Origin: Kordiimonadaceae bacterium
Lineage (GTDB): Bacteria; Pseudomonadota; Alphaproteobacteria; Sphingomonadales; Kordiimonadaceae
DNA length: 64,000 nt
Assembly: GCA_017640725.1 (NCBI GenBank)
Contig: JAEPQB010000001.1
Coordinates: forward strand, 1,922,001-1,986,000
Direction of reading: 5' to 3'
A program made the position numbers and the translations under genes. Positions 1 to 64,000 of the stretch are shown one piece after another (the first letter of the stretch is position 1; every line of letters begins with the position of its first letter). Below the pieces are notes generated by a model. The model was not told the origin of the DNA, did not search any database, and worked only from the letters and a program-made list of their open reading frames with translations.

Positions 1-653
1 ACCGATTCCGTCGGCAGGCCGAGCGGTATGAGCAATTCCTCAGTGATCAAATCGCCGATCGTTTTGCCACTCGCTTTTTCCAAGGCCGCAACCAACAAAG
101 CCCAACCAACCGGGTCGTGGCTGCTGATCTGGCCTGCGCTGCGCATGCTGATAGCAAACCGTTTCAGTGGTTTGCCATTCAGCGCGGCAATCAGAGGACG
201 CGGCACCATCGACAATGGCGGCGACGCAAACCCTGCGGTTTCCTGCAGCAAATGTTTGATATGAAGCGGTGCCCGAAACGGCGATCCAGGCACAATATCC
301 GGCAGCAGATCGGCAACCGGTTGGTCGAGGTCCAGCACCCCCTGGTCAACCAGGCGCAGCGTCACCAGGGACAGCAAACTTTTTTGTAAGCCGGAAAAGT
401 CCACCGCTTGTACCGGTTCGCCCCCAGCAGAAAATGTCTGGGTGCCGCTCAAATAAAACTGGAATTGGCTTTCTGTATTGGTTTGCAGTACGGGCAAAAC
501 AGTGTCTGGCTTCAAAACAATGCCTTGTGAACGGCTTGGCGTTGCAACAAAAACTGTCAGCGTGAGTGAGAGCACTGCAATTGCCAGATGGCTCAGTCTT
601 GATGAAATCGTGATGATACGCCGGTCCTTTTCTGCATTGCCAATCATGCACAT
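1..653 (-). CDS. Beta-lactamase-fold serine hydrolase homologue, catalytically degenerate, 3' end off window
   Basis: Reading leftwards from an ATG at 653 gives an open frame running off the window edge. An N-terminal hydrophobic stretch (about residues 18-35) suggests export. The body matches the PF00144 class C/penicillin-binding fold: a helix ending in LVDQGVLDLDQPV, then a HLLQETAGF segment (usually LLTHTSG), then a GWALLVAALEKASGK stretch and a PLGLPT ending. The catalytic SxxK position reads GLQK and the YxN position reads SHD, so both the nucleophile serine and the tyrosine are missing. The fold call rests on these aligned segments; loss of activity is inferred. A binding, sensing or regulatory role is possible. 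It is divergent from the deiodinase-like gene that follows. Confidence 0.72.
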   Translation of the reverse strand, partial: MCMIGNAEKDRRIITISSRLSHLAIAVLSLTLTVFVATPSRSQGIVLKPDTVLPVLQTNTESQFQFYLSGTQTFSAGGEPVQAVDFSGLQKSLLSLVTLRLVDQGVLDLDQPVADLLPDIVPGSPFRAPLHIKHLLQETAGFASPPLSMVPRPLIAALNGKPLKRFAISMRSAGQISSHDPVGWALLVAALEKASGKTIGDLITEELLIPLGLPTES

Positions 654-725
654 GCTCGCCTATTAAGCCAAAACCACTATAGAATGGTCCTGTGCACTGC
701 CGCAATTGGGAAGGGAAGCGAAGCT

Positions 726-1397
726 GTGTCTAAAGCGAAATTTGTTGAACACACCACATTCATCCACCGCGAGCCTAAAGAAATGATCTCGCGGTCAGCG
801 GACTTTCTGGATCTGATGAAACGGCGCCGAACCGTGCGGGAGTTTTCTGACCGCCCAGTCCCGCGTGAAGTGATTGAAAATGCGATATTGACAGCAGGTC
901 GCGCACCTTCAGGGGCAAACAAGCAGCCTTGGCATTTTGCCGCAATTTCTGCGCCTGAGATGAAGGCCAAGTTTCGCGAAGCTGCGGAGGTTGAAGAGCG
1001 CGAGTTTTATGGTGGGCGGGCATCCGAGGAATGGCTCGAAGACCTGTTGCCGTTCGGCACCGATGAAAACAAGCCTTTCCTTGAGATTGCGCCCTGGTTG
1101 ATTGCGGTTTTTCGCCAGTCTTATGGTGTGGACGAAGAATCAGGGGATCGCTCAAAGAATTACTATGTGCATGAAAGTGCAGGCCTGGCGGCGGGCTTTT
1201 TGATTGCAGCACTCCACAATGCGGGACTGGCGACCTTGACGCACACGCCGTCTCCAATGGGTTTTTTGAACGAGCTTTGTGGCCGCCCTAAAAACGAACA
1301 TGCGACGATGCTTGTGGTGGCGGGCTTCCCGGCAGACAAAGTCACCGTGCCGGACATTGACAAAAAATCCTTAGAAGAAATTTCTACCTGGCTTTGA
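726..1397 (+). CDS. Nitroreductase-superfamily flavoenzyme, iodotyrosine deiodinase-like
   Basis: Flavin-dependent nitroreductase-fold protein of 223 residues. The sequence resembles mammalian iodotyrosine deiodinase rather than generic nitroreductases: the N-terminal KRRRTVREFSDRPVP segment, APSGANKQPW for FMN binding, and a C-terminal GRPKNEHATMLVVAGFPA followed by a VTVPDI stretch. The active-site lid aligns without gaps: E91, Y95 and K116 sit where the human enzyme has the Glu, Tyr and Lys that grip the zwitterion of halotyrosine. I chose the GTG at 726, which has an AAGGGAAG-like ribosome site; an ATG at 684 has none and would add 14 unconserved residues. The likely reaction is reductive dehalogenation of halogenated tyrosines, plausible in a marine organism; substrate is inferred. 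Convergent with the next gene, 6 bases apart. Confidence 0.8.
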   Translation: MSKAKFVEHTTFIHREPKEMISRSADFLDLMKRRRTVREFSDRPVPREVIENAILTAGRAPSGANKQPWHFAAISAPEMKAKFREAAEVEEREFYGGRASEEWLEDLLPFGTDENKPFLEIAPWLIAVFRQSYGVDEESGDRSKNYYVHESAGLAAGFLIAALHNAGLATLTHTPSPMGFLNELCGRPKNEHATMLVVAGFPADKVTVPDIDKKSLEEISTWL

Positions 1398-1403
1398 GGC
1401 CTG

Positions 1404-2276
1404 TTAAAACTGGGTCATAAACCCAAAGCCAACCGTGGTCTGGAAAGTGGATCCGTTGGGGCCTTGCACGAGAGGGCTGTCCGCGGCGTCGCCGAACAGG
1501 TGGCCGACTGAAACGAGGCCGAGAAAGCGGGCGCGGTCGCTAAGTTGATATGAGCCAATCACGTTCAGGTTTACATCTGAAACGCCGCTTCTGGCTTCAA
1601 ATGCAGGTAAGCCAAACTCAGACGTTGCAGCGTCTTCCTGTGTGATGCCGAAGTTGCGTTGCATGCCTTTGTTGGAGAGCCAGCGTGCCCGCACGGCGGC
1701 AATGGCGGCAAATTTCTCTTTCTGATAAATACCGTGCCCCGCCGTGAGGCGCACAGACTGCCCCAGTCCGTCACCCAGAGCTTGGCGAAAATCGATGGAT
1801 GCAAGGCCTGCTCTGGTTCTATAGCGCGCGAACGCGCCAGTTTCGAAAACGGTATCAATATCGCGAATGCCGCGCAAAATCGGATTCCGATCAGCGCTTC
1901 GGCCAAACGCAAGGTTCAGGAGAGGGCCCGCTTCAAAATTGCCTTCCTTAATGGCTGCGTAAGTCAACATGCCACCATCAATACGAAGCCGCTCGCCGTA
2001 TCGTATTTCCAAAAGTGGTAACACCCGAAATCCATAATCATCGGCACCAACATAGTCAGGGATAATGCCGGCGCCCAGGCCCGCTCGGAAGGTCAGGCCT
2101 TCCACTTCTAGCGCGTCGGGCCACAGGCTATCCAGGCCGCTGTGCATGGTCTCAATGATGTTGGCAAAACTGTCACCGAAAGTCTGGGCCTTAGCTGGCT
2201 GCGCAAGAAGTAGGATTGGCAGCAACATCAAGCTCCGGCAAACAGCAGTAAGAAATGCGCAGTGACCCCTAATCAC
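1404..2276 (-). CDS. MipA/OmpV family outer membrane protein
   Basis: 290-residue exported beta-barrel protein. A signal peptide with a LLPILLLAQPAKA core ends near residue 30. The body has the family pattern: GADDYGFRVLPLLEIRYG near residue 75, a GPLLNLAFGR strand, then LRGIRDIDTVFETGAF. The chain ends in phenylalanine after alternating hydrophobic strands, as expected for insertion by the BAM complex. The start is GTG, supported by AAAGGAAA about seven bases upstream. The family is linked to scaffolding of cell-wall enzymes in E. coli (MipA) and to osmoregulated or antibiotic-related porin-like roles elsewhere; the role here cannot be fixed. It stands alone between a convergent flavoenzyme and a co-directional MATE pump. 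Confidence 0.85.
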   Translation of the reverse strand: MIRGHCAFLTAVCRSLMLLPILLLAQPAKAQTFGDSFANIIETMHSGLDSLWPDALEVEGLTFRAGLGAGIIPDYVGADDYGFRVLPLLEIRYGERLRIDGGMLTYAAIKEGNFEAGPLLNLAFGRSADRNPILRGIRDIDTVFETGAFARYRTRAGLASIDFRQALGDGLGQSVRLTAGHGIYQKEKFAAIAAVRARWLSNKGMQRNFGITQEDAATSEFGLPAFEARSGVSDVNLNVIGSYQLSDRARFLGLVSVGHLFGDAADSPLVQGPNGSTFQTTVGFGFMTQF

Positions 2277-2378
2277 GATGGTTTCCTTTCCCTAATCAAT
2301 TTCATATTTTGAAACAGAAATTGGTAAAATCAAGGCAAAAGCAAGTCTAAAAAATAACCAAAAGTTGATGTAACTTTT

Positions 2379-3770
2379 TCAGACTTTGTCGGCTTCTTTC
2401 TGAATTTCAATACGCGCTAAATGCCAAAACCGCAAAAGTTGCAGTGCAAATGACACAATCACGCCAATAGCCATGCCTTCCATCAGCCCACGAAATCCGC
2501 GTTCTAATTGAATACCTAGGCCATAACTTGTGGGCAGCATAACAAGAATGAAGGCCGTTGCTTGCAAGTATGTGGGCCACCAGGTTTCTTTGTAGCCGCG
2601 CAGAATCATTGAGGCGACCATCTGGGCCGCGTCAAACAGCATGCCCACCACATAAATGGCGGCGATAGGCACCAATAGAACAACGATTCTGACGTCTTCC
2701 GTGAAAATTGCGATGAGCGGCTCAATAAAGATGAAGATACCAATGGCCATAGACCCTACCACGGCAAAAGTTAGGGCAATGCCCGTGATTGAAGCTAGCG
2801 CTGCATCCCTGCCATCAAGGCGAGAGAGCGCGATGCCGACGCGTACACTGGAGGCCACGCCGATCCCGATAGAGATCATCAGCGGAATACCCAGCACCTG
2901 ATAAACCACGCCAAAGGAGGCAAGTGGCACGGTGCCAAGCCACCCACAGAAAATGCTGAGCGCAGAAAAAGCCAGCACTTCCGCGGCTAGCGAAACGCCA
3001 GAGGCATAACCCATCTGCCGCTGGTCGCGCCATTCAGGCAGTTTCTGGCCGTGGGGTTCCTTTACATGGAATTTTCTAAGTGAAGGGGCGTACCAAACGA
3101 ATGCGAGCGCGCTTAAGGCCATAAACCAGCGCACACCCGTGGATGCCCAGGCGGAACCGGCGGCCCCAAGCTCAGGTGCCCCAAACTCGCCAAAAATGAG
3201 CATGTAATTCAGCACCAGATTCACAATGTTCGCGCCCAGCATCAGGTAAAAACCCACATGGCCGCGCTTTATGCCTTCCAGAAACATGGTGCAATTCACA
3301 AACAGCGCATGCCCTGGCAAGCCCAGCGCCAAAATCCGCACAAGCTCTCCACTAACCTCGGCGTTTTCAGCACTTTGACCGAGGTAGGTGAGCCAGGTTT
3401 CGGCCGGCCAACACACAAGTACCAGCAACACCCCAATACCCAGGGAGAAAGGAAGAGAGCGCTGCCAGACTTTACCCGCACCCCGAAAATCAGCACTGCC
3501 ATACGCGTTCGCTGTATAAATTGTGATGCCAGACAACAGACCCAAGCCGGTCACCAGTGCTGTCATGATAATTGATTGGTTGGCAAGGTTCAGCCACGCC
3601 AGGTGCTGGGTGGCATAGTGGCCCACCATCGCGGTATCGACCATGGCAAGCGCCATCAGGCCAATCCGCATCATAACGGCAGGCACAGCAAGCCGCACGA
3701 GCTCTCGCACGTGACGCTTGATCCTGGCTCTAAGCCAGGCTGGCTCAAACAGGCTTGCTGCCGTATCCAT
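2379..3770 (-). CDS. MATE family efflux transporter
   Basis: 463-residue inner-membrane protein with about twelve hydrophobic helices and the duplicated MATE architecture: an N-terminal LVRLAVPAVMMRIGLMALAM helix followed by DTAMVGHY, the family's first-bundle signature, and a second half beginning near KLPEWRDQRQMGYASG. Such pumps exchange Na+ or H+ for cationic drugs and dyes or metabolites. The ATG at 3770 gives a normal family length and has GGAA upstream; in-frame starts at 3851 and 3923 would add a tail unlike the family. It is divergently placed from the OPT transporter with a 179-base intergenic region between them. The exported substrate cannot be read from sequence. Confidence 0.9.
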   Translation of the reverse strand: MDTAASLFEPAWLRARIKRHVRELVRLAVPAVMMRIGLMALAMVDTAMVGHYATQHLAWLNLANQSIIMTALVTGLGLLSGITIYTANAYGSADFRGAGKVWQRSLPFSLGIGVLLVLVCWPAETWLTYLGQSAENAEVSGELVRILALGLPGHALFVNCTMFLEGIKRGHVGFYLMLGANIVNLVLNYMLIFGEFGAPELGAAGSAWASTGVRWFMALSALAFVWYAPSLRKFHVKEPHGQKLPEWRDQRQMGYASGVSLAAEVLAFSALSIFCGWLGTVPLASFGVVYQVLGIPLMISIGIGVASSVRVGIALSRLDGRDAALASITGIALTFAVVGSMAIGIFIFIEPLIAIFTEDVRIVVLLVPIAAIYVVGMLFDAAQMVASMILRGYKETWWPTYLQATAFILVMLPTSYGLGIQLERGFRGLMEGMAIGVIVSFALQLLRFWHLARIEIQKEADKV

Positions 3771-3949
3771 TTTGGTTCCAGTCGATAGTTTGGTCCGCCC
3801 ACAAGGGCAAAGATGCCCCAACCCGTTTGAGAGGGTTGGAGCATCACTCATTCCTGTGTTAGTGCTATGCCTGTTTAGGGGGGCTGGCAAGCCCAAAAGG
3901 GCCAAATGCCAGCAAATGTACAAGTATCTATTTTCGGGGAGGGATATCC

Positions 3950-5689
3950 GTGTCAGATCAAACTGTCACCGCCGACGGGCCAATTACCCGCGGCGCGTAT
4001 CCAGAGCTGTCGACCCATGCGGTTATCGTCGGCTATGTTTTGGGTGTCATCATTGCGCTTTCGATCGGTTATGCGAGCCTCACGCTCGGTTTTTCTATCG
4101 AGGGGTCAGAGCTCGCTGCCATTCTGGGCTTCGGTATTTTGCGCGGCATTTTGCGTCGCCGGTCGATTGTTGAGAACAACGTCACTCAAACAGTTGCGAG
4201 TGCCGTAAACGGTGCGTCATCGGGCATGATGTTTTCTGTGCCCGCAATCTTCATATTGGGGTATGGCAACGACTTTGACCCATACATCCTGACATTTGGG
4301 GCGATTGCCGGCGCATTCCTTGGCATTGCGTTCATCATCCCCCTCAGGAAGCAGATGATAGACTTTGAGCGGTTGACCTATCCTGGCGGTGTCGCCGTTG
4401 CTTCGATCCTGAAATCACCGGGTGCGGGCATTGAAAAAGCCAAGCTGCTGATTGGCGCGATGATCTTTTCGGCGGCCATTCATGTCGTGACCATCGTATT
4501 TGAATACGACAATTTCCCACTGTTTTCGATGCTTGGACTGCCTGATTATCTGAACGGCACCTGGTATTTGTCGCTTATGACAGCCGGCGTGGCCTTCATT
4601 GCTGGTCGCGGTGGTCTTGCCTTCATTATTGGCGGCTACGTCTGTTATTGGGTGCTGGCGCCGCTTCTGGATCTCACGAGCATGTTCCCCATTGTTGATG
4701 GTGTGGTGCTTTCCGATCCGGGCAGCTTGCGCGTACTTCTGTTCCGCCCAACCGGCATTGGCATGCTGATTGGGGGCGCAGTGATTGGTGTCATATTCGC
4801 CTTCCCGCTCATTCGCTCAGCCGTTAAGTCAATGCAGTCGTCTTCCAAGGTTGAAAGCGCGATGAGCCGCGATGAGATGCCGATCAAGCTTCTGTATTTC
4901 GCGATCGTGGGCGCCGCCATCCTCTTGGGTGTTATGGCTGTTACGTCCGCAGAGGAAGTCGGTCTGGCGCGCGGCCTGATGATGGCGATCCTCGGTACGC
5001 TTTGGATCTGGATGGCTGGCATTATCCTCTCCGAAGCGATTGGCCGTACGAACTGGTCACCGCTTTCCGGCATGACGCTGGTTGCTGTTACCATCCTGAT
5101 CATGATTACGCAGAGCTTTGGCGGCATGGATACGGGTCAAGCCATTGTCGCTTCTGTAACCGTTGGGGCGGCGACTTGCGTCGCCATGAGTCAGGCGACC
5201 GACCTGATGCTGGACTTGAAGACCGGCTATTTGGTTGGTGCAACACCGCGCATGCAGCAGATGGGGCAGTTTGCCGGTGCCTGGCTTGGCCCGATTGTCA
5301 TCATCGTGCTCATATTTGTGCTCCACAACGCCTTTGGTCTTGGGTCTGACAAATTGCCAGCGCCGCAAGGCCAAGCGCTTGCGTCCATGGTGCAGGGTAT
5401 CACTGGCGGTGATGTTCCGATTGAGAAGTATCTGGCCGGTGCGGCACTAGGTGCCTTGTTGTCTGCGGTCCAGGGCGGTCTAGGCATTACAGTGGGGCTC
5501 GGTTTTTACCTGCCGTTCAACATTGTGCTCACATACTCCTTGGGTACGCTGGTGCGCGAGATTTCTGATCGCAAAATGGGGCACCATTGGTCTGACAATA
5601 AGGGCATTCCAATTGCGGCTGGCCTTATCGTTGGCGAGGCCCTGATGGGCGTCGGTAACGCCGTTAACATCATCATGAACGCAAGCTAG
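3950..5689 (+). CDS. OPT/YSL superfamily oligopeptide (or metal-chelate) transporter
   Basis: 579-residue polytopic membrane protein with about fourteen to sixteen hydrophobic segments. The OPT signature is clear at the N-terminus (YGLR-like GYASLTLGFSIEGSELAAI) and at the NGASSGMMFSVPA segment, with the long IGLGFYLPF-like run before the C-terminus. The start is GTG with a strong GGGGAGGG site about seven bases upstream. OPT proteins import small peptides or peptide- and nicotianamine-chelated metals by proton symport. Directly downstream lie a small membrane protein, then genes for four exported or peptide-active enzymes, so import of short, possibly proline-rich, peptides is the reasonable inference. 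Confidence 0.88.
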   Translation: MSDQTVTADGPITRGAYPELSTHAVIVGYVLGVIIALSIGYASLTLGFSIEGSELAAILGFGILRGILRRRSIVENNVTQTVASAVNGASSGMMFSVPAIFILGYGNDFDPYILTFGAIAGAFLGIAFIIPLRKQMIDFERLTYPGGVAVASILKSPGAGIEKAKLLIGAMIFSAAIHVVTIVFEYDNFPLFSMLGLPDYLNGTWYLSLMTAGVAFIAGRGGLAFIIGGYVCYWVLAPLLDLTSMFPIVDGVVLSDPGSLRVLLFRPTGIGMLIGGAVIGVIFAFPLIRSAVKSMQSSSKVESAMSRDEMPIKLLYFAIVGAAILLGVMAVTSAEEVGLARGLMMAILGTLWIWMAGIILSEAIGRTNWSPLSGMTLVAVTILIMITQSFGGMDTGQAIVASVTVGAATCVAMSQATDLMLDLKTGYLVGATPRMQQMGQFAGAWLGPIVIIVLIFVLHNAFGLGSDKLPAPQGQALASMVQGITGGDVPIEKYLAGAALGALLSAVQGGLGITVGLGFYLPFNIVLTYSLGTLVREISDRKMGHHWSDNKGIPIAAGLIVGEALMGVGNAVNIIMNAS

Positions 5690-5700
5690 GGAGAGAGAAG

Positions 5701-6255
5701 ATGAGAACAATTTCCATATTGATTGTCATGGCCGCTTTTCTTGGTGGTGCATTTTTGACCTCGCTTGATCAGACCTACGTCGATTGGGCTATGTTTATCC
5801 CGGTGATGGTTGGCGGTGTGATTGGCGTGGTGCTGATGAAACGTCAGGAGGCTGCAGAAGCGCGGTCATCAGACAAGCTTGCCAACAATCGGCGTGTGCT
5901 AGAGGAAAGCCTCGACAACATCGTCAAAAACCTCGAGGCGCTTGATGGCCGAAAGGACGCCATACCAACGTATGATATGCGTTTCGAGATCGACAAATTG
6001 TTTCGGGATGACCTGTTTGCCTTTGCCGATGCACGCGACAGCATGAAGCATATCTTCGGGCTGCAGTCCTATGCTGACATTATGTCGAGCTTTGCGGCCG
6101 GTGAGCGCTATATCAACCGCGTCTGGTCCGCGTCGACTGATGGTTACATGGACGAGGTGCTGCTGTATGTGGAGAAGTCGCTATCGCAGTTCAAGCATGC
6201 GAAAGAAGAGTTCGACAAAGCGGCAACAGCTGCACAAGTCGCGGCTGTTGCCTAA
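5701..6255 (+). CDS. Small membrane protein with two TM helices and coiled-coil tail, OPT partner candidate
   Basis: 184 residues, family not recognised. Two hydrophobic helices (about residues 4-20 and 28-46) anchor a charged cytoplasmic helical tail rich in E, K and R from about residue 48, likely coiled coil. It begins 11 bases after the OPT stop codon, with AGGGAGAGAAG as ribosome site, so the two genes are almost certainly co-transcribed; a strong terminator follows. I infer an accessory or regulatory partner of the transporter. No catalytic motif is visible. Confidence 0.7.
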   Translation: MRTISILIVMAAFLGGAFLTSLDQTYVDWAMFIPVMVGGVIGVVLMKRQEAAEARSSDKLANNRRVLEESLDNIVKNLEALDGRKDAIPTYDMRFEIDKLFRDDLFAFADARDSMKHIFGLQSYADIMSSFAAGERYINRVWSASTDGYMDEVLLYVEKSLSQFKHAKEEFDKAATAAQVAAVA

Positions 6256-6283
6256 CTGGCGAGCGCCCGACTAGTCTTTTTTT

Positions 6284-6311
6284 CCCGGTCCGTTCGCGGA
6301 CCGGGTTTTTT
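6284..6311 (+). terminator. Intrinsic terminator after the OPT operon
   Basis: Perfect 8-base stem CCCGGTCC/GGACCGGG with a six-base loop GTTCGC, followed by six T. It ends the OPT transcript 28 bases after the small membrane gene. Confidence 0.93.
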
Positions 6312-6433
6312 ATGAGTGCCCCCTACTCACAAAGGATTGTCCAACGATAAGCTTATGTTTTCTTGACCCGCAAACGCCCCATTTCTATCCTCGCCGTTCT
6401 CGTTTAGGGCGACACGGTGGGAAGGGTTCACTC

Positions 6434-8491
6434 ATGAAATATAGAGCATGTATGCGCACGCTAGGCGCTGCATTCGGCGTTGCGACGTTCACTATTGTGG
6501 CGACAGCAGAAGACGACAACAAAGCACACCTCTTTCAGTCGGAAGATATTTTTGGTCTGGAAGTCGCCACTGGCCCTCAGGTCTCGCCGGACGGTGAAGA
6601 TGTGGTTTATGTGCGGCGCTCCAATGACATAATGACGGATAGAACACGCTCCAATATCTGGATTGCGGATGTTGACGGCGACGATCACAGGCCGCTGTTG
6701 TCGGGCAAAAAGAATTTTACGTCTCCTCGCTGGTCGCCTGACGGCAGCAAAATCGCTTACGTCTCCAATGTGGAAGGTGGCACATCGCAAATTTATGTGC
6801 GCTGGATGGATACCGGACAAACCGCTTTGCTTACCAATGTGCAATCCGGCCCGTCCAATATGGCCTGGTCGCCGGATGGCAAGCACATCGCTTTTACGAT
6901 GTCTGTCCCATCGAAGGAAAAGCCGTTCAGCGTGAAAATGCCGAAAAAGCCCAAAGGCGCAAAATGGTCACCTGACTTTAAATACATCACCAAGGCACGC
7001 TATCAGGCGGATGGTCGCGGCATTCTTGACCCTGCCTATACGCACATTTTTATCGTTGATGCAGAGGGTGGCATTGCGCGCCAGTTAACCAGCGGAAACT
7101 ACCACCATCGAGGCAGCCTAAGCTGGGCAGCGGACAGTTCAAAAATCTATTTTTCAGCCAACCGCAGTGACAATTGGGAATATGAAAGCCGGGAAGCAGA
7201 CATCTTCACCGTGGATCTTGCGGGCGTTATCACTCAAATAACTGACGCATCCGGCGCCGAGACCGGGCCCAAGGTGTCCCCTGATGGAAGCCGACTGGCC
7301 TACCTGAAAAGGGACGGAGAGAAACTTGCTTATCGCAACCGTTTTCTTCATGTGGCTGATATTGGCGAAGACGGATCGCTTGATAACGACCGGAACCTGT
7401 CAGCCGATATCGATAATTCCCTTTCCAACATCATATGGGATGGCAATCGGGCCGTCTATTATCAGCAAACCGTGCGCGGCGTGACCGAAGTTGGGCGGGT
7501 AACGCTAAGCGGTAAGCACGAACAGACTATCGGTGGTTTGGGGAGTGTTTCACTTGGCAGACCATATGCCAGCGGCACGTACCATGCTGCGGGCGACACT
7601 ATCGCCTTTACAAAAGGCCGGCATGATCGCCCGGCAGATTTGCATGTTCTTAGCGGGCGCAATAAGCGCCAATTGACACGCCTCAACGAAGACTTGTTAG
7701 AACACAAAACGCTCGGTGACATCCATGAAGTGATCTACAACTCTTCCATCGACGGTGAAGAAATTCAGGGCTGGTACATCACGCCTCCCGGATATGACCC
7801 ATCCAAAACCTACCCACTTATCCTTGAAATTCATGGCGGGCCGCACCTGTCCTATGGCCCCCATTTTTCCGCAGAACTGCAGCGTATGGCGGCGGAGGGT
7901 TATGTCGTTTTCTATGACAATCACCGCGGCAGCACAGGCTACGGCGAACGGTTTGCCTTGTTGCTGCAGGGCAAATATTCGTCAGAATATGATTTTGCAG
8001 ATCATATGTCGGGCATTGATGCGCTGATCGAAAAAGGCATTGTTGACCCTGAAAAGCTGTACATCACAGGCGGCTCTGCTGGTGGGATCGCGAGCGCTTA
8101 TGCGATTGGCCTGACGGATCGCTTCAAAGCGGCTGTAGTCGCCAAGCCGGTGATCAACTGGCTCTCAAAAGTGCTAACCGCGGATAGTGGCCTCGGCCAG
8201 ATCCCCAACCAGTTTCCCGGCATGCCTTGGGAGCATGTTGAGCACTATTGGAAACGGTCGCCTCTGTCATTGGTGGGCAATGTGACAACCCCCACCTTGT
8301 TAATCACCGGTGAAGAGGACAAGCGGACGCCGATATCGGAGACTGAGCAATTTTATCAGGCGCTCAAGCTCAGAAAAATTGACACCGTAATGGTGCGCGT
8401 GCCGGGCAGCCCGCATGGCATTGCGGGCCGGCCTTCGCGCCTGATCGGTAAGGTGGAAAACATCCTCGGCTGGTTCAAAAAATACGAGTGA
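6434..8491 (+). CDS. Exported S9 family prolyl oligopeptidase-type peptidase
   Basis: 685-residue serine peptidase. A signal peptide (about residues 1-25, ending ATA) implies periplasmic location. The N-terminal half is a WD40-like beta-propeller with repeated SPDG turns; the C-terminal third is an alpha/beta hydrolase of the DPP-IV/acylaminoacyl-peptidase type. The triad is visible: S548 in GGSAGG, D629 in GEEDKRTP, H661 in GSPHG, with an oxyanion EIHGGPH segment upstream. Such enzymes trim dipeptides or acylated residues from short peptides, often beside proline. The ATG has GGAAGGG eight bases upstream. It has its own terminator, and sits between the OPT transporter and RidA/prolidase/M24 genes, fitting extracytoplasmic peptide scavenging. 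Confidence 0.92.
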   Translation: MKYRACMRTLGAAFGVATFTIVATAEDDNKAHLFQSEDIFGLEVATGPQVSPDGEDVVYVRRSNDIMTDRTRSNIWIADVDGDDHRPLLSGKKNFTSPRWSPDGSKIAYVSNVEGGTSQIYVRWMDTGQTALLTNVQSGPSNMAWSPDGKHIAFTMSVPSKEKPFSVKMPKKPKGAKWSPDFKYITKARYQADGRGILDPAYTHIFIVDAEGGIARQLTSGNYHHRGSLSWAADSSKIYFSANRSDNWEYESREADIFTVDLAGVITQITDASGAETGPKVSPDGSRLAYLKRDGEKLAYRNRFLHVADIGEDGSLDNDRNLSADIDNSLSNIIWDGNRAVYYQQTVRGVTEVGRVTLSGKHEQTIGGLGSVSLGRPYASGTYHAAGDTIAFTKGRHDRPADLHVLSGRNKRQLTRLNEDLLEHKTLGDIHEVIYNSSIDGEEIQGWYITPPGYDPSKTYPLILEIHGGPHLSYGPHFSAELQRMAAEGYVVFYDNHRGSTGYGERFALLLQGKYSSEYDFADHMSGIDALIEKGIVDPEKLYITGGSAGGIASAYAIGLTDRFKAAVVAKPVINWLSKVLTADSGLGQIPNQFPGMPWEHVEHYWKRSPLSLVGNVTTPTLLITGEEDKRTPISETEQFYQALKLRKIDTVMVRVPGSPHGIAGRPSRLIGKVENILGWFKKYE

Positions 8492-8532
8492 TCCATTCGA
8501 TTGATCACTCATCTCAGGTTTGAAACGTCTTG

Positions 8533-8562
8533 TCCCGGTCCGCTCGCGGTCCGGGATTTTTT
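8533..8562 (+). terminator. Intrinsic terminator after the S9 peptidase gene
   Basis: Stem TCCCGGTCCGC paired with GCGGTCCGGGA around a two-base loop, one T-T mismatch, then six T. Sequence closely resembles the terminator at 6284, including the CCCGGTCC core. Confidence 0.88.
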
Positions 8563-8608
8563 GTGCAGTGTTCGCAACAAAAATGAAAAGCCAGATCAGG
8601 AGACGAAA

Positions 8609-9076
8609 ATGGCAACCAAATTCAGCACGGCGGCTACACTCGCGGCACTCATGGTTTCGGGCACCGCATTCGCAGAAGATCAAACCGCCCGCGACCGCGC
8701 GGAAGCTATTGTTCCAGATGGTTGGGAACAGTTTTCTCAGGATTGGGGTTTTGCGCCCGCTATCAAGATTGACAACCGTGTTTATGTGTCTGGCGTGATT
8801 GCCGCCCCTTATGAAGGCGATGTTAAAGAAGGGTATCGCCGGGCTTGGCGCACCATCGAGCAGATGCTGATAAAAGCGGGCGCAAGCCTGGACGATATCG
8901 TTGAGATGACCACCTTTCACACGGATATCGCTAACCAGATGGACGATTTCAAGCTTGTAAAAAACGAATTCATCAAAGCGCCGTTTCCCGCCTGGACTGG
9001 CATCGGAACGAACGGTTTGGTGCTTCCCACAGGCCTCGTGGAGATTAGAGTCACGGCGCACATCACGGGTGACTAA
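8609..9076 (+). CDS. Exported RidA/YjgF-like protein
   Basis: 155 residues with a clear signal peptide (cleavage near residue 22 after GTAFA). The mature part is the RidA/YER057c/UK114 fold: a VYVSGVIAAP strand, VKEGYRRAWRTIEQMLIKAG helix and the classic SLDDIVEMTTFHTDI segment, ending EIRVTAHI. Cytosolic RidA hydrolyses reactive enamines/imines through a conserved arginine near the C-terminus, and ELR/EIRV is in the right place. An exported version beside peptidases is uncommon; the substrate is unknown. The ATG at 8609 follows AGGAGA; upstream in-frame codons overlap the terminator and are rejected. Confidence 0.85.
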   Translation: MATKFSTAATLAALMVSGTAFAEDQTARDRAEAIVPDGWEQFSQDWGFAPAIKIDNRVYVSGVIAAPYEGDVKEGYRRAWRTIEQMLIKAGASLDDIVEMTTFHTDIANQMDDFKLVKNEFIKAPFPAWTGIGTNGLVLPTGLVEIRVTAHITGD

Positions 9077-9138
9077 GCAGATAGACAGGTGCGCTAAGGC
9101 CCTCTAAAGTCTCACCAATGAGTAAATGGGAGGGGTTT

Positions 9139-10425
9139 ATGCTTAAGACGTTGATCGCATCAGTCGCGGTTCTAGTAGTTGGCGCAAGCGCAATTGCTGC
9201 AGAAGGTGATACGTATCTGACGGCTGGTTCCATGTTGGATATTGAAACTGGTGCAATTGTGGAAAGCCCAGCGCTGGTGATCCGCGATGGCCGCATCGTG
9301 GCACTTGGAACGCAGGGCAGCCTGGATGCGCCAGACGGCGCCGAGATTGTCGATTTGGCTGATGCAACCCTTTTGCCTGGTCTGATGGACATGCATGTGC
9401 ACCTTTCAGGCGATGCGGGCGGCAATTTTTTTGCTGGCCTCAGCTATTCGGCGCCCCGGCAAGCCATTGTCGCTGCAAAAAATGCGCGCAAAACTCTCAT
9501 GGCCGGATTTACGACGGTCCGTGATGTGGGCGCGGGTGGATACAGCGTGATTGCTGTGCGGGATGGCATCGACGCTGGTGACATCATTGGTCCGCGTATT
9601 TTTGCAGTGGGTCATGCCATTGGCATAACAGGCGGCCACTGCGACAATAATTTCTTCCCCCCAGAGATACAGGCCAAGAGTGGCGGTGCGGCAGATGGTC
9701 CGTGGGCTATTCGGGCGAAAGTTCGCGAACAAATCAAATATGGCGCCAATGCCATCAAGGTGTGCGCGACCGGTGGTGTGTTTTCAAAAGGCACCAAAGT
9801 CGGCGTTCAGCAACTGACGCTGGAGGAACTGAAGGCAGCGGTTGAAGAAGCCCACCTGCGCGGCCTGACGGTTGCGGCTCATGCTCATGGCGGAGACGGC
9901 ATTAAAGCGGCCATCGTTGCAGGTGTGGACTCCATTGAGCACGCGAGCTTTGCGGACGCGGAAGCGATTAACCTTGCGAAGGAGTTTGGCACCTACTTCT
10001 CCATGGATATTTACAATACCGAATACACGCTGGCATTCGGTGAAGCGAACGGTGTGCCCGAAGAAAACATGAACAAAGAACGGCTGGTTTCCAAAGTGCA
10101 GCGTGCCGCATTCACGCAAGCGGCGGCCTCGGGTGTGAAAATGGTGTTCGGTTCAGATGCGGCCATTTACCCGCACGGCGACAACGCCAAACAACTTTCA
10201 CGCATGGTACAGTTTGGCATGACGCCGTTGCAGGCCCTGCAGGCAGCAACGATAAATGCCGCATCACTTATGAAGATGGAGAATGACATCGGAGCGCTTA
10301 AAGAAGGCTTTGCGGCCGATATCATTGCCGTCAAAGGCAATCCGCTCGAAGATATCACTGTGCTGGAAACCGTTGACTTTGTGATGATGGGCGGCGCTGT
10401 CGTAAAATCAGTCACCAATAACTAA
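9139..10425 (+). CDS. Exported metal-dependent amidohydrolase, Xaa-Pro dipeptidase-like
   Basis: 428 residues. Signal peptide about residues 1-20. Amidohydrolase superfamily TIM barrel with the HxH pair (H86, H88 in DMHVH), a lysine strand IKVCATGGV carrying the candidate carboxylated bridging Lys, histidines in AAHAHGG and SIEHASF, and the final Asp in FGSDAAIYPHG. These features match the subgroup shown in other proteobacteria to act as prolidases/carboxypeptidases on X-Pro or acyl-amino acids. GGGAGGGG precedes the ATG at 9139 (an ATG at 9118 has no such site). It is 13 bases from the M24 gene, so both are likely one operon of proline-peptide hydrolysis. Confidence 0.87.
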   Translation: MLKTLIASVAVLVVGASAIAAEGDTYLTAGSMLDIETGAIVESPALVIRDGRIVALGTQGSLDAPDGAEIVDLADATLLPGLMDMHVHLSGDAGGNFFAGLSYSAPRQAIVAAKNARKTLMAGFTTVRDVGAGGYSVIAVRDGIDAGDIIGPRIFAVGHAIGITGGHCDNNFFPPEIQAKSGGAADGPWAIRAKVREQIKYGANAIKVCATGGVFSKGTKVGVQQLTLEELKAAVEEAHLRGLTVAAHAHGGDGIKAAIVAGVDSIEHASFADAEAINLAKEFGTYFSMDIYNTEYTLAFGEANGVPEENMNKERLVSKVQRAAFTQAAASGVKMVFGSDAAIYPHGDNAKQLSRMVQFGMTPLQALQAATINAASLMKMENDIGALKEGFAADIIAVKGNPLEDITVLETVDFVMMGGAVVKSVTNN

Positions 10426-10438
10426 AGGCGCACCGACT

Positions 10439-11707
10439 ATGTTTTCAAAACGATCCTTTCTGAAAGGCGCACTTGGTGTAACGGCGGCGTCAGTGGTCGC
10501 GCCAAGCGTACTTGCAGCTACTCAGCCCGGGAGCGGGCTCAACAACATTGCGGGTGACGCCGTGCCAATCTCGGTTGAGGAGCGCAAAGCGCGTGTTGCT
10601 CGTGCTCAGGAGTTGATGAGGGAGTACGGACTCTCTGCCGTGCTGATTGAGCCGGGCTCTTCCATGCAATATTTCGCAGGCATTCGCTGGGGGCGGAGCG
10701 AGCGGCTGACGGCTGTCATCATCCCGGCTGAAGGCGAGATTGCTGTTGTAACGCCTTATTTTGAGGAGCCCACCGTTCGGGAGCGTATGAGCTTCGGGGA
10801 TGATGTCCGCACCTGGCATGAACATGAAAGCCCCTTTGCGCGGGTAGCAGAGATTCTGAAAGATCGCGGTGTGGCGGGCGGTATTGTGGGCTTTGAACCG
10901 ACCGTGCGCTATTTTGTAGTTGAGGGCTTAAAGGGCGAGGGCATAGAAGTTGCGGACGGCTGGCCGGTTACATATGGCTGCCGAATGATAAAAACTACCC
11001 ACGAACTGCAGCTGATGCACAAGGCCAATGAAATTACGCTCAAAGCCTACGAAGAGGTGTGGGATAAACTCGAAGCTGGCATGGCCCCTTCAGATATCAA
11101 TGCAATGATGCGCAGCTCACAGACGGCGCTCGGCGGTAGCAGTATTTGGGGGATGGCGCTGCTCGCTGAAGCAAGTGCATACCCACACGGCACCAACACA
11201 CCGCAGTCCTTGAAGGAAGGTGATATTGTCCTGATGGACTGTGGCTGTAGTGTTGAAGGGTATCGTTCTGACATTTCGCGCACTTTTGTGTTTGGCGAAC
11301 CGTCAAAGCACCAGCAGGAAGTTTGGAATACAGTTCGACAAGGGCAAAATGTTGCTATGGCAGCGGCTCAAATCGGGCGGCCGACGGGGTCGGTAGATGA
11401 TGCCGTTCGTCGATACTATGAAAGCCAAGGATGGGGCCCGGACTATCAAACGCCGGGGCTGAGCCATCGCACCGGCCATGGTATAGGCATGGATATCCAC
11501 GAACCCGTGAATTTTGTGCGCGGAGAGACCGAGCCTCTTGCACCCGGTATGTGTTTTTCCAACGAACCCGGGCTGTACGATTTTGATGCATTTGGTGTTC
11601 GGATCGAGGACTGTATATACATGACCGAGGCGGGGCCAAAATGGTTCACTGAACCGCCTGAAAGTCTTGAAAAGCCAGTCGGGAAGGTTGCGGCTGTGCC
11701 AAGTTAG
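10439..11707 (+). CDS. Exported M24 family metallopeptidase (Xaa-Pro aminopeptidase/dipeptidase)
   Basis: 422 residues, pita-bread fold. All five dinuclear-metal ligands are present: D267 (MDCG), D278 (RSDISRTF), H347 (TGHGIGMDIHE), E376 (SNEPG) and E390 (VRIED). An N-terminal creatinase-like domain precedes them. The N-terminus SKRSFLKGALG resembles a Tat signal with Lys in the first twin-arginine position, followed by a hydrophobic stretch and SVLAA, so Tat export after metal loading is plausible. It removes N-terminal residues preceding proline, or splits X-Pro dipeptides. Thirteen bases after the amidohydrolase gene; the pair plus upstream S9 peptidase gives three unrelated folds for proline peptides. 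Confidence 0.9.
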   Translation: MFSKRSFLKGALGVTAASVVAPSVLAATQPGSGLNNIAGDAVPISVEERKARVARAQELMREYGLSAVLIEPGSSMQYFAGIRWGRSERLTAVIIPAEGEIAVVTPYFEEPTVRERMSFGDDVRTWHEHESPFARVAEILKDRGVAGGIVGFEPTVRYFVVEGLKGEGIEVADGWPVTYGCRMIKTTHELQLMHKANEITLKAYEEVWDKLEAGMAPSDINAMMRSSQTALGGSSIWGMALLAEASAYPHGTNTPQSLKEGDIVLMDCGCSVEGYRSDISRTFVFGEPSKHQQEVWNTVRQGQNVAMAAAQIGRPTGSVDDAVRRYYESQGWGPDYQTPGLSHRTGHGIGMDIHEPVNFVRGETEPLAPGMCFSNEPGLYDFDAFGVRIEDCIYMTEAGPKWFTEPPESLEKPVGKVAAVPS

Positions 11708-11743
11708 CCCTTTTGTGCTAATATCACATATGCCGGCAGTATG

Positions 11744-11760
11744 TTCTCTCGGCGAGAGAA
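11744..11760. promoter_or_regulatory. 17-base perfect palindrome upstream of the PAS gene, operator candidate
   Basis: TTCTCTCG and CGAGAGAA flank a single G. It lies 58 bases before the PAS-protein start, after the M24 stop. No T tract follows, so it is more like a protein-binding site than a terminator. Binding factor unknown. Confidence 0.4.
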
Positions 11761-11818
11761 GGCCTTAGCTACCGCGAATGGGAAACGGTATGGCCAAACA
11801 AGATGGACGGGCTTGCCT

Positions 11819-12346
11819 ATGAATATGGCGCCAGACGCCAACCCGAATATTGAAGGCTTCAGAATTGAAGATGCCGAAGACGTGCGCCACAAAAGCGAGA
11901 CGATCGATTTTTTGCTGCGTTATTTCGAAGAAAAAACGGGCGGTTCGCGGCTGCCGAGGCGCGAAGACCTCAACCCTATTGAACTTAAAGATTATCTTCC
12001 TCAAATCGGCCTGTTTGAACCCATTTTGAACGCCAAAGGCCAAGTTTCAGATATATATATTTCCCTGCTAGGCAGCCGTTTGGATGACTTTTACGGACGA
12101 ATGACCGGCAAAAAGATTAGCGAACATAAACAGGTGCAAATTGCCATGCGGATTATTCAGTCTTGTCGGCAATGTATTGAATTGAAAAGGCCGGTAGTGG
12201 TATCGGCCGACGCTTTGTCAGAGGAGAAGAACTTTCTCTCCATCATGGTGCTCTATGTGCCCATGTCCTCTGACGGAGAAACAATTGACCGGATATTCCT
12301 GCATAATCGGGTGACGTCAAAATTTCCCGCAGGCAATTCTCTTTGA
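11819..12346 (+). CDS. PAS_5-type PAS domain protein
   Basis: 175-residue soluble protein. The LPRREDLNPIELKDYLPQI segment near residue 43 followed by a hydrophobic beta strand matches the PF07310-like PAS family almost confined to Alphaproteobacteria. No HTH, kinase or cyclase domain is attached, so it is a stand-alone sensor or adaptor. The ATG at 11819 has GGACGG upstream; an in-frame ATG at 11741 would read through a palindrome and is rejected. It is preceded by an operator-like palindrome and followed by the KefF/KefC pair 72 bases on, without evidence for co-transcription. Confidence 0.72.
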   Translation: MNMAPDANPNIEGFRIEDAEDVRHKSETIDFLLRYFEEKTGGSRLPRREDLNPIELKDYLPQIGLFEPILNAKGQVSDIYISLLGSRLDDFYGRMTGKKISEHKQVQIAMRIIQSCRQCIELKRPVVVSADALSEEKNFLSIMVLYVPMSSDGETIDRIFLHNRVTSKFPAGNSL

Positions 12347-12417
12347 CTTTTAGGCAAGAAAAAGTCGCCTAGTCTTGGTTTGATTTGGTGGCATCAGCCG
12401 CGTACTGTAGCCGGTAT

Positions 12418-12957
12418 ATGAAAAACATCCTGCTGTTGCATTGCCATCCTTGGCCTCACAAATCGCGCTACAACCGCCGACTGCTTGCTGCTGCGCGCAA
12501 GTTAAAAGGGGTGGAGTGCCGGGATTTGTACGAACTCTATCCCACTCTTCATGTCAATGAAGAGGCAGAGCAACTGGCTCTCACAAAAGCCGATGTGGTG
12601 GTTTTCCTGTTTCCCATCTACTGGTTCAGTGCGCCTGCACTCATGAAAGAATGGACTGACGTTGTTCTTCAGGCGGGGTTTGCTTTTGGCGAAGGCGGAA
12701 CTGCCTTACAGGGCAAACAAGTGCTTTTGGCCGTGTCAACGGGCGGCGCAGAACAATCGTATGCCCCGGGAGGGCAGCACGGCGCAGATATCAGCGCGTT
12801 TTTGCTCCCCTTTGAAATGACGTTCAAATTCTGTGGGATGGATCTGCTGGAACCTTTTGTAACGTTCGATGTTCGCTCCCTGGACAATGAAGCGATAACA
12901 AAACAGGCACGTATTTTTGTGGAACGCCTCACTAAGCTCGCTGGGGAAAAAGCATGA
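12418..12957 (+). CDS. KefF/KefG-like NAD(P)H quinone oxidoreductase (flavodoxin fold)
   Basis: 179 residues of the Flavodoxin_2 fold: N-terminal NILLLHCHPW FMN-phosphate loop, FLFPIYWFSAPALMKEWTDVV interface segment and LLAVSTGGAEQSY near residue 105. It is the ancillary subunit type that activates KefB/KefC K+ efflux channels during electrophile stress. The stop overlaps the ATG of the antiporter gene by four bases (ATGA), giving translational coupling and strong support for a complex. Start ATG at 12418 chosen because the fold begins immediately; the upstream in-frame start adds unconserved residues. Confidence 0.85.
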   Translation: MKNILLLHCHPWPHKSRYNRRLLAAARKLKGVECRDLYELYPTLHVNEEAEQLALTKADVVVFLFPIYWFSAPALMKEWTDVVLQAGFAFGEGGTALQGKQVLLAVSTGGAEQSYAPGGQHGADISAFLLPFEMTFKFCGMDLLEPFVTFDVRSLDNEAITKQARIFVERLTKLAGEKA

Positions 12958-14747
12958 TGGAAGAACCCGACTTTTTAACCAGCGCATTCATTTACCTGTT
13001 GGCTGCGGTTGTAGCCGTTCCGCTGTTCAAGCGGTTGGGCCTTGGCTCTATCCTCGGCTATTTGGTCGCTGGCATGGTGATTGGCCCTTGGGGCATCGGC
13101 GTCATTCGCGACGTAAATGCCATCCTGCAATTTTCAGAATTTGGCATTGCTATGCTGATGTTCCTGATTGGCCTTGAGCTTAAACCGTCAACATTATGGC
13201 AGCTTAGGCGCCGATTGCTTGGATTAGGCACCATGCAGGTGGGCATTTCCACGCTGATTATCGGATTACTGGTGTATATGTCTGGCGTTTCGATAGGCAT
13301 GTCACTGGCTGTCGGTATCGGTCTTGCCCTCTCGTCAACGCCGATTGCGCTGCAAACACTGGAAGAGCGCGGCCAAAGCAAAACCGATGTTGGCGAAGCC
13401 ACCTTTGCGGTGCTGTTGTTTCAGGATTTGTCGATCATTCCAGTTCTGGCATTTGTGCCCATTCTTGGTGCGGGGGCTGGAGCGGCCAACTTTATATTGG
13501 AAACAGAGCTCAAAATATTGGCCGTACTGGCGTTCTTCGTCTTCTCAAGCAGGTTTTTGCTTCGCCCCTTGTTCCGTTACATCGCCATGACAGGCCTCAG
13601 GGAAGTCTTTACGAGCTTTTCTCTATTCCTGGTGGTGGGAAGCGGACTGTTGACCGAACTTGCGGGTGTTTCCATGGCACTGGGAACGTTTATGGCGGGC
13701 GTTCTGCTCGCAGACAGTGAATACCGACACGAACTGGAACTCAACATCGAACCCTTCAAAGGGTTGTTGATGGGTTTGTTCTTCATTGCGGTTGGCATGA
13801 CCGTCGATATTGGTCTGTTCATCGCAGATCCGATTGAGATTTTGATGTTAGTTGGAGCTCTAATGGCCGTGAAGGGCCTTGTGCTCCTGGCGATTGCCCG
13901 CTCGGCGGGGTTTACGCTTAACGATCAGATATTCTTCGCGCTTTTGATAGCGCCAGCGGGCGAGTTTGCCTTTGTCATGATCTCGCTTCTTACATCGGCT
14001 GCCATGATGCCCGCTGCTGTGGCGGCAAAACTGCTCGTGGTGGCCTCAGTGTCCATGCTGCTGGCGCCACTAACCATTTTCGTACGAGACTTGGTGACGA
14101 GGCATATGACGTCGCTCGAGGACCATGAAAGTGACGTTGAGGCGGACGAGGGACATGTCATTATCGCGGGTTTTGGCCGTTTTGGACAAATCATCGGACG
14201 ACTGATGCTGTCCTTGAAGATTCCCACCGTTATCGTCGACAGTAACCCCAACCACATCGAAAACCTGAGCAAGTTTGGTTACAAGGTGTTCTACGGCGAT
14301 GTGACGCGCCTTGATTTGCTGGAGGCGGCGGGCGCCAAAGACGCGCGGTTGCTGGTTTTGGCGATGGACGACCCCAATGCGGTTCTAAAAGCGGCGAAAA
14401 TTGCCAGCAAACATTTTCCCAAACTAACCAAATTGGCGCGCGCTTCCACGCGCGGGGACGTGATGAATTTGAAGGACGCCGGTGTTGATCATGTGCGGCG
14501 GGAAGCGTTTGCTTCGTCCCTCGAGATTGGTGAAATGGCACTCAGAGAGCTCGGTTACCCTGCGCACCTGGCGCACCGGACCGCCGGTCGTTTCCGTCGC
14601 TATGACGAATTGGCGATCGAAACCGTGGCGGAATTTCGCGATGATGAAGCAGCGATTATTGACTTTGCCAAAAGGTCGCGTAAACAGCTCGAAGATTTGA
14701 TGGATCATGACGCTGCGTCCAATCTGAACGAGGATAAAGGCTGGTAG
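12954..14747 (+). CDS. KefB/KefC-type K+/H+ antiporter with TrkA-N domain
   Basis: 597 residues. Residues 8-385 are a CPA2 Na_H_Exchanger domain with about twelve helices (LGSILGYLVAGMVIGPWGIG; GIAMLMFLIGLELKP near residue 70). A Rossmann TrkA-N domain follows from about residue 400 with HVIIAGFGRFGQ as nucleotide loop and VIVDSNPNHIE after it. Family members export K+ when glutathione adducts bind, acidifying the cytoplasm to protect against electrophiles; the coupled KefF-like subunit fits this. The C-terminal tail is charged and short. GGGGAAAA precedes the ATG inside the upstream gene. Confidence 0.92.
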   Translation: MMEEPDFLTSAFIYLLAAVVAVPLFKRLGLGSILGYLVAGMVIGPWGIGVIRDVNAILQFSEFGIAMLMFLIGLELKPSTLWQLRRRLLGLGTMQVGISTLIIGLLVYMSGVSIGMSLAVGIGLALSSTPIALQTLEERGQSKTDVGEATFAVLLFQDLSIIPVLAFVPILGAGAGAANFILETELKILAVLAFFVFSSRFLLRPLFRYIAMTGLREVFTSFSLFLVVGSGLLTELAGVSMALGTFMAGVLLADSEYRHELELNIEPFKGLLMGLFFIAVGMTVDIGLFIADPIEILMLVGALMAVKGLVLLAIARSAGFTLNDQIFFALLIAPAGEFAFVMISLLTSAAMMPAAVAAKLLVVASVSMLLAPLTIFVRDLVTRHMTSLEDHESDVEADEGHVIIAGFGRFGQIIGRLMLSLKIPTVIVDSNPNHIENLSKFGYKVFYGDVTRLDLLEAAGAKDARLLVLAMDDPNAVLKAAKIASKHFPKLTKLARASTRGDVMNLKDAGVDHVRREAFASSLEIGEMALRELGYPAHLAHRTAGRFRRYDELAIETVAEFRDDEAAIIDFAKRSRKQLEDLMDHDAASNLNEDKGW

Positions 14748-14791
14748 TTTTCCAGTGCCAATTTAGAACGAGCGAATTGCGAGCTGAGATA

Positions 14792-15070
14792 ATGCAAAAC
14801 CTGAAAGTTGCAGTCACCAAGAATGGCGAGCCGTTTCTTGACGGAAACTTTGAAGTCACCGATGAAAACTATTCGGCGGTGAAAGCACTTTTGCCGGAAG
14901 TTGATATGACACGGGCGCAGGCTGCTTCGATGCTCAGCGGTTATATGCATGCGCAGGACGTTGGACAGGTCACTGAAGATATGGGAAAAATTGCCCTCAT
15001 TGCTGCCGTTTTTTTCCTCGAAGCAGGCGAAACAGACATCATTGTACCTCTACAAGAAAACGATCAGTAA
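14792..15070 (+). CDS. Small conserved-looking hypothetical protein
   Basis: 92 residues, family not recognised. Acidic and soluble, with a helical middle (TRAQAASMLSGYMHAQDVG) and a hydrophobic segment IALIAAVFFLEAG near residue 70 that may be core helix rather than membrane helix. Start ATG at 14792 preceded by GAGCTGAG. It lies 45 bases after the antiporter gene and may be read from the same transcript. Confidence 0.5.
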   Translation: MQNLKVAVTKNGEPFLDGNFEVTDENYSAVKALLPEVDMTRAQAASMLSGYMHAQDVGQVTEDMGKIALIAAVFFLEAGETDIIVPLQENDQ

Positions 15071-15193
15071 ATTCCATTCGACAATTTTGAGCGTGACGAA
15101 CGTTAACAGTTTGTGCATAGTTTTTAGTTATCAGTGGGTTAGAGGATTTCTTCAGAGTTTTTGCAGGGGCACGTGGCACGCCAACCCGTATAC

Positions 15194-15210
15194 TGGCACA
15201 AGCTATGCAT
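15194..15210 (+). promoter_or_regulatory. Candidate sigma-54 (-24/-12) promoter for the nonulosonate cluster
   Basis: TGGCAC, five bases, then ATGCAT: the GG at 15195 and GC at 15207 are separated by exactly ten bases as RpoN promoters require; only the first T of the TTGC element deviates. Transcription would begin near 15220, some 55 bases before the first gene. Upstream AT-rich sequence leaves room for an activator. Sigma-54 control would link the cluster to flagellar assembly. Match by eye only. Confidence 0.5.
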
Positions 15211-15273
15211 CCCTATAGAGGCTTAACAAAGGTGGCTCGGTTGAAATCCAATTGCGCCCGAAGGAACGCGAAC

Positions 15274-16206
15274 ATGATAAGAGCGACAATCCTGATAGAT
15301 TGTGGACGCCAATCCGGCCTCGGCCGGGTGCGACGTACGCTCACGCTTTTGGATGCATTCCGCGCTCAAGATGCGCAAGCGCGCGTTTTCCTTAGCGATG
15401 AAGAAGGCGCAGGTCTGGTTGCCGCCAAGGGTTACGACTATGAAGTTGGAATGCCCACAGACCTTGAAGATGATATTTTGATCGTTGACACATGCACGCT
15501 TGATAGCTCTCAAATCAACCACCTTTGCGGAAAAGCCAGGGTCAGCTGCGTCATCGATGACCTTGGTCAGCGCCCCGTTAAATGTGACTATGTGATCAAT
15601 CCTAATTTGTACGCGAAATCTGTGGACTACGGCCAATATCACGCGCGCAAAATTTTCCATGGACCCGCTCACTCTTTACTTGCCAAAGACTTTTTCAACT
15701 GGAAGTCGGCTGATCAAGAACGAGAAGGTATTGTGGTCAGTTTTGGTGGAACCGATGACGGTGCGCTTGCCGCAACGGTTGCAGGCCAGCTATGTGCTAA
15801 AACAAACGAAACGATTTATGTTCCTGTTCCGGACTATATTGAGCCTTCACACAAGCTGAAAGAGCTCGAGCGTACAAAACCAAACATAAAATTGCTGATT
15901 AACCCTGCGATGCCCGAGCTATTGGGTCATTCAAGACTTTATGTTGGAGCTGCCGGTGCAACCGTTTTGGAGGCGCTGGCGTCCGGATGCCGTGTCTGTG
16001 TGGCGGCAACGCAGTCAGACCAAGTGCAAAATGTAGCTTTTTTGCCCACGATCGGCATCCCAGCATTGAGCTCTTTCAACCCTGATGCGCTAGCTGCGAT
16101 GGCCGCCGATCTGCTCGACAGCGATAAGCCGGCCGTGGTGTTCGACGCAAATGCGCCCATGGATATCGCGACGGCAGCTCTTGATACATACCATCAGGTT
16201 GCCTGA
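15274..16206 (+). CDS. PseG/SpsG-like UDP-sugar hydrolase homologue with altered catalytic site
   Basis: 310 residues, GT-B fold of the PseG family, which removes UDP from the 2,4-diacetamido sugar precursor of pseudaminic acid. The glycine-rich N-terminal loop reads GLGRVRR (residues 15-21); Campylobacter PseG has GFGHIKR, where His17 is the proposed catalytic base, so the base is Arg18 here. The DHYG segment is replaced by DTCT. The nucleotide half is intact: VSFGGTDDG, then GAAGATVLEALASG and a QSDQVQN stretch. Start ATG at 15274 follows AAGGAA. First of four tightly spaced genes. It may use another catalytic residue, act on another nucleotide sugar, or be a glycosyltransferase-like relative. 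Confidence 0.75.
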   Translation: MIRATILIDCGRQSGLGRVRRTLTLLDAFRAQDAQARVFLSDEEGAGLVAAKGYDYEVGMPTDLEDDILIVDTCTLDSSQINHLCGKARVSCVIDDLGQRPVKCDYVINPNLYAKSVDYGQYHARKIFHGPAHSLLAKDFFNWKSADQEREGIVVSFGGTDDGALAATVAGQLCAKTNETIYVPVPDYIEPSHKLKELERTKPNIKLLINPAMPELLGHSRLYVGAAGATVLEALASGCRVCVAATQSDQVQNVAFLPTIGIPALSSFNPDALAAMAADLLDSDKPAVVFDANAPMDIATAALDTYHQVA

Positions 16207-16235
16207 AGCCCGGTTGCGGATAGACAGGAACCGTC

Positions 16236-16913
16236 ATGGCTTTTCCAAAAGCACTCTTGATTGACCTAGACGATACTTTGTTCCCAGAACGCGCCTATGT
16301 CGAAAGTGGGTTTCGTGCTGTTGCAGCTTTTTTGGAAGAAACGCGTCAACTTCCTGCGGATTACAGCTTCCCATCAATGATGGCGTTCCTGGAGCTTGAG
16401 GGACGTGGCGCAATATTTGATCGGATAATTGAGCGCTTTGAAATTCGCGGTGCCGAGGGGCTGGTAGAAGAGTGTGTGAAGGTTTACCGAACTCATACGC
16501 CCGAAATACACCCTTATGAAGGGGTCGAAACAACCATAGAATCCCTTAGAGAACATTGCACAATGGCACTGGTAACCAATGGTCACCCCGATATGCAGCG
16601 GCGAAAACTGGACGCCTTGGGGTTGGATCATTTTTTCGAGGTGGTCATATTCTGCGATGCTGTCATGGCGCCCAAACCTGCTGTGGAGGGTATTGAACTG
16701 GCGATAAGCAAGCTGGGTGCATCCAGCAATGATTGTATGTTTATTGGCGACAACCCAAATACAGATGGGTTGGCTGCCGGCAAGGCAGGTATTCCGTTTT
16801 TGCGTGTCAGAACAGAGCGATTTAAAAGCGTGGACATGGCGACATCAGAAGTTTCGGCATTTTCTGAAGTGCCAGACTATTTAAGCGCGCACGCGCATAA
16901 AATGCGTTTGTAA
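16236..16913 (+). CDS. HAD-superfamily (subfamily I) phosphatase in nonulosonate cluster
   Basis: 225 residues with all four HAD motifs: DLDDT (residues 10-14; nucleophile and acid), VTNG (motif II Thr), PKP Lys (motif III) and GDNPNTD (motif IV). An alpha-helical cap lies between motifs I and II. Thirty bases after the PseG-like gene with AGGAACC before ATG. In sialate-type pathways a HAD enzyme removes a phosphate left by a phosphorylated precursor; canonical pseudaminate synthesis does not need it, so its presence hints at a phosphorylated intermediate or a detoxifying role. Substrate inferred only. Confidence 0.82.
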   Translation: MAFPKALLIDLDDTLFPERAYVESGFRAVAAFLEETRQLPADYSFPSMMAFLELEGRGAIFDRIIERFEIRGAEGLVEECVKVYRTHTPEIHPYEGVETTIESLREHCTMALVTNGHPDMQRRKLDALGLDHFFEVVIFCDAVMAPKPAVEGIELAISKLGASSNDCMFIGDNPNTDGLAAGKAGIPFLRVRTERFKSVDMATSEVSAFSEVPDYLSAHAHKMRL

Positions 16914-16957
16914 TTCCATCATTTGCTTGCCTAAATAGTCTAGGAATGGGGACGTAA

Positions 16958-18040
16958 ATGAACTCAGGAGCACCGGTTAAAAGTTTTGCGGTTGCGGATC
17001 ACACCGTTGGTGCGGATGCGTCGCCATTCGTGGTGGCTGAGATTTCAGGCAATCATGGCGGCGACATTGGTAAGGCATTTGCCCTCATAGAGGCGGCCGC
17101 TGAATCGGGTGCCAATGCCGTCAAATTCCAAACCTATGAACCACAAACCATCACCATTAGGAACGATGGTCCTGCGTTCGTTGTTCAAACAGACCTGTGG
17201 AAAGGGCAAAGCCTTTACGATCTGTATGAAAAAGCCCAAACGCCTTTCGCATGGCACGACCAATTATTTGCTAAAGCAGAAAGTGTCGGCATAGCCGCCT
17301 TTAGCGCTCCATTCGATCCTTCAGCCGTCGACCTTCTGGAGGCATTGAAATGCCCTTTGTACAAAATTGCCTCCTGCGAACTTGTGGACATTCCTCTTAT
17401 TGAGAAAGTTGCTGCCACCGGTAAGCCGATGATTATGTCCACCGGTATGGCATCATTTGATGAAATAGACGAAGCCATTGCCTGCGCTCGTGGGGCAGGT
17501 GCCCAGGAATTAGCCATTCTCCATTGTATCAGCGGCTATCCATCGACGCACGCAGACGCGAATCTTGCGACAATGGTCGCATTGCGCGAACGATTTGGCT
17601 GCATTGTGGGGCTGTCGGATCATTCGCCGGGCAGTACCATCGCTACCGCAGCGGTCGCACTCGGGGCAAAAGTTATCGAAAAACATATCTGCCTTGAGCG
17701 AGGCGACGGCAGCGTCGACAGCGATTTTTCCCTGAGTCCCTCGGAGTTCAAAAATCTTGTACAGGATTGCAGAAATGCCCATGCTGCCTTGGGTCAGGTG
17801 GTCAATGGCGCAACCACAGCTGAACAGGACAGCTTGCGCTTTCGCCGTTCTTTGTTTGTTGTTGCCAATATGGCAAAAGGCGAGGCCTTCACGGAGGAGA
17901 ACCTGAGATCAATCCGGCCGTCCGGAGGTTTGCACACAAGGAACTATGCTGACCTTATGGGGCAAAAGGCTGCATGTGATATCCGGGCGGGCACGGCTCT
18001 TGCTTGGGACATGGTGGACAAAAACGGGTGCGAGACATGA
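16958..18040 (+). CDS. pseI: Pseudaminic acid synthase-like NeuB family enzyme
   Basis: 360 residues. N-terminal TIM barrel (about 20-280) with VAEISGNHGGD, KFQTYEP, SAPFD, and a C-terminal SAF antifreeze-like domain (about 300-355, SLFVVANMAKGE). The GQSLYDLYEKAQTPFAWH region is characteristic of pseudaminate synthases versus sialate or legionaminate synthases. It condenses a six-carbon deoxy diacetamido sugar with phosphoenolpyruvate. ATG at 16958 with GGGGACG upstream. Four-base overlap with the ATP-grasp gene. Substrate by homology; the altered PseG neighbour leaves some doubt. Confidence 0.85.
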   Translation: MNSGAPVKSFAVADHTVGADASPFVVAEISGNHGGDIGKAFALIEAAAESGANAVKFQTYEPQTITIRNDGPAFVVQTDLWKGQSLYDLYEKAQTPFAWHDQLFAKAESVGIAAFSAPFDPSAVDLLEALKCPLYKIASCELVDIPLIEKVAATGKPMIMSTGMASFDEIDEAIACARGAGAQELAILHCISGYPSTHADANLATMVALRERFGCIVGLSDHSPGSTIATAAVALGAKVIEKHICLERGDGSVDSDFSLSPSEFKNLVQDCRNAHAALGQVVNGATTAEQDSLRFRRSLFVVANMAKGEAFTEENLRSIRPSGGLHTRNYADLMGQKAACDIRAGTALAWDMVDKNGCET

Positions 18041-18990
18041 ATATCCTGATCACCAGCATTTCTGCCAAAGTGCAGCTTGTTCAGGCCTTTAAAGATGCGG
18101 TTCGGCCCTTGGGTGGCTTGATCGTTGGCACGGATATGGACGAAAAGTGCTGTGCATCACACTTTGTAGACGCTTTTGTCACTCTGCCGCCGGATGGTTC
18201 ACCTGAATATTCGTCAGCACTTCTGGACGTATGCCGGCGATACAAAGTGAGTCTGGTCATCCCGACGCGGGACGGAGAACTTTTGCAGCTTGAAGGGCTG
18301 CGCCGGGAATTGAATGCGCTCAATATTGCCTTGCCCCTTCCTGAACGCGCGGGGCTGGATGTGTGTCTGGACAAGCGAAAGTTTCATCAGTTTTGTGAGA
18401 AAAATGGCTATCCGGTACTGCCGACTGTAAATCCAGAAGACAAAAACAGTTTTCCGCTGTTCGTACGCGCCATCAATACCGCGAATGGCAAGGTGGCCTA
18501 TGAAGTGCCTGACTTACAGGTTTGGGAGATGCTCGGCCTAGACCGTACGCATTTCATTTGCCAGCCCATTTGCACTGATAACGAATACAGCATCGATTTC
18601 TTGATGGATATGAACGGCAAACCGTTGCAGGCGGTTTCGCGGCACAGGCAACGTTTGGTGAACGGCGAAAGCTGGCGTTCCGAGATCGTCTCCCGCCCTG
18701 AACTAGAGGCAATGGTGCTCGAAATCGGTGAAAAGCTGGGCCTGAAGGGTCACAATTTGATGCAGGCTTTTGTTAGTCCTGAGGGAAATATTCACTTGAT
18801 CGAAGCCAACCCGCGGTTTGGGGGGTGTTCAAATTTGAGTGTTGCAGGTGGGTTGGACTCGCCGCGGCGCATCATCCAGATGGTTCTCGGAAACACCAAA
18901 GACGCACATGCCAACCAACCCATAAGGGAAGGTCTCCAGTCTAACAGATATAGTCTGGATATTTTCAGTATGCCTGGGGCCGGCAACTAA
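18037..18990 (+). CDS. ATP-grasp ligase-like protein in nonulosonate cluster
   Basis: 317 residues. An N-terminal Rossmann-like preATP domain (NILITSISAK) is followed by an ATP-grasp fold; the metal-binding end reads LIEANPRFGG near residue 265. It lies in the carbamoyl-phosphate-synthase/D-Ala ligase-like branch. Such enzymes join a carboxylate to an amine through an acyl phosphate; in sugar clusters they may attach an amino acid or modify the acyl group of the nonulosonate. Translationally coupled (ATGA) with the synthase, so function in the same pathway is well supported; the reaction is not known. Confidence 0.8.
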   Translation: MNILITSISAKVQLVQAFKDAVRPLGGLIVGTDMDEKCCASHFVDAFVTLPPDGSPEYSSALLDVCRRYKVSLVIPTRDGELLQLEGLRRELNALNIALPLPERAGLDVCLDKRKFHQFCEKNGYPVLPTVNPEDKNSFPLFVRAINTANGKVAYEVPDLQVWEMLGLDRTHFICQPICTDNEYSIDFLMDMNGKPLQAVSRHRQRLVNGESWRSEIVSRPELEAMVLEIGEKLGLKGHNLMQAFVSPEGNIHLIEANPRFGGCSNLSVAGGLDSPRRIIQMVLGNTKDAHANQPIREGLQSNRYSLDIFSMPGAGN

Positions 18991-19099
18991 GGCCGCAGCG
19001 GGCCTGGTCTTCCAACGCCATCCGACATCGTACCATATTCTCGCTAGTTCATTCCTCACGGCAACCAAACACATGACGCGTTAAAACAGGCTTAATGGG

Positions 19100-19777
19100 T
19101 CAAAAAGGGCAGGGGGCGTGGAATGTCACAAACTGTTTTTCAGCCGGATGCATGACCGTCAGGCTTTCTGCGTGCAACTGAAGTCGGCCGGCACTCGCAA
19201 GTGCTTCACCCTCGGCGTAAAGCTGGTCGCCTAGAATTGGGTGGCCCAGAGCCAGCATATGCACCCGTAACTGATGGGAGCGACCAGTTTTGGGGCGAAG
19301 TTCAACCCGGGTTACTGGTAATTGGTCAGGCGCAAGATAGGAGCGCTCAATGGCTGACCAATCTGTTATCGCTTGTTTGCCATTCACTTTGTCGATCATC
19401 TGTTTTGGTCTGTTGGGCCAGTCACAGATGAGCGGTAAGTCAACCTGGCCCTCATTATCAGCCAAATGCCCCCAGACACGTGCCACATAAGTTTTTTGCG
19501 TATTGCGGTTTTCGAATTGAAAGCCCAGATGCCGCTGTGCCTGTTTGGATTTGGCCATGATGAAAACGCCAGACGTTTCCATGTCCAGTCGGTGAACAAG
19601 CAATGCATCAGGGTACGCCAACTGGGCTCGGCTCATAAGACAGTCTGCATGGTCTGGGGATTTGCCCGGTACCGACAAAAGGCCACTGGGCTTGTCAATG
19701 ACCAGCAAGTGGTCATCGTGAAAGATGACGGATAACTCCTCCAATGGGGGGCGATATTCTTTTAAAATGGTGGGCAC
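19100..19777 (-). CDS. rluA: Pseudouridine synthase RluA (23S rRNA U746 / tRNA U32)
   Basis: 225 residues, nearly the length of E. coli RluA (219). Conserved segments: VIDKPSGLLSVPG, VHRLDMETSG with catalytic D65, YVARVWG, LPLICDWPNRPKQ, and GRSHQLRVHMLALGHPILGD. Together these are specific enough for the RluA subgroup rather than RluC/D. It isomerises U746 of 23S rRNA and U32 of some tRNAs. The start is GTG at 19777, 11 bases after the upstream epimerase gene; the ribosome site is weak, consistent with translational coupling to that gene. Confidence 0.93.
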   Translation of the reverse strand: MPTILKEYRPPLEELSVIFHDDHLLVIDKPSGLLSVPGKSPDHADCLMSRAQLAYPDALLVHRLDMETSGVFIMAKSKQAQRHLGFQFENRNTQKTYVARVWGHLADNEGQVDLPLICDWPNRPKQMIDKVNGKQAITDWSAIERSYLAPDQLPVTRVELRPKTGRSHQLRVHMLALGHPILGDQLYAEGEALASAGRLQLHAESLTVMHPAEKQFVTFHAPCPF

Positions 19778-19788
19778 AATCTGAACTA

Positions 19789-20697
19789 CTAGCCAAAGGC
19801 ATCTTCAATTTGGCTCGCATTGAATGCAAATCCCATATCAATTGCTTTGCGCGGCAAAACTTTCTGTCCGTTCAGCAATAGGGCTGCCATATCACCCAGC
19901 ACGAGTTTAAGTGGCGCTGCCGGCGTCCACAAAAGCCTTGGACGTTTCACATGCTTGGCAAGCGCGTTGGCAAAATCGATTTGTTGAACGGGTTTGGGCG
20001 CGGTGCCATTGATTGGTCCTTTAACCGCAGGATGTTCAGCTGCAAAAACAATCATCCGGACCAAGTCCTCTCGCGTGATCCAACTCATCCATTGTTTTCC
20101 CGTGCCAAGCCGTGATCCCAGCCCCAGTTTGCTCGACAGCATCAAAGGTCCAAGCATTCCGCCAGATTTGTCGAGAACCAGCCCAATGCGCAGCAAAACC
20201 AGCCGAACACCCATTTCTTCCGCCGGGTGTGCTGCTGATTCCCATTCCTGACATAACCGGGCCATTTCATCGCTCCCAGGGTCAGCACATTCATGAAAGT
20301 CGATCGAAGGGTGCATTCCGTAGAAGCCTATTGCGCTGCCGCTGATCATCACTGATGGTTTTTTGTCGAGCCGCTTGAGGAGCTCAATTAGCTTGGCGGT
20401 CGTTGAAAGGCGGCTATCGAAAAATCTTTGTTTGCGCTTCTCGGTCCAGAGACCGCCAAACAGAGGCTCGCCCGCCAGATTAACGACAACATCAATGCGT
20501 TGTTCACTGGGTATTTCATCGAGCGACTCGATTACCTTCACATGGCGACCCAGGGTTATCTGGGTTTTGTTGCGGGTGCGCGACAGCACGAAGATGCCGT
20601 TACCTGCCTTTTTGAGTTTGCTGACAAGTGCCCGCCCAATGAATCCGGAGCCACCGGTTATGAGCCAAATCTTGTTTTTCGGTTGCTGATCAGACAT
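19789..20697 (-). CDS. TIGR01777 family NAD-dependent epimerase/dehydratase-like protein (YfcH-like)
   Basis: 302 residues. Rossmann N-terminus WLITGGSGFIGRALV; DVVVNLAGEPLF and SGSAIGFYG typify the family, with the DUF1731 C-terminal domain (residues about 245-300, RPRLLWTPAAPLKLVLG). Extended SDR fold; the substrate of the family is unknown, though it often neighbours SRPBCC or RNA-modification genes. Forms a two-gene unit with rluA. Downstream reading is leftwards. Confidence 0.88.
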   Translation of the reverse strand: MSDQQPKNKIWLITGGSGFIGRALVSKLKKAGNGIFVLSRTRNKTQITLGRHVKVIESLDEIPSEQRIDVVVNLAGEPLFGGLWTEKRKQRFFDSRLSTTAKLIELLKRLDKKPSVMISGSAIGFYGMHPSIDFHECADPGSDEMARLCQEWESAAHPAEEMGVRLVLLRIGLVLDKSGGMLGPLMLSSKLGLGSRLGTGKQWMSWITREDLVRMIVFAAEHPAVKGPINGTAPKPVQQIDFANALAKHVKRPRLLWTPAAPLKLVLGDMAALLLNGQKVLPRKAIDMGFAFNASQIEDAFG

Positions 20698-20780
20698 TCC
20701 ACTCGACCAAAAAAGAGGACTTCAGCCTGTACGGCTATTTTACACTAACAGATTTGGCAATATTCGTCAGTTTTGCATAG

Positions 20781-20814
20781 CCGCAAAAAACAAAAACCCC
20801 GGCAAAACCGGGGC
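20781..20814 (-). terminator. Intrinsic terminator of the cold-shock gene
   Basis: On the minus strand CCCCGG and CCGGGG enclose a TTTTG loop, followed by TTTTTGTTTTTT. Stops the cspA-like transcript about 25 bases after its stop codon. Confidence 0.9.
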
Positions 20815-20840
20815 TTTCTGAGTTTCAGCGAAAATGCTGA

Positions 20841-21050
20841 CTAGTCGACAAGCTGCAGATTTGAAGCAGCAGAGCGTCCGCGACGATCAGGTTCGATGTC
20901 GTAAGAGATTTTTTGGTTGTCAGCCAAGCCTTGTAGGCCAGCTGCTTGAACCGCAGAAATGTGTACAAATACATCATCACCGCCCTCATCAGGTTGGATG
21001 AAGCCAAAGCCCTTAGTTGTGTTGAACCATTTTACTGTGCCAGTAGCCAT
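20841..21050 (-). CDS. Cold-shock domain protein (CspA family)
   Basis: 69-residue single OB-fold domain. RNP1 KGFGFI and RNP2 VFVHI are intact, with MATGTVKWFN at the start. It binds single-stranded RNA/DNA and acts as RNA chaperone. The ATG at 21050 follows AAAAGGACTACC; an upstream in-frame start gives a non-family leader. The upstream gap to the next gene is 253 bases. It holds a long leader with a CCTC-TTCG-GAGG hairpin, typical of cold-shock mRNAs controlled after transcription, though the promoter could not be fixed. Confidence 0.95.
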   Translation of the reverse strand: MATGTVKWFNTTKGFGFIQPDEGGDDVFVHISAVQAAGLQGLADNQKISYDIEPDRRGRSAASNLQLVD

Positions 21051-21136
21051 ATTTGGTAGTCCTTTTACGCGATGTCGGATGAGGTGCGGTATGTGTGCGC
21101 AAAAGCCCAATCAGATCAGTCGCAGGGTTAAATGTT

Positions 21137-21148
21137 TGTCCTCCGAAG
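21137..21148 (-). promoter_or_regulatory. UUCG hairpin in the cold-shock 5' leader
   Basis: On the minus strand CCTC TTCG GAGG forms a small hairpin closed by an extra-stable UUCG tetraloop, about 90 bases before the cspA-like start. Such leader structures can give temperature-dependent folding. The rest of the 21051-21303 gap shows no gene. Confidence 0.4.
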
Positions 21149-21303
21149 AGGTCTTAACCTGCAAAGTTAGACACTCAACGAGTCGAGCGCCATGCAGTAC
21201 AAGGAGGGTTAGCAGGCTTTTGTTACAAATGGAAAAACAATCGACAGTTGGGCTGCAAAACTTGTGAATAGGTGTCTTAGGGCAACACCTATGGTGCCAA
21301 AAC

Positions 21304-23952
21304 CTAGGAAATTGCCTCTAAACAGGACCGAACATCCTCAACTCGAACGGGTTTGGTGAGGAAATGATCGATGCCAGATTCGATACTGCGCTCCTTGGCT
21401 TCTTCCATCGCATCCGCGGAAATAGCGATTATTGGCACCCTTACGCCATCCTTTTCCCCTTGCCGGATCGCACTCGCCAATGCAAAGCCATCCATATTTG
21501 GCATGCGTAAATCTGTCAGAACGATGCCATGTTTGCTCGGGTCATACAAAGAGAGTGCATTTTTGCCGTCGTCAGCGGTATCCCATTCATAGCCGAGCGA
21601 CTTAAGAATTTTGCCAATGACCAATTGATTGACCTTATTGTCCTCCACAACCAGGATGCGCGCTTTGTCGCTGTCTGATCTGGCTGGGCTGGCGCCATTT
21701 GTGCCTTGAGTTGCCGCCGCATCGGGTGCCTGATCAAGCATCAGTTCAAAAGAGAAAGTTGACCCTTCATTTTCTTTACTGACGACCGAGATTTCACCGT
21801 CCATCAGGTGAGCGAGGCGCCGGCAAATAGATAGACCAAGCCCGGTGCCGCCATATTGTCGTGCCACAGAACTGTCCGCCTGCTCGAAAGGCTGGAACAG
21901 GCGGCTCAGAGTTTCTGGGTTGATGCCGATGCCTGTGTCCGTGACTGACATGCGCACAAAAAATTGTCCCTGATCACGTTTTTCTGCGCTTGCGCTGATG
22001 GTCACACCGCCCGCTTCAGTGAATTTCAGCGCATTGCTCAGCAGGTTGTACATGATTTGGCGAATTCGGTTCGAATCGCCAACCACATGCCGCGGAAGGC
22101 TGTCATCCAGATCCAAATTCAAAGACAAATGCTTTTGCTGCGCACTCTGTCGAAGCAGATCTGTGGCACCGTTCAAGGTGGCGTGCAGGTCAAACTGGTG
22201 TGGGTTAATTTCAAGTTTGCCAGCTTCAATTTTCGACAGGTCCAGTACATCGTCCAGGATGGTAAGCAAGGTTTCTGCGGACTGATTGATCACTTTAACC
22301 AACTGGTCCTGTTCTTTGTTCAGCTTACTGTCGCCCAGCATTTCTCCAACAGAAATGATGCCGTTCATCGGAGAGCGGATTTCATGGCTCATCATGGCCA
22401 GGAAGTTGGTTTTGGCTTGAGCGGCTGCTTCCGCGCGGCGTCTGGCTTCTTCGAGCGTGTGCTCAACCTGCACCTGCTTTGATGTATCTACAGCAATAAT
22501 TTGGCGCGCATTCTGTCCGTGCCATTCGACTGGGCTACTGGCCATTGAGAACCAGCGTGTATTGCCGCTTCTGCCCTGGATCGCGTGGCGCGCCACGTGC
22601 CGATTTCCTTCAGCGCCGTCACTACTTGTGAGTCTTTTGGGGAACAAGCTTAAAATGGTTTGCTCATTGGCTTGAACTCCGTCATCCGGGTCAAGCCACA
22701 AGTCGGCAAATGCTTCATTGTAGTACAAAATTGTGTCGCCGTCTGCGATGCACATGGCCTGTGGTGACAACCGGACAATAGCATTCATTTGCTCGGCACT
22801 TTCGAGCACCTGAGCCTGTCTTCGGTCAATCTCATCAATGAAATGCTGAACTGCTGCGCTGATTTCGCCGATTTCGTCATCACCAAGCTCTGGCAACGCG
22901 TCAGAACCGCCCGAAGCACGGCTGATAACCGCATGACGCAAGGCTGCAAACCGGGCGAGCATGCGGCGCTCGATATAGAAGAAGCTGAATACGGCAATGG
23001 CAATCGCGAAGAAAACGCTAGCCGCCAAAACAGCAAGCTGTTGCTCACTTTGCTGGGCCATTAAGCCCGCTGTTGCTTGCGCCTGGGTACTGCGTTCGCT
23101 GGCGAGTTGGTCTGTGTTGCGCAACAGCTCCGCCACATTCACGCGCATCTGTCGCTCAAGAGAGTAGGCGCGAACGTTTACCTGGGACCACTCACGAAAC
23201 TTGGTTGATAGACCCGATTCTGAGCTCAGTTGAGCTTGCAATCCTTCTAGTCGGCTTGTCGCGACCTGCTGGTATGGGTCCGGCAATTGTCGGGTCGCAG
23301 CAAATAGGGCCCGCAAGCCGCGCTGAATGGACAGGACTTGACGTTGTTGCACGCTAAAGTCGTTACTGGTTGCCAAAGTCACAACCCTTTCGACCAAAGC
23401 GTGCTCCCGCTCTAGCCATTCCGAGTAGGCCGCATTTTCGGCTGCCACTGGAAGGTTTGCTTCGCCCACAAGGTCAGATACAACCCAGCGACCCAGTTCT
23501 GCGCGTTGAGTTTCCAGCTGAGCAGCCAGGTCAATGCGATTTTCAATCAGCCGATTAAGCTCAGCCGTAATATCAGCAAGAATGGAAAGAACTGTTTGTA
23601 TTTCTTCGTAGTTGCCCAGGACTTCCTTTGATTCGAGCAGCGTTTCAATGGTCGAGAGGGCATTTTGTGTCGAAGTGTAGGCTATACGTCGCTGCGCTTG
23701 CACACGACTAGACACCAGTTGCTCCGCATTTTGAACGACCCTTTCCAGCGAACTGTTGAGTTCAATGGATGATGCGAGTTCGGGCAGTGTTTTTTCAGAA
23801 TATTCGGTTAGCTGGTCGTTGAAGCGTTGTAACGTGAAGAAAGACAGAACAGAGACCGCACCCAACAACAACGTGAAAACAGCAATGACCGCCTTGATTT
23901 TGAATCCAAGGCCGAACCGCTTGCCGCCAATATATTCATTGGGTTGGCTCAT
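21304..23952 (-). CDS. Hybrid sensor histidine kinase/response regulator (TorS/ArcB-like)
   Basis: 882 residues. TM1 about 19-41, a long helical periplasmic domain about 42-304, TM2 about 305-327, HAMP about 328-380, a PAS domain about 385-495, HisKA with H523 (MMSHEIRSPMNG), HATPase with NALKF, DTGIGI and GGTGLGLSI boxes, and a REC domain about 765-880 with D814 (LTDLRMPNMDG). The helical periplasmic region resembles TorS-type sensors that read a bound periplasmic protein. Its start overlaps the stop of the upstream 5'-nucleotidase-like gene by four bases. No Hpt domain or separate output regulator is in the window, so the phosphotransfer partner is elsewhere. Confidence 0.93.
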   Translation of the reverse strand: MSQPNEYIGGKRFGLGFKIKAVIAVFTLLLGAVSVLSFFTLQRFNDQLTEYSEKTLPELASSIELNSSLERVVQNAEQLVSSRVQAQRRIAYTSTQNALSTIETLLESKEVLGNYEEIQTVLSILADITAELNRLIENRIDLAAQLETQRAELGRWVVSDLVGEANLPVAAENAAYSEWLEREHALVERVVTLATSNDFSVQQRQVLSIQRGLRALFAATRQLPDPYQQVATSRLEGLQAQLSSESGLSTKFREWSQVNVRAYSLERQMRVNVAELLRNTDQLASERSTQAQATAGLMAQQSEQQLAVLAASVFFAIAIAVFSFFYIERRMLARFAALRHAVISRASGGSDALPELGDDEIGEISAAVQHFIDEIDRRQAQVLESAEQMNAIVRLSPQAMCIADGDTILYYNEAFADLWLDPDDGVQANEQTILSLFPKRLTSSDGAEGNRHVARHAIQGRSGNTRWFSMASSPVEWHGQNARQIIAVDTSKQVQVEHTLEEARRRAEAAAQAKTNFLAMMSHEIRSPMNGIISVGEMLGDSKLNKEQDQLVKVINQSAETLLTILDDVLDLSKIEAGKLEINPHQFDLHATLNGATDLLRQSAQQKHLSLNLDLDDSLPRHVVGDSNRIRQIMYNLLSNALKFTEAGGVTISASAEKRDQGQFFVRMSVTDTGIGINPETLSRLFQPFEQADSSVARQYGGTGLGLSICRRLAHLMDGEISVVSKENEGSTFSFELMLDQAPDAAATQGTNGASPARSDSDKARILVVEDNKVNQLVIGKILKSLGYEWDTADDGKNALSLYDPSKHGIVLTDLRMPNMDGFALASAIRQGEKDGVRVPIIAISADAMEEAKERSIESGIDHFLTKPVRVEDVRSCLEAIS

Positions 23953-25475
23953 TGTCGGGCCGCTCCTTGTTGGGCGACATCAAGAACCCTACCTTGAGTT
24001 TTTGGCGAAAGCTCCGGCATCTTTTCCACATAACGAACCACCGTGTTCCAGATCAATTGATTGGTGCCTTCATTGGCCAGTTTTTCAGCATCGGCCAAAA
24101 TGGTGAACCCATCATTGCCTTCAGCCATAAAGTCACTGACAGCAACCCGGTACAATTCAGTTTCCTGAAGCGGATTTCCATTAATCATGACAGAAACAAC
24201 ACGGCTGCCTTTTGGCTTGCGGCTATCGTAACGCACCGTCAGATTACTAACATGTACAAAACAACCGTCTTCCCGCAGCCCACAGTCTATACCGTGCTCC
24301 AGCGTTTCGAGAATTGCTGCGCCTGAAAGATTAAGCAGCGCAGACCTGTTGCCAAACGGCAATTCGCGCTGAATGTCACCACGGTTGATTTCGTATCCCG
24401 CCTCATACCGGACATTGCCGCGAATAGAGCCGCCATTCAAAATCATTGCATCCGCGCTCAGATGTTCCCGAAGGGCGTCAGTGACCAGATTGGCAAAACC
24501 ATTTTCCCGCGAACGAATGTTGCTGCGGAACGTGTCAAAACTCTCACTCACGGTGGAAATGCCACGGCCCAGTATTTGTTCAAGACGGGATTGGTAGGTC
24601 TGAATGATCGGGTCGAGAAGCGGTGAGCTCGAGAAAGAACCAATAGGGATTTCCTGAACAGATGTCTTCAGGCTTTCTTGTCCATTTTCTGCCGCTTTCC
24701 AAAAATCAACAGCCAATACAACGCCGTCAAGGGCGCCATTTGTTGCGATGGTACCCTGAGCATCCAACGACTGTGGGTTGCCAAAATTGTGGGTATAAAT
24801 GACAACGTCTACCATGCCGTTTTCGCGAAACTCGCTTAAGTCGTCATAGTCAGTGTCGGCGAGCAACACTATTGCGTCCACGTATTCGTTGCGCAGGCTT
24901 TTTACATTCTCAGCTATTGCTTGCTTCGTATCAACGGTGCTGGCCTGCACAGCACCATACTCTGCCACCGCATTTGCGGAGGTTAGGGCAATCACACCGA
25001 TAGCGAAATTGCCCGCTTCCAGCACAAAATTTGGATAGGTTCCATCAATGGGCAGACCTGCATCTGTGGTTACCATATTGCTGGTCACCATTGGAAAGGT
25101 CGCAGAAAGAGCGTTCAGAATAAAATTGTCATAACCGTAGGAAAACTCTCGCTTGCCCACTGCCATCACATCGGGCGCCATCGCGTTCAAAATGTCGATC
25201 ATGTGCGCGCCGTTATCCATGGCGCCAAATACTGAAGGGCCCAGGGAGGCACCTCCATGAATAAAAAGCGTGTTGGGGTTTTTCGCGCGTTCCTGATCCA
25301 GAAGCTCAGCGAGATGGGACAGGCCGGGCTCGCCTTCTTTTTGCATGATCTCAGGAAAGGAGGAAAAATATAGCACCCGTACTTTGTCTTGAGCGATGGC
25401 GGACGTGCTAAACCAAAGGCAGGCGATTGCCATCGCAGCCTTGCGCACAACTACACTAGTCCACCAACGGCGCAT
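23949..25475 (-). CDS. Exported 5'-nucleotidase-like protein with degenerate metal site (probable nucleotide sensor)
   Basis: 508 residues, signal peptide about 1-28. Overall UshA/5'-nucleotidase architecture: metallophosphatase domain (about 30-280) and 5_nucleotid_C domain (about 305-500). The C-terminal binding domain is intact: ENGFANLVTDA (324-334), NGGSIRG (347-353), PFGN. In the catalytic domain the first metal segment reads YFSSF instead of DxH, the second HGGAS instead of AGD, and the GNHEFD box is GKREFS (107-112); the LSH histidine is Asp and only one His of the GHxH pair remains. Catalysis is therefore unlikely. Overlap with the hybrid kinase gene suggests it binds a nucleotide and reports to the kinase. 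Start ATG has GGAGAAGC upstream. Confidence 0.88.
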   Translation of the reverse strand: MRRWWTSVVVRKAAMAIACLWFSTSAIAQDKVRVLYFSSFPEIMQKEGEPGLSHLAELLDQERAKNPNTLFIHGGASLGPSVFGAMDNGAHMIDILNAMAPDVMAVGKREFSYGYDNFILNALSATFPMVTSNMVTTDAGLPIDGTYPNFVLEAGNFAIGVIALTSANAVAEYGAVQASTVDTKQAIAENVKSLRNEYVDAIVLLADTDYDDLSEFRENGMVDVVIYTHNFGNPQSLDAQGTIATNGALDGVVLAVDFWKAAENGQESLKTSVQEIPIGSFSSSPLLDPIIQTYQSRLEQILGRGISTVSESFDTFRSNIRSRENGFANLVTDALREHLSADAMILNGGSIRGNVRYEAGYEINRGDIQRELPFGNRSALLNLSGAAILETLEHGIDCGLREDGCFVHVSNLTVRYDSRKPKGSRVVSVMINGNPLQETELYRVAVSDFMAEGNDGFTILADAEKLANEGTNQLIWNTVVRYVEKMPELSPKTQGRVLDVAQQGAARQ

Positions 25476-25682
25476 TCGCTTCTCCAGACCCCTTCACACT
25501 CTTATGCCGATCAGAGTTAAGCAATGTTTAATTTTAATGGCTGCTTCAACAATATATTGCCCTTGCCAGCCAATAGATTGAACCTCATTCGGCACCGCAC
25601 GCTGGGTATCTGTCCCAAGACGCTGGCTATGTGGCCTTGCTCGCGCAATTTACAATACATGCAAAGCGACACGAGGACCTCC

Positions 25683-26183
25683 ATGAAACAGAAAATATTC
25701 AGCACTTTTTCGGCTTTTTTTGTGGCTCTGGCGCTGAACCAAATGGCGCCAGTGGCTGCCACAGATACTGTGCCCCAAAGGGTTGCAGACTGGGTCGATG
25801 CCTATCAGGATTTTGACCTAAACCGTTTTCTCAATTTTTACGCAGACAATGTGTCTTTTAAAGACCCTACTGCGGGCATTGATTTCCCGAACAAGCAAGC
25901 GCTGGCGGATGCTTATTCCGCGATCATGCAAGGCAGGTGGGGCGGTGACTTCCGCATGGATATCAATTCGGTGGTCGAAAGCGACGATACGGTTGTGATG
26001 GAAGGTATTTTTTCCCTGTCATTCAACGGCGAAGTGGCAAAAATGAATTTCACCACATGGCTTGATTTTGAGGACGGTTTGATCGTACGGCAGCTCGATC
26101 TTTTCAATTATGCCGCCTTGCGCCGACAAATTCCAACCTATGGGCAAGGGCTCCCTGCAGAATATACCGGACCAAGGGATTAG
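25683..26183 (+). CDS. Exported NTF2-like (SnoaL-type) protein
   Basis: 166 residues with a signal peptide (cleavage near residue 26, APVAAT). The mature part has the NTF2-like cone: helix VADWVDAYQDFDLNRFLNFYADN then KDPTAGI, with long C-terminal strands. Ligand or reaction unknown; relatives include small isomerases and binding proteins. ATG at 25683 follows GAGGACCTCC. Upstream 25476-25682 carries no gene and probably holds divergent promoters for this gene and the nucleotidase-like/kinase operon; none is clear. Confidence 0.7.
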   Translation: MKQKIFSTFSAFFVALALNQMAPVAATDTVPQRVADWVDAYQDFDLNRFLNFYADNVSFKDPTAGIDFPNKQALADAYSAIMQGRWGGDFRMDINSVVESDDTVVMEGIFSLSFNGEVAKMNFTTWLDFEDGLIVRQLDLFNYAALRRQIPTYGQGLPAEYTGPRD

Positions 26184-26222
26184 ACCTCTCCATTTGGTTT
26201 CTCCCAAACTTGGTTGGTATGG

Positions 26223-26252
26223 CGGCGACGGTGAGTGTGGACACCGTCGCCG
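26223..26252. terminator. Bidirectional hairpin between convergent genes
   Basis: Perfect 11-base stem CGGCGACGGTG/CACCGTCGCCG with an eight-base loop, between the convergent NTF2-like and dehydrogenase genes. T tract is weak on both sides, but stem strength and position fit a terminator. Confidence 0.6.
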
Positions 26253-26260
26253 TACTCTTA

Positions 26261-27136
26261 TCAGCAGGTTTCTGATGCCGGTTCAAGCAAGTGAGATGCA
26301 AGCCCGCTCCAGTCCACAGGGCAATCGATTGCAAGTAAACTGTTTTCCATATGGGTTTGGACCGCCTTGGTCAGATACAAGCCGTTTGCGGCCGGAGCCA
26401 TGGATTGGAAGTAGTTCAAGTCTTTCTGGGCGAGTTCCAAGTCAAACAATGCGGGTGTGAATTTACGGTCTGCAATCGCGCCAGAAAATAATTGAATAAC
26501 TGGGCTGTCGAGAGGGCTGTTTTTTATTGTTTGCTGAAGGGCGGCTTCTCCGCCGTCAAAGTTCGACATTGCATGTGCGGCTTCTGTTAAGCTCGCAATC
26601 TGACAAGCAACCAGATAGTTAATCGCCAGCTTCGCGGCTGCTGCCATTCTTGGATCTGGCCCCAACTTATGTGCAACGTTTCCAATCGACTCTAAAACCG
26701 GCTTGATCAGGTCAATGCTTTTTGTGTCGCCTGCTAGAAGGAAAGAGGCCTGTCCGGCTTCAACAACATCCGGCCGGCCAAGAACCGGGGCATTCACAAA
26801 AGCAACTCCCATTTTATGGTGTAAATCAGAGAGGGCCGACACCTGATCAGGTGAGCATGTGGCAAATGATACATGAATTGTGGGGCGTATCTGGGATTGC
26901 GTCATGCGATCAGTCAATGCTTTCAGCGCTGCATCGTCGGCAACGCAGGAAAACAGCCAATCTACCGATTGGCAAAGCTCTTCAAATGAGCTCATAGTTT
27001 CGACGCTTTCCAGTCCAATATCTTTGTTTGTTCGATTCCAAACTGCACGCAATCGGCATGCTGCGTCCAGCTTCTGCGCTAGTGCAGTGCCCAGTTGCCC
27101 CAAGCCAGCGAAACCGATTTTTGGTGTTGAAGTCAT
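26261..27136 (-). CDS. NAD(P)-dependent dehydrogenase, 3-hydroxyisobutyrate dehydrogenase-like
   Basis: 291 residues. Rossmann domain with GFAGLGQLGTALA; a WLFSCVADDAALK segment; FVNAPVLGRPDV in place of the family DAPVSGG; and a C-terminal all-alpha domain with AKLAINYLV where the catalytic Lys lies (K near residue 175, AAAKLAIN). It belongs to the beta-hydroxyacid dehydrogenase/imine reductase superfamily. Substrate unknown. It overlaps the NTF2-like gene upstream by four bases (ATGA). Divergent LysR regulator lies beyond that gene. Confidence 0.82.
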   Translation of the reverse strand: MTSTPKIGFAGLGQLGTALAQKLDAACRLRAVWNRTNKDIGLESVETMSSFEELCQSVDWLFSCVADDAALKALTDRMTQSQIRPTIHVSFATCSPDQVSALSDLHHKMGVAFVNAPVLGRPDVVEAGQASFLLAGDTKSIDLIKPVLESIGNVAHKLGPDPRMAAAAKLAINYLVACQIASLTEAAHAMSNFDGGEAALQQTIKNSPLDSPVIQLFSGAIADRKFTPALFDLELAQKDLNYFQSMAPAANGLYLTKAVQTHMENSLLAIDCPVDWSGLASHLLEPASETC

Positions 27137-27570
27137 GATTGCGGTCCAAACATGTGTTGCAGGTCTTCTTCGGGGATATGCCCTCCCTCCAACAGGCGGG
27201 TAAGCTTGTCATAGATGCGCCACTCACCATTCACTTTGTACAAACCCAGCTGATCATAGAAACGATTGTTGTTCTTCATCTCCACAGTGGCGACACGCCC
27301 TTCGTTGATGGAAATGTGGGTGATTTCAACGTCGTGAACATCGGCATCGGGTAACTGGCTCCAGATCTTGTCCCACACATCCTCTATCGGCAGCACATAC
27401 ACTTTTTCTGCACCGGTGCCGCCGGTGATGAGTTTCATTTGCGCTTTGGGGGCGTCATAGGCTTTCGAAATTTGCCCCCAGTTTTTAGTCGCGACACCAA
27501 ACGCATAGTTCAGGGCTGCTTGTGAAACCGCCAAGAAGTCTTGTTGGTTGCTTTTAGTTTGAATTTTCAT
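27133..27570 (-). CDS. Putative lumazine-binding/NTF2-like protein
   Basis: 145-residue cytoplasmic protein (no signal peptide). Pattern of one long helix pair and curved sheet ending VNGEWRIYDKLT, the typical NTF2-like hairpin close, near PF12893. Possibly a small ligand carrier or isomerase that works with the overlapping dehydrogenase. ATG preceded by AAGGTCAGC. First gene of a two-gene unit divergent from LysR with an inverted repeat between them. Confidence 0.72.
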   Translation of the reverse strand: MKIQTKSNQQDFLAVSQAALNYAFGVATKNWGQISKAYDAPKAQMKLITGGTGAEKVYVLPIEDVWDKIWSQLPDADVHDVEITHISINEGRVATVEMKNNNRFYDQLGLYKVNGEWRIYDKLTRLLEGGHIPEEDLQHMFGPQS

Positions 27571-27637
27571 GTGCTGACCTTTCTCTGAGACGAATGCAGG
27601 GTGACAAGGAAACGCAGCATTTGGCAGTCCAATCAGG

Positions 27638-27671
27638 ACGTTGGGTTTTTCAGTATTGAAAAACCCAACGT
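27638..27671. promoter_or_regulatory. 15-base perfect inverted repeat in LysR divergent region, operator candidate
   Basis: Left arm at 27638-27652 and right arm at 27657-27671 are exact reverse complements (TTGGGTTTTTCA core) separated by GTAT. It lies 34 bases before the lysR ATG and about 70 before the divergent operon. A LysR-type T-N11-A site could be embedded; it would also fold as a hairpin in RNA. No trailing T run, so operator is preferred. Confidence 0.6.
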
Positions 27672-27705
27672 GGTCAATGGCATCTCATCGCCTTATGTTG
27701 TTCCT

Positions 27706-28578
27706 ATGCAGAATTGGGATTTGATACGGGTTTTTCTGGCGGTGTCAGAGCGCGGCAGCTTGCTTGGGGCGTCCGGTCAGCTTGGCATGAGCCCGCCGAC
27801 CATCGCGCGGCACCTGACACGCCTTGAAGACGAGTTGGGATTGACCTTGTTCATTCGACGTCATGATGGATACCGGCTGACGCGTGAGGGCCACCAGTTG
27901 TTGCCGAAGGCACGACAGGTCGCCAGGTCTGTGGGCATCTTCTCGCGGACGGCAACTGACGCCAAAAACCCCGAGAGGACGCGGGTTCGATTGGCATCAG
28001 GTTTCTGGTTTTCAAGGCTTATCACTGCTGAGCTTTCATCGTTTCATGCCAACAACCCGGGTATCGAACTGGACCTAGTCACCGGTCATGAGATTGCCGA
28101 CCTCAGCGACGGGGAAGCGGATATCTCAATCAGGAATATTCGGCCTGAAAACGGTGCATTGGTGATGAGAAAACTGGGCGAAACTCTTTATGCAATCTAC
28201 GGCTCTAAATCCTATGTGGCTCGAAACCCAGCAGCACGTGAAGAAGAGCGATTTCAAAGCTGCGATTGGATTGGTGCGGCTGAGCCTTTGGCTTCTTTGG
28301 CTTCGCAGGTTTGGCTTCAGGAAAAAGGGGTGAGAAACCCCAAACTGCGCTGCTCGCATACGCCGCAATTTCTGGATGCGGCAATCGCCGGTGTGGGGCT
28401 TGCGATCCTGCCGCGGATCATTGGGGACAAGGAAGAGAGCCTCGTTCGTGTGTCAGAATCCATTGAGCTTACATCGAAAGAAGTTTGGCTGATTGTTCAT
28501 GAGCGGTCCCGAGACGTTCCGGAGATACGCACGGTGATCAATTGGCTGGTTCCTCTGTTCAAACAGATTTCAGACTAG
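27706..28578 (+). CDS. LysR family transcriptional regulator
   Basis: 290 residues. N-terminal winged HTH (residues 1-60): NWDLIRVFLAVSERGSLLGAS, then MSPPTIARHLTRLEDELG. The remainder is a type 2 periplasmic-binding-like effector domain. The ATG at 27706 starts the HTH as in family members; the in-frame GTG at 27601 would translate through the inverted repeat and is rejected. Divergent from the NTF2-like/dehydrogenase operon and upstream of an M14-like deacylase gene, either of which could be its target. Confidence 0.9.
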   Translation: MQNWDLIRVFLAVSERGSLLGASGQLGMSPPTIARHLTRLEDELGLTLFIRRHDGYRLTREGHQLLPKARQVARSVGIFSRTATDAKNPERTRVRLASGFWFSRLITAELSSFHANNPGIELDLVTGHEIADLSDGEADISIRNIRPENGALVMRKLGETLYAIYGSKSYVARNPAAREEERFQSCDWIGAAEPLASLASQVWLQEKGVRNPKLRCSHTPQFLDAAIAGVGLAILPRIIGDKEESLVRVSESIELTSKEVWLIVHERSRDVPEIRTVINWLVPLFKQISD

Positions 28579-28652
28579 CATTGATTTTCGGTTGGTATGC
28601 AGGCAGCCAATCTTATAGGCTCAGGGCAATCCAACATATCGGGAGCATTCAG

Positions 28653-29702
28653 TTGAATATTCAATCAATTTTGCGATCAGCGCTGGTCCTGGTTCAATTG
28701 AATTTTCTGTCAGTGCGCGCCGACGCAGAGTTGCCCACTGCTGCCCCTGGGACAGCCGCACGGGCTTATCTTGAAGTGCCTGACACGGGCGATGGCATGA
28801 CCCGCATCCCGGTTTCGGTGTTCCGCGGCGACAAGGATGGGCCCACGCTTGCGCTGATAGCCGGCACGCATGGCTATGAATATGCGCCAATGGTTGCGCT
28901 CCAGCATGTTGGCAGACGCATCAACCCCAAGGACCTGAGCGGCACCCTGATTATGGTGCATGTCGCTAACATGCCGTCTTTCCATCAAAGGACCATTTAT
29001 TATGGTCCGGTTGACGGCAAGAATTTGAACCGTGCCTATCCTGGAAAACCAGACGGCACATTGAGCGAGCGCATCGCCCACATCATCACTACCCAAGTGA
29101 TTGAAAAAGCTGACTATGTCATTGATATGCACAGCGGCGATGGCAACGAGGCCCTCCGGCCATACATTTATATGCCCCGCACCGGTGACCTTCAGCTGGA
29201 CGCCAAGATTAAATCCATGGCGCTGGCGTTTGGCATTGATCACATCGTGATTGACGAGCGGCCGGTCAGTGCACCTGACGCCACTGTTTTTACCGATATG
29301 ACAGCTCTCTCGCGCGGCATTCCTTCTATGACCACCGAAGCAGGGCAACTGGGGTCAACAGACCCGCACTGGGTTGATATTAACGTTATGGGTGCGATGA
29401 ATGTGATGCGCCACCTTGGCATGTTGCCCGGGGAGGTGATCCCGCCCAAGCCAACGGTTTGGCTCAAAGGCTATCAGGTGGTCACGAGCCCAGAGAACGG
29501 CTTTTTCAGACCCGCAGTCAAGGATGGGTATGCCATTGCGGAAGGTGGTATTTTAGGGGAACTAGTCGACCATTTTGGCACCCACATCGCAACCATTCAC
29601 GCCCCCTTTGCGGGGGTTGTGAACTATGTTGTGGCCACGCCGCCCGTTCGGTTTGGGGAGCCCTTGGCCATGGTCAGCAAGCTGGCTGAAGAAGAAAACT
29701 AA
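28653..29702 (+). CDS. Exported succinylglutamate desuccinylase/aspartoacylase family protein (M14)
   Basis: About 349 residues from a TTG start at 28653 with GGGAG eight bases upstream, giving a signal peptide of about 20 residues. The zinc-peptidase fold shows GTHGYEYAP (His and Glu ligands) and a second His in IDMHSGD, with NLNRAYPG as substrate loop and a C-terminal barrel-sandwich part (GAPFAG-like HAPFAGVV). These enzymes cleave acyl-amino acids or carboxypeptide bonds. An in-frame ATG at 28542 overlaps lysR and lacks support. Substrate unknown; exported location and M14 chemistry fit amino-acid scavenging. Confidence 0.82.
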   Translation: MNIQSILRSALVLVQLNFLSVRADAELPTAAPGTAARAYLEVPDTGDGMTRIPVSVFRGDKDGPTLALIAGTHGYEYAPMVALQHVGRRINPKDLSGTLIMVHVANMPSFHQRTIYYGPVDGKNLNRAYPGKPDGTLSERIAHIITTQVIEKADYVIDMHSGDGNEALRPYIYMPRTGDLQLDAKIKSMALAFGIDHIVIDERPVSAPDATVFTDMTALSRGIPSMTTEAGQLGSTDPHWVDINVMGAMNVMRHLGMLPGEVIPPKPTVWLKGYQVVTSPENGFFRPAVKDGYAIAEGGILGELVDHFGTHIATIHAPFAGVVNYVVATPPVRFGEPLAMVSKLAEEEN

Positions 29703-30496
29703 AACCGCACGTTCACAATGCGGTGGTAACCGACAAAACCTGCAGCAATGATTGCCTTTTGAGCACCAAGGTTGTCGGTTTCAGTTGAACAGATTGGTGC
29801 GAGTTTTTGATCCCGTGCTTTTTGTGCCAGGGCCCTGAGCATTGCTGTTGCGATGCCTTGGCGGCGGTGAGCTTTGCCAACAATCATACCGACATCCGCC
29901 ACGAGCGGTTGGCGATTGTTGCGCCTGCATTCGCCAGTCGACAGAATTTCATTGTCTCGCCATAGGGCATAGAGTTCGCCCCGGCCAATAAGGCCACTAA
30001 AGTACGACAACAACCAGTCCAAGCTGGCGCCCAAAGTGCGATGGCCAAAATCAGCAACCTGTTCGAGCGCGTTCGCATCGACCGGTCTTAATTCAGTGCC
30101 TGTGGGAAAAGCCGCTGACAGTTCTGTCTGTAGCGATGGCATGTGATACATGATAGCGCTGACAGAAAGGGTTGCCTGAACATCCAGCAAGCAAGCAAGG
30201 GCACGGGGTTCTGCCGTCGACACGACAGCTCCAACAAGACTTTGCGCATCAATCAATGATTTTAGGATGGGAAGAGGGTCGAGCCGTTCGTCCACATGAA
30301 ACCTCAGCAGTTCCTTGTCCCCGTTAATAGCGGCATACCCGATGGTTGACTGGCCGTGGGAAATCTCAATTATTTCGGCCATCTCGACGAAGGACTGCCA
30401 CATGCCATCAAGCGGTGCAGCGCAAGCGTTCAAATAGGTTTGCTCCATGTCAGCGATGGTATCCGCAGAAGAGACAGAAAACTCCAGGCTGGTCAT
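29699..30496 (-). CDS. GNAT family N-acetyltransferase
   Basis: 265 residues with a GNAT domain in the C-terminal half: acetyl-CoA loop RRQGIATAML near residue 215, followed by CSTETDNLGAQKAIIAAGF. The N-terminal half is a divergent second GNAT-like fold (FVEMAEIIEISHGQSTIGYAAI). Amine substrate unknown. Translationally coupled to the TetR gene (ATGA overlap), so its expression is likely controlled by that repressor. Stop convergent with the M14 gene, overlapping by four bases. Confidence 0.8.
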   Translation of the reverse strand: MTSLEFSVSSADTIADMEQTYLNACAAPLDGMWQSFVEMAEIIEISHGQSTIGYAAINGDKELLRFHVDERLDPLPILKSLIDAQSLVGAVVSTAEPRALACLLDVQATLSVSAIMYHMPSLQTELSAAFPTGTELRPVDANALEQVADFGHRTLGASLDWLLSYFSGLIGRGELYALWRDNEILSTGECRRNNRQPLVADVGMIVGKAHRRQGIATAMLRALAQKARDQKLAPICSTETDNLGAQKAIIAAGFVGYHRIVNVRF

Positions 30497-31050
30497 TTGC
30501 CGATCCCCTTGTATTTTTCATAGAGGGACACCAGCATTTCATCCAGCGGATAGTCCTCAAACAGCTCCAGATAATGCAGGGAAAGGCCATCAATTTCGGC
30601 GATCAGGTGCCGGGCGTGATGCTCCGGGTTTTTCACTCCTGATGATGCAACTAGCGCGATGGTCGCATCCATAAGATCATCGGCGCGTGCCCTCAGGGCA
30701 TCCTGTACGACCGGCTGCAGGCTGGGATCAAAAAGCAGGCTCAGCTGAAAGCGCAACAGGGGTTGCTCTGCTTTCAGCATTTTTCGCAATCGGGCAAGAA
30801 AATCGCGCAAAGCGATTTGATAGCCACCGGCAGGGTTCCCGCTGCCCGCCACGCCAGACATGCGTTCGCTTGCGCGCTCAATTATGGCAGAGAGCAATGC
30901 CTCTTTGCTGTCATAATAATTGTAGGTTAGTCCCTTGGAAACGCCAGCATGGCGCGCGATCTGATCCACAGACGTTTGGTGAAAGCCCTGATCTGAAAAC
31001 AGCGTGAGAGCAGAATCGATAATCTTGTCTTTCCCTGCCTGTGGGCGCAT
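30493..31050 (-). CDS. TetR/AcrR family repressor
   Basis: 185 residues. HTH at residues 10-55: SALTLFSDQGFHQTSVDQIARHAGVSKGLTYNYYDSKEA-like order (helix-turn-helix then YYxSKE). C-terminal half all-alpha ligand domain. ATG at 31050 has AAAGG about eight bases upstream; the TTG one codon earlier is not needed. A 30-base near-perfect palindrome lies 11 bases upstream and is the evident operator; the repressor likely autoregulates itself and the coupled acetyltransferase. Confidence 0.88.
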   Translation of the reverse strand: MRPQAGKDKIIDSALTLFSDQGFHQTSVDQIARHAGVSKGLTYNYYDSKEALLSAIIERASERMSGVAGSGNPAGGYQIALRDFLARLRKMLKAEQPLLRFQLSLLFDPSLQPVVQDALRARADDLMDATIALVASSGVKNPEHHARHLIAEIDGLSLHYLELFEDYPLDEMLVSLYEKYKGIGK

Positions 31051-31060
31051 CAAACCATAC

Positions 31061-31090
31061 CTTTATTGACTGACTAGTCGGTCAATAAAG
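31061..31090. promoter_or_regulatory. TetR operator palindrome
   Basis: 30-base palindrome with arms TTATTGAC and GTCAATAA around a central ACTAGT; a single symmetric base pair deviates. Directly upstream of the tetR start, placed to block its promoter and possibly to influence the divergent NAD salvage promoter 32 bases to the right. Confidence 0.8.
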
Positions 31091-31121
31091 GGGTGTGGGG
31101 CAGTCGTCAAGATAAAACCAG

Positions 31122-31150
31122 TTGACAATTAGAAGTGTAATAGTTACATT
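31122..31150 (+). promoter_or_regulatory. Sigma-70 promoter with overlapping palindrome for NAD salvage operon
   Basis: TTGACA at 31122-31127, 17-base spacer, TACATT at 31145-31150. A 13-base palindrome TGTAATAGTTACA (31136-31148) overlaps the spacer and -10 element, suitable for repression. A purine-rich ribosome site (AAGGAG at 31189) precedes the first gene. Confidence 0.65.
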
Positions 31151-31203
31151 AAATATTGCAGATAGACTGCAACATATAATTCGCTAGCAAGGAGCTTGCT
31201 GCA

Positions 31204-32301
31204 ATGACGACGACACAACTCGACCGGTCCATAGGGACGCGGTCAGACTTCGAATATGATTTCCTAGTATTCATTGGTCGCTTCCAACCCTTTCATCTTG
31301 GCCATCAGTCAGTAATTGATGCGGCGCTTGAAAAAGCGCGCCACGTTATCGTTCTTATTGGGTCAGCCAAAGAAGCACGTTCCCTGCGGAATCCGTTCAA
31401 TTGGGAAGAGCGTGCCAGTATGATCAGGGCTGCTTACTCACCCGAAATTCAACAGCGCATCCATTGCACGCCGCTGCTTGACCTGCCGTATGCAGAGCAC
31501 AGCTGGATCAGAAATGTGCAGATGAGCGTTCAGGGCATTGCCTGTCAGTTTCAGGTAACTGGTGACAAGCGCATCGGCCTCATTGGTCACGCCAAAGACC
31601 ATTCAAGCTATTATCTGAAAATGTTTCCGCAATGGGGCCATGTGGATGTGCCGCAGTTTGCCGAGCTGGATGCAACCAGCATCAGGGAAACCTATCTGCG
31701 GCTTGATGCTGGGTTTAGTGGCAGTGCGTTTCATGAAATGGGGGCCGTACCCTCGGCAGTTGATTTTCTGGCCGAGTTCTTTGGTTCGCAGGCTTACAAA
31801 CAATTGCAGCACGAGCAGGCTGTGATTGACGAGTATAAACGCGCCTGGAACAAAACGCCTTATGTACCCACGTTCGTGACCATAGATACAGTTGTGGTTC
31901 AGTCGGGCCACATTCTTTTGGTGAAACGCCGTAGTTCACCCGGAAAAGGATTATGGGCCTTGCCCGGTGGCTTTGTTGACCCGCATGAAAAGCTGGTTGA
32001 TGCGGCCGTCAGGGAGCTAAGGGAAGAAACCAAAATCGCCGTGCCCAAACCGGTGCTCTATGGTTCTATCAAAAACAAAGAAGTGTTTGATGACCCGTAT
32101 CGCTCAACAAGAGGCCGCACCATCACAACATGTTTTTTGATTGAGCTTGTTGGTGAGCCCAGTGGCCTGCCGCGGATCAAAGGCTCCGACGACGCTGAAA
32201 AAGCGCGTTGGGTACCGATTGCGGATCTGGAGAGTGACACGATGTTCGAAGATCACTTCCACATTATTCAAACTATGTTGCGGGACACGTTCACCGCTTA
32301 G
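31204..32301 (+). CDS. Bifunctional NMN adenylyltransferase / Nudix hydrolase
   Basis: 365 residues. N-terminal half (20-190) is a nucleotidyltransferase: GRFQPFHLGHQSVID with the HxGH motif and LDATSIRETYL near the end. C-terminal half (205-345) is a Nudix hydrolase; the box reads GGFVDPHEKLVDAAVREL then REETK, complete except Lys for the last Gly. The fusion makes NAD+ from NMN and ATP while the Nudix part clears ADP-ribose or related products. AAGGAG precedes the ATG. Followed by the nicotinamide phosphoribosyltransferase gene 45 bases on, forming the two-step nicotinamide salvage route. Confidence 0.92.
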   Translation: MTTTQLDRSIGTRSDFEYDFLVFIGRFQPFHLGHQSVIDAALEKARHVIVLIGSAKEARSLRNPFNWEERASMIRAAYSPEIQQRIHCTPLLDLPYAEHSWIRNVQMSVQGIACQFQVTGDKRIGLIGHAKDHSSYYLKMFPQWGHVDVPQFAELDATSIRETYLRLDAGFSGSAFHEMGAVPSAVDFLAEFFGSQAYKQLQHEQAVIDEYKRAWNKTPYVPTFVTIDTVVVQSGHILLVKRRSSPGKGLWALPGGFVDPHEKLVDAAVRELREETKIAVPKPVLYGSIKNKEVFDDPYRSTRGRTITTCFLIELVGEPSGLPRIKGSDDAEKARWVPIADLESDTMFEDHFHIIQTMLRDTFTA

Positions 32302-32346
32302 AGGAACGGAAAGACCGTTCCTTGGACGAAGGTCACGGAGGATCTC

Positions 32347-33762
32347 ATGACCAATATTATTCTCGACACGGACAGCTATAAGCACAGTCACTATTTGCAG
32401 TACCCGCCTGGTGCAACCACTGTTAGCAGCTACATTGAAAGCCGCGGCGGCGCGCACAACAAAACACTGTTTTTTGGCCTGCAGGCCTGGATGCTGAAAA
32501 CCCTCAATACGCCTGTTACTCTCGAAGATGTGGATAACGCCGCATGGATCTGCAACCAGCACAGCGTGCCTTTCAATCGTACGGGCTGGGAACATATCGT
32601 TAACGAGCACGGCGGTCTACTGCCGCTTGTCATTGAGGCTGTGCCTGAAGGCACTCTCGTGGACACATCCAATGTGCTTGTGCAGGTGCGCAACACCGAC
32701 CCGGCCTGCTACTGGCTCACGAGTTTTATCGAAACATCTTTGCTGCGCGGTGTGTGGTACCCAACAACAGTTGCCACAAACAGCTATTTCGCTAAGCAAA
32801 CTATTTTGAATTATCTCGCTCAAACGTCAGACAATGAGCCAGAGCCAATCGCGCAATTCATGCTGCATGACTTTGGTGCGCGCGGTGTGTCGTCTGAAGA
32901 AAGTGCGGCACTCGGTGGGCTTGCCCACCTTGTCAATTTCCGTGGCACCGACACCATGAGCGCACTTCTTGCGGCAAAACAATACTACCGCGAGCCGATG
33001 GCGGCTTACTCAGTGCCAGCGGCAGAGCACAGCACCATGACCAGTTGGGAGCGGAAGGGCGAGAAGGACGCTTATTCCAATATGCTCAAACAATTTAAGG
33101 GCGCCAACATCATCTCCATCGTGGCGGACAGCTACAATTTGTTTGACGCGATTGAGCAGCATTTTGCGGGCTCCCTTAAGGAACAAGTGCTTGCAAACGC
33201 AGAAGCAGGCTCGCGTCTGGTCGTGCGGCCAGATAGCGGCGACCCGATCGAGACGCCGATTAAGGCCATCGAGCTCTTGATGGAAAAGTTTGGCAGTACT
33301 GAAAACAGCAAGGGTTACCGCGTATTGCCAGATTATGTCCGTGTGCTACAGGGCGATGGCATCACGCCAACAACCATTGAGACTATCCTGGGCACGATGC
33401 AGGAACGCGATATTTCCGCAGAAAACATTGTGTTTGGCATGGGCTCAGGCCTGTTGCAGCAAGTAAACCGGGACACACAGGAGTTTGCCATGAAATGCTC
33501 CGCTATCGAAGTGGCAGGTCAGTGGCGCGATGTTTTCAAAGAGCCAAAAACCGATATGGCGAAGCTGTCAAAACGGGGCGTGCTGGCCCTGACGTTCTCT
33601 CAGGGTGCGTATCATACCGTGCGCCGCGAGGAGCTGGTGGGGCAGAACCTGCTACGTCCGGTGTATGAAAACGGCCAAATTCTGGTGACCGAGAATTTTC
33701 AGGCCGTTCGTAATCGGGCGGACGGGATTGGGCTCAGTCGTGCCCAAGTCGCCGCCCAGTGA
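32347..33762 (+). CDS. nadV: Nicotinamide phosphoribosyltransferase (NadV/NAMPT)
   Basis: 471 residues with the NAMPT signature TDSYKHSHYLQYPPG at the start, SYIESRGG, and HDFGARGVSS in the middle; the AEHSTMTSW segment holds the catalytic histidine that is phosphorylated in the human enzyme. It couples nicotinamide to PRPP to give NMN, which the upstream adenylyltransferase turns into NAD+. Length agrees with bacterial NadV (about 460-480). Second and last gene of the operon; a hairpin follows before the convergent gene. Confidence 0.94.
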   Translation: MTNIILDTDSYKHSHYLQYPPGATTVSSYIESRGGAHNKTLFFGLQAWMLKTLNTPVTLEDVDNAAWICNQHSVPFNRTGWEHIVNEHGGLLPLVIEAVPEGTLVDTSNVLVQVRNTDPACYWLTSFIETSLLRGVWYPTTVATNSYFAKQTILNYLAQTSDNEPEPIAQFMLHDFGARGVSSEESAALGGLAHLVNFRGTDTMSALLAAKQYYREPMAAYSVPAAEHSTMTSWERKGEKDAYSNMLKQFKGANIISIVADSYNLFDAIEQHFAGSLKEQVLANAEAGSRLVVRPDSGDPIETPIKAIELLMEKFGSTENSKGYRVLPDYVRVLQGDGITPTTIETILGTMQERDISAENIVFGMGSGLLQQVNRDTQEFAMKCSAIEVAGQWRDVFKEPKTDMAKLSKRGVLALTFSQGAYHTVRREELVGQNLLRPVYENGQILVTENFQAVRNRADGIGLSRAQVAAQ

Positions 33763-33770
33763 GACACCGG

Positions 33771-33802
33771 CCCGGAGCGCCATAAAATAACAGTGCTCCG
33801 GG
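33771..33802. terminator. Hairpin between convergent nadV and secreted-protein genes
   Basis: CCCGGAGC and GCTCCGGG enclose a 16-base loop. No T tract, so termination strength is uncertain, but position between convergent stops fits. Confidence 0.45.
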
Positions 33803-33806
33803 TCAT

Positions 33807-34439
33807 CTAATACTGCACGCATTCTTGTGCGAAATGCAAAGCGCATGTGTCCACAACATATTGGAATGTTGCCCGAATGTTGGGCTTGAGGCTCATGCCA
33901 CTGTCTTTGTGCTGCAAATGGCCTTTGACCATTTGACGCAAAATGTTCAAGCGCGAACAGGCGGGAAATCCGTTATTTGCGACACACCAATGCAGATCAA
34001 AGGACACTTTATCCACCAGCGGCCAAATCTCGGTTTCCCGGGATGCTTGAAATGACGCCTGCAGGGTTGGCGTGTCCCCGATCAGATAAAAATCCCACCA
34101 GGTTTTGCCAGCCAGGCGCTGCTCAACCAGAACAGTGAAAGTCTTTTTGTTACGCAGGTATGTCATGCGCCAAAAAGCTTCGGGGATGACGCGTACTTCT
34201 GGGAAGGTCGAATATTCAGTGATACGCATGTCCTGGCCTGCGACCCTGAGGTCATAGACAACGTACCCCTCCTGCTGCGACACCTGTACGTTTTGCGGTG
34301 AGTGAGTCAAACAGTATATGCCACCGGAAAAAGCGCACATTGGGGCAAATCCATCAATTAACTTTTGCGAGGCAGATCCCGCAATCGATAGACCGGAGAG
34401 CGCCAGTAGCAACACCGCTGTTTTGGCAACGCGGATCAA
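33807..34439 (-). CDS. Exported cysteine-containing hypothetical protein
   Basis: 210 residues, family not recognised. Signal peptide (VAKTAVLLLALSGLSIAGSAS) and several cysteines (CAFSGGIYC, WCVANNGFPAC, DTCALHFAQEC) suggesting disulfides in the periplasm. Start is TTG at 34439, supported by GGAG six to seven bases upstream. No close neighbour in the same operon. Function unknown. Confidence 0.6.
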   Translation of the reverse strand: MIRVAKTAVLLLALSGLSIAGSASQKLIDGFAPMCAFSGGIYCLTHSPQNVQVSQQEGYVVYDLRVAGQDMRITEYSTFPEVRVIPEAFWRMTYLRNKKTFTVLVEQRLAGKTWWDFYLIGDTPTLQASFQASRETEIWPLVDKVSFDLHWCVANNGFPACSRLNILRQMVKGHLQHKDSGMSLKPNIRATFQYVVDTCALHFAQECVQY

Positions 34440-34599
34440 TGGCGTCTCCAGGGTGCCCTCTCTGCTCGGGAGATGTCCCTTTTTGTCAGCCGTTTCTTTT
34501 TTCGGCTGCCCCCGCTGAACAGATCAAAAACCCAACCAAACAAAAACTCCAAAATAATCTCTAAGACGATCATAGCTTTGCCCTCTCTGGTTTTGGTCG

Positions 34600-34619
34600 G
34601 CTTGCCCCGAAGGGCAAGC
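34600..34619 (-). terminator. UUCG-capped hairpin after the flotillin gene
   Basis: On the minus strand GCTTGCCC and GGGCAAGC enclose TTCG, an extra-stable tetraloop, 20 bases after the flotillin stop. U tract is missing, so it may act as an RNA 3'-end stabiliser or factor-aided terminator. The 34440-34638 gap holds no gene; a second inverted repeat CAGCCG/CGGCTG lies at 34487-34508. Confidence 0.55.
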
Positions 34620-34638
34620 GAAAGTGTTTTATCTGCCC

Positions 34639-36369
34639 TTAAGACTTGTCATTGGAGTCCTCTGCACCATTCGACTTGAAGCTGCCGGTCAGGCCGTTCA
34701 AGTCGTCTGCCTTAAGGCCAACCTCAGCCATCAGGCTGTCAATCAGCGGCGCTTGGGCGCGGTATTTCAGGGCCGAGGACACAACCTTGTCAGCCAGATT
34801 GCCGTCACCGTTGCCGGTGTTCACGGCTTCGCCGTTGACATTGGCCGCTGTTGCCCCGTTCAAGCCGTCGAGCTGGATGATTTTAATGTCATCAATGGCT
34901 TCCATAGGTTTCGCGCTCTCGCGAATGATCGACTCGAGGTTGCCAATCAGCTCCAGCTTCACCTTCATGTCGATCTGATCAGATGACAGCAAGTTGGCTG
35001 CTTCGTTAAGCGCCTTGGTACCGGTTGCCTCAACCGCGTAGCGGATCTCCGAGGCGGCAGCGCGCATCTTCTCGGCCTCAGCTTCTGCTTCGGCGGTAAT
35101 GCGGGCCTTGTCTGCCTCACCGCGCGCGGTTTCGCGTAAGGCTTCGGCACTGTCAGACGCTGCCGTCTTCTCTGCCTCAGCCGCGATGGTGATCGCCAAC
35201 GCTTCACGCTCGGCTTCTTTGGCTGCTTCGATCAGTTCAATCTGCTTCTGACGATCTGCCACTTCGGTTTCGCGGGCAGTAGAAACCTGCTCCTCGGCTT
35301 TCACAGCGAAAGCACGGGCCGCATCAGCTTCCGCCGCAGCTTCTGACTGTTCTTTTGACTTCACAGAAATCGCGATATCGCGTTCCTGATTGGCGATTTC
35401 AACAGCCTTGGCACGCTCAATATCTTGCGTTTCCACCGCACGGTTCTTGGCGATTTCGCGCTCTTTAACGAGCTTTTCTTTTTCAATGCGCTCTTCTTCA
35501 ACCGCACGTTCCGCAATGATCTTTGCCTGCTCTGCATCGCGTTGGCGATCCGCTTGCTCTTTGGCAATTTCCGCCATTTGGCCTGCGCGACGAATTTCCA
35601 CTTCGCGCTCTTGAGCAAGCCGCGCATACTCTTCTTCCTTGGCGATCTCGAGCGAGTCTTTTTCGGCTTCAAGGTTCTTGTTTTTGATCTGAACCGCCGT
35701 GTCTTGTTCGATATCGTTGCGGATTTTCTTGCGTTGCTCAATCTCTTCCGTGAGGCGTGTCAAACCCTCGGCGTCAAACGCATTATTGGGGTTGAAGAAC
35801 TCCATGCCCGTTTGGTCAAGGCCGGTCAGGGAAACGGTTTCAAGCTCCAGACCGTTCTTGAGAAGGTCTTCAGAAACCGCCTGCTGCACCTTCTGCACAA
35901 ATTCAACGCGCTTCTCATGCAACTCTTCCATGGACATTTCTGCCGCAACCGAGCGCAGCGCATCGACGAACTTACCCTCAACAAGGTCTTTGAGTTTTTC
36001 CGGCTGCATGGTCCGGGCACCAAGCGTTTGAGCTGCATTTGCAATCGCCTCAGCGGTTGGCTGTGCGCGAACATAAAATTCCGCAATCACATCCACCCGC
36101 ATACGGTCACGGGTAATCAGCGCCTGCTCGTTGGCGCGCTGCACAGCAAGGCGCAGCGTGTTCATGTTGACCGGGATTACTTCATGCAATACCGGGAATA
36201 CAAGCGCGCCGCCGTTCATGATCACTTTTTGCCCGCCAAAACCTGTGCGAACGAAGGATATCTCTTTGGATGCGCGCGTATAAAGCCGGGCGAGAATAAG
36301 GCCGATTGTTAGCATGCCGACAACAACGGCACCGGCGATCATGGCGATGAATGTAAGATTTTCTGGCAT
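34639..36369 (-). CDS. yqiK: Flotillin family membrane protein (YqiK-like)
   Basis: 576 residues. One N-terminal TM helix (about 8-28), an SPFH/PHB domain (about 35-200: FVRTGFGGQKVIMNGGALVFPVLHEV), then a very long E/A/K-rich coiled coil (about 210-460) and a C-terminal flotillin tail (about 470-545). Oligomeric scaffold of membrane microdomains. In E. coli yqiJ-yqiK sit together; here YqiJ- and PspA-like genes lie directly upstream. CAGGAG precedes the ATG but can pair with an upstream CTCCT segment. It closes the four-gene operon. Confidence 0.9.
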   Translation of the reverse strand: MPENLTFIAMIAGAVVVGMLTIGLILARLYTRASKEISFVRTGFGGQKVIMNGGALVFPVLHEVIPVNMNTLRLAVQRANEQALITRDRMRVDVIAEFYVRAQPTAEAIANAAQTLGARTMQPEKLKDLVEGKFVDALRSVAAEMSMEELHEKRVEFVQKVQQAVSEDLLKNGLELETVSLTGLDQTGMEFFNPNNAFDAEGLTRLTEEIEQRKKIRNDIEQDTAVQIKNKNLEAEKDSLEIAKEEEYARLAQEREVEIRRAGQMAEIAKEQADRQRDAEQAKIIAERAVEEERIEKEKLVKEREIAKNRAVETQDIERAKAVEIANQERDIAISVKSKEQSEAAAEADAARAFAVKAEEQVSTARETEVADRQKQIELIEAAKEAEREALAITIAAEAEKTAASDSAEALRETARGEADKARITAEAEAEAEKMRAAASEIRYAVEATGTKALNEAANLLSSDQIDMKVKLELIGNLESIIRESAKPMEAIDDIKIIQLDGLNGATAANVNGEAVNTGNGDGNLADKVVSSALKYRAQAPLIDSLMAEVGLKADDLNGLTGSFKSNGAEDSNDKS

Positions 36370-36374
36370 ATTAA

Positions 36375-36411
36375 GTCTCCTGAATTGAACCCCCGAAACA
36401 TCGGAGGAGAC
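36375..36411 (-). promoter_or_regulatory. Hairpin masking the flotillin ribosome site
   Basis: On the minus strand GTCTCCT (36411-36405) is the exact complement of AGGAGAC (36381-36375), which is the flotillin Shine-Dalgarno. Inner CCGA/TCGG pairs extend the fold. It can lower or gate flotillin translation relative to the upstream genes. Confidence 0.5.
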
Positions 36412-36501
36412 GTTGCTCTTTGTTGGATTGCTGACGGGTCGCAGGTCGCTTTTTGTTGAACGCGAATACGCTCCTGATGCCTGCGTGCTGTCAGTTGGTG
36501 G

Positions 36502-37143
36502 TTATGGTTGTTTGATGGCGAAGAAGGTGGCGCCGTCCTGGCGCACAAGAAGGGTTTCTTCGCCCTGTTTAAACTGGTGATCATCAAGGTCGGGCTCGAT
36601 CATCACATAATGGCTCTTGCCAAACTTGTCCTTTAGGCGCCCCTGAGCGGGTTCGCCGCGGCTGGCCGTGCCCAGCGTGATGACCGCCGTGCGGCCAATA
36701 AAGCTCGCTGTGCCTACAGCCTCGGTTTCGTCCTTCGGCATGATCTTGCCAAGAACGCCGGCAAAAAGGCGCACGCCGGGCAAACAGAGGAACAAAGCGA
36801 TGGGGCCAGCGATCAGCGATGGCAGAATGAAGCCCACGCTGCTGTTGAGTACATACTGGATGACATAGCCGGTGACCGAAAAGCTGGTCAGAAAGGCGAT
36901 CAACACCACGATAACCGGCACTTCGCGCAGGCGCAGCCAGGTGAGAAATTCACCAAACGCGCCGTGGTCATTCAAGTCCGGTGTGTCGACGTCAATGTCT
37001 AGTTCCGGCATCAAATTATCGAGCAGCCCAGACAGTGCAAACCCAAGCAGCGTTCCCACGCCCTCGATTGCGGCAATCAAAACCATAATCGCAAGCGCAA
37101 TGGAAAACGGATAGTTTGCGGCTTCGAGCATAAAATCGATCAT
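36502..37143 (-). CDS. yqiJ: YqiJ-like OB-fold membrane protein (DUF1449)
   Basis: 213 residues with three to four TM helices in the first 135 residues (IALAIMVLIAAIEGVGTLLG; VPVIVVLIAFLTSFSVTGY; LIAGPIALFLCLPGVRLFAG) and a C-terminal NfeD-like OB domain (GTASFIGRTAVITLGTASRG; ends TFFAIKQ). NfeD/YqiJ proteins pair with flotillins and stomatins in membrane organisation. ATG at 37143 with AAGGGGACA upstream. Between the PspA-like and flotillin genes. Confidence 0.88.
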   Translation of the reverse strand: MIDFMLEAANYPFSIALAIMVLIAAIEGVGTLLGFALSGLLDNLMPELDIDVDTPDLNDHGAFGEFLTWLRLREVPVIVVLIAFLTSFSVTGYVIQYVLNSSVGFILPSLIAGPIALFLCLPGVRLFAGVLGKIMPKDETEAVGTASFIGRTAVITLGTASRGEPAQGRLKDKFGKSHYVMIEPDLDDHQFKQGEETLLVRQDGATFFAIKQP

Positions 37144-37248
37144 TCAATGTCCCCTTTGTCCTGTGCGTTTCCGGCGCACCCGGCACCTGCATCAGTTGCA
37201 CTGCCGGGCCGCCGGGACCCCCTTGTGCGCCCCAAAACGGTGCGCAGC

Positions 37249-37923
37249 CTAAGAGGCTGCTTCACCTTTCAAGGCAGCCAAGCGTTTTTCCACTTCGCTT
37301 TGGCGTGCAAGGTCTTTGAGTTCTGCGAGCTGTGCGGCATCCTTGCCAGACGTGCCCAGCATGTCAGATGCATGGCCTGAAGCCCGGTCAAATGCGGCAG
37401 CCGCGCGGTCAACGCTTTTGTTGATCTCATGCTGGCTTGATGGGTTGCCTGCCGCATCCAGCACGGTGTTTTCCGGCATCTCGGCCTGGCGTGCCTTATA
37501 GGCTTTCAGTTCCTCTTGCATGTCAGCGCGCTTGCCTTTGAGCGCATCAATATAGCCCTGCAGTTCTTTTTCTTGTTCAGCAGCATCAGTGATGGCTTGT
37601 TCTAAAACCGGCACCTGAACCTCAAGATCCATTTGCCGCGAAATAGCGGCACTTGCCAGGTCATCGCGGCCTTCTTTAACCGCCACTTCGATCTGCATGG
37701 AAAGCTCTTCATGCTTGCTACTGTTGGCCGCGAGTTTCTTGGACGCCACGTGGCCTTCAGCAACAGCTTTTCCAATCTCGGCCTGTATTTCATCCATCGC
37801 CTTTTCAACTTCGCGGATGCTTTCTTCCATCACTAATTCAGGCGACATGTTTTCAACGGCGTCGACAGCGGCATTTATACCCCCAGCGATCAAGCGACTT
37901 ACTCTCGTTGCGATGTTCGTCAT
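37249..37923 (-). CDS. PspA/IM30 family membrane-stress protein
   Basis: 224 residues, almost all alpha-helical coiled coil, with the N-terminal amphipathic helix (TRVSRLIAGGINAAVDAVENMSP) and MEESIREVEKAMDEIQAEIGKAVAEG hairpin typical of PspA. Such ESCRT-III-like proteins coat and repair inner membranes. Gene is the second of the operon, 14 bases after the RHH-like protein gene, with GAGGAG before ATG. No PspF, B or C genes nearby, so control differs from enterobacteria. Confidence 0.85.
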   Translation of the reverse strand: MTNIATRVSRLIAGGINAAVDAVENMSPELVMEESIREVEKAMDEIQAEIGKAVAEGHVASKKLAANSSKHEELSMQIEVAVKEGRDDLASAAISRQMDLEVQVPVLEQAITDAAEQEKELQGYIDALKGKRADMQEELKAYKARQAEMPENTVLDAAGNPSSQHEINKSVDRAAAAFDRASGHASDMLGTSGKDAAQLAELKDLARQSEVEKRLAALKGEAAS

Positions 37924-37936
37924 GTGATCTACTCCT

Positions 37937-38455
37937 CTATTTTTTCGCCTTTGCCGGTTTGGCATTGACGATGTCCACGATTTCAACCAACGGTTCGGCG
38001 ATTTCGCGCCGAATTACGTTCGGATCCAGGCACGGCGCCTTTTCAGTGACGGCCAGCCGTGCCAGTTGGTCCAGCAAATCCTTAACCCGGCGCGCTGCGT
38101 CACGCTCCAGCGCGGTCAGGCTTTCCAGAACTGGTGGGTCGCCGTCCACGTCAGCGGCCTCCAGTTCTGCCAATATGCGGGGAAGGGCCCCTATTAGAGC
38201 CCGCATTAGCCCGGACCTAACAAATTGATCTTCTTCAAGTTTATCGAGCGCATGCTTCAGCGGGGCGAGTGTATCTTCCGTATGCTCAACAACACCTTCA
38301 AACGTTTCATGGCGCTGTGCCGATATCCGCGCTTCCCGCACCAAATAGCGCACTTTTTCACTCATGGTGACGGCATCTGGCGCCTTCAGGGACGCAATAT
38401 ATTCGGCATCTTCTTTGGAAAGCCGCACACTCAGCGGAACAGATTTTGCACCCAC
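37937..38455 (-). CDS. Ribbon-helix-helix-like protein leading the PspA/flotillin operon
   Basis: 172 residues from a GTG start with GGGGGA eight bases upstream. Residues 5-45 (VPLSVRLSKEDAEYIASLK then MSEKVRYLVREAR) match a ribbon-helix-helix DNA-binding fold: one beta strand and two helices. Residues 50-165 are helical, probably coiled coil. First gene of the operon, directly followed by pspA. It is a candidate autoregulator binding tandem sites about 67-84 bases upstream; other readings include a pure structural partner of PspA. Confidence 0.7.
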   Translation of the reverse strand: MGAKSVPLSVRLSKEDAEYIASLKAPDAVTMSEKVRYLVREARISAQRHETFEGVVEHTEDTLAPLKHALDKLEEDQFVRSGLMRALIGALPRILAELEAADVDGDPPVLESLTALERDAARRVKDLLDQLARLAVTEKAPCLDPNVIRREIAEPLVEIVDIVNAKPAKAKK

Positions 38456-38521
38456 AAGTTAGTCCCCCGTCTTAGGCTGCGCCACATCTCATGGCAGCAT
38501 AAATTAAACCTATGGGTTATA

Positions 38522-38539
38522 TGTATGCATTTGTATGCA
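38522..38539. promoter_or_regulatory. Tandem TGTATGCA sites, candidate RHH operator
   Basis: Two identical octamers TGTATGCA begin 10 bases apart (38522 and 38532), one helical turn, the spacing bound by tandem RHH dimers such as MetJ and Arc. They lie upstream of the RHH-like gene in the gap 38456-38614. Confidence 0.45.
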
Positions 38540-38614
38540 AATTTCAAGGGTAGTAGTTCTGAAAATTCGACGCCCCTGAAAAACAATAGGGTTATCGATA
38601 GTTTTCTTCAAACA

Positions 38615-39505
38615 CTAATTGGCATTTTGCCCATGTTGATTGGCGGAGGCAGCGCGGAAAATTTGATTGCCAATTTGAGCAATCGCTTTGTTCAATTCTG
38701 GCATGCCGACTTTGGCCTCAGTAATATAGACAGTGACGATAATGGGCGCATCGTCTGCATCCCATACGATACCCGAGATGGCCCTTGAGCCGTTTTGGCC
38801 AGCGCCTGAACGGTCGGCGATTGTCCAGCCTGCGGGCAAAGTGCTGCGCAAAAGACCGTCCGAAACGGCGTTAGCTTTCATCCATAGTATTAATTGCGAT
38901 TGTGCGAAGGGCCTAAGTCCGTCTTCGAGCAAAAGCTTTTTGAGCAGAGAAACCATCGCCGAAGGTGTGGTGGTGTCTCTCGGGTCGCCCGGAGTGGCTT
39001 CATTGAGTTCCACCTCCCAGCGATCCAATCGGGTGGTCTGGTCCCCGAAGGTGCGAACGAAATTGGTCAGGGCTGATGGCCCGCCGGTCTCCCTTAGTAT
39101 CAGGTTGGCTGCCACATTGTCGCTTGTGCGTAGGGTTACCTCACACAGTTCCATCAGCGTCAATCCAGGTCCTCCCACCAACTGGGAAGTCGCGGGGGCA
39201 TAAGGCACAAGATCCGTCTCAAGAATGGGAATAACAGTGTTTGGCTCAAGGCTTCCTTGCTCACCAAGCGTTAACATTTGCGCGCACGCCAGTGGTTTGA
39301 AGGTGCTCATCATTGGGAAGAGTTCGTTGGCCCTGTATTTCCATTCTGTGCCAGCGGCGACATCTAGAGCCGCGACACCCACGCGACCGCCAACCTGTTG
39401 TTCGAGATCCGCTATGAATTGCTCAATATCACCCGCACCGGCGCTCACATCGTTTGAAGCAACACCACCTACAATAAACCAAATCGCAACGAGCCACCAT
39501 CGCAT
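38615..39505 (-). CDS. Class A beta-lactamase, RSG (CARB-like) type
   Basis: 296 residues, signal peptide about 1-22. All class A elements are present: S67-TFK (Ambler S70/K73), SDN loop (TSDNVAAN), ExxLN omega loop (EVELN, E166) and RSG triad (ADRSGAG) in place of KTG, as in PSE/CARB enzymes. Cysteines at Ambler 77 (LAC) and 123 (ELC) allow the usual disulfide. It hydrolyses beta-lactams in the periplasm; spectrum unknown. Its ATG overlaps the stop of the hydrolase-OsmC gene (TGATG), so translation is coupled. An upstream in-frame start lies inside that gene and is rejected. Confidence 0.92.
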   Translation of the reverse strand: MRWWLVAIWFIVGGVASNDVSAGAGDIEQFIADLEQQVGGRVGVAALDVAAGTEWKYRANELFPMMSTFKPLACAQMLTLGEQGSLEPNTVIPILETDLVPYAPATSQLVGGPGLTLMELCEVTLRTSDNVAANLILRETGGPSALTNFVRTFGDQTTRLDRWEVELNEATPGDPRDTTTPSAMVSLLKKLLLEDGLRPFAQSQLILWMKANAVSDGLLRSTLPAGWTIADRSGAGQNGSRAISGIVWDADDAPIIVTVYITEAKVGMPELNKAIAQIGNQIFRAASANQHGQNAN

Positions 39506-40728
39506 CACAGGCTGGTTTTCTTGTCGAAAATCACCTCTGATTGAATGGTTCGGTGCACAGGGCATTTGTCAGCGATATCAATGATTTTCTGGCGTGTTTC
39601 CGCGTCAAAGTCCCCTTCAACGTCGATCGCCACTTCAATCTTGTCAATTTTGCCAGTTTCGGTTTCGCATTTAGCGCAGTCGGTGGCGTGTATTTTCTCG
39701 TGGCGCAATGTTACGCGCGCTTTATCGAGCGCAAAGCCCTTGTGCTCGGCATACATGCGCATGGTCATGCTTTTGCAGGCGCCCAGGCTTGCGAGCAGCA
39801 AATCATAAGGCGTTGGTCCTTGATCATTGCCGCCCACACTTTTGGGTTCATCAGCCAGAAAAGTATGTCGTCCGCCGATGGACACCATGTTGGTAAAACG
39901 GCCCGTGCCGGTTTCTTCAACCGACACAGCGTCGGCTGGTGTTGCGTCCGCGTCTGAACCTGACGATGTGCTGACATAGCGTTCCGCCCATGCGGCAATC
40001 ACCTGCGCGACATATTCCGCATCTTCCTTACCGGTTAGAAGATGGTCTGCGCCGTCCAGTGTGATAAAGCTTTTAGGGTGCTTGGCCGCAGTAAAAATAT
40101 GAGTGGCGTTTTCGATGCCTACGGTTCGGTCATCGGGTGCGTGCATCACCAAGAGCGCTTTGTCCATATTCTGGATGGCGGTATCCAGTTTCTGTTCTGC
40201 CACGTCCTCGAGAAACTGCTTTTTCACGCGGAACGGACGACCGGCAAGCTGCACTTCCGCTTCGCCAGCGGCTTCAATATCGTCGATAGCGCTCGAAAAC
40301 TGGTGCACCACATGGCCCGGGTCAACCGGCGCTGCGATCGTGCAAACGGCCTTTGCTTCGCGCACATGAGGGGCCGCTGCGAGCACAGCAGACCCGCCAA
40401 ACGAATGCCCGATCAACAGTTGCGGGGCAGCATATTTTTCGCGCAGGAATGAGACAGCACCCAAAAGATCAGAAACGTTCGAGGAGAAGTTTGTGTTGGC
40501 GAAATCGCCCTCGCTGCTACCAAGGCCCGTGAAATCGAAGCGCAACACAGCGATGCCATGGTTGGTAAGCGCACGTGCCACCCGGGAGGCGGCAACAACA
40601 TCTTTGCTGCAGCTAAAACAATGTGCCCACAATGCGAACGCGCGCGGTTTGCCGGACGGCATTTCCAGCCGACCCGCGAGCATCTGGCCGTCGCTTCCTT
40701 CAAACGTGATTTTTTCAGTTGTTGCCAT
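39505..40728 (-). CDS. Alpha/beta hydrolase - OsmC fusion protein
   Basis: 407 residues. Residues 1-255 are an alpha/beta hydrolase with AHCFSCSKD, FDFTGLG, GHSFGGSA (nucleophile Ser) and HAPDDRTV, GADHLLT for acid and base. Residues 270-405 form an OsmC domain with the two cysteines (SLGACKS and DKCPVHR) used to reduce organic hydroperoxides. Known as a bifunctional protein type in many proteobacteria. GGGAGG precedes the ATG; the ORF starts further upstream only by low-quality extension. The beta-lactamase follows in the same transcript with a one-base overlap. Confidence 0.9.
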   Translation of the reverse strand: MATTEKITFEGSDGQMLAGRLEMPSGKPRAFALWAHCFSCSKDVVAASRVARALTNHGIAVLRFDFTGLGSSEGDFANTNFSSNVSDLLGAVSFLREKYAAPQLLIGHSFGGSAVLAAAPHVREAKAVCTIAAPVDPGHVVHQFSSAIDDIEAAGEAEVQLAGRPFRVKKQFLEDVAEQKLDTAIQNMDKALLVMHAPDDRTVGIENATHIFTAAKHPKSFITLDGADHLLTGKEDAEYVAQVIAAWAERYVSTSSGSDADATPADAVSVEETGTGRFTNMVSIGGRHTFLADEPKSVGGNDQGPTPYDLLLASLGACKSMTMRMYAEHKGFALDKARVTLRHEKIHATDCAKCETETGKIDKIEVAIDVEGDFDAETRQKIIDIADKCPVHRTIQSEVIFDKKTSL

Positions 40729-40822
40729 GGTGGCCTCCCTGCGCTGGCGTGATGTGCATGCGAGCGAGGATAACCCCAAATTGATGGCGCAAAAATGACT
40801 TTAAGATCACAATGTTAAGGGA

Positions 40823-42523
40823 TCAGGTTGGCACCACGTCAAACGCAACGGTAGTGCGGCGTTTGTGCTCTGTTATCGGTACGGTGCCATGCACCATAAA
40901 CGATGGGAACAGAACAAGCCGCCCAGGCTTTGGTTCTACAAAACGGTGCGGACCTGTGTTGTTGGGATCGAATACTGCATCCCCAAACTTTAACCAGCCC
41001 TCATGGCTCGCAGCATCCAGATTGTCAGGCACTTCGACATAATAAACCGAACTGATCCAGCCTGCAGAATGCACATGATCCAGGTGGAAACCACCGTCTG
41101 ACAGTTGCACGCTCCAGGCGCCAGAGTAATCAAATCCGTTCGAAATCCGATCACAAAATTCACCCAGCCCCAGCGTGCGCAAATGCTCAATATAGCTCTG
41201 TACGGAACCGGAAATCTGGCCTTTCAGCGCCTGAATTTCAGGGCGCGTGCTGGTGAACAGGTTTCCGTGTGTCTGTGTGCCGTGAACAAGCGTTTGGTCG
41301 ATAGGTGCAACATCTGATCGGTGCAGGGAATGCAACGCCTGTAACAACCGACTATTGAAAGCATCGATGGACGCAATCCCGGGTGGTGGTGCGATGTCAT
41401 AAATCTGGACAAAGTTTTCATAGTCGTTGACGCGCGCGGCTTCTGCGGGGTTCACATGCGTGTTGGCAGTAGCTAAATAGGCAATGCATTCCTGATCGTT
41501 TGCATCGATGCCGCGAGCCTGATGCATCACACGCGCTGCTTTATCATAATCTGCCGCCTGAATAAGGCCGCGGCCATAAGATTTCAAAAGCCCAAGATCC
41601 TGGGCGTCCAGGGCGTAGGCCTTTTCATACATGGCCAGGGGATCAAACTCTGGGTCCATTTGCCGTCGAACTTCCGCGAGTTCACTAATAACCCGTGCGT
41701 TGGGCGCAAAGTTGCGTTCGCAGTCTTCCAGAATTTCGACTGCGCGCTCCAGCTTGCCGGCCATGATATAGAAATGCGCGTGCCGAAGCTTGAGTTCCAG
41801 CAGGTCCGGATAGCGTTCACAGGCAACTGTAAAGCTGCTGAGAAACTTGTCTTTTCGGCCATGTTCCCAAAGGGTGCGGTTCAGGGCATTGTGCGCATCA
41901 ATATAATAGGGCCGCATGCCAAGTGCCTGGTCGTAATGGCTGATGGCTTTGTCAATTTGGCCAGCGTCATAATAAGCGTTGCCCGCAAGGAAATAGGCTT
42001 CCGGCTCGTTGCAGCCACCGTTAAAGCAGCGCGCGAGCACACTGATGGCCTGCTCGGCCTGTCCCATCAAACGCAGTACTTCGCCAAGATAAGCAAATAC
42101 AATCGGTTGCGCTTGCTGCTGGAGTGCACTTTGAAACGCCTTGCCGGCATTCTCGAGTGAGCCAACCGACAGTAAGGCCAACCCAACCACAGACATCAGG
42201 TCGGGCGTTTGACCCATGCGCTGCATAGCCGCGGTTGCAACACCGATCGCCTGGTCTTCACGCTGCTCATGGATTTCGCTCATCGCGTGCCAATAGGCGG
42301 CTGCGGCCGAAGCGGGACTGTCGCGGTGGAATTTTTTTGCCAGCGCTGATGCCAATGCAAACGAGCGCAACGATATGAGTGTTGCGATCAAGGGCGCGTA
42401 ATCACTCTCGCTGGGCGTGAAGGAGCCTGATCCCATACTGTCAATGGCGGCACCTTCTTCACCAGCTGCAGCAAGGCGCAGTATTTCTGTGCCGTCGTTT
42501 GAAAAAGTGTAGCCAACGTCCAT
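40823..42523 (-). CDS. TPR protein with C-terminal 2OG-Fe(II) oxygenase-like domain
   Basis: 566 residues, cytoplasmic. Residues 50-380 contain degenerate TPR pairs (APASAAAAYWHAMSEIHEQ; KAFQSALQQQAQPIVFAYLGEVLRL; AHNALNRTLWEHGRKDKF). The C-terminal 110 residues match the putative 2OG-Fe(II) oxygenase family (PF13759): HVH metal pair in GFHLDHVHSAGW, YYVEVP, and distal His in FPSFMVHGTVP, ending FDVVPT. Probably hydroxylates a protein or small molecule. Divergent from the exported peptidase gene, with a repeat-bearing intergenic region between them. Confidence 0.82.
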   Translation of the reverse strand: MDVGYTFSNDGTEILRLAAAGEEGAAIDSMGSGSFTPSESDYAPLIATLISLRSFALASALAKKFHRDSPASAAAAYWHAMSEIHEQREDQAIGVATAAMQRMGQTPDLMSVVGLALLSVGSLENAGKAFQSALQQQAQPIVFAYLGEVLRLMGQAEQAISVLARCFNGGCNEPEAYFLAGNAYYDAGQIDKAISHYDQALGMRPYYIDAHNALNRTLWEHGRKDKFLSSFTVACERYPDLLELKLRHAHFYIMAGKLERAVEILEDCERNFAPNARVISELAEVRRQMDPEFDPLAMYEKAYALDAQDLGLLKSYGRGLIQAADYDKAARVMHQARGIDANDQECIAYLATANTHVNPAEAARVNDYENFVQIYDIAPPPGIASIDAFNSRLLQALHSLHRSDVAPIDQTLVHGTQTHGNLFTSTRPEIQALKGQISGSVQSYIEHLRTLGLGEFCDRISNGFDYSGAWSVQLSDGGFHLDHVHSAGWISSVYYVEVPDNLDAASHEGWLKFGDAVFDPNNTGPHRFVEPKPGRLVLFPSFMVHGTVPITEHKRRTTVAFDVVPT

Positions 42524-42643
42524 GGTTTGGGAGTGCCCTTAAGAAAATCGTTCGAAGGCGGGTACCCTGACCGAAGTGTCAGTTTTTTTCAATCGCGAAT
42601 TGCGCGCACTGCGGTGTCATTCATCGTGCTTGGCGCTCGCTTG

Positions 42644-42691
42644 GCCTGTCGGGACAATATTTTCGCGCCTACTTTGCCTGTCCGGACAGGC
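42644..42691. promoter_or_regulatory. Paired GCCTGTC/GGACAGGC operator-like repeats
   Basis: A perfect 16-base palindrome GCCTGTCCGGACAGGC at 42676-42691 and a second copy missing one arm (GCCTGTCGGGACA) at 42644-42656, 32 bases apart, about three helical turns. They sit in the divergent gap 42524-42754 ahead of the peptidase gene. The palindrome is followed by TTTTT and could also act as hairpin. Regulator unknown. Confidence 0.5.
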
Positions 42692-42754
42692 TTTTTCTGG
42701 CACTGTCGCGCTAGAACCCTCACTTACCTCCCAAACAATAATTGCGAGGTAAAC

Positions 42755-43885
42755 ATGAAACCACAGACCAAAAAAACCCTGATTAAAACACTCTGTTCAG
42801 CAGCAGGCTTGCTGGCTTTTGCGGTGGGCGCAAATGCGGAACCCGACACGCTGAGCACCATTTGCAACCAACCTGATATTGAATGCAGTTTTGACGATGC
42901 GGGGGTCATCGTCGGCAGGCCCGGCAGCACCCAGTTTTATGCGGGCGGGGTGCAACAAGCGGCGCACAAATTCGAGCAATATTTTGGCACCAAAGCCCCG
43001 CAGGCGGCCGTCGTGCTCGGCGAGGTGCTGGACCAGGATGTTCGTCGTCAGTTGCGACAGTCATACCCGGTTGTGCTGCCGTGGCTTACCCTCAAGGACC
43101 GGGAGGAAATGATTGCCCGGGGGGTGCGCGCCCAAATCGAAAGGGCGCGTCCGGACCTTCAGGGCGAAGCGCTTGATGCGGTTGTGCAGCGCTCGGTAGA
43201 AGCCAGTTTGTCAGCCTCTGGAAATGGTGGTGATGAAAACCTTCACGAGGGCGTTTTTGCACATGAGCTCGGCCATCTGTTTTTCATCCAAACCTATTGG
43301 CCTTCTGATGACTTGGACGTCCTTGAAATGAACCCGGCGGACGTAACGCGCTATGCCGGCCCAGCCCCTGATTGGCTGGATGAAATGGCGGCGGTGCTTC
43401 TGGAAAACGACGCTTTGACCGACGGTCGTGTTGAAGGCCTGGTTACGGCAAACGCTGCTGCCGATGAGTTGCAAGCCCTGTGGCCGCTTGAAGAGTTTTT
43501 CACCATGACCCACCCGGCGTTTGAGCAGGCCAGGCGTGTTATCGAAGCGCGCCAGAGCTCTGCAGAAGGGCGGGCACGCGGTGGCGTTGTCATGCTTAGA
43601 AGCACAGACCTGGAAGAGCGGGATGACGGGCGCAGTCCGGCTATGTTTTATGCTCAGTCCCGTGGTTTTGCCGATTATATGATTGAAAAATCTGGCGACC
43701 CGCAGGTGTTTGCCCGCATTTCCTCTTACATTGCCGCCGGTGGCACAATGGCCGGGTGGCTGGGCGAAAACGGGCGTTCTATCGGTTTAGCTGATACCGT
43801 CGAGACATTAGACAAAGCGTTCAAAGCCTGGATTTCTGATAAATATGAAGGGCGCCTGCCGTTAGGCGCCGGGCACGCGCATTAG
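42755..43885 (+). CDS. Exported gluzincin-like HExxH metallopeptidase
   Basis: 376 residues, signal peptide about 1-29 (FAVGANA). Zinc site HELGH at residues 170-174 with a downstream Glu (E210, WLDEMAAVLLEND) 36 residues later, the gluzincin (MA clan) arrangement. A helix-rich region before it has DREEMIARGVRAQIERAR. I do not recognise the family. Convergent with, and overlapping by four bases, the RHH/EF-hand gene. ATG at 42755 starts the signal peptide; the in-frame extension to 42527 runs through operators and is rejected. Substrate unknown. Confidence 0.78.
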   Translation: MKPQTKKTLIKTLCSAAGLLAFAVGANAEPDTLSTICNQPDIECSFDDAGVIVGRPGSTQFYAGGVQQAAHKFEQYFGTKAPQAAVVLGEVLDQDVRRQLRQSYPVVLPWLTLKDREEMIARGVRAQIERARPDLQGEALDAVVQRSVEASLSASGNGGDENLHEGVFAHELGHLFFIQTYWPSDDLDVLEMNPADVTRYAGPAPDWLDEMAAVLLENDALTDGRVEGLVTANAAADELQALWPLEEFFTMTHPAFEQARRVIEARQSSAEGRARGGVVMLRSTDLEERDDGRSPAMFYAQSRGFADYMIEKSGDPQVFARISSYIAAGGTMAGWLGENGRSIGLADTVETLDKAFKAWISDKYEGRLPLGAGHAH

Positions 43886-44532
43886 TGATCTGTATCGGCG
43901 GTTACAGCTTCAATTAACCGAATTAGGCGCTGCATATCCTCTTCACGGATGTGGTGCTTGGTCGCCGCCGCATCGATGAAAGCTTGCCGCTCGGCTTCAC
44001 TCAGGCCGGGCGGTACAATGATCACGTTCTCGCGCCTCGGAAGCGCAGATGTATTCTCTTGCCCTCTGAGTTCAATGGTTACATTGGCAATGCTGGCAAT
44101 TTCATCATAGGAGGCGACGGCGTCGCCGTTTTGGTCGGCTGCATCAACCAGCCACTCGATGGTTGCTTGGTCACTTGCTGACCCCAGGTCGGCGTCTTGC
44201 ATACTCAAGCGTCCATCACCATTGAGGTCCAGGGCGCTCAAAATGCGTTCGCCGGTTGTCGGTTGACCATCTTGCTGAGACTGCCAAACGATAACGCCTG
44301 TAAGCGACACTAGAATGGCGAAACCAACCACAGTCCACATTCGGGCGCGTTGCGTTTTCCGGGTATTGGCGGGGTCCAGAACATCGCCGATATAGCCCCG
44401 AATAGCATGACTTGCAGTCGTGCCAGCCTGTTTGCAGGCTTCCATAAAGGCGAGCTTTTCCGAATAGGAAACGCGCACCTCAATGGTTTCGCTTTTCTTC
44501 TCAGGACGTTTGCGTTGTGGCGTTTTTTCCAT
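43882..44532 (-). CDS. Membrane protein: RHH-like N-terminus, one TM, two EF-hands
   Basis: 216 residues. Residues 15-50 (ETIEVRVS strand, YSEKLAFMEACKQAG helix, then HAIRGYIGDV) match a ribbon-helix-helix pattern; residues 65-83 are a TM helix (MWTVVGFAILVSLTGVIVW); residues 102-113 and 133-144 are EF-hand loops with D, N, D, then S and D/E at positions 1, 3, 5, 9 and 12. The order implies a cytoplasmic DNA-binding-like head and a periplasmic Ca2+ sensor. The C-terminal helical part is charged. ATG at 44532 chosen; a TTG upstream is possible. Divergent from the amidohydrolase gene. Confidence 0.75.
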   Translation of the reverse strand: MEKTPQRKRPEKKSETIEVRVSYSEKLAFMEACKQAGTTASHAIRGYIGDVLDPANTRKTQRARMWTVVGFAILVSLTGVIVWQSQQDGQPTTGERILSALDLNGDGRLSMQDADLGSASDQATIEWLVDAADQNGDAVASYDEIASIANVTIELRGQENTSALPRRENVIIVPPGLSEAERQAFIDAAATKHHIREEDMQRLIRLIEAVTADTDH

Positions 44533-44598
44533 GGGTGACCTTTTATCAGGCTTGCGATAGGCTGCCAAGCAGGGCCGAAACTTGCAAAGGATTGGGTC

Positions 44599-46302
44599 AT
44601 GAAAATAGGGATTGCTTTGATTGTCGGCTTAGTGGGTTCAGTATTCTGCCCGGCATCTGTTGCTATCGATTCCGCCGTTTATACAAATGGATTGATCTAT
44701 ACGGTCGACCCGCGCCAGCCGTGGGCGGAAGAGATACGTGTGACAGACAAAATGATCACATGTGTCGGCCAGCAAGGCGACTGTTCCGCCTCGGGTGCAA
44801 CCATCATAGACCTGAAAGGCAAGTTCGTGATGCCCGGCGTAATCGACAGTCACACCCACCTCAGGTATGCGCCCGGCACAAAACATCTCAGCGTCGCTGA
44901 TGCCACCAGTCGTGACGAGTTCCGCGCTCTGATCAATGCGCATGCCCGGCGGTTCCCAGATCTTGAGTGGATCACAGGGGATGGCTGGAATTACGCCTGG
45001 TTTGATGGGGGGCTGCCCTCGGCCGCAGACCTCGACGGTTTGGCAGACGGCAAACCGATCATGCTCACAAGCTATGACGCGCACACCACCCTGCTCAATA
45101 AAGCTGCCATGGACGCATTTGGCATCACGCGTGATATGCCAGCGTCTGCATCCGGTGCTGTTGAGTTTGACACGTCAGGTGATCCAACCGGGATTGTAAA
45201 GGCGACGCTCTATGTTTCAGACGATAACCCACTTGCGCGAGACGGCGTCTTGCCGCCGCCAGACGAAGAAGACTTGTATCAGTCTTTTCTCAATAACCTT
45301 GCGGAAGCGTCTTCATTCGGCATTACCACATTCGTGGAGCCGCAAAACTACCCAGAGGATCTCGCTTTTTTTGAGCGCGCACGCCGCGAAGACAAATTGA
45401 ACGCTTATGCGCATTTGGCGCTTTATTACACACCCGGCATCGACGCTGAAACGCACGCGCTTTACCGAAGTATCAGAGACGCCTATGCCGATGACGCCCA
45501 AATAAAGGTGCCTGCGGTTAAGCTTTACATCGATGATGTGATTGAAAGCGAAACAGCGGCTTTGTTCGAACCCTATATGGGAAGCCACGATAACCGGGGT
45601 GAGCTTTTTTACCGGCCTGGGCAGTTCAAAGAACTCGTTAGCAAGCTGGATAAAGACGGCTTTCAATTATTCATTCACGCAATTGGAGATCGAGGAATCA
45701 GCACTGCGCTTGATGCGCTTGAAACGTCGCGCGCGGCTAATGGCGCGCCACTGCGGCCACACCAATTGGTGCATGTGGAACTCATTCAGCCTCAGGATGT
45801 GATCCGCATGGCAGCTTTGGACGTGTCTGCGGCGGTGCAGCCACGTCATATGTCGCCAGATGTTTCACTTCAGTGGGCAAAAAGCATTGGCGAGGCGCGG
45901 CTTAAAAACGCCTGGCCGCTGAAGTCCATGCATAACGCAGGGGTGCGGTTTGCTTTCTCCAGTGACTGGAACGTGGTCGAGATGAACCCCATGACCGGCA
46001 TTTATACGGCCGTGACCCGCAAAGGTTTGAGCGGCGAACCCAAAGCAGGGTGGCAGCCTCAGCAACGCATAGACATAGCAACGGCAATTCATGGCTACAC
46101 GCTCGGAGGCGCGGTTTCAAATGGCATTGGTAGTGAGCGTGGATCGATTGAAGTGGGCAAGTTTGCTGATCTGATTGTGCTCGATCACAACCTTTTTGAA
46201 GTTGATGCAGACGCGATCAAAGATGTCCGGGTCATGCAGACGGTGTTTGAAGGCCGCAGCGTTTTCAAAAGGTCTGCACGGAATGTCGGTTCGTCTCATT
46301 AA
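44599..46302 (+). CDS. Exported YtcJ-like amidohydrolase
   Basis: 567 residues. Signal peptide about 1-23. YtcJ-type amidohydrolase_3: composite beta domain, VIDSHTHLRYAPG (HxH), PAVKLYIDDVIESETA (Lys region), IHAIGDRG (His), VHVELIQPQD (His), FSSDWNVV (Asp). Long N-formimidoyl/acyl-type substrates are typical; none is assigned. AAGGATT lies before the ATG. It precedes the substrate-binding-protein gene without obvious coupling. A second, incomplete YtcJ-like gene lies at the right window edge. Confidence 0.88.
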   Translation: MKIGIALIVGLVGSVFCPASVAIDSAVYTNGLIYTVDPRQPWAEEIRVTDKMITCVGQQGDCSASGATIIDLKGKFVMPGVIDSHTHLRYAPGTKHLSVADATSRDEFRALINAHARRFPDLEWITGDGWNYAWFDGGLPSAADLDGLADGKPIMLTSYDAHTTLLNKAAMDAFGITRDMPASASGAVEFDTSGDPTGIVKATLYVSDDNPLARDGVLPPPDEEDLYQSFLNNLAEASSFGITTFVEPQNYPEDLAFFERARREDKLNAYAHLALYYTPGIDAETHALYRSIRDAYADDAQIKVPAVKLYIDDVIESETAALFEPYMGSHDNRGELFYRPGQFKELVSKLDKDGFQLFIHAIGDRGISTALDALETSRAANGAPLRPHQLVHVELIQPQDVIRMAALDVSAAVQPRHMSPDVSLQWAKSIGEARLKNAWPLKSMHNAGVRFAFSSDWNVVEMNPMTGIYTAVTRKGLSGEPKAGWQPQQRIDIATAIHGYTLGGAVSNGIGSERGSIEVGKFADLIVLDHNLFEVDADAIKDVRVMQTVFEGRSVFKRSARNVGSSH

Positions 46303-46395
46303 CCACGAGAATTGTCTGATTTTTCTTGCATCAGAGCCTTAAGTTGCATGAACCTGTTTAGAGGGAAGCATCAGTGAAATTTCTTGCTGGGGGGC

Positions 46396-47169
46396 ATGAG
46401 AGAGATGCTGAGAAGAAAAATCGCCATTGGGGTCAATGCGTTGCGGCCGCTTTGCAACACCGTTTTGTGCACGATATTGGCCGTTTGCGCCCTGCAGGCT
46501 ACGGCTGCGCAGGAAGCGGCTGTACCAACATTTAAGATTGCAACGATACCGCGTCCCGCTTTTATGAACCACGGCGAAACCAATGATGCGTCGGTTCCAT
46601 TGGATGCCGACTATGTTGGGCCGCTTGCAGACAAGTGCGGCGTTCGGTTCGAATATATTGTCAGTCCGTCCTGGAACCGGGTTATTCAAATGGCAAAGGC
46701 AGGCATTGCAGACGCCATTATTCCCACCACAAAACTGCCAGGACGCGAAGCCTTCCTCATCTTTCCTGAAACGCCGTATCAGCAGGCGCCTGTTGTATTG
46801 TTCACGAATGTTTCCAACCCGGCGACTGAGTTCTCCGGCCTGTCGATGATGAACGCAAAACGCGTCGGCAAGATTGCCGGCACCATGATTGAACAGAGTT
46901 TCGATGCGTACCTGAAAACAGGTCAGGCGAACTTTGTTGAAGTCAGTTCATTTGAAGACCTGTTTGGAAATCTGGCGCGCGGTCGACTTGATTATGCGGG
47001 TGGACATCAAGAGATGAGTTTGAGGATCATCAATCAACTTGGCGCCTCAGATAAAATAAAACCGCTTTTGCCGCCCATGGGTTATGAGGGGCGGTACTTT
47101 GCGATCTCCAAAACAGGAAAGCTGGCTCAGGACAAATCAAGCGCCGCCTACATTTGTTTGTCTTCTTAA
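46396..47169 (+). CDS. Periplasmic substrate-binding-like protein (SBP_bac_3)
   Basis: 257 residues with a long N-terminal hydrophobic signal (CNTVLCTILAVCALQATAAQ). The mature part follows the family-3 binding pattern: FKIATIPRP then two-lobe alternation with VIQMAKAGIADAIIP and LFGNLARGRLDYAG segments. No ABC permease or ATPase gene follows, so it may serve a sensor or act as an orphan binder. The chain ends somewhat early after GRYFAISKTGKLAQ, so C-terminal loss is possible. ATG at 46396 or 46405 are both plausible. Confidence 0.7.
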   Translation: MREMLRRKIAIGVNALRPLCNTVLCTILAVCALQATAAQEAAVPTFKIATIPRPAFMNHGETNDASVPLDADYVGPLADKCGVRFEYIVSPSWNRVIQMAKAGIADAIIPTTKLPGREAFLIFPETPYQQAPVVLFTNVSNPATEFSGLSMMNAKRVGKIAGTMIEQSFDAYLKTGQANFVEVSSFEDLFGNLARGRLDYAGGHQEMSLRIINQLGASDKIKPLLPPMGYEGRYFAISKTGKLAQDKSSAAYICLSS

Positions 47170-47216
47170 TAGAACAGATTTATTCATAGCAATAGAGCCA
47201 GACCCAAGGGCCATTG

Positions 47217-48080
47217 ATGATGTTCGATCCAGATCAGTTCGCAAAAATAACAGTGCCGTCTGACAACCCTCGCCAGGCTGCAAAGCACAGCGACATTAAG
47301 AAAATTGCCAACGATGTTTTTATGGTTCGTGGCGCCATGCCATCTGCACCAGGGCGCCCCATATGGGAGCGCCTGTTCCTGAGATATTCTCGCACAATGA
47401 CAGTCGTCCGCCATCACAGCCCTGATGGTGGAAGTGATCTGACCTTGATCAATACCATGCGACTTAGCCCAGCCGGCCTTGAGGCTCTTACCGGTATGGG
47501 TAGAATTCGTAACATCGTGCGTTTGGGTGCGTTCCACGGTGTTGACGATGCGTTTTATGTTTCTGAATTTGGCGCTGATTATTGGCAAGTTGAAGGCATG
47601 CAACCTGCAACCGACTACCGCGGCGAAGTACGGACAATGTCGGAAAGCAGCCTGCCGATACCTGACGCCAAGCTATTTTGTTTCGAAGGTTTGAACTATC
47701 CCGAAGCTATTTTGCTGTTGCCCGCACAGCAGGACAGACCGGGCGTTGCCATAACGACTGACTCAATTCAAAACCATACAAGTGCCTGGGACCCCGATAA
47801 TTCATTCCTGGTTTCTATGGCCATAAAACGAATTGGCTTGCTGGGGCCGGCGAGACTTGGACCTGTGTGGCTGCGGGACCAGGTGCCCGCTAACAAAAAC
47901 GCACCAGAATTAACCGGTGCAGTGAAAAAGAAAAACATGACGTCATTTTTTCGGCCACAATTCCAGCGCCTTTTGCACGACTTTGATTTTGACATGTTGG
48001 TACCTGGCCATGGCTGGCCTGTAATGAAAGACGCTAAGGCCGCAGTCAGAGCCAGTATCGAAAAACAGTTATCTGATTGA
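47217..48080 (+). CDS. Metallo-beta-lactamase-fold protein with incomplete metal motif
   Basis: 287 residues, no signal peptide. The strand-loop region NIVRLGAFHGVDDAFYV corresponds to the usual THxHxDHxGG segment but keeps only one His and an Asp; the C-terminal VPGHGWPV retains the late histidine. It belongs to the DUF4336-like, partly ligand-lacking branch of the fold. Function unknown; not likely a beta-lactam hydrolase. ATG 47217 follows AAGGG. Lies downstream of the binding-protein gene by 47 bases. Confidence 0.68.
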   Translation: MMFDPDQFAKITVPSDNPRQAAKHSDIKKIANDVFMVRGAMPSAPGRPIWERLFLRYSRTMTVVRHHSPDGGSDLTLINTMRLSPAGLEALTGMGRIRNIVRLGAFHGVDDAFYVSEFGADYWQVEGMQPATDYRGEVRTMSESSLPIPDAKLFCFEGLNYPEAILLLPAQQDRPGVAITTDSIQNHTSAWDPDNSFLVSMAIKRIGLLGPARLGPVWLRDQVPANKNAPELTGAVKKKNMTSFFRPQFQRLLHDFDFDMLVPGHGWPVMKDAKAAVRASIEKQLSD

Positions 48081-48095
48081 TCTGCATGCTCTCGA

Positions 48096-48989
48096 CTATC
48101 GTCGGCACCCTTTGCTGGGATCAGGTCGGCCATCTACGTCAAATCGGATGTGACATCTTTTTGATTGATCAACCGTTTTGAATGTGAGAACCGCGCTGCC
48201 AAATGGCGCATGGTGGCAACTGGATTTTCTTTCCGTATATTCCGTTTCCCCAAAAGTGAAAGCAAGTGAGAGGTTGGGGCGCGAGATGGGCTCACCCACC
48301 TTTAGGAAGGGGTGATATTTCCATTTTTTCAGCGCTTTGAGGGCGGCTCTGGTGAATTCGTTTTCTTCTTGGTTTTCTGCCGTCCGCGCGTCCATGACAT
48401 TGCCTTTTGTATCGACATCAAATTCAAGAAGAACCGCCGCTGATTGCAGCTGCCTATCGGCGCTCGCCGGAATGTTGGGCTGCCAGCAACGGGCGATGTT
48501 TACCAGCGGCAATGTCGGATCGCCATGATGCGAAGGGGGCTCAGGCAAATATGAGGTGACGCAACTTTCGTCCCGGGGAAGACGACTTTCCGAACCAGTA
48601 TCTTCAACAAAGTCGAACCGGATGGGTACGTCCTGTCGCGGTGCTTCAACACCATCTTTAATATAAGCAAAATACGTCCATTGTCTCAGCGCTTGCCGTG
48701 CAGTTCGTCCAAAATCACCGGCCATGCGGTCATTGGATGGATCGGCTGAGCCGCTGGAAGTTACCCTGATGTTGGTTGTTTTGCCTTCGGCTGTCACGTC
48801 AAACAATAAGGTGGCAAAACCCTGCGTCGGCTTAAGTTTCGCGCTTCTGGGAATGCCCGGGTTGATGCAATAAGAATTCTGCCAAAAAGGGTCAGCTGGT
48901 TTGGCGTCGGGCTGTGCCGCTATTGGTGTCGAAAACAAGGTGACCACTGCAAATGACATCGCAGCCAATTTGCCAAACACCGTTTTCAT
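48096..48989 (-). CDS. Exported protein with two TonB C-terminal-like domains
   Basis: 297 residues, signal peptide about 1-24 (SFAVVTLFSTPIAAQ). Two copies of a TonB_C-type fold: first around LFDVTAEGKTTNIRVTSSG and ALRQWTYFAY, second around LLEFDVDTKGNVMDARTAE and ALKKWKYHPFLKVG. There is no N-terminal anchor or proline-rich spacer, so it is not a classic energy-transducing TonB. May be a periplasmic partner of outer-membrane receptors. ATG at 48989 follows GGGGGG. The gap to the next gene holds a hairpin. Confidence 0.78.
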   Translation of the reverse strand: MKTVFGKLAAMSFAVVTLFSTPIAAQPDAKPADPFWQNSYCINPGIPRSAKLKPTQGFATLLFDVTAEGKTTNIRVTSSGSADPSNDRMAGDFGRTARQALRQWTYFAYIKDGVEAPRQDVPIRFDFVEDTGSESRLPRDESCVTSYLPEPPSHHGDPTLPLVNIARCWQPNIPASADRQLQSAAVLLEFDVDTKGNVMDARTAENQEENEFTRAALKALKKWKYHPFLKVGEPISRPNLSLAFTFGETEYTERKSSCHHAPFGSAVLTFKTVDQSKRCHIRFDVDGRPDPSKGCRR

Positions 48990-49064
48990 ACAGCCCCCCA
49001 TTTTTGCAATTTTCTGATTAGGGAACTGTATGCAACACAATAACATACTGTCAAGAAATGGGGC

Positions 49065-49085
49065 GGCCCGCCCAAAGGGCGAGCC
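49065..49085 (-). terminator. Hairpin after the DUF305 gene
   Basis: Minus strand GGC-CGCCC and GGGCG-GCC arms around AAA with one internal mismatch, 17 bases after the stop. T tract weak (CATTTC). Confidence 0.5.
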
Positions 49086-49101
49086 AGTCGTGCTTTGGCG
49101 G

Positions 49102-51501
49102 CTAGCGTAGCTTTGCGGCAATTCCCATTAGCGTCTCACCGAGGGCAGTCGCACGGGAGCTGTCGCCAAGGCCACCAGCCATCGATTGCAGGTTTTCGGC
49201 CAGGCCCATGTCGCCGTTGCCACTGTCCAGACTTGCCTGTGCTTGGCCAAGCGCTGCGCGCATCGCTGACAGTGTGTCTGCATCCATCGCGCCGCTGCGT
49301 TCCATTTGGTCAAGATACGCCATGGCAACAACTGGTTCCGCAGGCCAAGTTACCTGGAACTGTTGCTGTGGGTTGAAAATGTCGCCTTGGTCCGCAAGTT
49401 CAGCAGCGGCAATCTCGTTCGCGGTCAAATGCTCGCTGGGCTTGAGCGACAAGACATCCAGGCCGCGCACGATTTCTGTGCCATAGATCTTGCCATTGTA
49501 CCAATAGGCCGACCAGTAACCACCGGTGATCAACACATCTTCATGAATGGGGCCACGGTCGAAGTAGGCAATCTCAACCGGGTTTTCGGAGTCGGTGAAA
49601 TCAATCACTGAAATACCGCCTTGGTACCATGCTTGTACGAACACATCGCGGCCAGGTACCGGCACGGCAGAACCATTGTGGGCTACGCAGTTTTCAGTGT
49701 CGGTTTGTGGGGCCGGGATTTTGAAGCGGCCTTTATATTCAAGCTTGCGGTCGACGATGTCGTAGAACACATCAGCACCCCAGGTTTGTGGGTCATGCGC
49801 CATACAGCGTGGACGACCACCGCCACCCCATTCGTCGGTAAACAGGACTTTGGTGCCATCGTTGTTGAATGTCGCTGAGTGCCAATAGGCAAAACCAGGG
49901 TCTGTCACCGCATCAATGCGCACCGGCTTCAGCGGGTCTGAAATATCAAAGATAATGCCGTTACCTGAGCAGGCACCTGCCGCAATTTTTGCAGCCGGGA
50001 ACACTGTGATGTCATGGCACTGATCAGTTTCGGCGGTGGTTTGCGTCCCGTCGCCGTGGTCACCACCGGTCCAGAGGCCCGCGAGCACGCCGCTATCCGG
50101 GTCCGCGAAAACGCGTGGGCTATCAACAATGCGGGCAGCCGCAGGGTTGTTCACCGGAATTTCAATCACATCAATGCTGAAAAGCGCGGTTTGATCGTCG
50201 CCGGGCAGGCCGTCGACACACCCTTCGAGCTCTTTGTCACTGCGCACGCGCGATGTGCCCGAATTGTAAACCACGATCTTTTCATCGTCGCTCGACACGA
50301 CGGAGTGCGTGTGCGAACCGCGGCAGGTTTGTACCTGACCGACCTGAATGGGCGCGCGCAGGTTACTGATATCAAAGATACGCACACCGCGGAAACGGTC
50401 TGCACTCACATCGCCTTCAATTCCCTGAAGGCCACAGTCCACGCGGCCGCGCGTTTGTTCCACGGACATGATCAAAAGATCACCAACAATCGAAACGTCA
50501 CCCTGACCGCCCGGGCATACGACAGAGCTAAAGAGCTCGGGCATGCCATCGGCAGCGAGCTCATAGACATTGAAACCATGGTAACTGCCGGCCACCAGTT
50601 TGTTGCCGGAAAATGCCATGTCAGTATTCGAGAAACTCAGGAAGGGTGCACGCTCGCCGCGCTCTACTTCACCGTCTTCGCCTTCATCTTCCTCGTCTTC
50701 ATCATCGTCTGATTCAACAACAGGCGGCAGGTCAGACGGATTGTCGGGGTCAAAGAAACCCGCTGGCCGTGGCAGCGACATCAGCAGGTCCATGTTTGAA
50801 ATTGCTTCGCCCGCATCCCGGAAGCCTGGTTTCAGGCCTGTACGTGGGTCGGATGACAGGTCCGCCAACATTTCGGTCATGCGGTTAATTTCGGACGTTT
50901 GGTCGTTGACGATGTCATTGACGAACTGAAACAGCACAGGGTCATACGCAGAGCCAGCGTTGGACAGCAGGTCCCGCACCATTGTGATGGCGCCTTCGTG
51001 ATGGTCAATCATCAGGGTCAGGAACAGGCGGTCAAATTCAGTGGAGCTTGCATCTGCCAGCGCCGCCATTGCCGCTGGTGATGCCATGCCAGCCATGTCG
51101 TGAGACATGTGCATCGCATGATGGGCTGTGGCCTCCGGCACCTCTTCACCGCGTGCGGCGAGCCAGTCCGACATGAATTTGATTTCATCTGCCTGGCTTG
51201 CGTCAATGCGGCCTGCAATGCCTGTAAGCTCTGCGTTGTTGGTGCGGTCCTTCACGAGCGCCGCCATCTGCACCGCCTGGTTATGGTGCGGAATCATGTC
51301 TTGCATGAAGCGCACGTCATCGCGGCTGTAGCTGTTTTTTGCGATCTCTGTCGCTTTGCTCGCGTCCAGTGCTTGAGCAGGTTTGCCCGGTGCCCCTGGC
51401 TGCACGATGGGCGGATTGTCCTGCGCGGACAAAGTGCCCGCCTGCATTACCAGCGCAATGGCCGTGAAGGTTGGAATACTGAAGGTGCGATACGTCGCCA
51501 T
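49102..51501 (-). CDS. Exported DUF305 - LVIVD-repeat fusion protein
   Basis: 799 residues. Signal peptide 1-26. Residues 58-235 form a DUF305 ferritin-like domain with MIPHHNQAV (H72, H73) and MIDHHEGAI (H167, H168) metal-binding helices and a His/Met-rich insert (HHAMHMSHDMAGM, 127-139). An acidic linker (residues about 264-283, DDDEDEEDEG core) leads to a beta-propeller of LVIVD-type repeats (about 290-700), with repeated -GVRIFDIS- and -GISVIDFT- strands, and a charged helical tail. Copper or other metal handling in the periplasm is the best guess. Standing alone. Confidence 0.82.
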   Translation of the reverse strand: MATYRTFSIPTFTAIALVMQAGTLSAQDNPPIVQPGAPGKPAQALDASKATEIAKNSYSRDDVRFMQDMIPHHNQAVQMAALVKDRTNNAELTGIAGRIDASQADEIKFMSDWLAARGEEVPEATAHHAMHMSHDMAGMASPAAMAALADASSTEFDRLFLTLMIDHHEGAITMVRDLLSNAGSAYDPVLFQFVNDIVNDQTSEINRMTEMLADLSSDPRTGLKPGFRDAGEAISNMDLLMSLPRPAGFFDPDNPSDLPPVVESDDDEDEEDEGEDGEVERGERAPFLSFSNTDMAFSGNKLVAGSYHGFNVYELAADGMPELFSSVVCPGGQGDVSIVGDLLIMSVEQTRGRVDCGLQGIEGDVSADRFRGVRIFDISNLRAPIQVGQVQTCRGSHTHSVVSSDDEKIVVYNSGTSRVRSDKELEGCVDGLPGDDQTALFSIDVIEIPVNNPAAARIVDSPRVFADPDSGVLAGLWTGGDHGDGTQTTAETDQCHDITVFPAAKIAAGACSGNGIIFDISDPLKPVRIDAVTDPGFAYWHSATFNNDGTKVLFTDEWGGGGRPRCMAHDPQTWGADVFYDIVDRKLEYKGRFKIPAPQTDTENCVAHNGSAVPVPGRDVFVQAWYQGGISVIDFTDSENPVEIAYFDRGPIHEDVLITGGYWSAYWYNGKIYGTEIVRGLDVLSLKPSEHLTANEIAAAELADQGDIFNPQQQFQVTWPAEPVVAMAYLDQMERSGAMDADTLSAMRAALGQAQASLDSGNGDMGLAENLQSMAGGLGDSSRATALGETLMGIAAKLR

Positions 51502-51585
51502 GAGACCTGTCCCCCTGATCTGAGAATTTGCGAGGCCACACGGTACTCAATTTTCACCAAAAAGCAAAAGGCGATGCCTTTTGCG

Positions 51586-52731
51586 CTAATCGGTTTCGCC
51601 TAAGAAACTCTCGACGGTCTTATTGAAGCTCTCAAGCGCGCCTTCATAGCGACCAAAAGTGAGGAACTCGTTTGCGCCGCTTTCAAGTCCCGCTTGTGCG
51701 GCTGCATTCACATCAAAGTCTTCCATAAGGGTTGCCACCGTGATTTGATGATTGCGCTTCCAGTGCGACATCATCTCTGGTGCTACCTCCACAGATGGCG
51801 CCATGGTGGAAAGCCTTAGTTCGGTTTCGCCGGCGGAGATCGGGCGTGCAGAGATCCAGGCAACATGATCTTCCATCAACAGGAACTGGTCGAGCGGGAA
51901 CACGTTATAGAGCACGTTTGAATGCTCGCGGATTTTCCAGTCGCCCTGCGGCATGTCCTTGAGTGACTTCAGCGAGTTTTTAGGCAGAACAGACCGCATG
52001 TGAGCACCCAGTTCACGGTAGCTCGACAGATTATCGAGAAAATGTGGGCCGATGGTGTGGCGGTGCGCCACTTTAAAATGGTAGGCCTCAATGCCGCCTT
52101 CCACCAGCATCTTCCAGTTGGCTTTGATGGTGATAGTGTTTGACGCAGCAATCGCCATATCTGGCATGCCAAACCATTCGAATTCCTTGAGGATTGGGCC
52201 TAAGTAATTTTCAAAATCTGGCTCGGCGTTTGGGTTTGCTACCACCCAAATGACGCCTGCTGCTTCCAGGGCTGGCAGGCGTTTCAATTTGTAGGCGTCG
52301 CGGTCCAGGTCCGGGAAACCTTGCTTTTGGTGTGGCACGCCCTTCAGGTTGCCTTCGTTGTTCCAGGTCCATGCGTGGTAGGGGCAGCTGAATGCGCGCT
52401 TGCAGCCACTTTCCTCAGACTCGAGCCGTGAACCACGGTGCCGGCACACATTCAGGAAAGCGTGGATATTCATTTCCTTATCGCGCGTCAGCAAGAGGGG
52501 AAGGCCGGCCAGATCACGGGTCATAAAGCTGCCAGCCTCCGGCAGCTCAGAGCTGTGCGCGGCTATCAGCGGCAGCGTGCGGAAAATGTCGCGCTTTTCG
52601 GCTGCAAAACGCGCGCCGGACATGTAACGCGCAACCGGCGACTTGTGCACAACCTCATCGAGATAAAAGAGTTTGCTGTTTTTAAGGCCGTGCAATTCTT
52701 CAAGGAGGGCGATTTCTGTTGCGCGTTCCAT
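51586..52731 (-). CDS. Rieske-type aromatic ring-hydroxylating oxygenase alpha subunit
   Basis: 381 residues. Rieske 2Fe-2S ligands CRHRGS and CPYHAW (about residues 95-120). Catalytic-domain pattern with ANWKMLVEGGIEAYH (Asn/His and mononuclear-iron His region) and a later HTIGPHFLDN. It needs a reductase partner that is not in the window. Hydroxylates or demethylates an aromatic or quaternary amine. Divergent TetR gene and paired operators lie upstream. ATG at 52731. Confidence 0.9.
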   Translation of the reverse strand: MERATEIALLEELHGLKNSKLFYLDEVVHKSPVARYMSGARFAAEKRDIFRTLPLIAAHSSELPEAGSFMTRDLAGLPLLLTRDKEMNIHAFLNVCRHRGSRLESEESGCKRAFSCPYHAWTWNNEGNLKGVPHQKQGFPDLDRDAYKLKRLPALEAAGVIWVVANPNAEPDFENYLGPILKEFEWFGMPDMAIAASNTITIKANWKMLVEGGIEAYHFKVAHRHTIGPHFLDNLSSYRELGAHMRSVLPKNSLKSLKDMPQGDWKIREHSNVLYNVFPLDQFLLMEDHVAWISARPISAGETELRLSTMAPSVEVAPEMMSHWKRNHQITVATLMEDFDVNAAAQAGLESGANEFLTFGRYEGALESFNKTVESFLGETD

Positions 52732-52748
52732 GACAGTTATCCTTCCAA

Positions 52749-52788
52749 ACTTACCAATCGGTAAGTAAATACTTTACGATTGGTAAGT
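52749..52788. promoter_or_regulatory. Paired TetR operators between the Rieske and TetR genes
   Basis: Perfect 12-base arms ACTTACCAATCG (52749-52760) and CGATTGGTAAGT (52777-52788), 16-base spacer; each half is itself a local near-palindrome (CTTACCAATCGGTAAG on the left, CTTTACGATTGGTAAG on the right). This pattern matches classic TetR-family operators. It lies 17 bases from the Rieske start. Confidence 0.75.
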
Positions 52789-52908
52789 TGTCAAGGCTGT
52801 GGTATTTGTTTGCTGTTGTTCCAGCCCGCACCCGCAACCCAAGACTAATTCCGTGCGGAGGTCGGGTGGGGGTGTGGGCTGGCCCCGCACGAAGGGTAAA
52901 GAGAGCAT

Positions 52909-53484
52909 ATGAAAGCAAAGCAAAAACCCGCCAAAGAAAAGTTTGTGGAAACCGCGCTTAAGATGTTCGCGGACAAGGGATTTTATGGCATTTCGCTGGC
53001 TGACCTGGCGAGCGAGCTGGGCCTCACTAAGCAGGCCATCATTTATCACTTCAAAACCAAAGACGCCCTTTATGCAGAAGTGCTGGCGGGTTTATCCGCG
53101 CGGTTTGAAGCGGTTATGGACCGCGTTCTGGCAGCAGACTGCGGTGCTGATGAAAAATGGCAGCTGTTGCTGCGTGAAATGTTCAACCACATGGAAACTG
53201 CGCCCGAGGATGCGCGCCTCATTATGCGGGAACTTCTGGATAACAGCGAGCGAGCGCAGCAAAGCCATCGGTGGTACTTGCGCCGTTTCCTGAACGAGTG
53301 TGTGGCGCTCATCAGCGAGACAAAAGCATGGCGTGGACGCTCGGTTGATGAGCAGACGGCCGCTGTTTATCAGGCTGTGGGTGCCATCAATTATCTCGCG
53401 ATTTCTGGGCCAACCCTTGAGGCAATCTGGGACCAAGGCCGTGTTGCTGGCATGAGTTCAGTATATTTGAAAACATTGTCCTGA
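52909..53484 (+). CDS. TetR family regulator
   Basis: 191 residues. HTH at about 10-55: KMFADKGFYGISLADLASELGLTKQAIIYHFKTKDA pattern (partial quote avoided beyond this, TKQAIIYHF). C-terminal helical ligand domain. Divergent from the Rieske oxygenase gene with two operators between; likely its repressor, released by an aromatic or amine ligand. AAAGAGAG before ATG. Confidence 0.85.
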   Translation: MKAKQKPAKEKFVETALKMFADKGFYGISLADLASELGLTKQAIIYHFKTKDALYAEVLAGLSARFEAVMDRVLAADCGADEKWQLLLREMFNHMETAPEDARLIMRELLDNSERAQQSHRWYLRRFLNECVALISETKAWRGRSVDEQTAAVYQAVGAINYLAISGPTLEAIWDQGRVAGMSSVYLKTLS

Positions 53485-53546
53485 CCCCACGATCCGCCCT
53501 GCGTGTGCTGTCGTATTGATGGTTCAACAAATGGATAGGACATGCC

Positions 53547-54521
53547 GTGACATTATCAATGACCGATAAAAAAGTTGCCGTTGTTGGCGGTGGATTAGCT
53601 GGTGTGACCGCTGCGTGTGAGCTCAGCAGAGCGGGGGCCGAAGTCACGGTGTTTGAAAAAAGCCGCGGCCTCGGCGGTCGGCTGGCAACCCGCCGGATGG
53701 ACGGTAGTTTTTCCGCCGATCACGGCGCGCAATATTTCACGGCTCGTTCACCCGAGTTCAGGGACTACCTCAGAAACGCATCAGGACTGGGCGCAGTTCA
53801 GACATGGTTGCCAGATGCTCGCGGGCACGCTGATGGCCAAGACTGGTTCGTTGGCACGCCAGCCATGAACAGCTTTTTGAAGACCGAACCCTTGGGCTTC
53901 GACCTTAAAGTCAGTACCCATGTTGCCACAGTTGCAGCGACAGAAACCGGTGTCGAATTGACCATGATGGACGGCAGCACACAGGCATTTGACCAGGCCA
54001 TCATCACGGCGCCTGCTCCGCAGACAGAAGCCATGCTTGTCGGCGCGCACCCGGATATGGCGGCTGCATTGGCCGCCGTTGAGATCGCGCCCAACTGGAC
54101 CCTGATGCTGGTGTTCGAGGAGGAGCTTGACCCGGGTTTCACGGTGTGGCGCGAAGCTCATCCCGTTCTGGGGTGGGTTGCGCGCAACAGCAGCAAACCC
54201 GGCCGGGATTTCAGCGGTGACAGCTGGACCGTGCAAGCAACTGCCGACTGGAGCACAGAGTATCTGGAGCTTGAAAAAGAGGATGCTGCCGCGCGCCTTT
54301 TTGATGCGTTTCAGGCATTGGTTGGCAGTGAGTTGCCGCCGCTGCGCATGCAAACCGCGCACCGTTGGCGTTATGCCAAAACCATCACGCCGCTTGGGCA
54401 GCCATTCCTCAAGGACGCTTCAGGCCGCATCTACGTGGCGGGCGATTGGTGCCTTGGGGCGCGGGTGGAATATGCCTTTGAAAGCGGTCGAGCAGCCGCG
54501 CAGGCGATGATTGCGCTCTAG
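53547..54521 (+). CDS. Renalase-like FAD-dependent amine oxidase/oxidoreductase
   Basis: 324 residues. N-terminal dinucleotide loop VAVVGGGLAGVTAA, then FEKSRGLGGRLATRR and FSADHGAQYFTAR: the renalase-like amine-oxidase fold. C-terminal FAD segment AGDWCLGARVEYAFESG. Small soluble NAD(P)H/amine oxidase; substrate unknown. GTG at 53547 follows AGGA with proper spacing. Follows tetR by 62 bases; may be co-transcribed. Confidence 0.82.
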   Translation: MTLSMTDKKVAVVGGGLAGVTAACELSRAGAEVTVFEKSRGLGGRLATRRMDGSFSADHGAQYFTARSPEFRDYLRNASGLGAVQTWLPDARGHADGQDWFVGTPAMNSFLKTEPLGFDLKVSTHVATVAATETGVELTMMDGSTQAFDQAIITAPAPQTEAMLVGAHPDMAAALAAVEIAPNWTLMLVFEEELDPGFTVWREAHPVLGWVARNSSKPGRDFSGDSWTVQATADWSTEYLELEKEDAAARLFDAFQALVGSELPPLRMQTAHRWRYAKTITPLGQPFLKDASGRIYVAGDWCLGARVEYAFESGRAAAQAMIAL

Positions 54522-54550
54522 TTAAAGTCGTCTGGTTTGGCTGAATGCTT

Positions 54551-54862
54551 CTACCGGCTTGGCATGCTGTTCAGCATGGTCAGGAAATTGAGTTTTGTGC
54601 CCGCGCGCCGGTGCTGTGAAATTGCCTGATAGTCAGGGTCATCATACCAGGCTTGTGCGGCAGCAGCGCTAGGGAAGCGCGCCAAAATAAACCGGCCCTT
54701 CACCGGGTTGTCGCCTTCAAACGTTTTTGCTGCGTCATCATAGGTGATGAGTTCACCACCATGCTTTTTTAGGATCGGGAAAAACCCCTTCTGATAGGCC
54801 ATATATTCGTCTTCATCTTCAATCATCAGATTGGCAACAATATGAACGGGGCTGTCTGACAT
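54551..54862 (-). CDS. DUF1330 family protein
   Basis: 103 residues, dimeric alpha/beta-barrel (ABM-like) fold: VANLMIEDEDEYMAYQKGFFPILKKHGG, then FILARFPSAAAAQAWYDDPDYQAI. ATG at 54862 with GGAGAAAGAG; the ORF extends upstream without motif. Possible small monooxygenase or isomerase-like role. Function unknown. Confidence 0.8.
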   Translation of the reverse strand: MSDSPVHIVANLMIEDEDEYMAYQKGFFPILKKHGGELITYDDAAKTFEGDNPVKGRFILARFPSAAAAQAWYDDPDYQAISQHRRAGTKLNFLTMLNSMPSR

Positions 54863-55030
54863 GGGCTCTTTCTCCTCACACTTGCCTATTCCGTCATCTA
54901 AGTTGATCTTGCCATCTGGCAATTCAAGCATGGCTCGGCGTGATTGGGATGGTGTTTCATAGCTAACAGTGAAGGTCAGTACAAACCATGGCGCTGACCA
55001 GCTCCTCAAGCGGGCGAAGTTTGGTCGTGC

Positions 55031-55351
55031 TCACTGATCGGTCGCCGTATCAATCTTGTTTTTTGCCTCGCTCTCTTTTTTCAAGGGGCGGGAGACCGGG
55101 CAAACCTCTTGAACAAATCCGTTCAGGGTATTGAGCAAATTGTCCTGCACTAACGAATAATGAATGAATTTGCCTTGGCGTTCGCTTTCAATCAGGCCTG
55201 CATTCTCAAGGATGCTCAGATGCTTGGACAGCGAGGGTTTCGAGATATCAAATCTCTCGGAAATCTCGCCAGCGGTCATGCTTGAGCTTGACAGATACGC
55301 CAGAATTTTTCGCCTGATGGTCGATGAAAGGGCCTGAAACACTTTTTCCAT
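55031..55351 (-). CDS. ArsR/SdpR-like winged-helix regulator
   Basis: 106 residues. wHTH: FQALSSTIRRKILAYLS, AGEISERFDISKPSLSKHLSILENAGLI, ERQGKFIHYSL. No metal-binding cysteine pair of the ArsR type, closer to SdpR. I chose the ATG at 55351, which has AGGACAGG upstream; the in-frame ATG at 55372 overlaps a palindromic operator and is less likely. Divergent from the membrane SRPBCC gene. Confidence 0.85.
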   Translation of the reverse strand: MEKVFQALSSTIRRKILAYLSSSSMTAGEISERFDISKPSLSKHLSILENAGLIESERQGKFIHYSLVQDNLLNTLNGFVQEVCPVSRPLKKESEAKNKIDTATDQ

Positions 55352-55370
55352 TTCGCACCTGTCCTGCGAC

Positions 55371-55390
55371 ATTTAGTCAATTGACTAAAT
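55371..55390. promoter_or_regulatory. 20-base perfect palindrome, ArsR-type operator
   Basis: ATTTAGTCAATTGACTAAAT, fully symmetric. Together with a related, less perfect copy (TTAGC...GCTAA) at 55409-55424 it fills the gap between the divergent arsR-like and SRPBCC genes. Confidence 0.7.
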
Positions 55391-55408
55391 AATTAAATGA
55401 TCGATTAA

Positions 55409-55424
55409 TTAGCTTATTGGCTAA
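55409..55424. promoter_or_regulatory. Second, imperfect ArsR-type operator
   Basis: TTAGCTTATTGGCTAA repeats the TTAG...CTAA frame of the perfect operator 29 bases on, with two symmetric deviations. Suits cooperative binding and control of the divergent gene pair. Confidence 0.5.
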
Positions 55425-55456
55425 TTGTAGAACGCCGTCAATGGGGGTCAAGTCAG

Positions 55457-56407
55457 ATGCAGCAACCAAACAAGAATGACAAATCGAAACAGTCCCTGAA
55501 AATCATTGCGATAACAGGCGCGGCGGTGCTGCTTGTCCGTTTGCTGATGTGGACAGACAGCTTTCATAGCGCTTTGCTCTATATCGCTGTTCCTTTTGGT
55601 ATTTCACTGGCTCTATATTACTTCACGCCGCACACAGAAGGGTCCACTTGGGTAAGACGCTTTTGGAACAACATGCGGTCTACAATGATCATATTGTTCG
55701 CCTCATCGCTGATCCTCATGGAGGGCTATGTATGCGTAATTATGTTCCTACCAATATACTTTCTGTTCACTCTGTTGGCGTTTATCGCCGCCTACTTACA
55801 GCACCACAGCAACAAAGGTTCGCTCAATGCGCATGCATTGCCCTTGGTTGTAATATTTCTATCCCTTGAAGGCACAACCCAAACGACAAGTTTTGATCGT
55901 TTGAATATCGTTACGCACACTGCGGTTGTTGATGTTGACGTCGCAACAGTTAAGCAGCGATTGGCTGAACCCATTCAACTCAATGGCGACAGGCACTGGA
56001 TATTGACGGTTTTTCCCAAACCCAAATCCATTGGAACTGTTCCGCTGAAGCAAGGTGCCGTCCGCAAGTATGAGTTCGTTTATCATCGCTGGTTTTTTGC
56101 CAACACGCACACCGGCAGCATGGATGTTCATTTTTCAAGAATTGAAGATAACTACATCCAAACAACCATCACAGACACCAGCTATATCTCCACCTATATG
56201 AAGGTGCATGGCACCGAGTTCACCTTTGAACCCATTAATGAAAACCAGACACGCATAACACTGACTGTATCCTTTGATCGTTTGCTTGACCCCATGTGGT
56301 ATTTCGAGCCGCTTGAGCGGTTTGCTGTGGCGAAAGGTGCGGCTTATTTCATCGATGAAGTACTGGGTGCAGACAGTGCAAAAACTACCGGAGAAAATCA
56401 TGTTTGA
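55457..56407 (+). CDS. Four-TM protein with C-terminal SRPBCC-like domain
   Basis: 316 residues. Four hydrophobic helices in the first 140 residues (IIAITGAAVLLVRLLMW; LLYIAVPFGISLALYYF; MIILFASSLILMEGY; MFLPIYFLFTLLAFIAAYL), then a START/SRPBCC-like sheet-helix domain (about 150-310: VDVDVATVKQRLAEP; ITLTVSFDRLLDP). Binds a hydrophobic ligand at the membrane, perhaps. Overlaps the DUF4166 gene by eight bases, so the two are co-translated. Control by divergent ArsR. Confidence 0.75.
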   Translation: MQQPNKNDKSKQSLKIIAITGAAVLLVRLLMWTDSFHSALLYIAVPFGISLALYYFTPHTEGSTWVRRFWNNMRSTMIILFASSLILMEGYVCVIMFLPIYFLFTLLAFIAAYLQHHSNKGSLNAHALPLVVIFLSLEGTTQTTSFDRLNIVTHTAVVDVDVATVKQRLAEPIQLNGDRHWILTVFPKPKSIGTVPLKQGAVRKYEFVYHRWFFANTHTGSMDVHFSRIEDNYIQTTITDTSYISTYMKVHGTEFTFEPINENQTRITLTVSFDRLLDPMWYFEPLERFAVAKGAAYFIDEVLGADSAKTTGENHV

Positions 56408-57074
56408 GCAGATTATCGACCCGTACGTTGACGTTAGCAAAAATGCACAACCCCCGGTGATGCCAGTTGCAGCAGCTGACTTTCGAGATCATGTGGCCGG
56501 AGGGTGGAATGCTGTGCATCCTGCAATTCGGCTTCGCATGGATCGCTTGCTCACCTCCCAAACGTCAACCGTGTTCGAAGGGCAGGGTTGCGTTCACCGC
56601 AACTGGTTTGGGTGGTTGTTTGCGCAAGCGGCTCGGCTTCTTGGTGCGCCATTGGTATGGCGTCAGGGGAACAACGTAAAAACCACTGTGACAGTGGCGC
56701 CAACACCCAGTGGTAATCGGTGCTGGCATCGTTTGTTCGACTTTGAGGACGGTTTTCAGCAGCTGGTGCAGACCAGCAAAGTTGTGGACCCCAAGCTAGG
56801 ATTTCTGGATGCAGTTGGAACCGATGGGGAGAAGATGCTGGCAACGCAAATGACAGTATGGGCGCAAGGAGATAGTCTCTTTTTTGAAAGCAGTGAATAC
56901 TGGCTTCGCTTAGGCCGTTTCAAATTGAAAGTTCCGCCTCTCCTGACACCGGGAAAGTTACATGCTGAACACCGGGATGAAGGAAATGGATGGTTCCGCT
57001 ATGTGTTGAAATTTACACACCCACTGTGGGGGCAAACATTTTATCAGGATGGTCGGTTCCGCATGGTGGACTAG
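56400..57074 (+). CDS. DUF4166 family protein
   Basis: 224 residues. Matches DUF4166 (PF13761): GWNAVHPAIRLRMDR, FEGQGCVHRNWFGWLFAQ, FDFEDGFQQLVQTSK and a C-terminal FRYVLKFTHPLWGQTFYQDG. ATG at 56400 with GGAGAAAA. Usually fused to or beside redox and SRPBCC-like proteins. Function unknown. Confidence 0.72.
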   Translation: MFEQIIDPYVDVSKNAQPPVMPVAAADFRDHVAGGWNAVHPAIRLRMDRLLTSQTSTVFEGQGCVHRNWFGWLFAQAARLLGAPLVWRQGNNVKTTVTVAPTPSGNRCWHRLFDFEDGFQQLVQTSKVVDPKLGFLDAVGTDGEKMLATQMTVWAQGDSLFFESSEYWLRLGRFKLKVPPLLTPGKLHAEHRDEGNGWFRYVLKFTHPLWGQTFYQDGRFRMVD

Positions 57075-57107
57075 AAGCTGCAGGCTTGTGGCTTAGGAAG
57101 GCTCGCA

Positions 57108-57761
57108 TCAAAAGTAGATTTTGGCGGCGACAAAGGCCGCCAAGAACACAAATATGATTGCGATCGAGGTCAGATTTTTCCGCTTTTTCTGCTTAATTAA
57201 CGCTGTTCTGTCTTCAGCGGTGACGTGAAGAGCATTATTTTCTGGGGCACCATACTTGAGCCGCCAACGATTAAACTCTTGGGCCATTGCTTCGGCTTTC
57301 TTGTCGCTGCGGCCGTCCGCCAAATCCGTGATGGCAAAAGAAATATCTGCGTTGTAGGTGGTGGCGCTGGTGAACTGATTGCTTGGATGAATTGTGTCAT
57401 GATTGGTGTCTGTGAAAGCGCAGAGATATCGAATCTTTGTGTAATATACGCTCTGGGTGCGCGCTGCAAAAACACCAACATCCCTCCAGGAATGTCGGAT
57501 GGTTTTGATGACAGACCGTAATTCGATACCATCAGGCGTTAAGACAATTTTGGGCCTACCGGCAACAAGCGCAAAAAGCCTCGGCACGACAGCAAGCGCC
57601 CCCAACAAAATCGCACCCAATGCCAGCAACTGCTTCTGAAGTTCTGCGTTGGGGTCATAAAGAAAAACGCCGCCAGCAACAAACAAAGCTCCAAAAATTA
57701 CGAGCTGAAAAAACTTACTGTAGGATGGTCGGTATTCTTTGGTTTCGAATAATTCTGTCAT
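57108..57761 (-). CDS. Hypothetical membrane protein, STM3941-like
   Basis: 217 residues. Two TM helices near the N-terminus (FQLVIFGALFVAGGVF; LLALGAILLGALAVVPRLFAL), a PH-like sheet (GIELRSVIKTIRHSWRDVGVF) and a C-terminal TM (SIAIIFVFLAAFVAAKIYF). Convergent with DUF4166 gene. Start ATG at 57761 with GGAAAGCC. Function unknown. Confidence 0.62.
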   Translation of the reverse strand: MTELFETKEYRPSYSKFFQLVIFGALFVAGGVFLYDPNAELQKQLLALGAILLGALAVVPRLFALVAGRPKIVLTPDGIELRSVIKTIRHSWRDVGVFAARTQSVYYTKIRYLCAFTDTNHDTIHPSNQFTSATTYNADISFAITDLADGRSDKKAEAMAQEFNRWRLKYGAPENNALHVTAEDRTALIKQKKRKNLTSIAIIFVFLAAFVAAKIYF

Positions 57762-57928
57762 GGCTTTCCAAACATTTTGTTTGTTGCAAACAAAACTAAA
57801 CCCGCGGAGAAAAATCAACAGGCGACATCGATGGTTTTTGTGATTGAGACAGGAAAATGCCTAGTCAGCTATCAAGGTGCCGTTTCTACTGCTTCGATTC
57901 CGCGGAACACGGTGATGTTCTGCGCATA

Positions 57929-58696
57929 CTATCTATCGAGCTGCTGGTCCAGCCATGTCACAAGGCGCTCTTCCAGGCCATCATTGGTCTCAAACAGGTC
58001 GGTGGCGTGGCCCCGGCCGGGCAGCACCCAGATCTCGGCGTTGGTGCCGTCTGAAATCGCTGTAAACAGATCATCAAAAAACGACATCTCGCGCTGGGCG
58101 CGCACAAAAAGCCATGGTTTGCCCGAGGGGTCCACTTTCCGGATGGATGCGTCTGAAAAGTTGCCGGGCGCAAGTGCGATGTAGGCGTCAGCGAAACCGG
58201 CCTCATCTGTTGCCACAGCCATCTGTTCGCCGGTGTAGCTTGACCCAATCACGGCAAACGGCGCGCCGTGAAGTTTGCCTTGCTGGTCGAGCCATCGGAT
58301 GGCTGCAACAATGTCGATATATCCCTCATCAATCAGTTCAAAGTTCGCTGACACTGCCGGGTCGTTTTCATCTTTGTAGCGGGAGATGTTGGGGTCAAAC
58401 GCGCGCACATTGGTGCTGTCGCCGTGGCCGCGCAGGTCAATGCGCAGCGAAGCATAACCATGTTCTGCCAGCACAGTTGCCATGCGACCATAGGCTGCAC
58501 GGTTCCCGGCCGCTTTGTGCAATAGCAAAACAGTGCCGCGTTTGGTGGCCCCAGTATGGTCCTGCCAGTCCGCCTGCAACTGCCATTCGCCGCTTGCAAT
58601 AGTAATGGGGCCTGATTGCGCCGTCGCGAAGTCGGGGAGGCCAAGCACAAAGCCAACTGTCATGATTGTGATCAATAACCGATTGAGTTTGCCCAT
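57929..58696 (-). CDS. Exported alpha/beta hydrolase
   Basis: 255 residues, signal peptide about 1-26. Nucleophile elbow GSSYTG (Ser about residue 153), VLLLHKAAGN oxyanion region, SLRIDLRGHGDS, and LPGRGHATDLF with the base His. Esterase or lipase of unknown substrate. GGGAGGGG before the ATG. Co-directional with the spermidine-dehydrogenase-like gene but 101 bases apart. Confidence 0.82.
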   Translation of the reverse strand: MGKLNRLLITIMTVGFVLGLPDFATAQSGPITIASGEWQLQADWQDHTGATKRGTVLLLHKAAGNRAAYGRMATVLAEHGYASLRIDLRGHGDSTNVRAFDPNISRYKDENDPAVSANFELIDEGYIDIVAAIRWLDQQGKLHGAPFAVIGSSYTGEQMAVATDEAGFADAYIALAPGNFSDASIRKVDPSGKPWLFVRAQREMSFFDDLFTAISDGTNAEIWVLPGRGHATDLFETNDGLEERLVTWLDQQLDR

Positions 58697-58797
58697 ATTG
58701 CACCCCTCCCAAGCTGCTTCCGGCTATGGGGTATAGCACGTGCATCGGTTTTTCTGAGCAGCACTAAACCAAAAGCCAATCGCATCACTTGCCTGGC

Positions 58798-60627
58798 TCA
58801 GGTGAGTATCTCCGCCACCGCCCGGTGGGCCTGCGTGATCGCGGCATTGGTGTTTGCCGCTGCTTCTGCGTCCGAGTTGGCGACGTGGATATTGCCAAAG
58901 GGCTGGCGGCCTTTCACCCAGGGTTTGTCGGCTTCGCTTTTGTACTCAGGCTCCCAGAAGGCGTCACCAGCATAAGCATAGCCGTGAGACCAGCGGTTAA
59001 CCGTGATGGCGCTGATGTCCCGGTCTGCGTCAAAGCCCGCGCCAGCGAGCGCTTGATTGAGCTGCAGTTTTGCCTGCTCTTCAAATGTCTCAAAAGGGGT
59101 CGACAGGATTTGCGCCCGGCCCACGCGCCATTGGTCCGGCCCCTGCACGTCCGGCACCCAGGGCACATGACACATATGCAATATCATCGGCTCTTCGGGC
59201 GTCGCGGACATTTTATAGTCGCCAATTGAAACCGGGTAAGCGAGCTCCACTTGTTTATAAAAGCCGCCCGTATAGTAAACGAAGTCCATGCCAAGCTCCG
59301 CAAAGGGTTTCCAGTTCGGCACCAGCACTTTGGTATAAACGAGCGGCACCTTCACATTGTAGGCAAGGCCATCCAGCTGCGCCTGCGGCATCTCGGGGCA
59401 CAGATACGGAATGGCGGAATTATAGCAGGCCATAATGCACTTGCTCGCCCACACTTTGTGCGGCTTGCCATCGCGCACATAAGTAATGTCCACGCCGCCC
59501 CTGGCATTCACCACATGCACGGCGGTTGAATTCAGGCGAATGTTCACAGTGTCACCCGCGCGGTCCAAAAGGTCATAGCGTGCCTGCATGGTGACCACAT
59601 CTTCCATCGTGCTGCCAGGCATGGCCTCTGGTTTTAGTGCGCGCACCAAAAGCCGCGCGACAGACGCGTTGCCATCGGGGAAATGGAAGATGTAAGGCTC
59701 GTCATTGCGATAGCCAGTCCGCTCTATGGTGTGCTCGACACCCGGCATGCCACCGTCATAAGTGAGGATGTCTGTGGTCGGTATTTCGTCAATGCCGACG
59801 CACCAGAAGCTCATGCCCCAGCGTTTGTAAATACTGATAACCTCTTCAGAGACTTTGCAGTAATTGCGCAGATAATCTTCGTAGCTGGTTTTGCTTAGAA
59901 TTTCGTATTTTTCGGCTTGTGTTTTGCCGGGCAGATAGTCCTCCTGGCTGGTAAATACGCGCACAAAGTCGGCTTTTGCGGCATCGCTCATGGGGGTGTC
60001 AGCAGCAAACTCCTGCCAGCTGCGCTTGCCAAACCCGCGCACCAGCTTGTCTTCGCCAAAGGTGTCCTGGTCAAAAAAGATGGCCTTGGAGAGACCGTGT
60101 CGGCCATAAAGGTTCTGATCGTAATAGTCGTAAAACCGTTCGGTGTGCACGCCGATATCGCTCAGCAATTTTTTCGCTTCCTCACTGTAGCTTGAGGGCG
60201 TATCGATCGCTTCGGTGCCGCCGTATCCAATGCGGGTTTCGCCCATATGGTTGAACTCGTTGCGCTTGGCGTGGCCCCCAAAATCATCATGGTTATCGAG
60301 GATGAGGATGCGCGCACCCGGTTTGTTCTGCTGGTAAAAGTACGCGGCGGAAAGCCCGCTGATGCCGCCGCCGACAATCACCAGGTCATACTCGGCCTCT
60401 GGGGCGCCCGCTCGCCATTCTTCCCCCGCAACACGGGCGTGAATCACTTCCCAAGACCCATCATGGCTGCCGCGCATGCCAGTTTTTGTTGGCGGATAAT
60501 AGCCTTTGGGCAAGCTGAACTCGTCAGGTTGCACCCCGCACGCCTGCAGGATGGGGACTGTGATCGCCGCCCCCACCGCGATTTGGGTGCCGTTCAAAAA
60601 GTCCCGTCTGGTGATCTTGCGTTTCAT
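58798..60627 (-). CDS. Tat-exported spermidine-dehydrogenase-like FAD oxidoreductase
   Basis: 609 residues. Tat signal KITRRDFLNG, hydrophobic stretch, then LQAC, a possible lipobox, so a Tat-lipoprotein is plausible. FAD loop VIVGGGISGLSAAYFY, LDNHDDFGGHAKRNEF, GYGGTEAID; C-terminal region with VNRWSHGYAYAG. Closest named family is spermidine dehydrogenase, which oxidises polyamines in the periplasm. ATG preceded by GGGAGGCGG. Substrate by homology. Confidence 0.82.
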   Translation of the reverse strand: MKRKITRRDFLNGTQIAVGAAITVPILQACGVQPDEFSLPKGYYPPTKTGMRGSHDGSWEVIHARVAGEEWRAGAPEAEYDLVIVGGGISGLSAAYFYQQNKPGARILILDNHDDFGGHAKRNEFNHMGETRIGYGGTEAIDTPSSYSEEAKKLLSDIGVHTERFYDYYDQNLYGRHGLSKAIFFDQDTFGEDKLVRGFGKRSWQEFAADTPMSDAAKADFVRVFTSQEDYLPGKTQAEKYEILSKTSYEDYLRNYCKVSEEVISIYKRWGMSFWCVGIDEIPTTDILTYDGGMPGVEHTIERTGYRNDEPYIFHFPDGNASVARLLVRALKPEAMPGSTMEDVVTMQARYDLLDRAGDTVNIRLNSTAVHVVNARGGVDITYVRDGKPHKVWASKCIMACYNSAIPYLCPEMPQAQLDGLAYNVKVPLVYTKVLVPNWKPFAELGMDFVYYTGGFYKQVELAYPVSIGDYKMSATPEEPMILHMCHVPWVPDVQGPDQWRVGRAQILSTPFETFEEQAKLQLNQALAGAGFDADRDISAITVNRWSHGYAYAGDAFWEPEYKSEADKPWVKGRQPFGNIHVANSDAEAAANTNAAITQAHRAVAEILT

Positions 60628-60739
60628 GCCCGCCTCCCTGAAGGCTTAGTGTGCCACAGAATAACCTTCTTGTTTCCTTGTTTTTCACTAGAATAACCCA
60701 CTAACATTTGCACGTGGGGCGTAATGGGGAGTGCAATGT

Positions 60740-62956
60740 ATGAAAATTGGTTTGGCGGCGAGCACGCTTTTGCTTGCGAGTATCTCGGTCGGTGTCGCGG
60801 CGCAGCAATCCGAACCGTTGGTCCAGGCAGCACAAAATTGCATTGGTTTTGCGGGCAACAAACATGATCCCAATTATTCTGGCCCTGGTCCGGATGAGCG
60901 GCCCCAAATTTCATTTGTCGAAGCGATCAGGTCTTGTGAATTTGCGTTGCGCAATACCGAGCAACCATCAGCACAACTTCGATACAGCGCGGCCCAAATG
61001 TTTTACTGGGTGGGTAACTACCAAACGGCGGACGCGCTTGCGGATCGCCTTGTAAACGAAAACTATCCCGCCGCCATCGACATTATTCTGTCTATTCGCA
61101 TGAGGCAAAATGGCTGGGCAGACAACAATCAGGCGACAATTCAGGAATTGGCGGCCACAGCCAAGGCGGGTGGCTATAACCGCATCGATTTTGACCTGGG
61201 GCTGGCGTATGAAGGACTGGCTCGGCGCGTGTCATCACGGCCCGGGTTTGAGCAGTATGCCGAGCAGCAGCGTACCCACTGGGTAACACAGGCCATTGAC
61301 CATTACGCCAAAGCTGTTGCGTCCGGGCACGCCGACGCCCGTTTCAAATTGGCCAAATTGCAGATTGCCTTAAATGCCGGGGCCGGGGGCGCGTGGAACA
61401 GTATGCGGGCCTTGGCGGCAGAAGGCGATAAAGCTGCTGAAATGTTCGTTAAAATTGAGGCCCATGTAGCCAAACGAAAGCCTTACAGGCAAACGCGATC
61501 CGAAGCCAGAACGGCATTCCGCGACGCGGTTGAAGCCAACATTTACGAAGCAACGGTCATGGCCCTGTTGAAAGCTGATGACTTTCAAGAAGAAAACATC
61601 GGTGTGGATGCGGGCAGCTTCCACGAAAAAAGGCTATATCAGCTTCATTTGCAGAAAATCCAGGGCGAACTAGAGGTAAATGAATACCTTCAGCACTGGG
61701 TGGATGAGATGGGTGGCCTTAATCTGGACAATCTGAATATTGACCGGAACAGGGTGCTTCAAGCCGGTTTTCTGTCGGGATTTCCACCCGCGGGTTATGC
61801 ACTCATCAAAAGCCAAACGGACGACCCTTCAGAAAATGCCAAATGGCCCATTCTGGAGATAGCGTCTCACCGTGCCGACTATGGCTACACCTACAATTGG
61901 ATTCGCACCACGCTTATGGCGGAATTTGAGGGTGGTGAACCAATTGACCGCAACCAGCTCAGTCTGCCGGTTTCTATCTTGCGGCGACTGATTAGTCAGC
62001 GCGACCATATGGCTGCGCTAAACGCTGCTGAGTTGATGAAACGGGCCGGGGTCGAATCTGAAACGGGCCCATGGCTCAATCATTTTCTCGAGGCCATCCA
62101 GCAAAAAGTGGAGGGGCAAAGCGACAGGGTCAATGCCAGTGTCAAACGCTATTATTTGCAGGAAATGTTGAAAACCCTGAATACCCATAATTTTCAGTTC
62201 CCTGAACAATTGTACCGCCGGGCGAGCCAGCTTCATGGGGAAAACTTCGCCTATGCTGTTAATGACTATCTGCGGGATGAGGCTCGCCTGGAAACTGACC
62301 TTGAACAGTTAAGGGCGTTGCAGTTTCAGGGGTATCGCATCGCGGCGCTCTCGACTGATGTAAAGGCCGTTTTGTCTGAAAATGCCTTGCCTAAGTTGGC
62401 AGAAGACATCGAGCGGGCGGTTCTGAAAACAAAACCATATTGTTTGCAAGTTAAACGGTGGAGCGGCGGTTTGGCTGTCGCTTGGGACGAAAAAAGCTTC
62501 ACCGTTTCCAAAGCCTTTAGCAGCACTCAGATCGGCTACAGATATGGTGTTGGCTACGGACCAGATGGCACCAGCAAAGTTTTTTCCCTCTATTTGAATG
62601 AGGGCAAAGAGGACGTTCGGCCAAGCAATGTCAGTGCCTCGGAAAGGGGCTGGCTGCAAAACGCGCGGCCCGTTTTTCTGCCTCATGCCTTCGGGGGAAT
62701 TTTTAGCGGCCCGAGTGATCACCGGTGGGATGTCATCGCCTCTGCAGAACCAGCGTATGCCCGTGCCGTACGGGCTGGCAGCGACACCATTAATTATACC
62801 CTGAACTTCACCCATACATTCGGCCCGACGACACGAACCGAATCCAAAAGCGGCCTTATTGTGTTTGATGGTTTCAGTAATGCTGTCCGCACGGGTGAAG
62901 ATGGTTACCGAGGCGCCAAACGCCTGTTCGACGCAAAGGAATGCCAGCCACAGTAG
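60740..62956 (+). CDS. Exported Sel1/TPR-like repeat protein
   Basis: 738 residues. Signal peptide about 1-21 (LLLASISVGVAAQ). Helical hairpin repeats of Sel1/TPR type in the first 230 residues (YNRIDFDLGLAYEGLAR; AKAVASGHADARFKLAKLQIALNAGA); C-terminal 190 residues are a beta-rich unknown domain with YRYGVGYGPDGTSKVFSLYL. ATG at 60740 with GGGGAG upstream, preferred over GTG at 60731. No clear operon partner. Function unknown. Confidence 0.72.
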   Translation: MKIGLAASTLLLASISVGVAAQQSEPLVQAAQNCIGFAGNKHDPNYSGPGPDERPQISFVEAIRSCEFALRNTEQPSAQLRYSAAQMFYWVGNYQTADALADRLVNENYPAAIDIILSIRMRQNGWADNNQATIQELAATAKAGGYNRIDFDLGLAYEGLARRVSSRPGFEQYAEQQRTHWVTQAIDHYAKAVASGHADARFKLAKLQIALNAGAGGAWNSMRALAAEGDKAAEMFVKIEAHVAKRKPYRQTRSEARTAFRDAVEANIYEATVMALLKADDFQEENIGVDAGSFHEKRLYQLHLQKIQGELEVNEYLQHWVDEMGGLNLDNLNIDRNRVLQAGFLSGFPPAGYALIKSQTDDPSENAKWPILEIASHRADYGYTYNWIRTTLMAEFEGGEPIDRNQLSLPVSILRRLISQRDHMAALNAAELMKRAGVESETGPWLNHFLEAIQQKVEGQSDRVNASVKRYYLQEMLKTLNTHNFQFPEQLYRRASQLHGENFAYAVNDYLRDEARLETDLEQLRALQFQGYRIAALSTDVKAVLSENALPKLAEDIERAVLKTKPYCLQVKRWSGGLAVAWDEKSFTVSKAFSSTQIGYRYGVGYGPDGTSKVFSLYLNEGKEDVRPSNVSASERGWLQNARPVFLPHAFGGIFSGPSDHRWDVIASAEPAYARAVRAGSDTINYTLNFTHTFGPTTRTESKSGLIVFDGFSNAVRTGEDGYRGAKRLFDAKECQPQ

Positions 62957-63094
62957 GCATTTGAACACTTGTTTCTGTCGGTCTGGTCAACTTCAATTGG
63001 GACCACAGGAGAGGCGCATTTGAATTCCAAAAACCTATAGCGACGTGGGTTTTCAATCCGATGTGTTGCTCATGGGCAGTAATGTTTTGTGCTC

Positions 63095-64000
63095 TCACTC
63101 ATCCAACTCACCCCTAACAATCACACCTTCCATCACCACAGCTTTTGGCTTGGTGTGCACGATGTCATAGATGTCTGCCTCAAAGAGATCTTTATCCAGT
63201 ACAACAAAGTCGGCCAGTTTGCCGCGTTTAATTGAGCCGAGCTGGTCCTCAAGGCGTAATTGATAGGCGCCGTTCTGTGTGTAGCCCACCAGCAGTTTCT
63301 CAAGACTCAAGCGTTCCTCCATGGGTGCGCGGACGCCATCATCATCACTTTCCCACCAGTCTTTTGGATATTGGCGCGTGTGGCCTACCTGTATGCCAAG
63401 AAATGGGTTGATGTAGGTAGCGAGCATGTCGCCACCCCACCATTCGTCGCTTGAAAAAGTGTAAGTTGCACCGCTGTTCACCACCGAGCGCGCGCGGTAC
63501 ATGTTGTCAAACCGCTTGCTGCCAAGCAGGTCTTTCACCACTCCGCCAGGTTCAGCTCCAAACCACCATGGGCTGAAGTTGGCGATGATGCCCAAATCTG
63601 CAATGCGCTTCACGTCTGACGGTTTCACATAAGCCAAATGCGCGATGGTAACGCGTGGGTAGAAATTTTCGCGCCCAATAATAGCGTGTGCTTCCTCAAC
63701 TGCATCGAGTACAATGGTGGTTGCCAGATCACCGATTGAGTGCACGTGCAGATCAAGCTGTGCCTTGTGCAGATTGACCAGAAGGTCGCGTGTTTCTTCA
63801 ACTGATAGCATAGTTGTACCAGCCTTCGTGTCGCCGACATAAGGCACACTGTAAGCGGCGGATCGGTTGGCTGTGATACCATCCATAAACAGCTTCACGG
63901 ATCTGAATTGCAACAGCTCCCCACCATAATCCCGGCGATAGCGTTTTACCTCTGCAATGGCAGATTTTGCACGCTCAGGTGTGAAGATTTGGTAGGTACC
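63095..64000 (-). CDS. YtcJ-like amidohydrolase, 5' end beyond window
   Basis: C-terminal ~302 residues of a YtcJ-type amidohydrolase_3 protein; the frame remains open to the right edge. Visible elements: FRSVKLFMDGITANRSAAY (Lys strand), VHSIGDLAT (His), VTIAHLAYVKPSDV (His), FSSDEWWGGD (final Asp), and LADFVVLDKDLFEAD at the end. Similar in type to the enzyme at 44599. Length lacks N-terminal HxH part, which lies outside the window. Confidence 0.85.
   Translation of the reverse strand, partial: GTYQIFTPERAKSAIAEVKRYRRDYGGELLQFRSVKLFMDGITANRSAAYSVPYVGDTKAGTTMLSVEETRDLLVNLHKAQLDLHVHSIGDLATTIVLDAVEEAHAIIGRENFYPRVTIAHLAYVKPSDVKRIADLGIIANFSPWWFGAEPGGVVKDLLGSKRFDNMYRARSVVNSGATYTFSSDEWWGGDMLATYINPFLGIQVGHTRQYPKDWWESDDDGVRAPMEERLSLEKLLVGYTQNGAYQLRLEDQLGSIKRGKLADFVVLDKDLFEADIYDIVHTKPKAVVMEGVIVRGELDE

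What the first reader, a model, noticed from the sequence alone, without database searches (positions are those of the whole stretch)
21304..25475. Dead 5'-nucleotidase coupled to a hybrid histidine kinase: a possible nucleotide-sensing system
The exported protein at 23949-25475 keeps the nucleotide-binding C-terminal domain (ENGFANLV, NGGSIRG, PFGN) while nearly every metal ligand of the catalytic domain is changed (GNHEFD box reads GKREFS; DxH and AGD segments lost). Its stop overlaps the start of a hybrid kinase whose long helical periplasmic region resembles TorS-like sensors that read a binding protein. Seen: motif losses and ATGA overlap. Inferred: the protein binds a nucleotide or nucleoside and reports to the kinase. 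I know of no named system with this pairing.
Basis: partly seen in the sequence, partly recalled or inferred. Interest (0 to 1): 0.78.

Follow-up and report, generated by a model that had tools for sequence, protein, structure and literature searches.

The report
Dead nucleotidase as sensor-kinase co-receptor
A secreted protein descended from a nucleotide-cutting enzyme has lost its cutting site but kept its nucleotide-gripping pocket, and is encoded directly beside a membrane sensor in distantly related bacteria, which suggests bacteria turned a digestive enzyme into an antenna for nucleotides or nucleosides outside the inner membrane.

Summary
The exported 508-aa protein (23949-25475, -) has a 5_nucleotid_C domain, has lost most metal and catalytic residues (NHEFD reads KREFS), and its stop overlaps (ATGA) the start of an 882-aa hybrid kinase. 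It is no local accident. In 18 of 18 orthologues found in 58 relatives a hybrid kinase follows directly; strong matches to the kinase's periplasmic domain occur in those 18 genomes and none of the other 40. Other pseudo-nucleotidases precede the same sensor domain on kinases in Azospirillum (13 of 13 records) and on GGDEF proteins in a family of another class (23 of 23). No sensor match lies beside 79 loci of NHE-type homologues. The pseudo-enzymes form one clade; their inferred nucleotide-contact residues are nearly invariant. The sensor is at most remotely TorS-like. Best reading: a periplasmic co-receptor of single origin for a nucleotide-like ligand, plugged into swapped outputs. Ligand, binding and signalling are inferred; both structure models failed.

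The parts
23949..25475 (-). pseudo-5'-nucleotidase gene (508 aa, exported)
25389..25475 (-). probable signal peptide, residues 1-29; read from the sequence, no predictor run
   Evidence: hydropathy maximum at residue 9 (1.36, no window above 1.6)
25143..25154 (-). K108-R109-E110-F111, in place of the catalytic NHEF box
   Evidence: K in 41 of 44 (N in 3) and R or K in 44 of 44 pseudo rows; N and H in 56 of 56 other rows
24093..24530 (-). 5_nucleotid_C domain (residues 316-461) with contact positions R317, R321, R352, F374, F449, D455
21304..23952 (-). hybrid histidine kinase gene (882 aa); ATGA overlap at 23949-23952
23047..23826 (-). periplasmic helical sensor region, about residues 43-302, between two TM segments
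   Evidence: hydropathy; family alignment A5; TorS comparison
22828..22968 (-). HAMP domain
   Evidence: below Pfam cut-off, E 0.0005
22480..22788 (-). PAS domain
   Evidence: below cut-off, E 0.0011 and 0.011
22219..22416 (-). HisKA domain with H523
21733..22080 (-). HATPase_c domain
21325..21657 (-). receiver domain with D814

Best explanation
The exported protein is a pseudo-enzyme of the UshA/CD73 nucleotidase family that works as a periplasmic ligand-binding co-receptor. Shown: catalytic and metal residues are replaced while the nucleotide-contact residues of the C-terminal domain are kept; the gene sits directly before a membrane protein with a dedicated helical periplasmic domain; that domain is attached to hybrid kinases, PAS kinases or GGDEF domains in different lineages. 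Inferred: it binds a nucleotide or nucleoside without hydrolysing it (the conserved K-R pair may stand in for the metal charge next to the phosphates); it docks on the helical domain as TorT does on TorS; binding or release shifts the sensor helices and HAMP and changes kinase activity (window: H523 to D814, then an unidentified Hpt and regulator) or c-di-GMP synthesis in the GGDEF lineage.
For: Adjacency, same strand: 18 of 18 orthologues in 58 relatives, with tblastn matches to kinase core and receiver; 23 of 23 in 118 genomes of family f195, GGDEF by Pfam in 4 and by motif in 19; 1 of 1 in G108; 13 of 13 pseudo-type Azospirillum records. Co-occurrence: strong sensor matches in the same 18 genomes and 0 of 40 others, in the same 23 and 0 of 95 others, and one match in the own genome. 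Control: no sensor match in 94 locus records, 79 loci after removing 15 fetched twice, of NHE-type homologues. Sites: R379, R410, D504 kept in 44 of 44, F429 and F498 F or Y in 44 of 44; mean conservation of six contact sites 0.97 (F, Y, W pooled) against 0.52 for residues 301-500, 0 of 100,000 random draws as high. One clade, SH-aLRT 100. dN/dS about 0.1 in the two of five pairs where dS could be estimated. Remote TorS similarity of the sensor.
Against: No binding, activity or signalling data. Both AlphaFold models are poor (pLDDT 46.6 and 49.0), so pocket and docking are untested. The contact residues are as common in NHE-type homologues, so they show a kept pocket, not a known ligand; R375 is kept in 37 of 44 and N431 in 20 of 44. 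D41 is kept in 15, D84 in 5, N116 in 3 and H252 in 12 of 44 pseudo rows. The former metal and catalytic positions are not freely drifting: mean conservation 0.63 against 0.47 for residues 30-300 (4% of random draws as high), which fits a new role but also altered chemistry. The sensor profile was seeded with adjacent genes (15 of the 18 relatives, 7 of the 23 of f195, G108), so only the rest are independent on the presence side. In L114 the downstream GGDEF protein had no sensor match by blastp. TorS similarity is weak and depends on which sensors are used. No Hpt was found in the window kinase and its response regulator was not searched for. Five of 18 same-genus relatives lack the pair, three of them at least 96% complete.
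Confidence: 0.66

Rival explanations
1. The pseudo-nucleotidase is a co-receptor or structural partner of the sensor but reports something other than a nucleotide (a peptide, envelope or redox state, another protein).
For: The ligand is unknown; C398 and C405 are invariant in the 19 own-order members and absent from UshA and the paralogue; N431 is not conserved.
Against: Six nucleotide-contact positions average 0.97 conservation across two classes, hard to explain without selection on that pocket; the Cys pair is absent from the five members of other lineages aligned (other Azospirillum and f195 rows not inspected for it).
Confidence: 0.17
2. The protein still has enzyme activity (metal-poor or altered chemistry) and the sensor reads its product or its turnover.
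For: Some pseudo rows keep D41 (15 of 44), D84 (5 of 44) or H252 (12 of 44), and the former active-site positions are somewhat more conserved than their surroundings.
Against: The catalytic His is R or K in 44 of 44 and the metal-bridging Asp is lost in 39 of 44; Pfam sees no metallophosphatase domain in the window protein.
Confidence: 0.08
3. The two genes are only co-transcribed; the proteins do not touch and the kinase senses its ligand directly.
For: No physical evidence of a complex; several helical sensors bind ligands directly (NarX and others, passages in PMC8534201).
Against: The partnership survives replacement of the output domain and two classes of divergence with no separated case among the pseudo-type loci examined, and strong sensor matches and pseudo-enzyme are present or absent together.
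Confidence: 0.06

Closest known systems
TorT-TorS (TMAO sensing, E. coli)
   Same: A periplasmic protein encoded beside a hybrid kinase with a long all-helical periplasmic domain; remote similarity of that domain (89.4%, 241 columns).
   Different: TorT is annotated a periplasmic TMAO-binding protein (its periplasmic-binding-protein fold is recalled), not a nucleotidase, and torT is transcribed away from torS; the window kinase is far below the TorS cut-off and has no Hpt hit.
LuxP-LuxQ (AI-2 quorum sensing)
   Same: Periplasmic partner carries the ligand to a kinase (passage in PMC8534201).
   Different: LuxQ has tandem PDC domains as sensor (same passage) and LuxP a sugar-binding-protein fold (recalled).
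NspS-MbaA (polyamine sensing by a GGDEF-EAL protein, Vibrio; recalled, no call)
   Same: Periplasmic binding protein controls a c-di-GMP enzyme, as proposed for the GGDEF lineage.
   Different: Solute-binding-protein fold, not a nucleotidase (recalled).
UshA / CD73 / bacterial 5'-nucleotidases
   Same: Same two-domain family by sequence and the same contact residues.
   Different: Catalytic dyad and most metal ligands lost; separate clade.

Membership tests
UshA/CD73-type 5'-nucleotidase (enzyme) | 5_nucleotid_C domain over the curated cut-off | tested here: met
   113.2 bits against 23.6
UshA/CD73-type 5'-nucleotidase (enzyme) | metallophosphatase domain with metal ligands D41, H43, D84, N116, H217, H252, Q254 (recalled) | tested here: not met
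   first five read S, P, A, K, D in the window; H252 alignment-dependent; no Q at 254
UshA/CD73-type 5'-nucleotidase (enzyme) | catalytic dyad H117-D120 (recalled) | tested here: not met
   R and S; R or K at the His in 44 of 44 pseudo rows
UshA/CD73-type 5'-nucleotidase (enzyme) | hydrolysis of nucleotides | not testable with these tools
   needs a biochemical assay
TorS (TIGR02956) | score over the curated cut-off of 676.5 bits | tested here: not met
   402.9 bits, best stretch 501-879 (kinase core); 76 of 185 genomes give kinase hits at E <= 1e-100, none over cut-off, so such scores are generic
TorS (TIGR02956) | TorS-type helical periplasmic domain | tested here: inconclusive
TorS (TIGR02956) | adjacent TorT/TMAO partner | tested here: not met
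   the partner is a nucleotidase homologue
Periplasmic-partner sensor system (TorT-TorS and LuxP-LuxQ kind) | exported partner encoded with the membrane sensor | tested here: met
Periplasmic-partner sensor system (TorT-TorS and LuxP-LuxQ kind) | partner binds ligand and contacts the sensor | not testable with these tools
   structure models too poor

The most novel reading that the evidence does not exclude
Bacteria have converted a secreted 5'-nucleotidase, the family of human CD73, into a non-hydrolysing receptor for extracytoplasmic nucleotides or nucleosides. The conversion happened once and the receptor-sensor unit was then carried across classes and re-plugged into phosphorelays or c-di-GMP synthesis: a bacterial counterpart of purinergic sensing built from a dead enzyme.
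Probability: 0.45. Interest if true: 0.85.

Novelty: new variant of a known kind. Interest (0 to 1): 0.71.

Why it matters
Two reviews of which I searched the main text and saw passages, on kinase sensing (PMC8534201) and c-di-GMP sensing (PMC8846402), hold no word beginning with 'nucleotidase'. A pseudo-enzyme co-receptor of that fold would widen periplasmic-partner sensing, give a candidate for how some bacteria notice dissolved nucleotides or nucleosides, and show one input module moved between phosphorelay and c-di-GMP outputs. It makes the question testable in Azospirillum brasilense Sp7, which carries the pair (L321). It also flags an annotation trap: such proteins are labelled 5'-nucleotidase C-terminal domain proteins with 'nucleotide catabolic process'.

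Tried and rejected
Sequence route to TorS: PDB profile search, Pfam on 24 sensors and hhalign against single sequences of TorS, NarX and Tsr were negative, or HAMP-driven (Tsr, 84%); the TorS family search gave only generic kinases; a profile of 7 TorS or TorS-like sensors then gave remote similarity. Rotations of that profile scored 11.9-82%, because the matching segment often stayed intact; they do not serve as a null.

Upstream genes in the GGDEF lineage were scanned in 8 of the 19 loci: tRNA ligase, DNA polymerase III and other unrelated proteins, no hint of ligand. Six other genes reached by the sensor profile in G108, G1210 and G1158 were scanned: two hybrid kinases and four chemoreceptors; TorS_sensor_domain was hit in three (two over its cut-off), but in the two chemoreceptors the segment differs from the one the sensor profile matched, so this is weak support. 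Considered and rejected: pseudogene (dN/dS about 0.1 in two pairs, intact in the window); local oddity; co-occurrence made only by the seeds (the absence side is independent).

Papers: listings only, apart from passages of PMC8846402 and PMC8534201 and PMC6755745, where UshA is a pilus usher and unrelated. Not classified: rows without a locus (three of G370, one of G108 on C1, G506, two of G437, one of G250); 42 of the 61 plasmid records; second places in 8 of the 16 Azospirillum records.
Full report
What is in the window. On the minus strand, a 508-aa exported protein (23949-25475) is followed by an 882-aa hybrid histidine kinase (21304-23952); stop and start share ATGA. The first protein has the 5'-nucleotidase C-terminal domain (Pfam E 1.6e-32; no metallophosphatase hit at E 0.1) and aligns over most of its length with solved nucleotidases such as 3ivd and CD73. 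The second has two membrane segments around a periplasmic stretch of about 260 residues, then HAMP and PAS (both below Pfam cut-off), HisKA, HATPase and a receiver. A same-genus relative (G016) lies on a contig of the same length as that of Kordiimonas laminariae L033, so the window is probably Kordiimonas (inference).

The enzyme is dead by sequence. Against E. coli UshA (roles and numbering recalled) the window reads S39, P41, A76, K108, R109, S112 and D207 where D41, H43, D84, N116, H117, D120 and H217 should be; the letter at H252 depends on the alignment. In 44 pseudo-type proteins N116 is K in 41 and N in 3, and H117 is R in 41 and K in 3; in 56 other homologues they are N and H in all. 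At the positions recalled as nucleotide contacts, R379, R410 and D504 are kept in 44 of 44, F429 and F498 are F or Y in 44 of 44, R375 is kept in 37 of 44. These six average 0.97 conservation (F, Y, W pooled) against 0.52 for residues 301-500; 0 of 100,000 random draws was as high. The eight former metal and catalytic positions average 0.63 against 0.47 for residues 30-300 (4% of draws as high): they changed, but K108, R109, P41 and S112 are themselves conserved. So the catalytic residues went and the binding pocket stayed.

The pairing is ancient. Of 58 relatives searched besides the own genome, 18 have an orthologue at 31-61% identity, and in 18 of 18 the next long gene on the same strand is a kinase with receiver, 9 of them overlapping by mechanical ORF calls (in L035 the kinase is cut by a frame break). 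Profile searches of class and phylum samples (385 and 398 genomes) found, among the 56 loci classified, pseudo-types outside the own order only in G108 of the class and in G742, G747, G450 and G677 of another class. The genomes whose rows had no locus were searched again (32 genomes); the loci returned added no K/N-R box beyond G108 itself, though three are fragments without the box region or with it cut. In the other class the trait is rare: 2 of 369 genomes drawn evenly. In the family of G742, 23 of 118 genomes have one, and in 23 of 23 the next gene on the same strand carries GGDEF: Pfam in 4, motif in 19. Of 61 plasmid records matched I fetched 19. Of the 16 from Azospirillum, best place each, 13 are pseudo-type and 13 of 13 have the sensor next to it (one, L319, with its pseudo-nucleotidase in pieces); the 3 with an NHEF box have none. 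Strains repeat: A. brasilense Sp7, Cd and MTCC4038 are near-copies. Kinase domains were scanned in two: hybrid with Hpt in L195, PAS-HATPase in L198. In strain Cd a REC-HisKA-HATPase protein follows.

The sensor is shared and dedicated. A profile of 24 periplasmic parts (A5) gives one match in the own genome, this kinase. It matches strongly (E 1e-112 or better) in the same 18 relatives; in the other 40 the best match is about 4e-8. In the f195 family it matches at E 3e-40 or better in the same 23 genomes; in the other 95 the best is 1e-12. G108 also has two more moderate matches (E about 1e-37) without the pseudo-enzyme found beside them, so related sensors with other partners exist. The profile was seeded from adjacent genes, so presence in seeds is circular; absence is not. 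Among 94 locus records of NHE-type homologues, 79 after removing 15 fetched twice, 0 hold a sensor match at E 1e-5; flanks are 1.5 to 6 kb, less at contig ends, and some loci are near-copies, such as L070 and L196. L233, L243, L247 and L259 (odd box or fragments) were left out of that count and show no sensor either.

One origin. In a tree of 44 pseudo and 56 other proteins the pseudo set is one side of a branch with SH-aLRT 100 (quick method, box columns not removed; L046 and repeated Azospirillum strains left out; the program warned of long branches for UshA and the paralogue and of uneven composition in 26 rows). The GGDEF-linked proteins form one group within it (100). Selection: dN 0.05 and 0.19 against dS 0.50 and 1.82 in the two of five pairs where dS could be estimated.

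Is the sensor TorS-like? Membership fails: 402.9 bits against a cut-off of 676.5, best stretch in the kinase core, a score that generic hybrid kinases reach. TorS_sensor_domain is not among the 25 Pfam families listed for the A5 sensors. Profile comparison with 7 TorS or TorS-like sensors (3 annotated torS) gives 89.4% and E 2.1e-6 over 241 periplasmic columns, against at most 1% for 30 column shuffles and 0.2-0.3% for reversed profiles; split, the alpha sensors give 37.5% and the GGDEF-lineage ones 84.6%, while the two halves match each other at 99.7%. I take it as probable remote homology. In TorS the domain is two stacked four-helix bundles, with TorT and TMAO listed as its signal (passages in PMC8534201).

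How it most likely works. Ligand enters the periplasm; the pseudo-enzyme closes on it without cutting; K108-R109 may replace the metal charge; the complex docks on the helical domain and changes its state, hence kinase or cyclase output. Everything after 'pocket residues kept' and 'encoded together' is inference. Some own-order kinases carry an Hpt domain (L043, L046); none was found in the window's, so its relay partner is unknown.

Known or new. Ten full-text searches of the held open library found no description of this pairing; two of them used a spelling that may miss 5'-nucleotidase, most hits were seen as listings only, and subscription papers and preprints are not held. Systems where a periplasmic protein serves a membrane sensor are known (TorT-TorS, LuxP-LuxQ; NspS-MbaA recalled); I know of none whose partner is a nucleotidase fold. 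Hence new variant of a known kind.

Noticed in passing
window 25524-26183 (+): A SnoaL-like ORF, apparently exported, diverges from the pseudo-nucleotidase; a related ORF lies upstream on the opposite strand in L034, L036 and L038 too, so it may be a regulatory target.
   Followed up: partly
G000:C6:1171563-1173032 (L052): The own genome also has a nucleotidase paralogue with an NHEF box (22% identical), useful as an active control; its neighbours were only screened with window proteins.
   Followed up: partly
window 27133-28578: A lumazine-binding-like protein, an NAD-binding-like protein (26261-27136) and a LysR-like regulator keep their order in five same-genus loci (L034, L035, L036, L038, L041).
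   Followed up: no
L310 (G108:C3:480000-494000): Two chemoreceptors with TorS_sensor_domain hits lie on either side of a DctP solute-binding-protein gene, which may mean TorS-type domains reading a TRAP binding protein.
   Followed up: partly
L308:3734-8469: In G108 a distant sensor relative (hybrid kinase with Hpt) follows a 339-aa same-strand ORF without Pfam hit, possibly another periplasmic partner; a minus-strand ORF overlaps it.
   Followed up: partly
L233 (G370:C21): Nucleotidase with a GHSEF box next to an NHEF copy: another change of the catalytic dyad, without the sensor.
   Followed up: no
L319:3971-5509: In Azospirillum thermophilum the pseudo-nucleotidase is annotated in three pieces before an apparently intact PAS kinase.
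   Followed up: no
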